64,000 nt of DNA, from NCBI GenBank assembly GCA_002989075.1, contig PSQN01000002.1, positions 636,097-700,096 on the forward strand, in the 5' to 3' direction. The translations under genes and the position numbers were made by a program. Shown here piece by piece: positions 1 to 64,000 of the stretch. The first letter of the stretch is position 1. Every line of letters starts with the position of its first letter. Source of the stretch: Arthonia radiata (taxonomy: Eukaryota; Ascomycota; Arthoniomycetes; Arthoniales; Arthoniaceae). The notes beneath the pieces were generated by a model. The model ran no database searches and was not told where the DNA came from. It saw only the letters and a list, made by a program, of their open reading frames with translations.

Positions 1-414
1 TGCGCGCCTTAGCCATGACGGGGATCGTGACGGTGGCCATGATCTCTTTGATGAGGGTGGGGTCGGACATGCGCGCAACGCCACCTTGAGCGCGGATATC
101 GGCGGGAACGCGCTCGAGGGCCATGACGGCTGAGGCGCCGGCTTCTTCGGCGATGCGGGCCTGTGGTGACTTGCGTCAGTATTGGAGTCATTTGCTGGTG
201 TGGGCGTTGGGAGGGAGGCGAAGGTGGATTGCAGAGGTAGGTGTGCGCGTACCTGCTCGGCATTCACCACGTCCATGATGACGCCGCCTTTCAGCATGCG
301 TGCGAGACCGGCTTTGACGGAGAAGCTGTTGGTCGATTCGCCATTGGTCTGAGGGGCATCACCATTGACGCCATTGGCGCTGTGGCCGTTGGGGATGGGG
401 AGTTCGGAGGACAT
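1..414 (-). CDS. PDX1: Pyridoxal 5'-phosphate synthase, PDX1/SNZ1 (5' part, runs off the left edge)
   Basis: This is the synthase subunit that makes pyridoxal 5'-phosphate from a pentose phosphate, glyceraldehyde 3-phosphate and glutamine-derived ammonia, working with a PDX2/SNO glutaminase in the cytosol. Exon 1 runs 414 down to 253 (54 codons, ATG at 412-414) and begins with a Ser/Asn/Gly-rich leader. It then reads into the hallmark [21 protein letters not shown] segment (given here only as a family landmark). Intron 1 is 252 down to 161 (92 bp, GTACGC donor, TACTGAC branch, CAG acceptor). Exon 2 starts at 160 with [20 protein letters not shown], continues through the conserved [14 protein letters not shown] segment, and is cut by the window edge, so roughly 107 residues are visible of a usual 300 or so. 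The divergent neighbour begins at 1037. No PDX2 gene is visible nearby. The identification rests on near-invariant family motifs; reading and splicing are mine. Confidence 0.95.
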
Positions 415-1036
415 AACTGGTCGTATAAATTCAAAGAATTCTATAGGATGTAGGATGCAAAGTGAACAAATAACCGCGCAGCAAGGATGTCAAGAGGCAA
501 GAGTCACATTTCGTCAAGTGAAAGGCGCCGAGCGTCCTCCATCAAAATCTCGCCCTTCAAATGACGACCTCAATTTCACTCCGATTCTTTTTCACCCCGA
601 CTATCGAGAGCCGGCACTATCGCGGGAGCTTGACTTCTGTGAGACTAGTACCTGCATTAGAACGGTGTGTTTTAAACGAGTAGATTACCTACCTTTCTCG
701 GACCGAGATCGAGCTGCAACCCTTGGAAGGACGGGACGTTCGGACCGGAGATGAGTTGGATAACGGGGCTTGGATCTACCTGAGTCTTTCTTGCACCGAC
801 CTCGAAGAATGCAACACATCATACGAATAACGCCTCGTGAAGAGCGATCACCGTTGCCCTTCGTAGAGCCCCTTCGCAAGGATCGTGCCAGTGGTGTCGG
901 CAGTCATGCGATTGTGCCTTGGCTGAACTGACTCTTACAGCAGCCATCAGGCTCCCGCGTTTCCATACATTTGTTTATGAACGTCTCATGCTTCCTCTTG
1001 ATCTGCGCTCCGGAAGCGTGGATTGCCACTACAATC
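415..1036. promoter_or_regulatory. Divergent intergenic region between PDX1 and the Rossmann-fold gene
   Basis: These 622 bases lie between two genes transcribed away from each other and must hold both promoters. I see no clear TATA box close to either start and no repeat. Short readable frames in it have no family resemblance and look like chance. Confidence 0.6.
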
Positions 1037-1908
1037 ATGAAGCTCGTCGTTACCGGAGCTACAGGCCTCATTGGGGGCGAGGCTCTCTCACAAGCACTCA
1101 CACACCCTAATGTCACTGAAGTGGTTACGCTCGCTCGCCGCACCATACCTGCTGACAAGCTGCCATCCTCATTCAAATCGAAGCTCACTCAATTGGAGCT
1201 GAAGAATGGTGACTGGCTGGACTATCCCGACGCCGTAAAGAAGGAAATCAAAGGTGCAACAGGCTGGGTATGGTAAGTACAGAGGGTGCTGGTGCTGCCT
1301 TCATGCTGTTGTCTCTCTTGTAGGACGTGTGCGCAGTCTCCAGAACGCTGACTGTACACATACTAGGGCTCTAGGGTCCCTGCAATTTCCAGACGATGAG
1401 ACAGAGCGCCGCGTGCCTCTCGACTATGCTCTGACTGCTTTGAACGCCATCGCCAAGCTGCAAGAGGGTCAAGAGCATCCGAAACCCGTCAATTTCGCAC
1501 TATGTAGTGGCAAGCTCACTGAGAAAGATGAGACGAAACATCTGTGGTTTCTGGAAGAGTTTCGAAAGTTCAGAGTCAGTGTTATCGGTATCCGCGGATT
1601 GTCTCACCAGCTAACAATGTCAGGGATATGTTGAGAAAGAAATCATGAAATGGGCTCCAGAACACACTTCACAAGTCCAAGTTACGATTGCTCGTCCAGG
1701 CGGAGTGGCATGGACAGGCTTTCCGCTCAGCGGCCTGTTCCAGCTAACAGGCTATGTGATCGGTGTAGATCAGCTGGGTGCTTCCTTCGTCAATCTAGCT
1801 TCAAAGGGCCGAAGCTCTCCGGATATCATTGTTGAGAATGAGCAGCTCAGGAGTGAAGGCATTGCGCTTTTGAACGCTCAAAGTGCCAACGAAGTCACTC
1901 CTGCCTAG
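1037..1908 (+). CDS. NAD(P)-binding Rossmann-fold protein (atypical SDR / sugar-epimerase-like)
   Basis: The protein starts MKLVVTGATGLIGG, the TGxTGxxG dinucleotide-binding motif of extended and atypical short-chain dehydrogenases, and continues with an LARR segment after the second strand. Exon 1 is 1037-1272, intron 1 1273-1366 (GTAAGT, CTGACT branch, TAG), exon 2 1367-1574, intron 2 1575-1623 (GTCAGT, CTAACA branch, CAG) and exon 3 1624-1908. The product is 242 residues, usual for this fungal group. The splices give the family-like reading GATGWVWALGS and later ARPGGV. No YxxxK dyad is obvious, so catalysis is uncertain; the family includes epimerase-like proteins annotated only by fold. 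An in-frame ATG at 977 would add 20 hydrophobic residues, but I prefer 1037 because the Rossmann motif normally sits at the N terminus. Substrate unknown. Confidence 0.88.
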
Positions 1909-2184
1909 AGTGCATGACCTTTGGATTCGCATAACGGATCTACAAACACTTGAAGATCACTCCGATGCAGTAAAAATGGAATAGCCCATTTATCATGGCA
2001 GCAATACATCAATTTGTGATTCACCAGCGCTTGTATGGGGCTACTATTTGGAGTACATGCCGAGCGCCTGAACAGTAGGAGGCCAAATGCTGACGTCCGC
2101 AGAGATTTGCGGAGTTGTCTTCACTGACCATCATTGTTTGGTCATAACCAGAGAATACAACAACATCCGGACATCTTCACTTGA
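1909..2184. other. Convergent intergenic region
   Basis: These 276 bases separate the stop of the Rossmann-fold gene from the stop of the minus-strand glyoxalase-like gene. They must hold both 3' untranslated ends. I see no gene, repeat or structured RNA here. Confidence 0.6.
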
Positions 2185-2679
2185 CTACGCACCACCACGG
2201 TGAACAACTTCGAAGTTGACGCCACAAACCGGATCCCTCACAAAAGCCCCGTAATACCCAGGTCCATAATGCGGCCTTTCGCCAGGTGCGCCGTTGTCAG
2301 ATGCACCCGCCTTCAGAGCCGCCGCATAAAAGTCCTTGACTTGCTGTGCGTCTGTAACATCACCGTATTAGCATATCACTTGCTTGAATGATCACCGCAA
2401 GACACCTTAAGAAGGATAAGACGTGATCAACCTACTTTGAGCGCTAAACGCGATGTGCGTCTGCTTCAAGACCTGCGCAAACAGTCCCTCGCTTTCAGCT
2501 GGCACGTCGACCGTGTTGAGCCAGAAGTAGGCGAACTGGGCCTCGCCCATACCGCAAACAGTGGGAATCGGTCGTATCATTTCTTTGAAGCCCATGTGTT
2601 GGAGGGCACTGGAGAGGAAGACGACCATTGGGTCGAGCTTGGATTGAGGAACGGTGAGGGAGAAGTGGTCCGCTGGCAT
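2185..2679 (-). CDS. Glyoxalase / VOC-superfamily protein
   Basis: Exon 1 runs 2679 down to 2436, the intron 2435 down to 2352 (84 bp, GTAGGT donor, GCTAAT branch, CAG acceptor) and exon 2 2351 down to 2185, giving 136 residues. The start MPADHFSLTVP is the usual beta-strand with an early His. A second strand reads THIAFSAQNAQQVKDFY at about residues 73-89, and the C-terminal part has a PHYGPGYYGAFVRDP stretch followed by NFEVVHR. This is the standard pattern of single-domain vicinal-oxygen-chelate proteins, where the early His, the middle His and the late Glu bind metal. Family members range from glyoxalase to dioxygenase and drug-binding proteins, and nothing here fixes the substrate. The splice joins the two halves exactly across the conserved strand, which supports it. 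Upstream in-frame codons exist but lack an ATG. Confidence 0.88.
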
Positions 2680-3628
2680 ATTGAAGTTCTGGGTTTTGTG
2701 GTCCTGTCTTGGTAGTCTGGGGATTTGGTGGCGGTTGAGGGTTTCAAGGAACTGATACTGGAGTATGCAACGCGTGTTCACCTTACGACGTGGTCGAGGG
2801 ACTTGCTTATATAGAGAACAGACCTGCTTATTGCTGCTATGTACTGGCTTGTCATGCATCAGGCAGCAGCAGCTAGTGCTTATGGCCAAGCGGATAAGCA
2901 TGTCTCCCAGTCCAATACTATGTTTCGGACCAGGTGATGGCGCGGCGCCGGCGCGACTCGGTCTCGAGCAGTGATCAAGTTTGTATGTTTTGTCTAGGTT
3001 TATCGCTGTTAGGCCTGAGATTGATGCACTATTCCCCCTTGGGAACGGCTCTCACCCTAGATGCTTGTACGATTCAAACAGGTAAGGCCACGGCTTATAC
3101 GGCTTTTGTTTTAGTTTGAGTCCGCCGACGCAGCCGTGACTTGGCGCCTGGTTGAGGTCAGGCGCACGCCGAAAGAGCGTTTAGATTGGATGCGGAGTCG
3201 AGTACCTTGGATTACGGACACCACAAGACGTTGTTGAACAAGACGTTGTTGATAACTGCGCTCGGAATGGACTTTCACCCAATCGATACAGGACGGGTGA
3301 GATGGTTGGGAGTACTCATCACGTCGAAATCGTCGCGCAGAGCTCCTAGAACCACAAGAAGCATGCTCCTGCTTCTAGCTGTCCAATATGTAGGTCAATC
3401 CAACTTAGTGGTCTTGAGGATGTTCCTCTGTCGGTTGGGACTGAAATTGCAAAATCAAGCCCAGAACCTTTACCAGCTCGCTGTAAATTGTCATCCACGT
3501 AGCGTTCCTCGCTTGCAGTGGATAGAGCACCGCCGTCAAGGTCCCACGTCGCCATCCGACACTCGCATCCCCTCAAGCCCAACCATACACCTCCTGCACA
3601 CACCGTACCCACTGACGTCTTCAGCACA
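2680..3628. other. Intergenic region, no supported gene
   Basis: About 950 bases between the glyoxalase-like gene and the small membrane protein. Frames can be read on both strands but none shows a domain, codon pattern or plausible start. A 15-bp unit, ACAAGACGTTGTTGA, is directly repeated at 3223-3237 and 3238-3252. The left end should include the promoter of the glyoxalase-like gene. Confidence 0.5.
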
Positions 3629-3972
3629 TCAATACCTCCCATACTCGCTTATCATCCTCCTGTCACGATCGTAACCCGCAAGCATCCTTCCTTCACGATC
3701 ATAATCACCATAATCACACCGCGCACAGCCGTCCCTCGACGACCGGTGCGCATGCCGACTCCGCGATCCGTGCCTTCTCTTGCGGTTCTCGTGCTTCCAG
3801 GTGCCGTAGATGGTGATGGAGCCAGCGACGATGGAGATCACCGTTGCGACCTTGCCGATCGTCTGCCATTCCTTGTCGGCGTCTGTCGGGGTTAGTTTCT
3901 GAGATAGAGGGGCCACGTGGTTGGGATATGCGATGATGGGGAAGGGAAGGACATACGAGGCATGAGGGGCAT
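3629..3972 (-). CDS. Small single-pass basic membrane protein (hypothetical)
   Basis: I propose exon 1 at 3972 down to 3957, an intron 3956 down to 3883 (74 bp, GTATGT donor, ACTAACC branch, ACAG acceptor) and exon 2 3882 down to 3629, giving 89 residues. The protein begins MPLMPHADKEWQTIGK, followed by one hydrophobic segment of about 18 residues (VATVISIVAGSITIYGTW, roughly residues 17-34). The rest is an Arg/His/Tyr/Asp-rich tail with KRRHGSRSRH and repeated YDR-like steps. This suggests a short N-terminal side, one membrane helix and a charged tail. The family is unknown to me. An unspliced reading lacks an ATG, whereas this intron is canonical, but such a short first exon needs RNA evidence. 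An earlier acceptor at the CTCAG just upstream would break the frame from this ATG. Confidence 0.5.
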
Positions 3973-4926
3973 TCAACGTCGATGTGAGACAGTGAAACAG
4001 GCGATGACCGGGGCGGCTTTGCGTTAAGCGAGTGTGGTCAATAGGTACTAAGGCTGATTCAATGATGAGTCGACGCGTGCGGCATCAGTTGGAGCTGAAG
4101 ACGATTGGGTGGCTGTGAAGGCAGTAGGGACAAGACTGGCTCTCGACGAAGCATGTGTTGAGGTTTGGATTTTGCTGAGATCCGTGGGCTGCTATGCGAA
4201 AGAAGAGCCAATAACTTCTCGAAGGACGGTATCAAAGGACCTCAAGTGTTGAGGTCGTCGCAAACACAGCACAGGATTGCTGACAGACAAAAGCGGCGGA
4301 AGGAATACAATAGCAGGGACGACGAAGGCTGGCGGGCTGCTATAACACGGTTGCGCGTTGTTTGGACAATTGTTGTTCTGGGCATCGCGAAGGGGCGGAG
4401 GACACGTGTGAGGATACCTAGACGTGTGGAGACGGTATTGATTATTGGCGACGTTGCCACTTGCAATTTTGGTCAGAAGTGAAGGGGAATCGTTTCACGA
4501 GAAAAGCAGGAGTATTGTTGCATTGCCTACGTCGGAGGACGTGTGTATGGGGTGTAGGAAGACTGAGGGAGACTGCGGGAGGGAGGGAGGCAGGTTCAAG
4601 AGGTGGTGCCTATGGAGTACTCTCCGGGGCACGGGGCGGTCTCCGCAAGATGGGTGCCCCAAATCGTGCCCCGTTTAGCGCCCCCGTTTCCGCCTAGACC
4701 GGTACCGGACGGTATGAGTCAGAGGCCAAGAGCCCCTAGAGCTCCTCGTCAACTCGGGTGTGGATAGCGCGGAAAATCACCCACAAAGCTAATGAGAATA
4801 CCTGAACGCCCGCTAGGAAATGAGACCAGATCTAGTCTTGCATTTCTTCGCGGAGCACGTCTCGACTGTAGCCGCAGTATATCTACCTGTTGAGAAACTC
4901 GGGAGGAAGAGCTTAATATCTACGGA
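3973..4926. other. Intergenic region, no supported gene
   Basis: These 950 bases contain the promoter of the small membrane protein at the left and the 3' flank of the nucleotidyltransferase-like gene at the right. Several short frames exist on both strands without recognisable content. A G/C-rich stretch lies near 4,620-4,700. The 10-mer TGGATAGCGC occurs at 4761-4770 and again twice near 7 kb. Confidence 0.5.
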
Positions 4927-5983
4927 TCATTTCTTTGCCCGTAGACCAATCTCCTCGAAGAGATTCTTAGCTTCTGGACTGCGCTCCTCGAAAGTATCCA
5001 TGAAATCCCTGTCACAGTATTGCTGCAACTTATCCCAGATCTGGAAGTCGTGCCCCTTCTTCTTTTTCTCCGCGAGTACTTGTCTCAAACCGAAGTTGAT
5101 ATCCGTAGTATCAGAAGCAACTTTCTGGGCAGCATGCGCATCATTTTTGTTATGGTACTGAGCGCGGAAATGTTGCAACCAGGCGAGAATCTTCAGGGCC
5201 AAAGCGACTTGGGGCTATAGGGGGAGATGTTAGACGAGCGAGTCGATCTGTGCATGGTATATCTCAGGGAGGATTTCTTACTAGCGGGAGATTGGTGTCA
5301 TTTGAGCCTTTCTCAGTCATTTTCGAAATGTCCAAGTCGGGGAAATCCTCCGCAAAGTCGGTGCTGACCAGGATGTCGACGTTGTGGTTCTCTTTTCCAT
5401 GACTGCGCTTGAAGAAAACGAAGGGATCGTCACGATTGCCCAAAAACAAGTTGTGGAAACCGCGTGTCTGCCCGAGTTCTATCTTCGCCTTCTTCATGTC
5501 TTGCTTTCTGACCCTAAAAGTTCGAAAGCAATGAGCACAGGACCACCATATCACTTTAGCTCTCTCGTCTGAGTATGAGCGCGGTGTCTTCTGACGAGCG
5601 CTTTGAAACGTTCCAAATAATGGGCAGAAAGGATAGTGTACTTACCAGATGTCGGCGTCTGCAGTACCACGTCCGGAGCCTCTCATTGAATAGGCAAGAC
5701 CACCAACGACGCAATATTCGTCATTAAGGAGATGTCTAATGTTGTCGACGATCGAATTGATAGACTCGTTCGTCAGAGCTTCCTTGCTGATCTTCGGCAG
5801 CGTATCAAGGACCTTTTTGGGCGCCTTCCCTGGCGCAGGACCAGTCGAGGCCTCCGGTTGACCTGCCTGTTCTTCCTGCTCTGCTTGTGTCAACGCTTCA
5901 TGACGCTCGGTCTTCTGGGACTTCGGTTTTATCTTCAACTTCTGAAAAAGCCTTGATAAGCCTTTCTTCTTTTCTTCTTCCAT
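4927..5983 (-). CDS. Nucleotidyltransferase-fold-like protein (hypothetical)
   Basis: Exon 1 is 5983 down to 5646, intron 1 5645-5514 (132 bp, GTAAGT/TTTTAG), exon 2 5513-5282, intron 2 5281-5215 (67 bp, GTAAGA/TATAG) and exon 3 5214-4927; the product is 285 residues. Residues 1-60 are Lys/Glu/Gln-rich and probably disordered. Residues 92-113 read VVGGLAYSMRGSGRGTADAD, the GG-x(n)-DxD arrangement of the nucleotidyltransferase fold with candidate metal ligands at D109 and D111. A third candidate is in NVDILVS near D159. The C-terminal third is helical and Lys-rich. Fungi carry many such uncharacterised proteins, so both activity and substrate are unknown. The start is the first ATG of the frame; codons upstream extend to 6052 but without an ATG. 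Intron phases are consistent through all three exons. Confidence 0.8.
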
Positions 5984-7989
5984 GTCGAAACGTCTATCTA
6001 GAAGTGTTCGGAAGCTGTGGAGGGGAGTCTGTGATGAAGTGATGGTTGACAAAGGGTGTTGGAGTAAAGAGTGGTCAAGGAAAGACTCTTAAAAGCAATT
6101 GGAGGAGAGCGAATATGCCCGGCCATTGTGTCGAAGAATGAAGGTGTCCTCTGATTGACAAATGCGTCAGCTGATGAGTGATCGCATTGTCGCCAAAGGC
6201 AGTCTGAGATCGCCGTTCGCAAAAGCCGTCGAAGCGGTATCAGCTACGCTCATGTGAAGGCACGTGAAACGTCCGAATCCCGCAGCTTATCCATACGTCG
6301 TGACACATATCCTCGACACAAGTACACGTTGACCACTGTTTCGGTGACTACAACCACGGATCATGTCGAACGTGTTCTCTGATACGAGGCGTAATTCGTA
6401 AGCGCTGACACGAATGGAGGAGACAAGACCTCGCTAGACATCTCGAAAACCATGATTCGCCCGCGGAAACAAGTGTGGACAAGTCACAACTGCTCGCACA
6501 GGAACAAGGTGTCGGAGTGTTTGATACGGTGGGATTAGTGACTGCTTACTGCTTGCGTTATGCAATAGATGGCCATTTTATGGATCCGAATTCGGCAACG
6601 GGCAAAGCCTGTGTTGACAGCTCGTACTTTGTTCGACAACAGTAAACCGCCACGTCATCATTTTGCTGCTTATGATGTCCATTTGCCTGAAAATTCAGAA
6701 CAGATAGCCGCCTGACTGTGATGACCGATACCTTGGTTGCTATCCTTCCTACTGATACGGGCCCCACGCTGCCCACAGAAAGTGAAACAGCGCATCTCAG
6801 GGCGCTGTCGACCAGGCAAATTGCGCACCAGTCATCAGATTGCGAAACAGTCATTGGTACGGTGCGATACCAACACGGAATCCGTCGCATGCGGACAGTG
6901 CAGCAGCTCTTCAGTTTAGGTGGATAGCGCTGTCGACAAGCCGTCTGAACAGATTGGCGTGGAAGAGACCAGAGATTCTGGCCCTGAGCCGCGAGCGCGC
7001 TATCCATCCGCGTTGAAGGGCTGCCGTAACCGGGGTCGTCTGAGCGGACAATCCTTGGTTCGCGTATCCACATCTTATCCCCGTTGCGTCAGCAGCAGGA
7101 AAGGTTACCTCGTTAGGAGTTGGAAGTGATGTTCATGGATTCAACACGTTGCGGCATTGCCCGCAACAAATCGCGGAGGAATTGCACACTAGCGTAGTAA
7201 CCGCGGAGGGGCTGAACCTGCACAGCAACTGAGAGCGCTGGATAGGCTATCGTGTCATCCAACAGCGAGCACTGGAGGAACGCGGGCCGGAAGATGCACG
7301 GCTGTCTACTTGGCCCATCCACCGGGTCCGGGCGACCAACACCTATGTGGGATCTCTGACGCAATAGGCAGTGTCATAACGGCGATGGTGCATGGGACAC
7401 CCAAGGCCAGATGAGGGGGGCGTAACCGATGTTGGCGGCGCCTCCTCCAAGTCTTTGCAGCAAAGCGCGGGAAGCTGTAAGTTTCAGGTTGCACGGGTTG
7501 ATGATCTGAGTAAGTGCGTCAGCTGATTTATTCCATAAGCAAGACGGGATACTTTGTGTTATTAGAAATACGTGGCTGTGGTCGCTCAGCTGGTGTCAAA
7601 TTGACGGCTCTGGCGGGCTGCGGAGCGTTCTCCGGTACCTGACGACCGGGCCGTCCTAACGCTCCGGCTCAGCCAATGATGTTGATGGGGCCGAAAGGTC
7701 TCGATCTCGCCCCGACCAATCACGCCAATGGGGCTGCGGGTCCTTTCGGCCCCCACTCCTACTCCTTCTGAGTTACGTGTGAGTGTCTATGTACCGTACT
7801 CCGTAACTTGAAAGAAGACTGGCCCTATCGTGTTTCGACCTTTCCCGAGCGGCTCGTGTCCGTCTCATCCTACATCAGTTACCCAGAGCATACTCCTTCT
7901 CAGCTTTGGGACTTGAGCCGCTCCAAACCATCGTTGAATGTCCCGCTGCCTCGCGAGTAGCACACGTCATAGTAAGCCACCTCGACTCA
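5984..7989. other. Long gene-poor stretch with inverted repeats
   Basis: About 2 kb with base composition like the genes, but no frame with a recognisable domain. The longest frame, on the minus strand at 6558-7073, has no ATG-supported context, no family resemblance and several competing frames on the other strand. Three inverted repeats are visible: TGGATAGCGC at 6921-6930 against 6997-7006, CGGAGCGTT at 7621-7629 against 7658-7666, and GGGGCCGAAAGG at 7687-7698 against 7742-7753. It may hold a non-coding transcript or a decayed gene, but I cannot show either. Confidence 0.45.
7621..7753. repeat. Two neighbouring G/C-rich inverted repeats
   Basis: A 9-bp perfect inverted repeat (7621-7629 and 7658-7666, 28-base gap) is followed 20 bases later by a 12-bp perfect inverted repeat (7687-7698 and 7742-7753, 43-base gap). 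On RNA they would form two adjacent hairpins. As DNA they could be paired protein sites or the ends of a small insertion. I see no uridine-rich terminator tract and no known RNA family. Confidence 0.5.
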
Positions 7990-8373
7990 TCAAAGTATCG
8001 TTGCGAACTTGCGCACGGGCCTACTGACGTCCGCTCGCTTGATGCAGAGTGACCGAGGAGCTCTTGTGTCGAGCCATGCTACATCTGCTATATATAGAAC
8101 CTTGAATCGTGGCTTCAGAAAGGCCAGACGCGTTAGATGACAAGTGTTACAACTGTGTGGTCTTGCAGCTCGACTTGTTTTGGCCCACTTGTTGGGTCGC
8201 GAGCAGTACCTCGACGCCGTCCCGTCTTCAGAGACTTGATCAAACCTTTGCAACTCTGCAAACGCCTTGACTTCTCGCCAGCCCTCAGGGCTACTTGAAG
8301 CAGCATACGCAGGCCATACACCGTCTTCATGAGCGAGATTACGTATGCCCTCAATATACGCTCGTACGCCCAA
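7990..8373 (-). pseudogene. Possible coding remnant beside the 233-residue gene
   Basis: A minus-strand frame open for about 127 codons, whose first half reads like a real protein (for example YIEGIRNLAHEDGVWPAY and PEGWREVKAFAELQRFDQ) with mixed charged and aromatic residues. The second half becomes Cys/Arg-rich and less protein-like. No ATG begins the frame, and no intron joins it convincingly to anything upstream. It overlaps the likely promoter of the plus-strand gene at 8437. It could be a truncated gene or chance; I do not recognise the family. Confidence 0.25.
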
Positions 8374-8436
8374 CCGCCAAAGCTTGATAGCTCGATAGCT
8401 TGATAGCCATAAGCCGCTTCCCTGTGTGCCTACACC
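8374..8436 (+). promoter_or_regulatory. Proximal leader with short GATAGCT repeats
   Basis: The sequence just before the ATG at 8437 carries three imperfect copies of an 8-9 bp unit, TTGATAGCT / CGATAGCT / TTGATAGCC, between 8384 and 8409. The GATA cores are compatible with fungal GATA-factor sites, but this is only a resemblance. A TATATATA sequence lies farther up near 8,090. Confidence 0.3.
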
Positions 8437-9138
8437 ATGCCATCCTTTTCGATCACGAAACGTAAACCGAAGGTTAATATTCTACCTCCTGTCGACGAAA
8501 CGAGATACGAAGCCTCACGCATCCTCTCCGGAGCCGGCATCCCCTCATGCCTTTTCATGGAGGATGCTCTGCAACGCCATGACATCGACACCCGTGTCTA
8601 CGATGTCTGGCTTCTCGTGCCAGACATCAAGCTCGCCGCAGACGTCTTGGAGAAGGCAGGCTGGAAGATCGCTACAGACCCCGCTTCTACTCGACCCTGG
8701 ATGCTTTGGCCTGCGTCGAGGAGCGTCTCCCTGACACATCCACACGCGCCCGAGAAGACCCTCGGTGCCACCAACAGACTCTACATCCTACTTCGCGCAG
8801 ACCAATGGCGCTATAACATGCCCGGCTTTGCGGCTGGCGCTAAATACCCCATCTTACCACCGATTCCGCAATTGCTCGATGGCCTTATCACCATGTACCT
8901 GACCCCAACGGAGCACGAACACGGTTTTTGGGATTTTATCGATCATCTATCTCCTCTCATCATGTACGTCTATGGTAGTGCGAAGGTTGCGCGGAGTCAG
9001 GTAAGGAATGAGATGGGCGAAGAGCAGAAGAAGATTCACGATGGTATCATGGCCGGCAGGGAGGGGGCTGATCTGAACAATTATAAGCTATGGAAGCTGC
9101 GCACGGATCATATCGACAGGAAGACTCTCTGTAAATAG
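8437..9138 (+). CDS. Fungal hypothetical protein, possibly nucleotidyltransferase-like
   Basis: A single uninterrupted frame of 233 codons from ATG at 8437, with no intron needed. After a basic start (SFSITKRKPK), residues 25-75 read EASRILSGAGIPSCLFMEDA, then HDIDTRVYDVWLLVPD and a helix ending LEKAGW. This resembles the strand-helix-strand opening of fungal proteins often described as nucleotidyltransferase-like, but the classical GS...DxD signature is not clear. Aromatic and proline-rich segments follow, with a Lys/Glu-rich end. It is the last recognisable gene before the AT-rich block, 250-300 bp from it. Base and codon use match the genes to its left and it shows no RIP damage. Function unknown. 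Confidence 0.7.
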   Translation: MPSFSITKRKPKVNILPPVDETRYEASRILSGAGIPSCLFMEDALQRHDIDTRVYDVWLLVPDIKLAADVLEKAGWKIATDPASTRPWMLWPASRSVSLTHPHAPEKTLGATNRLYILLRADQWRYNMPGFAAGAKYPILPPIPQLLDGLITMYLTPTEHEHGFWDFIDHLSPLIMYVYGSAKVARSQVRNEMGEEQKKIHDGIMAGREGADLNNYKLWKLRTDHIDRKTLCK

Positions 9139-9760
9139 CCTGCTCATGGTGAAAAGTTCACAGGTGCTCCAACGACTGGTCGAGTAGACCTGAGGCGCTA
9201 CGAAATTGGCGGTGCGATGAGTGTTGCGCCCGATAAGGCTCTTTGGAACCAGACCGCTCCAATACTATTGAAGAGCATCGTCCAAGCTTGATTAGAAGTA
9301 GTCTGCACGCAATCAGTGAGATTCCGAGACCATTTGATTTGCAGCGGGGCCATCTCCTTATAATTTTAATGATTGTGCCACGCATCGAGATTATACCAAG
9401 CTGAACATCAATTATTTGAATGCTGTCGTATAGCTTTAGAGATTATAACAAGTAATACTTACGTTACTAGATTCTTAGAACGTTAGCTTAATAAATAAAA
9501 TTGTATACTTGAAAAAAACTTACTTTATTTTATACTAGGCTACTAAAAACAATATCTAATATATATAGTAAAAAAGAGGTTAGACTCTAGTATATATTAC
9601 TTATACTCTTATACACCTTTATATATATTTTTTACTAAGACTCGTATATAATAGACTTAATTCCATCTATATATAGTCCTATAAATTAGACTAAGATAAT
9701 ATAAAAATTACATATACTCTATATACTTCTACTTTAGATAATTAGTTAGAGTATACTAAA
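9139..9760. other. Transition from gene island to AT-rich repeat block
   Basis: Composition shifts within a few hundred bases, roughly between 9,340 and 9,480, from balanced to strongly AT-rich. No gene is visible. The right half consists of TA-rich sequence of the kind left by RIP, with no recognisable element of its own. Confidence 0.7.
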
Positions 9761-9921
9761 ATGGTTATAGTAATCTAGATTAATTTGAATTAATCTAAAC
9801 TAGTCTAGTTTAATCAGAATTATATATAGAGCTAATTTATTAGTTTAGCTCTAATTTCTTAGAATTAATCTAGATTATAATTTTTAGAAATCAAAAAGTT
9901 TTATATTATTAGTATCTAAGT

Positions 9922-10380
9922 ACTATTGTTACGGTCTTACTACATCCGGCTAGTACAAGGCTGAGCGCAGCCAGCCTCATTAGAGCATTATACAGGATAC
10001 CCAATAACTCCGATATAGCGACGTTAGCGACGTCGCTATATCGCAATAGAATTTCGATAACGCGACAGAAGAACTATTAGAACCGTTAAACGCAAAGAAA
10101 TATACTTATGTATCTTAAACTATATAGCTAAACTAATAGCCGACCTTAAAATAAACTTTAGTCTATTAACTTAATATTTAAATATAAGTTTCTTAACTAT
10201 ATTCAAGTAACGTACTTTACCTTTTATCTACTTAGTTAAGCCCCTCTTACCTTTAGTAATCTATTTCGCCTCTCCTGCCTTTTAGTCTCTAGTATACGAG
10301 ATACCTAATACTAAGGTCGACAAGCACATAAGGCAAGTGAGCCTTAGTTCGCTCCTCCCAGCGGCCGGCGTTACAACTAT
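9922..10380 (+). mobile_element. Solo LTR with perfect 5-bp target duplication
   Basis: A 449-bp LTR (9927-10375) starts TGTTACGG and ends GGCGTTACA, flanked by ACTAT at 9922-9926 and 10376-10380. Its 3' half clearly matches the LTRs of the two Gypsy elements at 26.5-41.3 kb, while its 5' (U3) part differs, so it belongs to a sister subfamily. A lone LTR with an intact target duplication is the usual product of recombination between the two LTRs of an inserted element. It lies within R1 copy 1. Confidence 0.9.
10011..10043. repeat. 14-bp perfect hairpin inside the solo LTR
   Basis: CGATATAGCGACGT (10011-10024) is the exact reverse complement of 10030-10043, with a 5-base loop. It lies in the part of the LTR that differs from the other subfamily, and contains CpG sites that survived in an otherwise RIP-affected neighbourhood. 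Confidence 0.85.
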
Positions 10381-12654
10381 ATAAAATTTTATACTACTAC
10401 TTAAAGTTCTAGTATTTATTATATAAGACTTATCTACTAGAATAAACTTAAAGATTCAAATTTTAGCTCTAATTCAGTATCTTGATTATTTTTAGATTCT
10501 AAGCTTATATATACTATTAGATTTATAAGCTAAAAACTATCTTATATAACTTAGATAGCTTTAGCTAAATAAACTGATTCTATCTAGTAGAGTAAAGTGA
10601 AATTAGCTTATCTATAGAAAATTAAATTTATTAGTTAGGAGTAGTATTTTTTCTATAGTAAGATATCTAAAGCTAGACTAGTAGATCTAGATCTAGAGAT
10701 TAATTAAAATGTCTAGTATTAGTAGCTAAGTAAATTCTACTACTAATGTTATCTAGATCAGGACTAGAAGCTAATATAGTTCTATTAACTTTCTAGACTT
10801 TCTATTTTCTAGATTATCTTCTAGACTATCCTTAAGATTAGAACTAGGCTTAATTAGGCTCGTAGGAAGATTATTAATTAGCTTAGGGCAATTATATTTA
10901 GGTTAAAAACAATTTTTATTTCTAGTTTTAGTAGCCTTAGTCTTTTTAGCTAGAGTTCTAATACTATTATTCTTATCTAAATAAGAAGCCTATTTTTTAA
11001 GATATAGTATAGTACTTATAGTTCTCTTAGCTAATTAATCTCTCTTTTTAGTGACTATATCTGTTTAAGCCCTAAGAAATTTAGATTTAGTAGAAGCTAA
11101 AGGAGCTAGTATAGCTAGATGTATGAATAACTAATAATATATTTATTAATATTCTTTATTTTCTTCGTTACTATATATATTTTTATTACTATTAACATTA
11201 TCTAGATTAGATCTAGTAGTACTAGTAGTATTAATTATTCTATTAGATCTAATAGTGTAATTACTAGACCTAATTAAGATTTCTTTTAGACTAGATAAAT
11301 AATTAGTTTTACTATATAAATAATATATAGTTAATAGTCTCTTAAAGTAATTAATTTTAATAAGCTAGCTATATAATAGTATAATATATAATAGAGCTTG
11401 ATACTACTAGAAACTACAGAGCTAGAGAATTTTAATAGAGATAAGAGTAAAAATAATAAAATCTAACTTATAGCTTTCTGAGGCTAGTAATTCTATAAAA
11501 GAATTACTACTTTATACTTTTAAGAAGAGATTATTTTTAATTATCAATTAAATAATACTCTTTCTATAGCTAGCTTTTATATTAGAGGCTTTTCAGTATC
11601 TATTTTTTATAGGGCTAGCTTAGAGAAATAAGTCTCTTATAGGTCTTTTATAAGTTTTACTAGTATTACTAGTAGTAGTTATTCTACTACTAGGAAGTAA
11701 AATTACTTAAATTAGAGTTTTTTAATATATTTTAGTTAATATTATATTAGAATAGTTAAATATAAATAGTAGTATTATCTTATATTATTTTAATATTCTT
11801 TTCTTCTTTATTTCTAGAATAAATAGAATAATATTATTTAATATATTTTATTAAATTCTAGCTCTATCTTAAAGGCCTCTTAAGAAGTTTAAGATATTTA
11901 CAATATAGTTATAGAAAGGTTTGAATATAGTTTTTAGTATCTATTCTATAGTATTAATTAAAGTTAAATAAATTACTAAAACTATATCTATAATATAATT
12001 ATAACAGATTTAATTTAATATCTAATATTAGTCTCTAGAGAGCTATATAGATTATCTAGCCTAGCTAAAAAAAACTTAAAAGAAGAAAAACTCTTACTAC
12101 TATATATATAATTTAGTTATACTTATATATATAGTTTCACTACTTTATATTTACTACTTAACTTTCTAATACTATCTCTAGCTAAATTTCTTGTTTTTCT
12201 TCTATTTTACCCACTTTTTACTATTAAGTCTCTAAAAAGACTACTAATTTTAAGTAAATTCTTAGTTAATCTTATATTTAGTATGAATTTAATCTAATAT
12301 TCTACTAACAATAGACTAATAGGCTATATATACTACTAGTATAGAAAATATTAGAAGCTATATAAGGCTCTTTATCTAGTACTCCTTTAAGAGCCTTAAT
12401 TAGTTATAGAAAAGATAGAATAATACTGTATATTAATTAGTTTAAAATCCTTATTTATAGTTATAACTAAAACTAATATTAAGTACTATAATATAGAATA
12501 GCTAATCATTTAGCTTCAGTATCTTTATGTATAAGAGAAATAGTACTATAATAACTATCTTAGAGAGTAGCTTATAAAGATTTTAGTAGTTAAACTACTA
12601 TAATTTTCTTTAGACTGTTAAGATTTATATTCTAACTTTAGGTTAGTTAGTAGC

Positions 12655-14082
12655 TTACTACTAGTATATTAAATTACTAGATTAATCTAGTTTAGTTTAG
12701 TTTAGTTTGGATTATATATAGGGCTAATCTATCGGTTTGGTTCCGGTTTAGATTAGGATTGATCTAGATTATAATTTCTAAAAATAGAATAATTTTATAT
12801 TATACTTAGATACTACATTAAACTTTATACTAGTACTAAAAGTTCTAGAGCTTAATATTTAAAACTTATATACAGGATTATATATTAAGATTTGAGCTTA
12901 AGCTTTATTTAAGTATTCTATATTTATTCTAGTATTCTAAGCTAATATATACTACTAAATTATAATTTAGAAAAAGGTTAAGTTTATTTAGATAATTTAG
13001 ATAATTCTAGCTATATTATCTCGTAGGATAGAATTAACTCAGCTTATTTATAGAAGATTAAGTTTAGTAATTATTAGTAGTATCTTCTATAGTATCTAAG
13101 ACTAAACTAGTAGATCTATTAGAATGTCTAGTATTAGTAGCTAAGTTATTTTGACTACTAGTATTATCTAGATTAGGACTAGAAACTAATATAATTAATT
13201 AATCTTCTGGACTTTATTCTTCTAGATCTTCTTCTAGATTATTTTTTGATTAGAACTAGGCTCAATTAGGCTAGTAGATAGATTATTAATTAGCTTAGAG
13301 CTATTATAATTAGATTAAGCTATTCTTTTTACTTTTTTCAGTAGTTTTAGTCTTTTTAGCTAGAATTTTAATATTGTTGTTCTTATCTGAATAAGGAGCC
13401 TAGTTATTTAAATATAGTATAATACTTATACTATCCTTAGCTAGTCGATTTCTTTTTTTAGTAACTATATCTAAGCCCTAAAAGAATTTAGATTCTATAG
13501 GAGCTAAAGTAGCTAATATAGCTAGATATATTAATACTAAGTAGGCTAGAATAGAATATTTAATTTTATATAGTTGCTAGTATTCTAGATAATTGGTCTA
13601 TATTATAATTGATATTAAATCTAGAATTTAGATTAAATTATATTAACTTCCTAATTTTGGTAACTTAGAGCTTTAAAAATAATTAATATATTTAATATTA
13701 TTATTATTATTCTCTTCGTTGCTATATATATTGTTGTCGCTACTAATATTATCTAGATTAGATGTAGTAATACTAGTAGTATCTACTATTCTATTAGATC
13801 TAACAATATAATTACTAGATCTAATTAGAAAGTTCTTTGTACTAGATATATAATTAGTTTTTATATCTAATTTAGATATATCTAGTAACTTACCTGTTAT
13901 ATCTAGTAATAAACTTATTTTCAATTATTTTCATCTTATTATCTTTATAATCTAGATATCTAAATATATATAATTAGGATCTAGTCTTATTATAAATAGT
14001 AGTCTATCTTTTTTTAAATCAATATTTTATCATTTTATTAGCTTTTTTATACTAGATTCTAATACTATTTCAATAATAAGAT
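12655..14082 (-). repeat. Repeat R1, copy 2 (tandem to copy 1, truncated)
   Basis: It begins with the same AT-rich start as copy 1 (short TAGTTT repeats, then TCTAGATTATAATTT) and follows it colinearly until about 14.08 kb. It lies directly after copy 1 in the same orientation, so the two form a tandem pair. Beyond 14.08 kb the match is lost. Confidence 0.55.
13673..13924 (-). pseudogene. Residual open stretch in R1 (Ser/Asn-rich)
   Basis: A minus-strand frame stays open for 83 codons in R1 copy 2, rich in Ile, Ser and Asn, ending with a run of Asn and a KYINYF-like terminus. Sequence with a matching reading (SSN..NS..NN..KYINYF) occurs in the inverted copy near 52.65-52.72 kb. This suggests that it is part of the element's real coding frame and not chance. 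No known domain is visible. The low-complexity, Asn-rich content may partly be a product of C-to-T and G-to-A drift. Confidence 0.4.
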
Positions 14083-14560
14083 TACCTTAGAGGGTTTCTA
14101 AGAAAGTATAACTTTATAATAGAGTTAAGTTATTTTATAAATAGCTTCTATAGATTAACTTTAAACTAAAGAATAGTTATAAGTATTATTATTAGCTATA
14201 ACATATATTTAAATATAAGTATCTATTATATACTATTATCAGCTAATACTATAAATATTATAGAGTAGCTTCCTTATAAAATAGATACTTTAGTGTGAGG
14301 TAAAGCTACCTAAAACTTAAGATAAAAAATATACCTTAGTACATTACTAAGCTTACGCTTAGTAAAGTATAACCTTACCTATACTCTAGAGTAATTATTA
14401 TATAAAAAGTATATCTAATTAGATACGCTATCTTATATAATAGAGAGCCGCGCTATAATCGCTATAGATTATCTATTAGCTACCGGCTATATAAAGTAAG
14501 CTACTATATTTAAGACGCTATAGTAATAAAGCTAAGTATAGTAGGCGCCTATGCGATCAA
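14083..14560. other. Unassigned AT-rich stretch
   Basis: It begins TACCTTAGAG, the same ten bases as one end of repeat R2, but the sequence after that does not follow R2 convincingly and no matching far end is present. A short palindrome, ACTAAGCTTACGCTTAGT, lies near 14,345, with a related sequence near 49,930. No gene is visible. Confidence 0.4.
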
Positions 14561-16845
14561 CCGCCAACGTGCTTGCCTACATGCTCCTGTATTGCCTAAT
14601 TAGGTAATTCCTGTATATGCATCCCTTAGGAGCTACCTAGACGCATCTATATATATTATTAATTACTATTATTAATTAAGCTACTATATAACGGCAACGA
14701 CGATGGTAAGGTCTTATTAATTTAACAACTATATAGAGAGATGCGCCGTATTAAGCACTATATAGGGAGCTAACTTTTAGAACTAGAACGCTACAGGCGC
14801 CTTTAAATTATCTTACTATCAATATTAGTAGATAGTATACAGATAACGAGGGCAGACATACTATAAATTAAATTAATTCTAGTCTCTCTAAACCTTTACT
14901 AATTGCGTATAATCCTCCTAATACTAAATTACTATAGGAGAGGCTAGTAAAGATATAGATACTCCTTCTAATATTCTAAGTTTAGACTGTATAACGCTAC
15001 CTAATAAGCGCTATATCCTATCCTCGTATATAGCGCTACTAGTATAGTACTAGGGCTCTTCTCCTTAAGCGGCTTATAGCGTATACTTAGTATAGCCTTC
15101 CGGCTAGCGTCTAGGTACGTACGGTAGAAGGGGTTCTTTAAGCTAAATAAAATCCTTTCCTACTAGTAATACTTAAGTGGCTCCTATAGCTTTATCCTAT
15201 CTATTAAGGGTTTCTTATAGTCCTTACGGCCTAGGCTATATAGCTTATAGCGCTAGTACTCCTTTATAAGGCTCTTAGCAACTAATATATAGAAGGTCTA
15301 GTAGGTACAATTCTATATATAGCGGCTCTATTTGTTACTCTTTTTAAAAAGGATAGTACTATTAATAAGGGCATAGTTAAGAAGGAGGTACTATTCTACT
15401 TACTAGAGGTATAATTAATAAACACGTTAAACTAAATAATAGACTTACTATTAGTTAGTACAGTTAATAGCGCCTATATACTAATTATAGAGGTACACCT
15501 TAAGTAGAAGGTTACTCTTAATAAGCTTAAATTTACTTATTACTGTGCCCTATAGTAGCTTACCTAGCCGCCTTTTTAATATCTTGCCTAGAAGCTCTAT
15601 AGTTATTATAAAGGGAACAATACTATTATTATACTAAAGGCTGTAGTTGATCCTACCGTTGGTAGTAATAGCCTTATAGTATTTATTCTTTAGAAAGGCG
15701 TTGTTACTAGCGTTGTATAGCCTTTAAAGCTTAGAATATAGGCGTCGCTAGGGCTTATTTTAGATAGTACTATATACACTATATCCTATCTCTTTATAAA
15801 TAAGGAGGAGCGCCTTAGAGGTAAGTAGATTATTAATCTATAGTATATAATAGTTCTTATCATCTAGCTTATATACTTATAGGAGGGTAGAGACAATAGC
15901 TTTAGTATTTAGAAGCTAAGCCTTAAATTCTAGGTAAAGGCTAATTAGTCTATACTTCTTCTTTCCTAAATACTAGAGGATAGCTAGTACGTAGCCCTTA
16001 GTAGTAAGTACCTACGCCTTTAGCCCAACTAGGATAGGCTTTAATAGAACTATTATAATATAGATATTATAGCCTTCTTAGTATACTATACTCTCGTCGA
16101 TAGTAAGGTTAGTTCTAGGGCTTATATACCATTGCTAGTAGCAGAGAAGTATATTAGTAAAGGTAGTAATATATTTCTAAGGTAGCTTCTTATTTTTATA
16201 CTCTTATTATAGTAGCTAAAGATAAAAGTATTGATTAATTTATTTAAATTAGTTATAAGGTGTTATAGCTTTAATATCTATATATTTTACTTAGCCTTAT
16301 AGTCCTAATTCCTAATATATCTTTATTGTTAGTACGCGATAGACGCCTATAATAATAATAATACTAATATATACCTAGGCTTTAGTTAAAGTAATTAGCT
16401 CCTATACTCGTTACTAGCGTATCTTAAGCTCTTCTTTATAATATAGGCACGTATACTTATTAGTATTATTAATGATTATCTGCTACGTCTCTAGAGAAAA
16501 GACCTAGTTAAAAATTGCTACTAGCAACATTACGTCTACGCTATCTAGAAGCGTTATATAGAACTTATAATTAGGAATATTAGTACTAACAAATTTAGTT
16601 AGCTCTAGTAGCGTTAAGGGGGCAGTAGCTTTCTTTCTATACTTTAGTAGGTTCTCTATATTGTACTCTTTTAATTCTACTTAAGACTAACTTTAATTGA
16701 GTCTTCTACGCCTTGCTATACGATAGTGGAAGGCAATAAGTTTATCTTAAATAATAAAGCTTATATAAGTTGTCTATACGGATTGCCTAATTAGGTAATA
16801 TAGGAGTATATAGGCAAGTATGTTAGTAAGTACGTTGGCGGTTAA
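14557..16845 (-). mobile_element. piggyBac-superfamily DNA transposon (RIP-damaged)
   Basis: The element spans 14561-16841 (2.28 kb). Its ends are inverted repeats of about 45 bp starting CCGCCAACGT and including TGCCTAATTAGG; the right copy has a 12-base insertion. TTAA follows the right end (16842-16845) and TCAA precedes the left (14557-14560), which fits the piggyBac TTAA target with one base changed. On the minus strand I read LTIDESIVY near 16.1 kb (first catalytic Asp), a GYVLAILQYLGKKKY stretch after it, and NNLLTSKALL near 15.84 kb, where the family usually has DNLFTS. Upstream is FKQINRYF-like sequence near 16.25 kb, matching the family's N-terminal RFxxIHRYFH region. Many TAA/TAG codons interrupt the frame, mostly where Gln or Trp would fit, as RIP produces. 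The copy is therefore inactive by itself. Confidence 0.8.
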
Positions 16846-17650
16846 TTGTATACTAAAGCTCCTACTTAATATCTAGTATTGCTTATACTAGAAAAGCTAA
16901 TAATAAGTATTATAACTACTTTCTAAAGTGTATTAATAGCTATATAGCTTCTACTATATAAGAAATATACTTTAGAGCCCTAGTACGTAACTACTAAAGA
17001 TATATAGATATACCTATTAATAACTAATAATATATAGATACATCTTTTAGATATCTCTAAATGTTTAGGCTTATTCTATATATTAATCTTATATTAAATA
17101 TACTACTAGACTAAGTAATACTTATTCTTATTAGTATACTATCTAACTAGGTATACTATCTTATCTAGTATACTACTTTACTAGATATACTATCTAATAA
17201 GATATACTTCTATATTTAATAGCTTATCTAGATAGATATATTATTATAAAAGTTTTTACTTAAATACTTTAATATACTAAGTAGGCTATTCTAACTCTAT
17301 TTAGTCTCTACTATATCTTTATTTAAATACTAGAATTTAAAAACTTATAAAAAACTTATCTTTTTATAATTTTAATATACTAGTATATAGAGATCTATCA
17401 AGCTAGATCCTACTAGAATCTTAAGTTTATATAAGTAATATATTTTTATTAACGTTATTAGAAAGTAGAGAATAAATTTTAGTATAGCTAGATAGCTATT
17501 TTATATTTACTTTATACTAACTATATAGCTATTTTATACTACTTAGCGACCTCTTTATAACTACTAAATATAGGATCGATAGTAATAATAGGTAGTAGCT
17601 AGTATAGATAATAAAAATTATACTAAACGTATAGAGGTATATTCTAGGGA
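16846..17650. other. Unassigned RIP-type AT-rich DNA
   Basis: About 800 bases of TA-rich sequence after the piggyBac element. It has a local run of related steps around TATACTATCTA near 17.1-17.2 kb. No frame, terminal repeat or match to the other repeats was seen. Confidence 0.5.
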
Positions 17651-17790
17651 TAGTAGTAGCCCTTATATATATAGTAAATAGATATAGTAATCTATAGAGA
17701 TAGTAGTAGCTTATACATATATAGTAAATAGATATAGTAATATACTACGATAGAGGTAGTTCTTATATATATAGTAGATAGATATAGTAA
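17651..17790. repeat. Minisatellite, three units of about 50-55 bp
   Basis: Three imperfect direct copies share the core ATATATAGTAAATAGATATAG preceded by GTAGT and followed by a variable spacer. They start near 17,651, 17,701 and 17,753. The third is shorter and more diverged. Confidence 0.7.
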
Positions 17791-20700
17791 TGTATAAATA
17801 ACTATTATACTATTATATCTCTCTATATCCCTAAACTAATTATTATCTATTAATACTCTCTATAAGCTATATTATAGCTTAGTACTATTCTAATTAGGCT
17901 AGCGGTACCTTATAGTAACGCTTAATAATATAAGGGCCTAAATATATCTAAAGCTTAGCTACTTAGGCTACGTTACCTAGCTTCTATATTTCTAACTTCT
18001 ATTACTTTACTTTATCTAGCTAGAACTTACCTTATAAAGGCTACTTTACCCAGGCTAAATATAGTACTTAAGATATTATAACTTATTAGCGTTTAATAAG
18101 AAATAATTTTAATACTTCTATACTTTATAGCTAAGCTTCTAAAATATATAGAAAAGATTTACTCTTAGTATAAGATATAGCTTTATTATATAAGAATTAT
18201 TTTTTTTATAAGAAGAAATATAGGGGTTTAAGAATATAGCGGTTTAGGCTTAATTTACTACTACTATTATTAAAGCTTATTTATAGAAGGGAATATATAT
18301 CTTTATAGCTTTACTTATAAAGTAAGTTATTTTTTCTTATATAAGCTATAGACTTATATAATTAAATATACTAATAGTATTCTATACTTAGTAACTATCT
18401 ATTATATCTAGCTAAAAGCTTTATCTACTTACTTATAACTACTATCTATTGTTTATTACTAGTAGTTAAGAGGGTAAGATTATATTTTTCTAAACTTTTA
18501 CTTACTTAGTTATTAATTATTATAAAGGCTATAATCTTAGCTTACTTAAGCTTCTTTAATGCTAACTAGCGTTTCTAATATTTAAGAGACTTAATAAAAG
18601 AAACTACTTTTTTAATTCTTAAAGACTTTACTCTATAAGTCTAAAGTATAATCCTAGTACTAAGGATATAATATAGTATTAACTAATAGATAGAGGACTA
18701 AGACTACTAAAGTATAAGAATAAAGTCTACTTATTAGACTATTCTTCTCTAATTTTATATAATATTTCTTAAAGTAGAAACTATACTATTAAACCTCTAC
18801 TATAGTCTAGCTAGAACTTATTAGTCTTAGCTATAATAGTAAAAGACGAGCGTCTAACTCTCTTAAGTTAGTTAGTATATTCTAAAATATAAATTATTAA
18901 AATTAAATTTATAGTTTAAATCTATAAGATCTACTATATACTATCTATAGACTTTAGTATACTATTTTAGTAGGTTACTAGTATAGACTATACTATATCT
19001 ATTTACTATTTCTACTTTTATATATATCTCTTTCTAGCTATAGGTCCTTCTATTACTAGTCTTTCTAGCTTTAAAGGGCTTAGATAGAGTTATAAGGATA
19101 GATACTATTTTTAGAACTATAAAATAAAAAGAGTATAGATATAAAGTTAATAGATATCTATTTTATACTAGCTAGAAGTAAATAGTATTAAAAGAAAGCC
19201 TTAGAGAGGTATAAAGTATAAGAGATATAGTAGTTATTTAGAATTTCTACTTTATTTCCTCTACTTCTAGTAATATACCTTCTAGTTCTTAAATACTTAA
19301 TTTAAATTACTAGTAGCGCTTTATAATAGTCTATATATTATAGTTTTTTTTATAAGAGATATAGAATTAAGAAGATTTATAGAAGTTAAGAAATAGCTTA
19401 GTTATTAATGCTCTTAGTATTACTTTATACTATAAATAAATAATATATCTAGCCTAATTTTTCTATCTTATACTCTATAAGATTATATATATATATGACT
19501 TATACCTCCATAATATCTATACTATACTTTTTTATCTTAATATTTTATTTACTATCTTAGAAGCCTTAGCTTAGACTTTATTAAGAATAACTACTAAAAG
19601 CTAGAACGTCTAATACTAAAATACTAAAATCTATATAAAGTAGCCTACTAATAGATACTAGAGTCTATCTACCTACCTATTAGGCTATAAAGAAGTTATA
19701 ATTATTATTTAGTATTAGTATATTTAATTATATTTATACTATATAATAAGTATACTTTAGCTTATATATAAAGTTAGTTAGCTCTATAGTACTATACTTT
19801 AAGTAGTATAATATCTTAAAAAAGAGCTTAAAAAAATTAGCTTTATTATAGTTATTATTCTACTTTATATTTATATTATCTAGCTAGTCTAAGTAAAGCT
19901 TTATATATATAGCTAGATTTATAAATACTACTATATATCTTAGTTAGTACTAGTTTAGGCTTTATATAAGGTTTTTACTTACTCTTAATTAGATTCTAAG
20001 CCTTCTATAATAAATTCTTAGTAGTAATATTCTTTTTTAATAAACTTAAAGATAAATTTAAAGTTAGTAATATTGTAGTAGATAGTAAATAAATGTATAA
20101 GACTACTAGTCTACTTCTTCTTTTATAAAAGTCTATTCTTATCTATTTTAATTTAATTCTATATAAACTTTTAGTACTTATTAGTAAGCTTCTATATCTA
20201 CTAGCTTATATAAACCTTTATCTTACTAATAGTCTAGCTTTTCTAGTTACTATAATTAGTATTATAGTATTATAGTACTATATTCTTAATAGTCTTATTA
20301 TTTATATTATAATTCTTAAGTACCTTCTTTACTAGCTTCTCTTCTTTCTCTAGATATAAGTCTTATAAAAACAAAAACTAAGAATATAACTTAATTCTCT
20401 TAAGAATAGACTTAAGGTTATTATTAAAGATAGCTTTAGTCTTTTATAGCTTCCTATAGTACTTAGACTATATAGATATATTCTTAGCTTTATCTTTATT
20501 AGTATTTGCTTCTATCTCTAAAGTCTTATACTTTTTACTATACTTAGACTTATTAGTACTACTATCTTAATATCTTAATATTCTATTATTCAAGCTATAT
20601 AACCTATACTTATATATATGCTTAGGCTTAAACTATATAGCTTAATTAAGTAGTAACTATATATAGAAGTCTAGAAGCTTAACTAACTTTTTTATAAGTA

Positions 20701-21948
20701 GTACTATTTACTTATAGAAACCCTAAGACTATTAGTAGGCTTAAAGGCTTTATATTAATTAAAAGAGACTTATAGTCTTCTATAGAGTAAGTAGAATATA
20801 CTTATTATTTTTAGTACCACTAGGGCTATAATTAGAGATATTAATAGTCTTACTAATAACCTTAGACTTTACAGATTATTAGAAGTTTTAGAAGTTTTAA
20901 GTAGTTGTATAGCCTAAACTTATAGTATATAAGTAAGAAGGCTTATTTTAAGTACTAAAAAGTATACTTTAGCTAAAACTTAGTTATACTATATCTCTAC
21001 TATAAGCTAATATTAATAAGATAGTATAATAAGACATAAGTCTTAAAAGTACTAAGAGTATATCTTATAGTACTATTATAGCTTAATACTCTTATAAAAG
21101 TACTAGAATAGAGATAATAGAGAGTTAATATTTAAATAGAAGATTGAATTAAAAACTTAATACGAGTTTTTATCTATATATATACTAGTAATTAGCTTAT
21201 TTTTATCTAAATATACCTATAGTATAGGTTAGCTTTAACTTTATAAATTATAAAGCTTAGTACTATCTATGTAGAGCTCTAGAGCTAAATAGCTAGAACT
21301 TAGACTTAGAGTTATAAATTTTTTCTTATATATATAATATCTCTACTATCTTACTACTATTAATCTATCTAATAGTCTTATAATTATCTATAATATATTT
21401 ATAACCTAATATACTAATAAAAGCTTTAAATTTTATATATTCTATACTTTTCTATATTAAATTTTAACTAGAATTTATCTTATAATAATATTAAAATTAT
21501 TAAGTAAAGTAAAGTTTACTATATTAGTATTTTAGACTACCTATACTACTAATTATATTAAAACTACTACTAAATAAAGTATAAGTATTAAAAACCTTAC
21601 TATCTAGCTTTATTATATAAAAAGTTAAGACTAGTAGTAATAGTATATTAAGGTATATTAATATATAATTATATCTACTAGCTCTAGTATTACTCTATCT
21701 AGCCTACTATATCTTTAGCTTAATAGCTAATATCTATTAGATCTTAAATATTCTTATAGAGTATTAGAATAGGCCTACTATATCTTAAATAAGCCTTATA
21801 ACTCCTCTAGCTAGTTTTATAATCTCTCTAGTATATCTAACTAGATCTAGTATATATAAATTACTATCTTAGTAAGTATAGAAGTATAAATAATAATATC
21901 TATAAAATTATAGGCTTAAACATTCTTTAAGAATTATAAAGAGTAATA
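17791..21948. other. Unassigned RIP-type AT-rich DNA (4.1 kb)
   Basis: No terminal repeats were found and no frame has a recognisable domain. Some minus-strand stretches, such as 20.35-20.95 kb, read as Lys/Ser/Gln-like protein once stop codons are ignored. In RIP-damaged DNA of this composition that is weak evidence. It probably consists of one or more old transposons. Confidence 0.5.
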
Positions 21949-22038
21949 GTATATTTTCTCTAAAGATAGATTTATAAGGTATATTTTCTCTAAAGATAGA
22001 TTTATAAGGTATATTTTCTCTAAAGATAAATTTATAGA
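21949..22038. repeat. 30-bp tandem repeat, three copies
   Basis: The unit begins GTATATTTTCTCTAAAGATA and is 30 bases long. Two copies are identical and the third differs slightly. The unit is a whole number of codons, so it would keep a reading frame, but no coding frame is established around it. Confidence 0.85.
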
Positions 22039-25000
22039 AAGAACTTAAGCTAATTTACTAAGTAGTAAGATAGTATATAGACTTATTTTTATTGATACCT
22101 TATAAAATACTAAATAATATAGATAAGCTACTAGTATATCTATATATCTACTTCTATCTACTATAAGTTAACTATCTTATTTAAGTCTATTAATAAAGTA
22201 TCTATACTTAGAACTTTTCTCTAATAAAATTATACTAATAACTAAAGCTACTAAGGACTTTAAGATATTATGAGATATAGAAGAAAATATCTTTAAATTT
22301 CTATAAAGTAAGATAAAAGATAGTAGAGTAGCTTAAAGAGACTATAATATAAATAAAGTAAATAACTAGTATAGAACTACTAAATAAGCTAGTAATATTT
22401 AAAGATAATAATAAAGTAGAATAGTAGAATAAGTTTTTTTATAACTACTTACTAAGCTCTCCTTAAAGCTCTTCTTAATCTCTATAATAATTATTACTAC
22501 CTAAATATATACTTTTACTACTATCTAGCTTATAGTCTACTATATCTTCTTTATATATATAGATACTACTACTATCTTATCTATAAAAACTAGCTTTTAC
22601 TACTATACCTTTATTAAAAGACTACTCTAAGAAAGTACTACTTAGCTAGTTAGAGCTATATATAAATTACTTTACTATAGTATTTAAAATTATAGTAGAA
22701 GAGTTTAGAGTTTTAAAAAGATTATACTAGTATCTACTAGATATTCTAAATATAATAAAAGACCTAATATAGCTAAAGAGACTACTATATAATATTAATA
22801 TACTAAAGAAGAATATACATAAGTAGCTACTACTAGTTAAGATAAGAAGAGAAAAGCTTAAGCTAAATAAGTTAAAGTTACTAATATATATATAAATTAT
22901 ATAGCTTTTATATACTAGTTAGACTCTATTAACTTATTTTAAAAGTTTATTACTATACCTATTATTTAGTAAAAGCTCTATTAAGATATATTCTATCTAT
23001 TTATTACTAAGTATACTACTAATATAGTCTAAATCTTATATAGATTATAGATATACTAACTAAGCTATACTACTCTAGGTCTTAAATATCCTTAGTCTAT
23101 ACTATATCTAGATAATATACTTATTACTTAAACAGTAAGCTACTATTTTTTAGATATTATAGTCTATATCTATAATAATACTTTATATAGTAAAAACTAT
23201 CTTAATTATATCTATTATATTACTTAAGATCTTACTACTCTCTAATAGCTAGTAATTATTCATATTTAGCCTCCTATACTATATAGCTAGCTATCTAAGG
23301 CTTATTAAGGTACTATTATACTTTATAATAAGCCTAGTATTATCTACTATAAGTTCTTTCTACTAGAAGAAGTAGATAAGTATATTTCTAAAGTAGTAAT
23401 ATTAAGTTATAAAACTTAAATCTTATTAGACTACTTAATACCAAAGAAGAATAAGACTTATACTCTTTTTAACCTTAAATTAGCTTCTACTTTATATATA
23501 CTATTATTATAGTATTAAAGCTACTATTATCTATTTATACTCTTAACTTATTAAATATATTTTATACTAAGCTTAAGATTACTTATTATAGCTATTAGTA
23601 CTTTATAGATAACTTTATAGAGTAGACCTATTTTTTTTTCCTCTAGCTTTACTTTATTGATAAATTTAGTATCTTTTAAAATATATATTAAGCTTTACTA
23701 GGTATATACTATATATTTACTAGTCTTTTAGAGTATAAGTAGTTTTAGTAAGTAAATGTTCTATCTATTATCTTAGAATCCTTTACTATAAAGTTCATAG
23801 ATACAATTTTAGCTCTAAGTACATAGCTAATATAGATAGATATAGGCTTATAGGAAACTATAAATAGAGTAAAGATCTATCTTTATATCTTTCTTCTTAT
23901 ATTTATAGATAATTTACCCTAGTAGTAAGAGAATTTAAACTTTTTTAGTTAATAAGCTAATCTAGACTACTATTGTTATATAATCTATAAAGATAAATAA
24001 ACTAACCTTATCTATAATACTCTTAGTAAAGATTAATACTACTACTAAATTATTAAGTTTTATAAAAAGTTTATTACTTTATTTTATACTAGTTAGTCTA
24101 AAAGATCTAAAATACTTAATATTTGGGGTATACTTATAAAACCTCTACTACTAGTCTTCTTTATATTTACTCTAGATTTAGCTCTATTTTAACTTACTAA
24201 TACTACTTACTCTAAGTTTACTAAGCTTATTAAGCTTATATAAAAGTTACTAATAAAGACTATTTTAATCCTCAAAGAATAATATAAGTATATAGTAGAA
24301 ATATAGTAAGTTCTCTTTTTATTTAGCTAGTATTATTTATAGTCTCTAAAGTACTACTTAGAGAGTATAAAGATATAAAAGTGTAGTTATCTCTTAATTA
24401 TTATACCTTTAATTTTCTATATTTAGCTTAAAGATACTTATATTTATACCAACTTTTTATCTACTATTTAATATAAGATAAAGAATAAGGTTCTAATTAG
24501 CTTTTATATCTATAATACTATAGTATTCTAGTTTACTACTATAGCTTAAAGTAATATAACTATCTTTATTTCTACTATTACTTTATATTATAGATCTAGT
24601 ATATTAAAGTTTTAGTATCTTTAGTAAGATTATCTAGTATTTTAGAGTCTATTTAAGATATATTTTCTATTAGCTTATAATATTCTAATAAATCTATAGC
24701 TCTATACTAGAAGCTTATACTAAAGATATCTAGGCCTTCTATAAGTAGTACGCTAATATCTATAAATACTCTAATATTTATATTAGTCTTTACTATTAAG
24801 ATATTATTAATAAATTTACTATACGCTATAATATAATAGCTTTTACTAGTAAAAATATTTATAGATATAAAATTAAGCTTCTATACTTTACTATATTATA
24901 CTTTAAATAATAATACTCTTACTAATAAAAATTATAGAAGTATAAAGAATAAGATTATCTATACTAACTTTTATAATATTAAGTAAGTTTTACTTACCTA

Positions 25001-26504
25001 TTAGAATAAAAAGTAATCTCTATAGTTAATACTTATAGATATCTTTAAGTATAGTTAGCCTTAGCTTATAATACATATCTAGTTAATCTTTAAGAAGTAT
25101 TTAGATCTCTTTAGCTTAAGACTTTTTAAAGTAAGAACCTCTATAAATTTAAAGACTATAAAGATAAATTATTTATAAATTATTACTATATAAACTAGTA
25201 AGCTACTAGTTAACTATCTAATACTTAGGTTACTTTCTATTAACTCTAAACTTATACTAATTAGTTTAAATCTACTTAATTCTTTATTACTACTATCTAC
25301 TTAGCTTATAAGCTTAACTATAGTATCTTTAGTATTATTTAGCTTAGTAGTAAGCTAATATACTAGTATTTAAAGTTTATATTTACTAACTAGTATATTC
25401 TAGACTCTTTCTATCTTTCTTTCTTTCTATCTTTCTACTTCTATACCCTTCTTACCTAGCTCCCCTACTTTCTTAGAATCTAAGTCTTATAAATATAATA
25501 TTTAGAGTAATAATACCTCTTAGTAAAACTAAGTATTATCTATCTCTTAGTATTAGTATATTCTAATTTATCTACTTAGACTACTTTTAGTAGTACTAGA
25601 CTTATACTTATAGCTTATATATATCTTATATACTTATCTATATTAATATCCTTCTTATTTATAATATTAGCCTTAAGTATTATAGCTTTACTTTAGTTAT
25701 GCCCTATAAGTCTAATTCTATAACCTTAAAATAACTATAGACTTAAGATAAGGCTACTTTAGGTCATAAAGCTAATAAGCTTAAATAAGATACTAAAGAG
25801 TTTAAGACTAAAAATAATATAGTACTAAGCTTACTACTATTTATAAAGAAAGATAAGTAGACTTTAGTAGGCTTAGACGCTTTAGATTATGTAAGAAAGT
25901 TTATAGTTTTAGTATAAGAGGCTTAGATATTATTATTATTTAGATTATATAAATATAAAAAGAAGGCTAAAGAGGTCTTAAATATAGTAAAGGTGACTTA
26001 TACTTTATAAAGAGATAAAAGATTTAAGTAAGTAATTTAGTACTACTAGTAAATTTAGTATCTATAAGTAAGAGTAATTATTCTTATAGTTAAAATTATA
26101 TTCTACTTAAATACTATATCTTACTATAGATTTAAGCTAAATTAGTACTTTTTAAGGAATCTAACTTTATTAAAGCTTTTATTATCTTTTATTCTACTAA
26201 AGCTACTTTACTACCTTTTAATAAGCCTATTTACTTAGTATTTAGGCTATTAGATCTTAGTTAAACTTAGTTCTTATACCTATATTTACCTTGTATATTC
26301 TAGCTTAGTATAAATATAGTATAGATATAGAGTAGTAGATATAGTAGATAGAATAGAGTATATCTCCTCTAAAATTATTCTCTATAATTCTAAAAGTAGT
26401 AGTTAAGAATTTACTCTATAGAGCTAAAGCCTAAATTTTTAGACTAAAAATAATATAGCCTTTTATTATAACTTTTCTAGTATAGAGTAGTATACTTAAT
26501 ATAA
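22039..26504. other. Unassigned RIP-type AT-rich DNA (4.5 kb)
   Basis: A long TA-rich stretch into which the left Gypsy element inserted. Pieces of plus-strand frame look protein-like around 23.3-23.5 kb, but I could not match them to any reverse transcriptase, transposase or helicase motif. A short CTTTCTTTCTATCTTT tract lies near 25.41 kb. Identity unknown. Confidence 0.5.
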
Positions 26505-26509
26505 TAACT

Positions 26510-26981
26510 TGTAACGCCGGTCGCTGGGAGGACCGAACTAAGGCTCACTTACCTTGTGTGCTTGTCGACCTTGGTAGTAGGTGTCTCGTGTGCTAGAGAC
26601 TGAAAGACAGGAGAGGCGAGACAGATTACAGAGGGTGAGAGGGGCTTAACTGAAGTAGACAGAAGGTAAAGTACGTTACCTAAATATAGTTAAGGAACTC
26701 GTATTCAGATGTTAAGTTAACAGACTAAAGTCTATTCTAAGGTCGGCCATCAGTTTAGCTATATAATCTAAGGTACATAGGGAAGTTCCTCTGTGTCCGT
26801 TAATCTTGACAATGCTTATATCGGGTTTGTAGGGAACGTAGGCTCTTAAAGCCGTCTTGTTCGATAATGCTTACGGCGGGTTTGTAGGCTTAGTCGGGAA
26901 TGATGCTGGTAGGGCTGAGATAATTAGCGGTGGTCGATGCTTGGGTGCACGCTAGGCCGTCTGGGGCTGGTGCCTGTAATA
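26510..26981 (-). repeat. 3' LTR of Gypsy copy B
   Basis: 472 bp, starting TGTAACGCCGG on the plus strand and ending GCCTGTAATA. It is next to the AATCCCCC-type complement of the polypurine tract. It matches the right LTR along its full length with transition differences. Confidence 0.92.
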
Positions 26982-27086
26982 CAATCCCCCTTCTTTTAGT
27001 TAAATTGTCCTCGATTGACCCTCAGCCTTTTAAACACTTATAAGTTGCGTTTCGTCCCTCCTTTCGTAACTGATCTGTAAGTCGCT

Positions 27087-27722
27087 ATGCCTCGCATAAA
27101 GTCCGTTGCTGCGGGTCCTGATAAAAAGTACAGCCAATACCTGTTAATTGAAGCCTGCGGTATCGCGATGCCTCCTTGTTCTAGATGTGTGTCGACTAAG
27201 GAAAGGTGTGTGGTTCAGTTCGGGAAGGCGACGTGTTCGGTGTGTACTCGAGATAGAAAGAGTTGTGATTTACGGGTGTCGATAGCAGATAGTATGCCTT
27301 TTTAGTGTCCTTTTGTGGTGACTGGAACTAACTTAATTGTAGCGCGTTCGGTTTATTCTCAATATTCCTTTCAGTCGGCTGCCCTTCAGCGCGCGAAGAG
27401 CCAATTGCGTGCGTTAAAGGCTTAGGTAGCAGCGTTGGTTGCGGCTGTGCAGCGTAACCGATCCGAGGTCCGGAAGTTAAAAGAGGAGGTTGAGAAGACT
27501 CGTGCGCGGGTAGCAGCGAAGTTAGCTCGGGATAAGTTGTTGGAGCAAGAAGAATTTGCTGCGTCGGTGGCTGGTGGTGATATATTTGAATGTCCGAGCG
27601 GGTTATCTGTTGACTTTCGGAGTGACCCCTACCCGGTGTTGGGTGGTGGTCCTGTAACATGGTGGGCTGGTTCGTTCGAGGGTGACCTGGGTGCCGGCGA
27701 GGCACACCAGGTAGTGGATTAG
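27087..27722 (+). pseudogene. Antisense region of Gypsy copy B with a Zn(II)2Cys6-like cysteine pattern
   Basis: On the strand opposite to gag-pol, between the chromodomain and the 3' LTR, an open stretch starts with ATG at 27087 (72 codons). It has cysteines at residues 31, 34, 41, 50, 53 and 60, that is C-x2-C-x6-C-x8-C-x2-C-x6-C, with PCSRCVSTKERC as the first half. This spacing fits the fungal Zn(II)2Cys6 DNA-binding cluster. A second open stretch, about 27435-27722, starts with a Lys/Glu/Arg-rich, coiled-coil-like segment (EVRKLKEEVEKTRARVAAK) and ends in Gly/Pro-rich sequence. The same region exists in copy A at about 40.06-40.69 kb on the minus strand, more eroded. It is part of a broken element and is described as a fossil. 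The family assignment is from spacing alone. Confidence 0.55.
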
Positions 27723-30700
27723 GGTGTTAGTGCTGCTACGACCGATTAATATTCTAGTCCCAGTATCGTCGAATGGTGTCTTTACAGTTAATTAGGTTTT
27801 ATTCCGGTTCCTATTGATTTTCGTGTTCAGAATATCCTTTCTACTTTATGAGATACTGTCGTTTGCCTCGGTGTTGTCTGTGAGCTCGAATTGCTTCGAC
27901 TTCATACTCGGGTTCTTAATTGTCAGAAAGGATTTCTGGGTTAGGTCGTTCTGCTTCTCGGGAGTAGGCTAGTTTCAACAGCGCTACGTAAAATACAGGA
28001 TATATTCTTATTGTCTTCGGGAGTTCGAGTTTAAATGTTACGGGTCCTAATTGCTGTAAGATTTTAAACGGTCCTGTCTTGGTATAGTCGAGTTTTTTGC
28101 TTGGTCTGATAGTTTTTAAGTTTCTTATAAGCAAGTAAGCTCTTCCCCCCTCTTTTATGCTTGTGTTTGGGGTTGTTCTTAACTTGTTATACTACTTTCT
28201 TGTTCGTTCGTTAATAAACTCGCTGTCAGACTTTAACTGCTGGTGCAGGTGTTTTATGTTCGTAGCTATTCGTGTAGCTGATTCGTTTTCTGTGGTATTT
28301 TGTAGTTGTCTTCCCTGAAGAGGGTGATAGCTATATAAGGCGTAGAACGGAGTTGTCTTGGTTGTATTGTTCTTTGTATCGTTGTGCGCTGCTTACGCTA
28401 CTGGTAGTAACTGTACCTAGTCGTTCTGCTGGTAGTTGATGTATGCCCGGAGATACTGTTCTAGTGTTTAATTTGTTCGTTCTGTCTGTCCGTCTGTTTG
28501 TGGATGGAATAATGTTGACATTTTTTGTTTTGTTTCTAGCTGTTGCATCAGGGATGTCTAAAACCGTGAGACGAATTTCCGGTCTCTGTCTGAGACAATT
28601 CTTTGGGGTTGGCTATAGTTTGCTAAGATAATCCGAAGGAAGGTATATATCAAATGTTCTGAGTTGCTAGCTTCCTTGTAAGGTACGAAGTACGCGTACT
28701 TTGTTAGTTTGTCGCATATGACCAGGATAGCGTCGTAAGCTACTCCTGTGAATAGATCCTTGGAAGTTAGTAACTTAGTAATAAAGTTTAGTAAGACTGT
28801 GTGCTATAGTCTCTTGGGTGTCTTTAGTGGTTGTAGTTTACCGTATGATAAATATTTCGGGTGCTTGGTTCTTGCGCATATGTCGCATTCTCGGATGTAA
28901 TTCTCGACGTGGTGTCGGATCCTCGGGATGTAGTAGGTTCTCGTAATCTTTTCTATAGTATTGTCGATGCCTTTATGTTCTTTAGTTGGGTCATCGTGGA
29001 AGTCACTGATAATGTTCCGGATTAGATTCCTCGGGACGTAGATTTTGCCTTAGAATTCGTAATATCCCTTGTTGTTCTTAGTTAATCCTGGGTGTCGTTT
29101 CTCGTTTTCTTGGTAGGTTTTAGGGTCGTTCAGGATGTCTGGGATTCGGCTGTCTAGTTTAATAACAAACTCGGTTGTTATAGCCAATTGATTGTATCTA
29201 ATCTCGTTATTGTGTTCTCGGAATATTGCATGCTCGACGTGTTCCTTGTTATTAAGGTAATCCGGTCGTCGGCTCAGAGCGTCGGCCCTATCGTTTTCAG
29301 AACCCTTCTTGTAGGTAATAATAAAGTCGTATAGAGCTATAGTTTCTGACTATCTAACTTGTCTGCGGTTGAGTTTCTTTGTTGTCGTAAAATAAGTTAG
29401 GTTTTTGTGGTCTGTGTATATTATAATCGTATAGTTTGCTCCTTTCAGGTAAGCTCGCTATGTCTTAAATACTGCTATAATGGCTAAAAGCTTTTTGTCG
29501 TAAATATCGTAGTTCTGTTCTGTGGGTAACATTTTCCTTGAGTAGAAAGCTACTAGTCTAAGCTTTCCTTCTTTATTGTTTTAACTTATGCATGCTCCAA
29601 TTACATAGTCTAACGCGTCTGTTTCTATGATAATCGGCAGGTTGGGGTCAAATATTGCTAGTACAGGCCCGATCTTAAAAGCTTCTTTAAGTTCTTTAAA
29701 TGCTGATTGTTCTTTTTGCGTCCAGAAGAATCCTGTCGATTGTTTTGTCTGTTGAGACAGCGGTGCTGTAATTCGGCCAAAGTTAGATATCTATCGCCTG
29801 TAGTAGTTGGCAAAACTAAGAAACTGTTGTAATTGTTTTACATTCTTTGGTATAGGCTAGGTTAAGACGGATTAGATCTTCGAATCTTCTATTTGGAGAC
29901 CGTGCTCGGTAATTATAAATCTAAGAAATTCGACGGATTGTTGGTAAAACTAAGTTTTCTCGATGTCGATTCGTAAATCGGCACGCGCCAATCTTTTTAA
30001 TACCTTTTTAATATGTTCCTTATGTTCTTCTAGTGTACGGCTGTATACTAGGATATCGTCTAGATAAGCAGTTATAAATATGTCTAGATAATCGCTGAGT
30101 GTGTTGTTAATTAGTTTCTAAAATAATGCGGGAGCGTTCGTTAGCCCGAAGGGTATAACGCAATACTCGAAAAGTCCGTGTCTGGTGCGGAAGGCCGTTT
30201 TCCATTCTTCGCCCTCCTTTATACGGATTAGGTTGTATGCTCCTCGTAGGTTAAACTTAGTGAACTATTGCGCGTCATACAATCGGTCTGTTATTTCGTC
30301 GATGCGTGGTAAAGGGTATCGATTCTTAATAGTTACCCCGTTCAGTTGTCTGTAATCTACGCAGAGTCGCAGTTTGCTATTCTTCTTGGGTACGAAGAGT
30401 ATCGGGTATCCGGCTGGTAATGTTAATTTCCGGATAAATCCTTTCTTAAGGTTTTCGTTAAGATAATTACGGAGCGCTTAATTTTCTGCTTCTAATAGAA
30501 AGTATATTGGACCGAATGTTGGCGTTTTGCCTTCTTGTAAAGGTATTGTGTAATCTCACGGTTTGTATTCTGGGAGAGCTGAGTTCGGCTCAGCTTCTTT
30601 AAACAGGTGTCGGAATTGATTGTATTCCTCGGGTATCTTAGTAATCAACTGAGTACTTGTCGTCGTGTAGAATCGTTGGCGTGCAGTCGTCTCTTGTTTA

Positions 30701-33380
30701 TACTTGCGTGTAGTTGGCCACAGACGAGATACTGCGTTAGACTCCTCTCGTAGGATGTCTGAATGTCGGAGTGTAGTGGTGCTAACCCGCGTAAGTTCCT
30801 TATCGCGCTCCTTATCCTTACTACTAAAATTAGCTTATAGGGTATTCGTTCCGCAGAACGACTCTTGCTTAGAGTGCTTGTACCTAGTGAAGAGGAGTTT
30901 CTTAGTTCTCTAATCTACTTCTAGGTTATATTGTTGCAACTAAGGTATACCTAGTACAGCATAGTGCTGGTTAATATCTACAATATTATAAGTAATTTCT
31001 TCCTAATAGTCCCCAATTATTATACCTATTGGCGAAGTCTCGTAGTCGACTCTTCCCTCTACCCCTTGAAATCCGGACAGTGCGTAGGGTGATTTCTTCT
31101 TTCGTGTTTGTATTTGGTACTCTTCAACGCAGCGTGTTGAGATAAAGTTGCCTGTTGCGCCTAAATCGATTATAACTTCAATGTTTCTGTAGTTTACTGT
31201 TGTTCGAGTGTGCAGGTGTGTTTTATAGGCAGCCGAGCTCGCGCAGAGCTAGACTTCTAAAGGGTTTAACCGTTGGACGGGCCGGTACTGCTGCCCTCGA
31301 AGCAGTCGGCCTGGTCTTTTTCCTGTTGATCGTATACGTTCTGGAGTATTTTGGGTACCAGAACCTATTGTCGGTTGATTTGTTGTAAGAATTCCTGTGT
31401 AGAGTGTCCTAGTACTGCTTTTATTATAACGTCTGGTTTGTCGTTTACGATCCCTGCTTTAATTATACAACTATTGCTGGTTAAAACTCGTCGTGTCTGT
31501 AGGTTGTACATTGTTGATCGAAGATATTGGTACTGACTGCGCAATTCTAGACCCCTAATAAGGTGGTCTACTGGTCGTCGTAAGCGTAAGTAAATATATC
31601 TCAGAATGTCGTTAATGTCTTTATCAGCGCTTAACTTCCTATTGTAGAAGGCCAACTAACAAAGTCTCTATATTATTCCTTCCCAACGGATTGGGGTTTG
31701 TTCTTCCTGGTTAGTGTTGTCCTCGAGCGAGGATTCCGTACTATTAGAATCCATGTTTTTGTCTTTAAGTCGTTGTCTTGCCTGTGACGCATCGTAGCTG
31801 CTGTCTTGCTTAGCTTCTACGGTCTGTTCTTTCTTAAATTTCCCTTGGGTTTCTAGGTAAGGTGACCTAGGTCGTCCTCGGATAAGGCCTAGTTCTTGTG
31901 TCGAACCTTGTTTGGGAGATGTCGGTTTCTTCGGCCACCATCCTAACCCTAGTTTGTCGGATTCGTAAATCGTGCAATCGTCATTGTAGCACGCGGTCCA
32001 GGATAGTGTATCGTGTAGTGTAACGGTACTCTGTACCTAATGCCTCGGAATAGTGCGGTTAATGTTGTTTCAGTTCTGTGAGTCTTGTTGTTCCTGTTTC
32101 ATTTGTTGTTCCTTTGTTTCTTCCTATGACTCACTGTCTGTATCCCAGTTTTTGTGTAAATTAAACAAGTTTAGTTCGTTGTGCTTCCTATCGAAAGTAA
32201 CTGAATGAGTGTCTTCCTGGTTACAGAAGGCACCCTAGTAGGTGTCCTTCTGCTTCTTGGTTAGTCCGGTAACGTACTTACACTAGTTCTGGTTGATCTT
32301 AGGTAGGAGTCTAAACGCTTGAAGTGGACGGTCCCCGGTTAGGTTTATGTGCCAGCGGTCGGAGAAGGCTGCCAGTAATTTTATTGCCTTATCGCGACCG
32401 TAGTGTTCCTGTGTCTGGATAGTTATATTGAACTGTTGTCGTGGGAGACGGGGTTTCTAAGATCGATTGTTATGCCTGTTTCTGCCGGTACTGTTGAACT
32501 GTTGTTTCTTAGAGCGGCATTCTTTAACTTAATGCCCTAGTTTTCCGTAATACAAGCATAGCTTGTTCTTTATTCTGTGTTCTCTTTCTTGGTTGTTTAG
32601 TTTCCCTCGAGGCTTTGTGAAATTTAACTCTATTGGATCGCCTCGGTCTTGTCGTAAGTTTGCTCGATTCTTTGTTCTATAGAACCTGTTGGTGGGGTTG
32701 CCCTTCTTTTCTATTTGTCTTTCGAAGTTGCTGTCGTCGATCTCCTTTGCTCGTTGTATAAAGTTGTCGAGATCATCAAACTTTTCTTTACGAATATAGA
32801 TTATTTCCTTGATATGATCCTTGAGTCCTTCGTAAAAGGTTTCGATCAGGGGTTTCTTGTCTTATCCTGTTTGATTAGCATACTGTATAAATTCGGCGGC
32901 GTACCTGCTTGCTGGTCCTGTCTGCTTAAGGTTCCTAAGCTTCCTGGTAGCGACGCGTCTAGCGTCGGTCTGTCTAAAGATTTTGCGAAGCTTCTTCTAA
33001 AAGAAGGCAAAGCTGGCGAAGAACTCGTCGGTGTCCTCGCGCCTACTCTTTATCGAGGTAAACAAGAAATCGTCGAGGTAGTACTTAACCTACTTGTAAG
33101 CATCTCTATCTATATAAGAGGTAGCGAATAGAACTATAGTAGTATCGTTCGGGAACTGGTCTTTGTGAGTTCTAAAGTACACGGCTAGGCGTGTCAAGAA
33201 TGAAGTAACTTTGGAATGTTTACTTAAGAAACTTTTTCCCATCTTGGTGTTAACGTCCGATATCTTACTCGTGCTGGCCATTCTGTTGGCCAATCTGTCC
33301 GCAGCGTCGCGGCTGTTAGGTGCCGAAGTAGTAGACATAATTGATCTGCTTTCTCTACTTTCGTAGCGAGTCTGTTAAAG

Positions 33381-33852
33381 TGTAACGCCGGTCGCTGAGA
33401 GGACCGAACTAAGGCTCACTTGCCTTGTGTGCTTATCGACCTTAGTAGTGGGTGTCTCGTGTACTAGAGACTAAAAGACAGGAGAGGCGAGACAGATTAC
33501 AGAGAGTAAGAGGGGCTTGACTAAAGTAGACAGAAGGTAAAGCACGTTACCTAAATATAGTTAAGAAACTTGTATTTAGATGTTGAGTTAATAAACTAAA
33601 GTCTATCCTAAGGTCGGCTATCAGTCTAGCTATATAATCTAAGGTACATAGGGAAGTTCCTCTGTGTCCGTCAATCCCGACAATACTTATATTGGGTTTG
33701 TAGGGAACGTAGGCTCTCAAAGCCGTCTTGTCCGATAATGCCTACGGCGGGTTTGTAAGCTTAGTCGGGAATGATGCTGGTAGGGCTGAGATGACTGGCG
33801 GTGGTCGATGCTTGGGTGCACGCTAGGCCGTCTGGGGCTGGTGCCCGTAATA
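33381..33852 (-). repeat. 5' LTR of Gypsy copy B
   Basis: 472 bp, from TGTAACGCCGG to GCCCGTAATA on the plus strand, the same length as its partner. It abuts the TAACT target duplication and faces the second element across a 73-bp gap. Confidence 0.92.
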
Positions 33853-33925
33853 TAACTACTTTCTATCTACCTTATATTTATAGATAAGTCTATAAGTTAT
33901 AATATTATTAATAATTAATTAATAT
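33853..33925. other. Spacer between two head-to-head Gypsy elements
   Basis: 73 bases of AT-rich host DNA, including one target duplication of each neighbour (TAACT on the left, AATAT on the right). It is the remaining piece of the sequence into which both elements inserted. Confidence 0.85.
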
Positions 33926-34397
33926 TGTTACGGGCACCAGCCCTAGACGGCCTAGCGCACACCCAAGCATCAACCACCGCTAGTTATCTCAGCCCTACCA
34001 GCACTATTCCCGACTAAGCCTATAAACCCGCCGTAGGCATTATTGAACAAGATAGCTATAAAGGCCTACATTCCCTACAAACTCGATATAAGCATTGTTG
34101 AGTTAGTAAATACAAAGGAACTCCCTCTATGTACCCTAAACTATATAGCTAGACTAATGGCTAACCTTTAGATAGACTTTAGTCTGTTAACTTAATATCT
34201 GAATATAAGTTCTTTAACTATATTTAAGTAACGTACTTTACCTTCTATTTACTTTAGTTAAGCTCCTCTTATCTTTTGTAATCTGTCTCACCTCTCCTAT
34301 ATTTTAGTCTCTAGCATACAGGACACCTACTAACTAGGTTAACAAGCATACAAGGTAAGTAAGCCTTAGTTCGGTTCTCCCAGCGACCGGCGTTATA
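33926..34397 (+). repeat. 5' LTR of Gypsy copy A
   Basis: 472 bp, from TGTTACGGGCACC to GGCGTTATA. The internal region begins CTTTAACAGACTCGC, identical to the corresponding position of copy B. I could not match this to a tRNA primer site. Confidence 0.92.
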
Positions 34398-37300
34398 CTT
34401 TAACAGACTCGCTACGAAAGTAGAGAAAGCAGATTAGTTATATCTACTACTTCGGTACCCAACAGCCGCGACGCTACAGATAGATTGGCCAATAGAATAG
34501 CTAGCACGAGTAAGATATTAGACGTTAACACTAAGATAGAAAAAAGTTTCTTAGATAAACGTTCCGAAGTTACTTTATTCTTAATACGCCTAGCTATGTA
34601 CTTTAGAACTTACAAAGACTAGTTCTCGAACGATACTACTATAGTTCTATTCGCTACCTCTTATATAGATAGGAATGCTTATAAGTAGGTTGAGTACTAC
34701 TTCGACGATTTCTTATTTACTTCGATAAAGAGTAGGCGCGAGGATACCGACGAGTTCTTTACTAGCTTTATCTTCTTTTAGAAGAAGCTCCGCAAAATCT
34801 TTAAACAGACCGACGCTAAACGCGTTGCTACTAGGAAGCTTAGGAACCTTAAGCAGACAGAACCAGTAAGCAGGTACGCCGCCGAATTCATATAATATAC
34901 TAATTAAACAGAATAGAACAAGAAACCCCTAATCGAGACCTTTTACAAAGGACTTAAGGATTATATTAAGGAAATAATCTATATTCGTAGAGAGAAGTTT
35001 AATAATCTCGACAATTTTATACAACGAGCAAAGAAGATCGACGACAGTAACTTCGAAAGATAAATAAAAAAGAAGGGTAACCCTACTAATAGATTCTATA
35101 GAATAAAGAACCGAGCAAACTTACGACAAGACCGAGGCGATCCAATAGAGTTAAATTTTACTAAGCCTCAAGAGAAACTAAACAACTAGAAACGAGAACA
35201 TAGAATAAAGAACAAGCTATGCTTGTATTGCGGAAAACTAGGGTATTAAGTTAAAGAATACTGTTTTAAGAAACAATAGTTCAACAGTACTAGGAAGAAT
35301 AGACACAATAATCGACCTTAGAAACCCTGCTTTCCGCGATAATAGTTCAATATAACTATCTAGACCTAGAAACACTACAGTTGCGATAAGGCAATAGAAT
35401 TACTAGCAGCCTTCTCCGACCGCTGGTATATAAACTTAACTAAGGACCGTCCTCTTTAAGCGTTTAGACCTTTACCTAAGATTAACTAGAACTAGTATAA
35501 GTACGTTATTAGACTCACTAAGAAGCAGAAGGACACCTACTAAAGCGCCTTCTGTAACTAGAACAACGCTCACTAGGCTACTTTTAAGGAAAAGCACAAC
35601 AAACTAAACTTATTTAATTTACACAAAAACTGGGATACAGACAGTAAGTTATAAGAAGAAATAAAAGAACGACAAATAAAACAGAAACAATAAGACTTAT
35701 AGGACTAAAACAACATTAACCGCACTATTCCGAGGTATTAGGTATAGAGTACCGTTACACTATACGATATACTATCTTAGACCGTATACTATAATAACGA
35801 TTAAACGATCTACGAATCTAATAAACTGGGGTTAGGATAGTAGCTAAAGAAACCGATATCTCTAAAACAAGGTTCGATATAAGAACTAGGCCTTACCCGA
35901 GGACGACCTAGGTTACCTTATCTAGAAACCTAAGGGGAATTTAAGAAAGAACAGACTATAGAAGCTAAGCGAGATAGCAGCTACGATACGTTATAGATAA
36001 GACAACGACTTGAAGACAAAAATATAGATTCTAATGGTATAGAATCCTTACTTAAGAACGATACTAACTAGAAAGAGCAAACCCTAATCCGTTAGAAAGG
36101 AATAATATAGAGACTTTGTTAGTTAGCCTTTTACAATAAGAAGTTAAGCGCTAATAGAGACATTAACAATATTCTAGAATATATTTACTTACGCTTACGA
36201 TAACCGGTAGACTACCTTATTAGGGGTCTAGAATTACGTAGTTAGTATTAATATCTTCGACTAACAATATACAATCTATAGACACAACGAGTTTTAACCA
36301 GCGATAGTTACATAATTAAAGCAGGGATCGTAAATAATAAACTAAACGTTATAATAAAAGTAGTACTAGGACACTCTATATAGGCATTCTTATAGCAAAT
36401 TAACCGACAATGGGTTCTAATACCTAAAATACTCTAGAACGTATACGATTAACAGAGAAAAGACTAGGCCGACTACTTTAAGGACAGTAGTACCGGCCTG
36501 TTCAACGGTTAGACTCTCTAGAAGTTTAGCTCTATATAAGCTCAGCTACTTATAAAACATACCTACATACTCGGGCAACAATAAACTATAGAAACATTAA
36601 AGTTATAATCGATTCTAACGTAATAGGCAACTTTATCTTAATACGCTGCGTTGAGGAGTACTAGATACAAACACAAAAGAAGAAATTACTCTACGCACTG
36701 TCTAGATTTTAAGGGGTAGAGGGAAGAGTCGACTACAAGACTTTGCTAATAGGTATAATAATTAAGGACTATTAAAAAGAAATTACTTATAATATTATAA
36801 ATATTAACTAGTACTATGCTGTACTAAGTATACCTTAGTTATAACAATATAACTTAAAAGTAAATTAGAGAACTAAGAAACTCCTCTTTACTAAGTACAA
36901 GCACTCTAGACAAGAGTCGTTCTACGGAACGGATACCTTACAAGCTATTTTTAGTAGTAAGGATAAGGAGCGCGATAAAGAACTTACGCGGGTTAGTACT
37001 ACTACACTCCGACATTCAGATATTCTACGAGAAAAGTTTAACGTAGTATCTTGTCTGTAGCTAGCTACACGCAAGTATAAATAAGAGACAACTGTACGTT
37101 AACGATTCTATACGACAACAAGTACTTAGTTAATTACTAAGATACTCGAGGAATACGATTAATTCCGATACCTATTTAAAGAAGCTAAGCCGAACTTAGC
37201 TCTCCTAGAATATAAACCGTAGAATTATATAATACCTCTATAAGAAGGCAAAACGCTAATATTCGGTTTAATATACTCTCTATTAGAAGCAGAAAATTAA

Positions 37301-40055
37301 GCACTCCGCAATTATCTTAACAAGAACCTTAAGAAAGAATTTATCTAGAAGTTAACATTACTAGCCAGATACCTAATACTCTTCGTATCAAAGAAAAAAA
37401 GTAAACTACGACTCTACGTAGATTATAGACAACTAAACGGAGTAACTATTAAAAACTAATATTCTTTACTACGTATCGACAAAATAACAGACCGATTGTA
37501 TAATACGCAATAATTTATTAAGTTTAACTTACAAGGAGTATACAACCTAATCTATATAAAGAAAGGCGAGGAATAGAAAACAGCCTTCTATACCCGACAC
37601 AGACTTTTTAAGTATTGCGTTATGCCCTTCGGACTAATAAACGTACTAGTATTATTTTAGAAACTAATTAACAACATACTTAGCGATTACTTAGATATAT
37701 TTATAACTGCTTATCTAAACGATATCCTAGTGTACAGCCGTATACTAGAAAAACATAAGAAACATATTAAGAAGGTATTAAAAAGATTAGTGCGTACCGA
37801 TTTACAAATTAATATTAAGAAAACTCAGTTTTACCAACAATCCGTCGAATTTCTTAGATTTATAATTACCGAGCATAGTCTTTAAATAAAAGATTCGAAG
37901 ATCTAATCTGTCTTAATCTAGCCTACACCAAAGAATATAAAACAATTGCAACAGTTTCTTAGTTTTGTTAACTACTATAGGCGATAGATATCTAACTTTA
38001 GCCGAATTATAGCACCGCTGTCTTAACAGACGAAACAATCGATAGAATTCTTCTAAACGTAAAAAGAACAATTAGTATTTAAAGAACTTAAAGAAGCTTT
38101 TAAGATCGAGCCCGTATTAGCAATATTTAACCCTAACCTATCGATTATTATAGAAATAGACGCGTTAGACTATATAATTGGAGCATGTATAAGTTAAAAT
38201 AATAAAGAAGGAAAGCTTAGACCAGTAGCTTTCTACTTAAGAAAAATGTTACCTACAGAATAGAATTACAATATTTACGATAAAGAGCTTTTAGCCATTA
38301 TAGCAGCATTCGAAATATAGCGAGCTTACCTGGAAGGAGCAAACTATACGATTATAGTATATATAAACTACAAAAATCTAACTTATTTTACGACAACAAA
38401 GAAACTTAACCGCAGACAAGTTAGATAGTTAGAAACTATAGCTCTATACAACTTTATTATTACCTATAAGAAGGGTTCTGAGAACAATAGAGCCAACGCT
38501 CTAAGCTAACAACTAGATTACCTTAATAATAAGGAACATATCGAGTATGCAATATTCTAAGAACACAATAACGAGATTAGATACAATTAATTAGCTATAA
38601 CAACCGAGTTTGTTATTAAACTAGATAGCCGAATCCTAGATATCCTAAACGACTCTAAAACCTATCAAGAGAACAAGAAACGACACCTAGGATTAACTAA
38701 GAACAACAAGGAATATTACGAATTCTAAGGCAAAATCTACGTTCCAAGGAATCTAATCCGAAACATTATTAGTAACTTCCACGATAACCCAACTAAAGGA
38801 CATAAAGGCATCGATAATACTATAGAAAAGATTATAAGAACCTACTATATCCCGAGGATCCGACACTACGTCGAGAATTATATCCGAGAATACGATATAT
38901 ACGCAAGAACTAAGCATCCGAGGTATTTACTATATAGTAAACTACAACTACTAGAGACACCTAAGAGACTATAGTATATAGTCTTACTAGACTTTATTAC
39001 TAAGTTACTAACTTTCAAGAATTTACTTATAGAAGTAGCTTACGATACTATCTTAGTTATATACAACAAACTAATAAAGTACGCATAGTTCGTATCTTAC
39101 AAGGAAGCTAGCAACTTAGAATAATTAGTATATACATTCCTTTAAATTATTCTGGCAAACTATAGCCAACTACAAAGAATTATCTTAGACAGAGACTAGA
39201 AATTTGTCTTACGATTTTAAATATCTCTAATACAACAGCTAGAAACAAAACAAAAAATATTAACATTATTTTATCCGTAAACAGACGGACAAATAGAACG
39301 AACAAATTAAACACTAGAACAATATCTCTGAGCATACATTAACTACCAGTAGAACGACTAGGTACAGTTACTATTAGTAGCGCAAGTAGCGCACAACGAT
39401 ACAAAGAACGATACTACCAAGACAACTTCGTTCTACGCCTTGTATAGCTATTACCCTCTTTAGGGAAGACAACTATAAAATACTACAGACAACGAATTAG
39501 CTACGCGAATCGCTATAAACATAAAACACCTGTACTAGCAGTTAAAGTCTAACAGCGAGTTTATTACAGAACGAACGAAAAAATAGTATAACAAGTTAAG
39601 AACGACCCTAAATACAGGCATAAAAGAGGGGAAAAGAGCTTACTTGCTCATAAGAAACTTAAAAACTATTAGACTAAGCAAAAAACTTAACTATACTAAA
39701 ACAGAACCGTTTAAAATCTTACAGCAATTAGGACCCGTAACCTTTAAACTCGAACTCCTAAAGACAATAAGAATATATCCTGTATTCTACGTAGCACTAT
39801 TAGAGCCAGCCTACTCCCGAGAAGCAGAACGACCCAACCTAGAAATCCTTTCTAACAACCAAGAACCCGAGTATAAGGTTGAAACGATTCGAGCTTATAA
39901 ACAATACCGAGGCAAACAACAGTACCTTATAAAGTAGAAAGAATACCCTAAACATAAAAATTAATGGGAACTAGAACGAAACCTAACTAACTATAAAAAC
40001 ACTATTTAACGATATTAGGACTAAAATATTAATCTGTCGTAGCAGTACTAACACC

Positions 40056-40691
40056 CTAATCTACTACCTAGTGTACCTCGTTAGTACCTAGATTACCCTT
40101 AAACGAACCAGCTTACTATGTTATAGGACTACTATCTAATACCGGGTAGAGGTTACTCTAAAAGTTAACAGATAACCCGCTTAGACATTTAAATATGTTA
40201 TTACTAGCTATCGACGCAGCAAACTCCTCTTGCTCCAACAACTTATTCTAAGCTAACTTCGCTGCTGCCCGCGTACGAGTCTTCTTAACCTTCTCTTTTA
40301 ACTTCCGGACTTTAGATTGGTTACGCTGTACAGCCGCAACCAACGCCGCTGCCTAAGCCTTTAATGTACGTAATTGGCTCTTTGCGCGCTAAAGAGCAGC
40401 TAACTAAGAGGAATATTAAGAATAAACTAAACGCGCTGTAATTAAGTTAGTTCTAGTTACTATAAAGAAGACACTAATAAGGCATACTATCTACTATTAA
40501 TACCCGTAAATTATAACTCTTCTTATCCCAAGTATATACCAAATACGTCGCCTTTCTAAACTAAACTATATATCTTTCCTTAGTCGACACGTATCTAAAA
40601 CAAGAAGGCATTTTAATACCGCAGACTTTAATTAACAGGTATTAGCTATACTTTTTATTAAGACCCGCAGTAACGGACTTTATGCGAGGTA
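40056..40691 (-). pseudogene. Antisense region of Gypsy copy A (counterpart of 27087-27722)
   Basis: The mirror position of the antisense cysteine-rich region of copy B. The N-terminal side (near 40.69 kb) and the Lys/Glu/Arg-rich stretch (near 40.3 kb) can be aligned by eye on the minus strand, showing that the region belongs to the family and is not an accident of one copy. It is more eroded than in B. Confidence 0.45.
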
Positions 40692-40797
40692 TAGCGACTT
40701 ACAGATTAGTTACGAAAAGGAGGGACGAAACGTAACTTATAGATATTTAAAAGCTAAGAGTTAATTAAGGACAATTTAACTAGAAGAGGGGGGATTG

Positions 40798-41269
40798 TAT
40801 TACGGATACTAGCCCCAGACGGCCTAGCGCACACCCAAGTATCAACCACCGCCAGTTATCTTAGCTCTACCAGCACTATTCTCGACTAAGCCTATAAACC
40901 CGCTGTAGGCATTATTAAACAAGACGGCTATAAAGGCCTATATTCCCTACAAACCCGATATAGGTATTGTTAAGTTAGCGAATACAAAGGAACTTCCCCT
41001 GTGTACCCTAAACTATATAGCTAAACTAATAACTAACCTTTAGATAGACTTTAGTCTGTTAACTTAATATTTGAATACAAGTTTCTTAACTATATTTAGG
41101 TAACGTACTTTACCTTCTATCTACTTTAGTTAAGCCCCCCTTACCTTCTATAATCTGTCTCGCCTCTCCTGTATTTTAGTCTCTAGCATACGGGACACCT
41201 ACCAACCAGGTCAATAAGCATACAAGGCAAGTAAGCCTTAGTTCGGTCCTCCCAGCGACCGGCGTTATA
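40798..41269 (+). repeat. 3' LTR of Gypsy copy A
   Basis: 472 bp, preceded by the purine tract AGAAGAGGGGGGATTG and followed directly by the AATAT duplication. It matches the 5' LTR along its length with transition-type differences. Confidence 0.92.
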
Positions 41270-41274
41270 AATAT

Positions 41275-43306
41275 ACTATATCTTAACTTATGTACTATAA
41301 TAATAATACTCTTAGTAATTAATAATTCTTATCTATAATAATATTAAGTTTAGTAAGTAAAGCTTATTCTTCTAAACCTATACTACTAGCCTAACTATAC
41401 TAACTAGCTTATTATTAGAATTAAACTTATTATGCTAATAAGTATAAGATCTAGTTAACTACTACTAGGTTTATAGTAGTAAAAGTAGTAAACTAGATAT
41501 AATAGTAGCTTTAAAAGTATTAGTTTATAGTTATTCTATTCTATTTATCTATTCTATCCTTTTATTCTATTCTCTTAGTCTATCTATCCTTAAATTAAGC
41601 TTATAACACCTGAACTACTTTTAAATCTTTAAAGTTAGCTTTATAACTTCTTAAACTAGTCTTACTATTTCTTACTTTTACTATAGTAGACCTATAAGCT
41701 ATTAATACTCTAAATACTTAAGTAGTAGAAATAAGATACTTAAAGATTAGTAGATAGTAAAAGTTATCTACTATAAAAAACAGTTAAGTTAGATATTAGT
41801 AGGTTACTTTATACTTAGTAGTAGACTAAAGCTAACTAAATAAAAGAAATAGTAGAGTAATAAGTAATAAGAAGAAAGCTGTAAGATAGAAAAGATAAGT
41901 TAGTAGCTATAATTTTATAAAGCTTAAGCTAACTAAATGCTATAGATATTCTACTACCTTATCTATATATTCCTTATATTTTTAAATAAGTTATATTCTC
42001 TCTTATAAGGCTTAAGATAAAGCTAATACCTTTAAGACTCTTCTTACTAGCTTTATAAGATAATAGAGGCTACTATAAGCTTTAAAAGAGTTAAGGCTAT
42101 AGTAGAATAGATTAGTAAGATATAAATAAGAAAGTAAGAGAAGGTAGTTAGCTAATAGCTAAGTAATATAGAGTAGTATTAAAGAATAGAAATAAAGTAA
42201 GTAAGTATAGTAAGTAGATATAAGCCTTTAACTTCTTAGACTAATAACTAAAAAGTATAAAATAAGCTACTATATATATTATATATTATCTACTATCTCC
42301 TTCTTAATCTTCTTTCTTATTCTATTATATATATCTCTACTATAAAATATAGTATCTACTATACTATCTATTCTTATACCTTATTATCTTCTCTTTCTTA
42401 TTTAAGATTTACTATATCTTCTACTTTAGACTAGTATTACCTACCTATACTATAATACTAAGAATACTTAAGAAAAAGAATATATAAGCTGTAAGACTAA
42501 TATATAGACTAAGATACTAATGTAGTAGAGCTAATATAGATTATAATTAGAATAGTAAGGAGTAGTAGGAGAAAATATATTAAACCTATAGAGTAAGATA
42601 AGATATAAGATACTAATACTACTACTACTACTATAGTTATAAGATATTAAAGAGAGATATAAATAAGTATAAAGCTATAGAAATTAGAAGAGAAGATAAG
42701 CGTAGATATAAGTAATAGAGTAGATAATACCTAATAATTATAATTTAAAAGCTATAAGAATAATCTTAACTACTATTCTCTATATTTTATATAGTTATAG
42801 ACTATTTAGTAATACTTTTAATATATATATACTTTAGACTTTTATAATTACTAATCTACTAGGTATACGTTATTAAATATTCTAAGAGACTTTTATAGTA
42901 TCATACCAACTAAAGCTAAGCTATAAAAATATATATCCTATATATAACTATAAGTTAATACTCTAGTATATATAATAGGAGCTTTGTGCTAGAGGCCCTA
43001 TAGCTTAAAAATCTAAAAGACAGCCTAATAATAAAAATTGACGTTTAATAGAGAGTTTAGTATAAAAGTCTAATATAGTATATAGTATATTATAGGTCTG
43101 CTACGTATAAAAGACTACTATAAATTTATTTATATTAAGGATGCCCTATAATAAATAAGTAACTATTTATAAGATATAGTCTAACTATAAGAGAATAATT
43201 ACTATAGCAAGTACTAAATTTAATAGGGTAGAAGCACCGTTATTTAATAAAATTGCTACTATTTTGAGCTATATATTAATAATCTACTAGTAGCCTGTTA
43301 TAGATA
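41275..43306. other. Unassigned RIP-type AT-rich DNA (2.0 kb)
   Basis: Sequence continuing the old target DNA to the right of the Gypsy pair. It contains a TTCTATTCTATTTATCTATTCTATCC tract near 41.53 kb (a degenerate pyrimidine-rich simple repeat) and a short CTA trinucleotide run near 42.62 kb. No gene or terminal repeat was seen. Confidence 0.5.
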
Positions 43307-44137
43307 TACCTTATAGTCTATTCTATAGATTAGAATACTGGTATAATCTTATTATTAAACTATTATTAAATTATCAAGTAATAGATCTAGAACGGGTTTA
43401 AAACTAGATTTTACTAGCTCTAAAAATTATTACTAATTTAGAGCTTGCGACTGCTACCTTTACTAAAACATTTATTAATACTAATAATATATTTATGAGT
43501 TTCTCTATTACTATTACTATAGTCAAAATAAAGTCTAATATAGTTTTACTACTATACTATATCTATATTATAACTTTATATTAAATAAACAACCCGCTAC
43601 TAGTTTAACTCTACTTAAAATTTAGATTTTTATCTAGCGTTGCTAGATAGTTAGTTAGTCTTATATTACTAGATAGCTACTTCCTCTTTTAGATAGGTTT
43701 AGATAACCCTAGCGTTACTACCTAATATAGTTTTATACTTAGTTTTTAAATTAAATTAAATAACGTATAATATATAAAATTAGATCTTATAACTACTACT
43801 AGAACCTTATTAGATAATTTTATTATAATTTCTACTAATCTAAATAGTTAGATTAGAATATAAACTAGTACCCTGGTAAAAATCTAATTAATTAAATATA
43901 CATATATATACTAGTATAAAATTTACAACTATACTTAGAATCTATTAAATTATAAATACTTTATTAGATATAGAGTCTTTAAGTAGTCTAAAAATAGATA
44001 AACTATTTTAGTTTTAATATAGTTTTAGTAGTATATTTAATCTAGATTAGTATAGTATAGATACTAAAAACTATATTAAAACTATTTAATAACTATATTA
44101 TAACTATATCTAAACTTCCAAGAGGGCCTCTAAGGTA
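43307..44137 (-). mobile_element. TIR repeat R2, copy a
   Basis: 831 bp, opening TACCTTATAG on the plus strand and closing CTCTAAGGTA. Its reverse complement matches copies b and c from end to end. TA at both outer ends fits a TA target duplication as in Tc1/mariner-like elements. The inverted ends are short and imperfect (CCTTAGAGGCC against CCTTATAGCC-type). No transposase motif is visible, so it may be a non-autonomous element. Confidence 0.65.
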
Positions 44138-45119
44138 CCTCCTAACTCTAAGGTATTATTATTGTTTTTTAGTATTCTCTAGCTCTCTTTTAAATATAAT
44201 ATAGTATAGTAGACTACAATATAAGGTAGGATAGCTACTATCTTATAGCTTTATTATTACTTTTTATTTTAAGTCTCTCTACTATATTAGCTAGAATGCT
44301 AATATCCTTAGTAATTAGGTTTCTTATAGGGCTTTATAAATTAATAAAGAATATTAGTATCTTAATAATTTAATTCTATCTAGTTTTATTATCTAAATAT
44401 AAAGTAGACTCGCTTATATCTAGATTTTTAGCTTATTTCTTCAAGTCTTGTTTTATTTATAGACTATATTAAAATTTATTAATTGATTTTTAAACTTTAG
44501 CTAGTAGTAGCTTATAATTAGTAGTAGAAGCAGCTTTCAAATTTATATTAGTTTAGTTTATTATAGTAGTATAATTAATTCTACTATACCTACCTATTAA
44601 ATCTAGTCAAGTTTCTAGTAACTTATAGATTATTAAACTCTATAGCTAGCTCTTATAGAAAAGCCTAAACTACTAAGTATCTCATATTAATTAGTTAAAT
44701 ATTACTATCTTCTAGATAGCTAGACTCTTAATAGAGTCTTATAAATTTATTTATATTCTTAGTATTATCTCTAGTAATACTAGGTTTTAGTTAGTTAAAT
44801 ATACTTATATTTATAAAATATAAATATACTAGCTTATCTAGATATAGAAGACTCTATTTTAAAGTCTTTTAGTGTTTTTATTAGTAAAGATACTATTAAT
44901 ATAGTATATAGTAATTACTAGATAGTTAATAAAATTAATAGAGATCTAGGTATCTAAAGTTAGACTAAATAGGCCATTTTTAGCCTTACATTATTCTAGT
45001 TCTAGTTAAATTAGATTTTTATAGTAGTTATAAATTGATTCTAGATCCTTTTGAATAATATAAGGGCTAATATTTAGTAATCCTCTATATTAGTTAGTTT
45101 AAATAAACTAACTAATAAT
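44138..45119. other. Unassigned RIP-type AT-rich DNA
   Basis: About 980 bases between an R2 copy and an R1 fragment. Part may be diverged R1, but I could not align it by eye. No gene seen. Confidence 0.45.
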
Positions 45120-45660
45120 ATAGTAAATATGGCTTAGTACTACTAGTAGATTACTAGAAAACTAGAATAAAAATAGATAGATAAATAATATCTAACTTAT
45201 AGCTTTACTAGAGCTAGTAATTCTATAAAAGAGTTACTATTTAGTACCCTTAAAGAGAGGTAATTTTCAATTATAAATTAAATAATACCCTCTCTATAGC
45301 TAGTCTCTATATTAGAGGCTTTTTAATATCTATTTTTTATAGAGCTAGGTTAAAAAAACGAGTTTCTTATAGCTCTTTTACTAGTAATACTAGTAGTTGC
45401 TCTACTACTTATAAAAATGCTAGTATTAGAGTTTTTTAATAGATATCAATTAGTTTATTATTTATATTAGAATTAGTACTAGATATAAACTTATCTTCTT
45501 AATCTTCTAAAGCTTTAGTTCTAGTATCTTCTATTATTCTTGTATCTTTTTCTTTCTTATTTCTAGAATGATTAGGATAGTATTAGTTTAAATATTTTAT
45601 TAGATTTCTAGTCCTAGTTTAGTATAAAACTAGTATATAAGTTATTATAATAATTTTTTT
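45120..45660 (-). repeat. Repeat R1, copy 4 (fragment)
   Basis: It follows R1 copy 1 from about 11.4 to 11.88 kb in the same orientation, with shared blocks such as ATCTAACTTATAGCTTT, GAGGCTTTTTAATATCTATT and a TTTCTTATTTCTAGAAT block. The remaining parts of R1 are not recognisable on either side. Confidence 0.65.
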
Positions 45661-45727
45661 TAAATATCAAGAATTTAGATTTAGAAGCTAGTAGAATAAA
45701 GCTAGAATTAGTAGGATTATCTTAATA

Positions 45728-45865
45728 TATAGTAGTAGACTACTAGATATAGTAATAAATAACTAGATATAGTAGTATATAACTAGATATAGTAGTAGAC
45801 TACTATGTATAGTAATAAATAACTAGATATAGTAGTATATAACTAGATATAGTAGTAGTAATATA
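45728..45865. repeat. 60-bp tandem repeat with an inner ACTAGATATAGTAGTA period
   Basis: Two almost identical 60-bp units and the start of a third follow each other. Each contains AACTAGATATAGTAGTA more than once, so the 60-mer itself grew from a unit of about 20 bp. Confidence 0.8.
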
Positions 45866-45949
45866 CTAGATATAATACTAAAATGTTCTAAGTATGACAG
45901 ATAGTAGATATATATATACTAAAGTTTAAATTACTAATTTAAATTTAAA

Positions 45950-46140
45950 AGCTTGATTAGTAATCTAGATTAGGAATCTAGATTAGAAATTAAGCTTAGT
46001 AAGTCTATATTAAAATTAAGATTAGTAAGTCTAGGTTAAAAATTAAAATTAGAAATCTAAATTGAAAATTAAGATTAGTAATCTAAAATAGGAATTAAGC
46101 ATAGTAATTCTAGAAAGTAAACTCAGTAATTCTAGATTAG
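45950..46140. repeat. Degenerate tandem repeat, unit about 26-28 bp
   Basis: Roughly six to seven units of the form AAATTAAGATTAGTAATCTAG follow each other with many substitutions. The unit ends vary, so the period is approximate. Confidence 0.6.
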
Positions 46141-49100
46141 ATATAGCTTTTTGAATTATTAAATTGTAAATATCTTATTAAATAATTAAGCTTGATTCTG
46201 GAAATAGAAATATAAAATCTATATACTTTATTTATACTATTTAAACTACTAATTATGACTAAATAAAAGTAAGATTCTATATATATCTATATTAAATATG
46301 AATATGTAAGCTAAGAATTAATAGTATCAATAGTATTAATAGTATTTAGCTCTTAAAAAAACTATTTAATTCTAAAGTCTTAATTAATTATAGCAGCTAT
46401 CTTTATCTAGTAATTAGTTAGATGTCTATTTTTTATATTTAGCCTATTAGAGCTAATACCCTTATAAATAGAGTTTAGAAGTTTTATAAGATAGTAGTCT
46501 TCTATGTTTCTAGTAATATATTAATATTATAAATTACTAGTTAATTTAGTATCTAGATAATTATTAGTAAAGTAGATATATTTTAAATATAGACTAAATA
46601 ATATCTATCTTCTAGATAAATCTAAGATACTAGTACCTTACAAATCTAAGGATTTTATTTTTAAGTTTAATAGAGTAATTAAAATTAGTCACTAGACTAG
46701 TAGCTCTAGCTACTTTAAGCGTAGTAATAAAAGAATACTTAGCTATAAGAGTAGAATATATTGTAGCATAGTTAAATATTAATAATAGAGCTATAGATAA
46801 TATAAAAGTGACTAGTAAAAAACTAGATAATAACTTATAAAATAAGTAAAATAACTTATTTAGAAATATTACTAGATTACTAGTAGTCTAGTAGATACTT
46901 TAGTAGTAGACTAGATAGTAGAATATATCTAGATACTAATAAGGATAGAAAATTGTTTATAAAAGAAAGGAGAGAGGCCTAATATATAAAAAAACTACTT
47001 TAAAAATAAGTTTAGAATAAGATTGAAGATTGGCCTAAAATTACTCTAGATTTTAAAGTAGCTTACTAATTCTAATATTTATAAATGTCTGACTATAGCT
47101 AATATTACTAACTATATCTATATTTAATAGTTATTAGACTAAGATTTATCTAATTACTAATCTATTCTAATTATAAAGCAACTCTAATTAATAACTAAGT
47201 TATTAACTCTTGAAGCTATCTTTTCAACTAGATAATTTTATAGCTAAAGCTTAGAAGAAATATATATTAGATATAAATAAACTTATTTAACTATATCTAT
47301 CCTTAGCTAGTCTATATCTAGTAAATAATTTATAATAAATTATTTTTAAAGTCTAGATTAAACTTAGATTTATAAGTAGCTTATAAATTAACTAGTAATC
47401 TTATATCTATTCTTACTAATACTTATTAATTATACTATATTAGTAATATACTAGAAATCTACTAATAATCTACTTAGTAATCTAGTAGTAATCTACTTAG
47501 TAATCTTATTCTATATTCTATCTATATAGTAGGCTGTTCTATCCTCTTAAATAGTCTTGTTTTATCTTTCTAATATAGCTCTAATTCATATGTAGATCTA
47601 AATGTAACTTAAACTAAGATTATCTTAGACTATTTCTTACTACTATATAAGTTTAAATCTATATCTAATTATATATATACTTACTAATTAGATAATAGGT
47701 ATCTAAATAGAGAGTCTAGCCTCTGAACTAGCTTTATAGTAAAAAACTCTAATATATTCAATTAATTACCTAGTAATTAAGTATCAGTAGATAAATAGGA
47801 CTACTTTATACTAATATATACTATACTTATACTGTTAGTAATAGATCTACAGAATACTATATTAAGCTATAGCTAAAAGAAGAGATTAGACCTATTACCT
47901 ATAATAAAATTATTACTACCATAAGAAGGTGTTTTAAAAGCTATATTAATAATACATTAAGACTCTATTAGAAATATTAAGTATTTATTAACTTTTATTA
48001 GAACTAATTTAGATTAGACCTTATAAATATACATAGTCTATTACTTAAGAAGAACTATAACCTTATAAAAAATACTAAAAGAAGGCCATATAGTTATTTT
48101 AGTTAATTTAGAAATAATTATCTATAATTTAAAGAGCTAGCTAAAGCTAAAGAGCTAGAAAGTATTATAAAAGAGTTAAATATCTATAAATAGCAGGAGA
48201 AAATACTTATAGAAGCTAGTTTTACTTTAAATGATTCTATTAGAGACTAATATAATAAGCTAGATAAACTATAATTTATCTAGCTTTTTAGTATTATAGT
48301 ATATAATATATTAAGTATTCTATTTACATTCAAGCTACAATTATACTAATATTATAAGTATAGTTATAGAAATTTATAAATCTAAATTTAAATAGGCTGT
48401 ACTCTAACTATTTCTAAACTTCTTAGAGAGCTACTAAGATAATTAGCTTTACTCTAATCTATAAAGATAAGTATATTTAGTAAAATAGAGCCTAACTTAG
48501 ATCTAATATTTTACTATCTAAGAACTTGATTTCTTTATTCTGTAAAAAGCTTAGAAAGTTCTTAGGTTTCTATATTAAACTCTATATCAATATAAAGAAC
48601 TCTTTTATATTAGCTATAGTAGCTATAGCTAGGTTAATAATGTATTCTATTATCTATTCTTTGGAATATACTTATATAAGGTAATTTCTTCTCTTTATTC
48701 TCTTTAGTATAACTTTACTATCTCTTTACTAGATTCTCAGAAAGTCTTTAAATATGCTAGATAATAATATAAATATTGTTAAAGCTTAATATATTAGCTA
48801 TTTAAAAACTTTTTTAATAGTTTAAGTCTATTAGATATCTATAGAGCTTATAGCTTTTTTAAACTTAGATACCTTATTTTCAAAAAACCTTTTAATCTAG
48901 CTATAGAGATTTAAATTACCTTATAGCTACTTACTACTAGCCCTCTAATATAGGTAGATTTGAGCTTTTTAATAGTATATTATTATTACTATGCTAATAA
49001 TTCTTACTTTATTATAGTTTAGATCTTAATAGGCTTCCTTATCTTTATTATTATTATCTTAGTTTAGACTATTATTATTTCTAGTCAATAACCTACTTAG

Positions 49101-49379
49101 TATCTATTTACCTACTAATAAACCTTTTTACTTATTATTATTACTACTAGATCTTATATAAGGGTTTCAGTCTTTTTTAATATTAGCTGTATTTTACTAC
49201 TCTCTATCTATACTTTTATTATTCTATAGATATAAGATAATTACTATTATATATATAAGCCTTTATATATTCTTTTTAAGCTAAGTACTTACTAGTACTA
49301 GCTATTAACTAATTTTAATTTATTTATTAATTTGTTTATTTATTTATATATTTATTTATATATATAGTCTTAGCTGTAC
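46141..49379. other. Unassigned RIP-type AT-rich DNA (3.2 kb)
   Basis: No terminal repeat found. Between about 47.85 and 48.27 kb one plus-strand frame reads as a charged, helix-rich protein (for example RRPYSYFSQFRNNYLQFKEL and AKAKELESIIKEL) with only a few interruptions. This suggests the remains of a coding element; the family is unknown to me. Confidence 0.45.
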
Positions 49380-49660
49380 TTAATTATACTAAGTTACTCT
49401 CTAAGTAATATTAATAAGATATCTAATTACTAGCTACCCCTCTTGTAGGTTTAGAATAATTAGAATATAATATAGATATAGGATAGAGAGTAATTAGATA
49501 GTAAAAAGAGCCTAAATAGGCTCTATTTATATTTAAGCTAATTATTAAGAAGAAAAGAAAGAAATATATATTTACTAGATAGAAGATAGATATTCTTCTA
49601 GAACTATAGCTTTTCAAAATAGATAGCATTCTATCCTAATTTACTATTAGAACTTATATA
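49380..49660 (-). repeat. Repeat R3 fragment (LTR-like), related to 62.8-63.06 kb
   Basis: The reverse complement matches the sequence at about 62.83-63.06 kb over some 230 bases. Shared blocks include TCTTCTATCTA, TTTCTTTTCT, TTAATAATTAGCTTAAA and GAGCCTATTTAGGC. A perfect palindrome, AGAGCCTAAATAGGCTCT, lies near 49.53 kb. The open frame across it on the minus strand is Leu/Ile/Tyr-rich and probably accidental. Confidence 0.6.
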
Positions 49661-50790
49661 TATTATAAATTCTTAAGAAAAAGAGCTTTCTAGCTTAAAT
49701 TTAGTGGTATATTAAGAGCTTTTTTTAAGATAATAGATTAGTAACTAGCTTAGTATATAAAATAGTATATAAAATAGTATTTTATAAGGCTTATTTATTT
49801 TTCTAATACTTTATCTCTTTTTTATATCTAAGACTACTCTTATTAAGGAATGTTAGATAATTAGTAATAGTATACTAAGCTTTACTTTTATTAATATTAA
49901 TTTTATAGTTTAATTACTAACTATATATAAAGCTTATACTAAGCTTAGTAAAGTATACTTAAAATTTACTCTAGAAAGGTATTAGCTTATATACTTTATT
50001 TAAAGTAGAAGATACTTATAAATTAATGTAGACTTATATATTTAACTAAATAGTTAAAATATTTAGGTCTTAAAAAATATATTTTAGATATATAAATTGA
50101 TCTAAAGCTTATATAGTAAGTATAGCTTAATTATATAAGCTGAAAAAGTAAAAAGATCTATTATGTTTAAGTAAAATTATAATATTAGTATAGAGTCTAT
50201 TAGCTAAATATACTAGTATAATTTATATAGTAGTTACTTAAATTTATATATTTTATTAAATATCTAGATAGAACATAGCAATAAAGTTATATCAACTATT
50301 AAGATATACTAAGTAAGCTCTTACTAAAAGATAAAGTATCTATTTTTATTATACTATAAGAGTTTACTAAAGGACCTATACTATAGTTTTTGATAAAAAA
50401 ACTAGTATTCTACTAGTAGATTTATATATATACTTTTTAAGTATTTAGTATATACTTAGTATATACTATACTCTAGTAAAGATAAATTTTAGTATAGTAC
50501 TTAATTAACTAAGTCTAGATAAGTATTAAATAACTTAAATATCCTAATTATAGGCCCTATATATACTAGAAGAGATTTAAAGTATAGTTAATTACTCTAT
50601 AGAAATATTAGAATAGTAGATATAACTAAAGATATCTATTATAAAGACCTTCTTGGTAATAAAGTATAAGTATTAGTAGGCTATCTACTATTCTAGTACT
50701 AGTATATATAACTTTATAGTCTAAAAAACTTTATAGTAAATTAACTTTTAAAGACTATAGCTCGTATACTATTTCCTCTATAAATAGAAG
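49661..50790. other. Unassigned RIP-type AT-rich DNA (1.1 kb)
   Basis: No gene. The sequence near 49.93 kb with AAGCTTAGTAAAGTATA resembles that near 14.35 kb, so both may derive from one old repeat. Confidence 0.4.
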
Positions 50791-51770
50791 TACCTTAGAG
50801 TTTCTCTGAGAAGTTTAGAAATAGTTAAAATATAATTTTAATATAGTTTTAAGAGAGTTATAAGTATAAATTTAAATTAAAAATGGTACTAAAACTATAC
50901 TAAGAGTAGACTAGTCTTTAAAAGAATATTTATATTAAGAAAAGTAAAAGTTTCTATATATACTATACATTTAGCTAATATATATATTTAAATCATAAAA
51001 TTAGATATAGTATTAGTAATATAATCTACTTTTAACTCTACTTATAATATAAGTCTAGAAATAATCTTTATTCTTCTCTCAATATCTAGATAAATAAAAA
51101 CTATAGATGCTACGTTAGTTTTACTTTTAGTAGCGGTTATAAAATCTAGTTTTATATAATATAGGTAATATAATACTTATAAAAAAAACTATATATAAAA
51201 TTATTTTAGGAAGTTATACTAGGGTCATAAAAAGAAGAAGTAGCTATCTAGTAATCTAAAGCTATGTTACTAAATAGCAGCGCTAAAATAAAAATTCCTA
51301 GTTTTTAAGAATCTAGACTAAAATTTATTATAGAAAAATGTTCTATTATCTAATATAATAACTAGCTAGCTAGGCTAGACTTGGAATAAAAAGTAAAGTC
51401 ATAGATTTTAGATTTTATAACCGCTATCTATATTAGAGCTAGATAAAAATCTAAATTCTAAGTCTAGTTAGATTAGTCTTAGATTGTTTATTTAATATAA
51501 AGTTATAATATAGATATAAAATAGTAGTAAAACTAGACTAGACTTTATTTTTACTATAGTAGTAGTAATTAAAAATATCAGAATAAGATTATTAGTATAA
51601 GTAAATATATTAGTAGTAGTAGTAGTTATAAGATCTAAGTTAATAATAATATTTAGAGCTAGTAAAATCTAGTTTTAAAACTATTTTAGACCTATTACAT
51701 AATACTTTAATAATAATTTAATAATAGAATTATAATAGTATTTTAACCTATAAAATAGGGCTATAAGGTA
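50791..51770 (+). mobile_element. TIR repeat R2, copy b
   Basis: 980 bp from TACCTTAGAG to CTATAAGGTA. It matches copy c in the same orientation and copy a inverted. Shared internal blocks include GTAGCGGTTATAAAATCTAG and the stem-forming CTATCTAGTAA...TTACTAAATAG near 51.25 kb. No transposase motif was seen. Confidence 0.7.
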
Positions 51771-54740
51771 CTAGAACAAAATATCTAGCCGTTATATATT
51801 AGAGTTTCTAGTATTAATCTAAGTTATAGCTATACTTAAGGTCTATAAGAAGTTAAATATATTATTCTATTTTCTATAATAGAACTAAACTTCCTAGAAA
51901 GTTTTAAATAGAGTATCGTAACTAGCTACTTATAGTTTATATACTATTAACTTAAGCTATCTACTAGTCTATTATAAATAGTATATTTAGTTAATTTTAT
52001 ACTATATATATATTGACTAAAAATTAATATAAGATTTATAGCTCTGTAAAAAACTAGAGAGTTAAAGGTAAATAAAGTAAAAGAAGAAAAGAAAAGAAAA
52101 AAGAAAAAAGAATTTTAGCTAGAAATAATATTAGAAAAATAAGTAGTAAACAAAAAGTAGAGAAGTTATAGATATAAATATAATTAAGTTATATATATAG
52201 TAGTAAGGTATATTAAGAGTTTTTCTATTCAAAGTTTTTCTTTAGTTTATCTTATCTATATAGCTCTTATAGAACTAGTATTAGATATTAAATTAAATTC
52301 ATTATTAGTATTAAAATCTAGTCTGAAAAGATAATAGAATAATAGAATATTAATTAAAAAAAAGATAAACTACTATTGATAATAATACTAGCTTCTATAT
52401 AAAGATTATATAAATTTAGATATCTAGATTACTAATAAAGAAGATAAGATTAAAATAAATATAGAAAACCTGCTTACCGAATATAAAAGATTAGTAAGTA
52501 CTAAAGATAGTATCTAATTTTAATATAAGAAGCCATTAATTATCTAATATTAAGAGCTCTCTAATAAGATTTAGTAGTTATACTATTAGATCTAGAAAAA
52601 TAGTAGATACTACTAGTACTAATTAAATTAATCTAAACTAGAGAATACTAGTAGTAATTCTAATATAAATAGTAGTAAAAAGAATAATTATAATATTAAA
52701 TATATTAATTATTTCCAAAGCTCTAAGATACTAAAATTAGTAAGTTCATTCTATCTAATCTAGATATAATAATAATTATAGTTTAAACTAGTTCTCTAGA
52801 ATACTAGTAACTAAATAAAGTTAAATATTCTATTCTATTTAAGTTAATTTAATACTAATATATCTAGTTATACCAGCTATTTTAGCTTCTATATAGTTTT
52901 AATTCTTCTAGAGCTTAGATATAAGGTAGTTACTAAAAAAAGAAAATATTCAGCTAAGAATAGTATAAGTATTATACTATATTTAGAGAATTAGCTGCTT
53001 AACCTAGATAAGAATTATAATACTTAAAAAGTAGCTAAAAACCTAAAGAATAGCTTAGCCTAGTTATACTAGTACTTAACTAGTTAATAATCTACGTACT
53101 AGCCTAATTAAGCCTATTTTTTATCTAGAAGATAATCTAAAGAAGGATTTAGAAGAGGAAAGTCTAGAAGATTAATCTTTTATATTAGTTTTTAGTTCTA
53201 ATCTAGATAACAATAGTAGTTAAAGCAGTTTACTTAGCTAATAAGACTAGACATTCTAATAGATCTAGATCCACTAGTCTAGTAATAGATACTATAGAAA
53301 ATACTACTACTAACTAATATACTTAGTCTTCTATAGATAAGCTAAGTTTACTTTATTATACTAAATAAAATTAATAAGATAGAATTAGAATTATTCATGC
53401 TAATAAATTACTTCTTAGACTTTTAATTATTTAAAATATATATTAGCTTTAAATATAGAAAGTAAAAACAATACCTTAGAGGCCTTCTTCTAAGTTAAAA
53501 AATAGTTAAAGTATAGTTTTAATAAGGTTATAAGATAGTTATAGGTATTAAAATCGATTATATCTAAATTATTAATATTTCTAAAACTATACTAATAGTA
53601 GCCTAGTTTTTAGAAGTATTTTTATATCTATAATAACAAGAGCCTTTATATATACTTTATAATTAGTAGACATATATATTAGAATATTAAAATCTAATAT
53701 ATTACTGGGTATAAGATAAGATTCTATTTAAATTTAGAATTTAAATCTAAGAATTATCTTTATTTTTCTCTAAATATCTAGATAAAGAAAAATATATAAT
53801 ATTATTCTAGTTCTAGTTTTAGTAGCGGTCACAAGATTTAGTTCTACATAATCTAAGTAAAATATTACTAATACAAAACTGAATACAAAACTTTTTTAGG
53901 ATGCTACGCTAGGGTTATAAAACCCTTACTTAAAGAGGAAGTAGCTATCTAGTAATCTAAAGCTATCTTACTAGATAGTAGTACTAGAGTAAAAATTCTT
54001 AGTTTTTTAGAATCTAGGGAAAATTCTACTATAGAAAAGTTTTCTACTACCTAATATAGTAATTAAGTAGCTAGGCTAGACTTAGAAATAAAAATAAAGT
54101 TCTAAGTTCTAGAACTTATGACCGCTACCTATACTAAAACTAGATAAAAATGTAAATCTTAAGTAGAGTTAGACCGATAGCGGGTCGTTCGTTTAATATG
54201 AAGTTATAATGTAGTCATAATATATTAGTAAAACTAGATAAGATCTTATTTTTACTATATTTATAATAATAATAACTATAACAACTAGGTTATTAGTAGG
54301 GTCTAGTATTTTAGTAGGAGTAGCGATCGTAAGATCCAAATATATAAGTGTCTTTAGATATAATATTTTCTAGTTCTAAAACTGTTCTATATCTATTATA
54401 GTATAGTATTATAATATTATTATAATATTATTATAATAGTAACTAAATAGTATTCTAACCTATAGAATAGGCTATAAGGTAGTTAATTAGAGCTTAAATT
54501 TAAATATCTAGATTTCTTTTAGTAAATTTTAAGCCTTAAATAATAAGTTCTAGAATTCTTAGTAGTAATATAAATTCTACATAGTATTTATATATAATAT
54601 TAAATAGTCTTATTTCTAGAAATTATAATCTAAACTAATAAATTAGCTCTATATAGAATCTATTAAAATTCCTAGAATTATAAAAAACTACTTTAATACT
54701 AGTAATAGAGAGAAGAAGTACTAGATTCTAACTAAATTAT
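51771..54740 (+). repeat. Repeat R1, copy 3 (inverted, split by R2 copy c)
   Basis: It matches the reverse complement of R1 copy 1 in two blocks, about 51.78-53.47 kb and 54.48-54.74 kb, with an R2 element between them. Read on the plus strand it carries the basic stretch KKRILARNNIRKIS near 52.1 kb, the same frame as RNLARDSIRKLS in copy 1. The sequence after it in both copies is QLxYIYSSK. Downstream is the Ser/Asn-rich stretch described for 13.7-13.9 kb. Conservation of the reading between diverged copies supports a real but unidentified coding frame. Confidence 0.6.
53472..54481 (+). mobile_element. TIR repeat R2, copy c (inside R1 copy 3)
   Basis: 1,010 bp from TACCTTAGAGGCC to GGCTATAAGGTA, giving terminal inverted repeats of about 10-11 bp and TA at both ends. 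R1 sequence continues on both sides, so insertion into R1 is direct. It contains the perfect hairpin CTATCTAGTAA / TTACTAGATAG near 53.95 kb and an ATATTATTATA run near 54.41 kb. Confidence 0.75.
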
Positions 54741-57700
54741 TATATTTTATATAATAGTTAACATAAATATTACTGATCTATATCTCTTTTATAGTTTATC
54801 TTATATAGTTACTAGTACTTAGTGTACTAGACATATTTTAATTTATTAGTATCTATAATATATCTTTGAATTAGATATTTATACTACTATTTTTCTTTAC
54901 TTTAATAGATATATCTAATTAAAAACTAGCTTTACTTTCTTAGATACTCTCAATACTACTACTTAATAGAGATAGTATAAAAGTCTTTATAAATATAATA
55001 TATTTAGACTCTAGTAAAGATACTTTAGTATAATAAGCTCTTTGTTTACTAGAAATAGTATCTAGTAAAGTAGTTTTCTAATTATTATATATCTAGTATA
55101 TAGTCTTATAGTAGTAACTTTTAGTATTACTAGTAGATATAAGGCTACTTTTAATAATTATAGTAGCTTATATAGAGCTAAGCTAGTTAAGTAAGATAAT
55201 CTTGGTATAAGTACTAGATAGAGATGATTTTCTTAATATTAATAATAGTTATAGAGAATAGAAATATAGTAACTAAGACTATAACTATAGTTCTCTATAG
55301 GGTATATTATATTATATTTCTTTACCTTAAGTATATCTTAAATAGGTTAAGCTTAGATATTCTAACCTATATATAGGTTAAGTAGTAAGTTTTATAATCT
55401 AAGTATATTTCTAAGCTTATAAAAATAGGTTGTGTTCTATAAGTTAGGTTAAGGCTAAAGATAAAAAAGATAAATTTCTTAGTATTAACCCTTTATATTA
55501 ATCTTTTACTAATAAAGGTTAGAAAAAACTTTATATAGCTACTTAATAGGCTAGCAATATAGACTACTATCTAATATATCTAGATTTAAATCTATTTATA
55601 TGCTTTTATAAATATTATCTATAAGGCCTTTATAGTAGTATCTCTCTTATAGAGTTAAGAAGTGCTATAAATAAAGGGTATAACCTAGACAATTAATTAT
55701 CTTTTCTTCTAGCTAACATAAATTCTAGAATAAAGTTATTAATACTAGAAAGAAGCTAGTACTAATAGATAGTATACCTCTTATTAAGTAATGTTTCTAA
55801 ACTATATATATAATTAAGTATATACTAAATTGTATACTAATAAACATAGTACTTTAAAATGCTCTAAAGTTAATATTATTTAGTTAAATCTAATAAAGTA
55901 TTACTTAAGATAGTAATTAACTTCTAGCGAGCTTATCTTAAAGTTTGTTCAGAAGGAAAGAAGGATTAGGTAGCTAAAGTACTTTATCTAGATCTCTAGG
56001 GTAGATATAAGTAAGTTTAATTACTTTATATTAACCTCTTATATTAGCCTAATACTAATAAACTTTAGGTTTAATATATAAATATATTATAAAAAGTACT
56101 TCTTCTATTCTATACGTTTTAATAAGGGCTATGTTCTTAGTTAATAGATAATTAAGAAGAGAGAATTTAATAAGCCTTATTCTTACTATTAAGGTCTAAA
56201 GTAGATAGGCTTAAATTATAAATTATAAAATCTTAAATCTATAGATAGATAAAGATATAGTAAAGCTTAGAATCTTATTTAATAAAGATCTTAATAAGTA
56301 TAAGGTTTAGCTCTCTTATATTATAGAGAAGTAGAACTAGGCTATATAGTTGGATAGTAAGAAAATAATAAAAATTAACTCTTAAATCTCTCTTAATATC
56401 TTCTTTATTATATATACTTTTCTAGTTACTAATAGATCTTTTTAAGATTAATTAAGTATCTTACTTTCTAAATCTATACTATATTTATTTTATATTTATT
56501 TAGAAACTCCTCTATAATAGCTCCTCTATAATAGCTATTACTCTTCTATTCTATCTAAAACTTTACTTATTTTACCTAAAAGAGTAACTATATTACTTGA
56601 ATAGTTCTAGCTCTAAGTAATAAATAGTAAGATAGATTCTTTCTAACTCTACTTTATATTACTCTATCTAATTTAATATATCTAATCTACTTTATAAGTC
56701 TTATATAATAAATTTATTAGTTACTAGATAAAATAAAGTAATATTATATTTAATAAGTCTTGTAAGTATTTATAAAAAGAGGGCTTTAATATATAGATTA
56801 TTAGATTTAACTTCTAGTATAGAAATCTAATTATACTATAGAATTTCTATAATAGTTAAAGGTCTTTACTATTAATAGTTATTTACTTTATATATACTAT
56901 GTTTAATATTATAACTAGTGTAAGTTAAAAATAGCTTTCTGGAATATTAGATAGATTTTATATTTAAAGATCTCTATAATATAGGCCTCGCTAATTTTTT
57001 ATAGAGTACTAAGTATAGAGTACTAAGTATAGAAGACTAAATTTAAAGATCTAAATTTAGATTTAATAGAATACCTTTTACTACTTAATAAAAAGATTAT
57101 CAAGAAATAAGAAGCTCTATTAATCTTTAATATCTATAAATCTTAAGTAAAGCCTTATATTCTATCTATCTATTAAAGAATTAGAGTATTATAGAGAAAA
57201 GATAGATAATATCTAAGTATCTAGATTACCTCTTACTAGATATTACTTCTCTCTTCTTAGAGGTAGTACTTTTTATAGGTTTAATCTAATATAACTATAT
57301 TAATAGCTTTTTACTACTTACTACTAAAGCTTCTAGAAGATATTTACTAGCTTGTATAACTTATCTTTATAGTATATTTATCTATATAGAAGGAATTATT
57401 AGAGCTAACTAAAAACAAGAGCTATTTAAAAGAGAGTAAGCTTTATATTAACTCTTTATATTAATCTCTAAAATATACCTTACTATAAAAGAAGATTGTT
57501 CTAGAGGTAGACTATCTATTATCTATAGTAAAAGTATAGTAAAATAAATCTTTATAATATATTCTATAAACTTTTATCTAGTTACATAGCTAGTATTAAA
57601 GCTAAAGTAAGGTAGATAGTAGTATAATTTAGAGTTTAATTACTAATAAAGTTAATTTTCCTCTCTTCTAGAGAACTCTTAATAAAACTACTATTCCTTC

Positions 57701-60157
57701 TAATTACTTAGAAATCCTAGACTTTATAGATAGTAGTAATTATTAAGATAATGAAGCTAAAAGTAGTACTATAGAAGTTTTATATCTTAGATATTTTAGT
57801 ATAAGATAATAAATTATATAGTTATCTCTTACTAAAGAATAAAAAGATACCTTTAAGATTAGAAGCTATCTAGTATATAAGCGCATTATAGTCTTTAAAG
57901 AATCTTATAAAGAGCTCTTTACTTAATAATAGTTAACTATATAATTCTTTAAGAAATGAAAAAAGTATTCTACTAGGATATATATTAGCTAGAGAATTAA
58001 AAGAAAGTAAGCTACTAATAAATAGTAGTTTTTTAATAAAGAGTATAATCTTAGTAATAGTACTCTATATATAATATATAAGCGCTATAGTATAGCGCTT
58101 AAGTATCTATCTAGTAGAGGTAGAGGTAGTATTATAAGTACTTATCTTTAGACTAGCTCTATGTATACTAGAGTATCTAGTAAAAAAGGTCTTAATTAGA
58201 TAAAACTTAAGGTAAGATTTTATATAAAGGTATAGATAGACTTTCTATTCTATTTCTATAAATTTACTTTATAAAAATAGAGACAATAGATTAGTATAAA
58301 GGGTTAATATATAGAATTAATATAAAGCTAACTTAATAAACTCTAGAAAGAAGTAGACTAAAATTCAGTTAATAAGGCTTCTATAACTCCTCTTACACTA
58401 TAATAGTTTAAAGAGTATCTACTTAATACTCTAGTTAGAAAAGCTGTTACTTTCTATTAAGTTAATTATCTACTATTTTAATAAGTATTCTTAAGTCTAA
58501 ATAATAGAATAAGCTTTTTCTTAGAAATAACCCTCTTTTAATATCTTAAAGATTATATAAATAAGATTTATACTAAGTAAGCTTAATAGCTTTAAAAGAC
58601 TATAGTAAAAATCTTACTATCCTTAGATATTTAGTTAGTAAAGAATAATTAATAGAGTTTTTCTACTCTCTAAGTCTACTATATTAATTAAGTATTAAAT
58701 CTCTATAATTAACTAATTAAGCTTTAACCTCTCTATAGATTATATACTAGTATTATAATTAGTAAAGTTATTAAGTAGGTTCTAGTTAACTATAAGATAT
58801 AAGATTACATTCTTAGCTTTATATTTAATAGTATAGTAAACAATTATATACTATATAAAGAGCTTATTAAGTAAATTAATATAAGAAATAAGGAGCTTAG
58901 ATAAATATATATCTATATAGTAAATTACTTTCCTTATCTTACTTATATTATTGACCTTATAGTCTATATACTTCTAAAGAAGCTTAAGTTCTAGCTAACT
59001 AATAAGGGTGTTTAATAGAATTATAAGAAGAATAAGAAGATTAAAGAGTATTAGAAATATATATATTTTATCTCTAGAATAGTATAAGATAATTTAATAT
59101 CTATTATATTATTCTATATAAGTAGTTATCTATACTCTTAATTTTATTCTTAGAATCCTTCTTATATTAACTCCTTATATTAACCTTTTATATTAACTCT
59201 TTATATTAATCTTAATACTTAAATAGTTTTTACATACTACTATTTACTACTAAATAACTAATAAAGACTATTTATTCTAGATAAGAAAGACTATAATTAG
59301 AGTTAATATATTGTTAAAATAGAGTAAGATCTTTAGGACTATTTGAGAATAATTAATTATAAGTAAAGAGTTAACTTCTTAGTCTAGCAGGCTAGTAAAG
59401 CTATTCTAGGACGTAAAAATAAGATAGAACTCTATATATTATATAATTCTATACTTTATTTATCTAGAACTAGTAGTATAATAGTAGTATTATAAGGATA
59501 TAGATACTTTATATCTTTAACCTACTAATTAATAATAGTATTAAATAAAGTATCTTATTAATATTATTAAGCGCTTTATATAGGTAATAGATAGCCTATA
59601 ATATGATATATATATATAGCCTTTAATTAGTTATTTAATTATCTTAAAAGGCTTTAAAAAGTTTTTTAAAAAAAGAAGCTATTCTAGTAAAAAGATCTAC
59701 TTTAGAGTATTATAGCTTACTATACTAAACTAGTAGAGTACTACGCTACTACTTAAGGCTTAATTTATAACTTCTATAGATTTATAATACTTTTAATACT
59801 ATTATATTAAATAAGCTACTTTACTAATAATCTAGAAGAATAGAGTTAGTAACGCTAGATAAGATTAGTAACTTAATAATAAAAAGAAGATTAATAAAAT
59901 AATCTAAAACTTCTTTTAAGAGAATATTAATATTATAGATAGCTATTTTAGAAGCGGCTAGAAGATTTTTATAATATTTACTTTAGTAATCTTCTATAAG
60001 AAGAGGTATTTAAGCTCTAGATATTATAAGCTAGTAATATTAATTTACTTCTAATATAGATTTTAGAATTATAATTAGCCTAGTTTAATAGATATATATC
60101 TAATTACTATATATATTATAGTCTATAAGTTTATCTCTAGCTTACTAATATATCTTA
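54741..60157. other. Unassigned RIP-type AT-rich DNA (5.4 kb)
   Basis: No terminal repeats and no recognisable domain. TTTATATTAA-type words recur throughout (for example near 55.48, 57.45 and 59.18 kb), the same word that makes up the minisatellite at 60.2 kb. Probably several layers of old elements. Confidence 0.5.
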
Positions 60158-60352
60158 ATACTTTATATTAACTCTTTATATTAACTCTTTATATTAACTC
60201 TTTATATTAACTCTTTATATTAACTCTTTATATTAACTCTTTATATTAACTCTTTATATTAACTCTTTATATTAACTCTTTATATTAACTCTTTATATTA
60301 ACTCTTTATATTAACTCTTTATATTAACCCTTTATATTAATTATTTATATTA
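60158..60352. repeat. 13-bp minisatellite, ACTCTTTATATTA
   Basis: Twelve perfect units run from 60171 to 60326, followed by ACCCTTTATATTA and ATTATTTATATTA, with a partial unit before. The near identity of neighbouring units is striking in DNA otherwise full of point mutations. Confidence 0.95.
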
Positions 60353-61199
60353 TCCTACTATATTAAATCTATTCTAAATAGTTTATAAAATTTACTAACT
60401 TCTAGCTAGAAAATCTTAATATTAAAGAAACTATAAAGGTTATAAAGAAGTAGTAATAAATTAAGAAGCTGTTTCCTTATATTATATAGCTAGCTTAAGA
60501 TATTTTAGTAATTTCTACTTTAGATATAAGCTATAAAAAGCTTTTCTTAATTATCTATATAATTTAGAACTAGAATTAGCTATATAGTCTCAATATAATC
60601 TATAATATAGTACTAATTTAGTACTATAAGGTTTCCTTAGTCTAGGCTATTAAGTAAGAGCTTATCTTATAGTAGTATACTATAAGTAGTCTTAAAGAGG
60701 TAGATATAGAGGTATAAGAGCGTTCTATTAAAGTACTAGTAGCTAAGTTAAAGGTTACTAAGTTTAGATATATTAGTAATAATAAAGAAGATAATACTTT
60801 AGTATCTATCTTAAGGTAAAATAGAAGATCTAGACGACCTAAAAAGAGAGCTATAGGTAAACTAGAAGCTTTAGTAGTGGGAAATAAGTATACTTATAGG
60901 TAGTAAGACTCTACCAGTAATACTAGTAGTAATTAGATTCTATAAACCTATACTTACTACTTAAATTTTACTTTAATTTTGTTCTATAGTCTAAAGATAT
61001 TTAATTAAAGTATAAAAATCTATTAGATAGCTTCTAGCTATCTATATATTAATTCTATATATTAACCTAGTATATTGATTCTTCTAGCTTATAAAGAACT
61101 ATATACTAAATAAAGATCTAGAATAGACTCTCTAAAAATACTTTTACTTTAGTGTTAAACCTATATAGGTTAAGTAGTTATTATATATCTATAAACCTA
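60353..61199. other. Unassigned AT-rich DNA with a possible coding remnant
   Basis: Between about 60.66 and 60.91 kb one plus-strand frame reads as protein-like sequence with a basic run, RRSRRPKKRAIGKLEALVVG, and few interruptions. It may be the C-terminal end of an old transposon protein. No domain is recognised, and no terminal repeat was found. Confidence 0.4.
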
Positions 61200-62474
61200 C
61201 CCGCACCCTCCTTACTCGGTTCTATCGGACATAGAATCTTACGCTATTCCGCTTTAGATTTCTTTATTCGTCGGTGCTAGCTGAAGCTAGCGTCCTACGC
61301 TTATATAAAATCTCTGGTTACACGAGATCGATTCACCTCCCTACTATCTTTCTACGCTTCAAACTTCTAGATATAGTATAAGATCTATAGAAACAGAAAT
61401 AAAAGATCTAGGAGCTTCTATATACCAATTAATTAAAGAAGAAGCTTAACTTTAAGCAGCTGGCTCGCGATAATAATATTCTATACGCGACGCTTTATGC
61501 CCGCTTTTAGAAGCGCGAATCGATCTAGAAGCGCTATAATACCCCCGAGCGGCTTACAACTGTCTAAAATAGAGCTCTCTGTAGCTATATTAATCGCTTA
61601 GGGAAGATCTACCTCGCTCCAACCCGTCGTATGATCGTATCGACGGCCAATTTGATCCTAGCGCGAGCGTTAAATACAGGTATAGACGCACCTCTCCCCC
61701 AAGTTTTAAAGTCTTAGTACTAAAGATAGCTAGCTCGGTATCCTTAGTATAAGCTAGCACGCTAGAAGCTAATAGAAATAACGTAGTATCTGGCGTAGAA
61801 CCGAGATACTATCTGAAAGTAGTATTAAGAGCTTAGAAAGCTAATATAAGAGTATACAATCGACCTACATAACATCTAAAATATCGACTAAGCAGGCTTC
61901 TGCGTCGAAATAGAATCTTTAAATTGGGTTGTAGTACAATCGCATACAACAAGAGTAGTAGCTTTAAGCGTAATAGATTGTATACTAGTTACTCTAATTA
62001 AGACAATCTCTGCAACTAGATCGAAGCTAGACTTAATTATAGTGCTTTTAGGCGTCGTTTACTAGGTATACTGGGTTAGAACAGATATTGAAGGCGAGAC
62101 GATGCTTGCTCTTTCTAAATTAAGCTATACTAATAATAATATTATACTTAAGTATCTATAGTACTTCAATAAAGCTACCTTAAAGAGGCAATAGAGAGTA
62201 TATCGACTGCTTCTTTTAGATAGGTTTGCTAGCTAAGCTACTATAGAGTTCATGCAGTATACCGACGATTATAAGATTAAGATCTTCTGCTTCTTAGCGT
62301 ATATAACATATTTAATGTAGCTACTTAACGTATCAATCTTTTAAGTTAAGAAGTACTATTACGCGCAGGTACTCGATTAGATAGTACGTTCCGGCGCAAT
62401 TAAGTTTAGAAAGACAGACTTTCTTAATAAGCTTTTAGAGATACGCAGAAACAAGTTTAAAGAGGCAACTATAC
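61200..62474 (+). mobile_element. Fot1/pogo-type (Tc1/mariner superfamily) transposase relic
   Basis: Composition rises abruptly at about 61.2 kb. The plus strand reads a degraded DDE transposase. The N-terminal helix-turn-helix part is near 61.44-61.66 kb (NFKQLARDNNILYATLYARF, then an APTRRMIVSTANLILARAL-like stretch). NIDxAGFCVEIE near 61.89 kb contains the first catalytic Asp. RVYRLLLLDRFAS near 62.2 kb contains the second, and LLNVSIFxVKKYYY near 62.33 kb is where the family usually has PLDVxxFxxLK, so the third acid is changed to Asn. Stop codons lie mostly where Gln or Trp is expected, as RIP produces. The transposase frame ends where the LTR fragment begins at 62475. I did not find terminal repeats. 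Confidence 0.75.
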
Positions 62475-62784
62475 TATAACGCTGGTCGCTGCGAGAACCG
62501 AACTAAGGCTTACTTACCTTGTGTGCTTATTAACCTTAGTAGTAGGCGTCTTGTATACTAGAGACTAAAAGACAGGAGAGGCGAGACAAATTATAGAAGG
62601 TAAGAGGAGCTTAACTAAAGTAGACAGAAGATAAAGTATATTACTTAAATATAGTTAAAGAACTTATATTTAGATATTAAGTTAATAGACTAAAGTTTAT
62701 TTTAAGATCGGCTATTAGTTTAACTATATAGTTTAAGGTATAAAAGTATATTCCTTTGTATCCAACGGTCTTAACAATCCCTTT
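62475..62784 (-). mobile_element. LTR fragment of the same Gypsy family as the solo LTR
   Basis: On the plus strand it starts TATAACGCTGGTCGCTG, the end of the LTR family (TGTAACGCCGG...), and follows it for about 300 bases. The later part (TTCCTTTGTATCCAACGGT) resembles the solo-LTR subfamily more than the two full elements. The match stops near 62.78 kb, where another repeat begins. It is a broken, truncated copy inserted in the pogo-type relic. Confidence 0.75.
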
Positions 62785-64000
62785 TGTAATGCATAAACGT
62801 CTCGATAAGGAATTAAGACAAAATATTGTCTATTTAGGAAGGCTGCGATTCTAAGAGGATATCTTCTATCTAATAGATATATTCCTTTCTTTTCTCCTTA
62901 ATAATTAGCTTAAACACTAGTAGAGCCTATTTAGGCCCTTTTTGCTATCTAACTGCTCTCTGCTCTACACTTAAATTATATCCTAATTATTTTAAACCTA
63001 CAAGGAGGGCGGCCGGCAGTCAGGTACCTTATCGACGTTGCTTAAGAGTTAACCCGGTATAACTAAGTATAGCCGAGACTCCGTACATACGTTAAAAGAA
63101 ATAATATTAAAATTAATTGATGGTCGGTGCTAGCAAGTACCGCATTTAAAGAAAATAAGTAAGAAACTAAGTATGCAACGGTAGTCGCTTTATATCCGCT
63201 ATACAAGCAGAATATAGAGCGTAGCAAAATATAGCTAACGCCGAAGAAGACTAGAACCCTTATATAAGATCTAGCAACAACGATAAGCAAGAGAGCTTAT
63301 AAGCCGGCAAACAGACGTCGAGCAGATTGTAAACTAAGAAGAACGATAGTCTAAACTAAAATAATAACGACGACAAAGAGGCTTACTAAAACTTTAACCG
63401 CGAAGAATCTCTCTTTAGCGCCTTCTTAAGCGTTAAAGTACAAAAGCTAAGATAAAAACTGCTAGCATAGTAGTAGCAGCACACTATTAAGAAGCTTAAG
63501 CTTAAAAAGCGAATACTTAAAATTAAGCTTTAGTCTGTCTGTAATTTAAAGGCTGGTAGTAAGCGGCTATAGGGCGATTTAAGCCTTTAAAGCTAAATTA
63601 ACGAGCTTCTTAAGAAAGAGACGTCTAAGCTTAAGAGAGCTATAAGCTCTATAGACACTTAATAGACTTAAACTATTAAAAAAAGATTTTAGATAGCTAA
63701 CGTATCGAACCTTAATAACGTTCGTATTATTATCTAGTATGTTTAAAGACTCTTTAGAGACTTAGTAGATAGATAGTAAACTTACGCTAAAGAGAATAAA
63801 GAGAAGACGTTACTCTATATATAAGCGTACTTTAAAGGATAGGTAATAGAATATATTATTAACTTAGCTACAGCTACTATAGCTAATATAAAAAGGTTCT
63901 TTATATTAATATAGAGTTTAATATAGAAGCTTAAGGACTTTTTAAGCTTTCTACAGAACAAAGAAACTAAGTTGCTAGGAGCAAGATATTGAACCTAAAT
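62785..64000 (+). mobile_element. Probable 5' part of a second LTR element (R3), cut by the window edge
   Basis: A repeat related to 49.38-49.66 kb covers about 62.83-63.06 kb and could be an LTR beginning TGTAATGC near 62,785 and ending near 63,060. The DNA after it is less AT-rich. From about 63.7 kb it reads as a helical, gag-like stretch with a YIQAYFKGQVIEYI segment, similar to the ...LxGxAxxW... core of Ty3-type gag proteins. The element is damaged and incomplete in this window. The second LTR, if any, lies outside, and I did not see a target duplication. An old non-LTR element is the alternative. Confidence 0.35.

Follow-up and report, generated by a model that had tools for sequence, protein, structure and literature searches.

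On the strand opposite to the gag-pol frame of a Gypsy retrotransposon in the ascomycete Arthonia radiata lies a short open frame whose six cysteines have the spacing of fungal binuclear zinc clusters, and the locus raises the question of what such a frame is: whether it is a gene at all, whether it belongs to the element or was taken from the host, and what its product might do. We address this question in a stretch of 64,000 nucleotides (hereafter the window, whose numbering is used unless another locus is named) and in copies elsewhere in the same genome. A preliminary description, made from the letters of the window, had regarded the frame as the vestige of a DNA-binding accessory protein that the family once carried, perhaps captured from a host regulator.

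The elements in the window

Element 1 (26510-33852, pol on the minus strand) is a Ty3/Gypsy chromovirus with 472-bp long terminal repeats (LTRs), between which protease, reverse transcriptase, RNase H, integrase and chromodomain follow one another in the order of that class. Its 3′ LTR (26510-26981, minus strand) and the partner LTR (33381-33852) differ by 34 transitions, with no transversions and no gaps, and a 5-bp target duplication, TAACT, flanks the element on both sides. Adjoining the 3′ LTR, a stretch that reads as pyrimidines on the plus strand (26985-26999) is the putative polypurine tract of the minus strand. The gag-pol region (27750-33380, minus strand; protease, reverse transcriptase, RNase H, integrase, SH3 and chromodomain) is broken by RIP-type stops; six of the 10 pieces between stops matched in a profile scan (aspartyl protease, RVT_1, RT_RNaseH_2, Integrase_H2C2, rve and SH3_Tf2-1), the aspartyl protease and rve (integrase-core) pieces scoring below their Pfam cut-offs, and the chromodomain is found at C16:663853-664002 (window 27757-27906) with 47.6 bits. 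The strand and place first assigned to the cysteine-bearing frame, antisense to pol and between chromodomain and 3′ LTR, are therefore correct.

Element 2 (33926 to near 41268, pol on the plus strand) stands head to head with element 1, and the gap between the two full-length copies (33853-33925) measures just 73 nt. Its own antisense gene (40029-40692, minus strand, with the first cysteine codon at 40602) is degraded by RIP: the counterpart described at the mirror position does exist, but five of its six cysteine positions read tyrosine. RIP-type change (C to T, G to A) is widespread among the copies, and those in the window are RIP-mutated and non-functional in their present state. At 9927-10375 lies an LTR that combines the LTR part shared by two element types, A and B (see below), with a U3 of type B; by blastn neither pol nor an antisense gene adjoins it, and it is probably a solo LTR. 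The U3 side of a further LTR fragment (62477-62763) is unlike both A and B and could represent a third U3 type or a truncated copy. At 60082-60406, a 13-nt unit (TTATATTAACTCT-like) is repeated in tandem.

A predicted two-exon antisense gene

ATG 27087 opens 72 codons on the plus strand, the first stop being TAG 27303, and within them lies the six-cysteine motif C-x2-C-x6-C-x8-C-x2-C-x6-C (27177-27266, plus strand). The spacing of Zn(II)2Cys6 clusters is C-x2-C-x6-C-x5-12-C-x2-C-x6-8-C, and the motif is the sole match to this general form in the six frames of the window. Such spacing arose in none of 100 dinucleotide shuffles of the window and in one of 5000 shuffles of the local kilobase, so that the stretch reported earlier is real and its spacing goes beyond chance.

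The limits of the frame have to be redrawn, however. The stop at 27303, which closes the 72-residue stretch, falls inside a predicted intron (27292-27342, plus strand; 51 nt, phase 1, GTATGC...AACTAAC...GTAG), which separates exon 1 (27087-27291, plus strand, starting at ATG 27087 or at a conserved ATG at 27168) from exon 2 (27343-27746, plus strand). The latter comprises a coiled-coil-like part (approximately 27375-27557), recognised by sequence reading and by weak coiled-coil matches, and a conserved C-terminal tail (about 27558-27746, plus strand). Nor does the gene end at TAG 27720-27722 (codon 212), as had been supposed: among 107 copies, 100 have TAG at this codon and 4 have CAG, and the natural stop lies further on, at 27747-27749 (plus strand).

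In the genome (33.5 Mb, 16 contigs), the antisense region is present in at least 150 copies (150 of the 150 scored matched, among 255 candidates); it is indeed carried by the family, in far more than the two copies from which this had been concluded. We aligned 111 of the 150 matches, both window copies included, and dropped four truncated ones (n = 107). In this 107-copy alignment, no stop in the antisense frame between 27081 and 27746 is fixed in every copy, and the stop at 27747 is present in 106 of 107 copies in one alignment and in all 107 in the other (TAA in 98, TGA in 8, TAG in 1). The internal stops are of RIP type, codon 17 being TAA in 96 of the 107 copies and CAA in 9, and all departures from the cysteine codons lead to tyrosine, except one to arginine. 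The predicted intron keeps its donor GT in 101 and its acceptor AG in 107 of 107 copies, and it carries shared transversions at a higher density (7 over 51 nt) than do the exons (22 over 609 nt). A codon test within family A, based on shared transversions by codon position in 103 copies, yielded a third-position excess in the pol control (8, 9 and 18 of 35 at positions 1, 2 and 3) and, for the antisense gene in those copies, few changes and no periodicity; it is uninformative, as the young family gives no power.

Because the 150 copies were found through the gene itself, they say nothing on the number of elements without it, and coordinates were therefore compared by eye with the chromodomain matches. 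Among the best 78 of 149 such matches, a type A exon adjoins 55 and a type B exon 14, the others belonging to family C (3), family D (1) and L141, a locus without the gene (1), with four long open frames left out. The preliminary description was right in recognising an antisense protein gene that belongs to the whole family and has six cysteines as well as a charged, coil-like part; to say that the family once carried it is too weak, given these 55 and 14 exons and the frame of L017, the copy with the lowest RIP index, which runs uninterrupted from codon 18 as far as the natural stop.

Codon constraint between two versions of the gene

The locus L139 (the same place as L142), found through the chromodomain search, carries a second version of the gene, type B. 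Its predicted protein is homologous to that of type A, with profile E values of 9e-37 (coil-and-tail frame) and 8e-20 (cysteine frame) when six frames are searched, and all six cysteines are kept with identical spacing, so that the motif is conserved beyond family A. The cysteine and coil exons of type B are out of frame with each other, and removal of a predicted 49-nt intron (GTCAGT, CTAAC, CTAG) joins the two frames exactly; the type A counterpart, of 51 nt, is a multiple of three and contains the stop at 27303.

Between the spliced sequences of L017 and L139, dS is about 2, near saturation, and dN is 0.49. The dN/dS ratio is 0.20 in the cysteine exon from codon 28, where the alignment is ungapped, and 0.19 in exon 2, where it is gapped and built on protein similarity, which biases dN downwards. 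From codon 28 to the end, pN/pS amounts to 0.47 (0.469) in the antisense frame versus 1.33 (1.328) in the opposing pol frame; the other plus frames give 1.21 and 1.22 and the other minus frames 1.00 and 0.56, the last value arising because third positions in that frame coincide with those of the antisense gene, and the frame holds seven stops in each of L017 and L139. Third positions carry 100 of the 219 A-B differences, as many as are reached in none of 20000 shuffles. Read-through of pol into the block as a single open frame is rejected by this comparison of frames. The codon-level constraint expected of a true gene is thus found on the antisense strand, and the comparison of two divergent versions shows, as far as sequence can tell, a coding gene under purifying selection.

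Codons 1-27 are under little constraint (dN/dS of 0.76 between L017 and L139, and 0.53-0.82 over four A copies), and this, together with the TAA at codon 17 in most copies, suggests that ATG 27168 may be the true start; from there to the donor, types A and B and family C alike have 41 codons plus 1 nt. Just 5′ of the ATG, at 27075-27084 and at L139:756-765, stands CTGTAAGTCG, common to A and B despite a saturated leader, which may be a start context or the donor of a first intron. A first intron beginning at the conserved GTAAGT 10 nt 5′ of ATG 27087 was considered, but type B has, by reading, no good acceptor for it.

The same plan in families C and D

Reading was extended to six loci beside further chromodomain matches (L139, L140, L141, L144, L145 and L146). 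L145 and L146 (family C) and L144 (family D) have the same plan antisense to pol, and blastn of these three against A or B returned nothing except one 72-nt stretch for L145. In all seven copies compared, from A (window, L017), B (L139, L143), C (L145, L146) and D (L144), the predicted intron starts 8 residues plus 1 nt past the last motif position and is 49-53 nt long; CTAAC begins 14-16 nt from its end in five of the seven, L017 having CTGAC and L143 TTAAC. In families C and D, as in B, the intron joins the cysteine and coil frames, with donors picked with the reading frame in mind, so that their choice is not independent. Comparison thus shows one small predicted intron at a position common to four element types.

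Family C has the cysteine spacing of A and B, with tyrosine at the fourth position in both copies, and family D has x9 and x8 spacings, with tyrosine at the fifth cysteine position in its single copy; these tyrosine codons are one RIP step from cysteine and may be due to RIP. With the type A profile, family C gives a weak match (20 bits across the cysteine exon) and family D none, and the coils of A and C are only weakly related, one of 500 shuffles being as good; the case for families C and D is mainly the shared plan. By blastn, L140 matches family C, with the coil-like sequence kept and the cysteine exon deleted. At L141 (G000:C9:1921850-1923350), which belongs to another Gypsy family with a chromodomain, no antisense gene was seen in the 1.5 kb read.

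A block comprising upstream U3 and the antisense gene

When L017 and L142 are aligned over 2.3 kb, the shared LTR part (26510-26799) shows 3 transversions in 290 nt (0/131, 3/159) and pol 10 in 1034 nt (0/254, 2/300, 8/480), whereas each segment of 26800-27548 shows 20-37%; over 27549-27746 transversions drop to 13.6% and similarity returns. The exchanged cassette (26800-27655, the right border being approximate) therefore includes the upstream part of U3 as its left portion (26800-26981, minus strand; 25% transversions between A and B), followed by the polypurine tract, the leader, exon 1, the intron and most of exon 2. Over about 1045 nt of pol, B copies are separated by 3-5 transversions from their nearest A copies and by 8 from each other, and the median between A copies is 13, a value inflated by L020 and L030, which are broken in that region; the pol of the two B copies falls within the diversity of A. 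Since pol is shared and the block is saturated, the block was swapped between old lineages, for which template switching in reverse transcription would be the simplest route. The comparison thus shows the antisense gene and the upstream U3 as one sharply bounded block, evidently exchanged as a unit.

A TATA-like stretch (26760-26766) sits in the LTR part common to A and B, so that the swapped portion of the LTR would be the upstream control region. Each U3 contains a candidate site: in B, a perfect 10-bp inverted repeat (0/300 shuffles) and, in A, a 28-nt direct repeat matching at 23 of 28 positions (0/60 shuffles). CGG/CCG triplets are the usual sites of the Gal4 class, and neither the A nor the B U3 is enriched in them; CCG-N13-CGG, which occurs twice in the A U3, was discarded as a site, being equalled by 39 of 500 shuffles.

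Relation to fungal zinc clusters

Types A and B have the Zn(II)2Cys6 spacing, and C (L146) and D (L144) have it with one tyrosine among the six positions. The similarity to the PF00172 profile, proposed as a check in the preliminary description, turns out to be borderline: with a cut-off of 21 bits, the window copy scores 9.5 (E 1.4), L013 8.3 and L139, of type B, 20.3 (E 6e-4), and L017, L023, L144, L145 and L146 give no match. A proline that is invariant in eight aligned host domains (of 62 host matches) is absent from A and B at one or two residues before the fourth cysteine. A profile of these eight domains aligns with the antisense protein over 16 columns only, first half against second half and out of register, and the suggested capture from a host regulator thus finds no support in the host comparison. 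Searches of the PDB by sequence and profile returned no zinc-cluster match and weak ones (best E 0.013) to glutaredoxin, coiled coils and others, and viral contigs contained no relative of the gene. A single-sequence structure model of the 72 residues reached a mean pLDDT of 56.6, too poor for a fold search. We call the predicted antisense protein zinc-cluster-like rather than a member of PF00172.

Discussion

The reading that we favour, with a probability of roughly 0.55, is that the antisense gene of this fungal Ty3/Gypsy chromovirus, swapped together with the upstream U3, encodes a DNA-binding dimer that regulates its own U3. The antisense transcript would start in or beside the 3′ LTR and then be spliced, and its product would be a nuclear protein, 176 or 203 residues long depending on the start codon, in which the cysteine motif would hold zinc and touch DNA, the coiled coil would mediate dimerisation, and the conserved tail would meet a partner common to types A and B. 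At a further remove, the protein would target the upstream U3 of its own type and so set LTR transcription and copy number; since a regulator that lacks its site serves no purpose, the DNA-binding part and U3 would be expected to travel together. That a gene and a promoter region are swapped between otherwise near-identical elements suggests a built-in regulator.

Lambdoid phages swap their repressor along with its operators, and by analogy the block could be an immunity-like cassette, in which the dimer represses, or else licenses, those LTRs that have the U3 of its type, a joint swap escapes control by sibling elements and permits renewed expansion, and A and B are two specificities. The LTR at 62477-62763 may then be the trace of a third. 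We consider this elaboration speculative and, as it stands, rather unlikely.

The gene could also be genuine and its product work elsewhere, as an accessory protein acting on RNA, capsids or chromatin (in nuclear import or integration), with the adjacent U3 swapped along, for which plain adjacency could suffice. This explanation is a serious one, even if on balance we doubt it. It sits well with a cysteine motif that scores below the PF00172 cut-off, with U3s that are not enriched in CGG sites and with the function of plant aORF-3R proteins being given as unknown in the available text of PMC7264820; it fits less well with the left border of the cassette, which lies inside the LTR such that the upstream U3 is replaced and the TATA part is not, and with the inverted and direct repeats of the two U3s, neither of which amounts to proof. 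Capture of a Gal4-type zinc-cluster transcription factor from a host gene would explain the exact spacing class, the 20.3 bits (E 6e-4) of type B against PF00172 and the basic residues between the second and third cysteines, but we regard it as improbable: the scores stay below the cut-off, the proline before the fourth cysteine is missing, the host-domain profile aligns 16 columns out of register, and the gene recurs in four divergent element types, which points to an old element gene.

There is very little to recommend the remaining explanation, namely, that the open frame is a by-product of pol or has arisen by chance, or that it matters as antisense RNA only. The minus-strand pol frame is also largely open over the block in low-RIP copies, another minus frame reaches a pN/pS of 0.56 with third positions coinciding with those of the antisense gene, and transposon-derived antisense noncoding RNAs are reported from a fungus in the accessible portion of PMC10648671. 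However, the contrast between 0.47 in the antisense frame and 1.33 in the pol frame, the seven stops that interrupt the 0.56 frame in each sequence, and the intron plan repeated in four element types all argue against it.

Returning to an antisense dimer that regulates its own U3, the two element types, with the same pol and with different U3s and putative regulators, constitute a natural experiment, and the case offers, besides the gene structure and the evidence for coding constraint, a biochemistry (zinc, dimer, DNA) that is open to test. Should the protein recognise its own U3, this would establish that retrotransposons carry control cassettes that recognise themselves.

Several known systems resemble parts of this arrangement. 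Fungal Zn(II)2Cys6 factors (PF00172) share the cysteine spacing followed by a coil-like part; unlike them, the antisense protein scores below the family cut-off, lacks the loop proline and is encoded by an element. Among fungal elements, the brtn gene of the Boty-like Gypsy elements of Botrytis cinerea was reportedly described by Zhao in 2011. Antisense genes in fungal elements, including Boty brtn, are mentioned in the available text of PMC7264820, PMC4227169 and PMC5987419, and brtn is alike, by description only, in being an extra antisense gene in a fungal element with a chromodomain at the end of its gag-pol (PMC4227169, available text). More generally, plant and fungal elements are on record as having antisense genes close to the 3′ LTR, whose function is stated to be unknown, and an antisense promoter is described in the 3′ LTR of HTLV (both in the accessible sections of PMC7264820). 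The plant aORF-3R genes include Grande gene23, RIRE2 and Retand TRP28; TRP28 is predicted to bind DNA and the Grande protein is nuclear (PMC7264820, PMC11963269), and these sources, in the parts available, report for plant elements neither a six-cysteine motif nor a linked exchange of U3. Neither a zinc-cluster-like antisense gene nor a linked U3 exchange was found in a literature search that covered titles and the beginnings of abstracts, with few subscription papers. Modular U3s are familiar from Tnt1, Retrolyc1 and Retrosol, groups that differ in U3 and share much of the rest (PMC1838419); the available text of that paper does not mention an antisense gene, whereas here U3 is swapped together with a coding gene. 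The nearest working analogy, alike in outline and proposed without any claim of kinship, is HBZ of HTLV-1. HBZ is a spliced antisense gene at the 3′ LTR and encodes a dimerising regulator, which is of the bZIP type, without a zinc motif.
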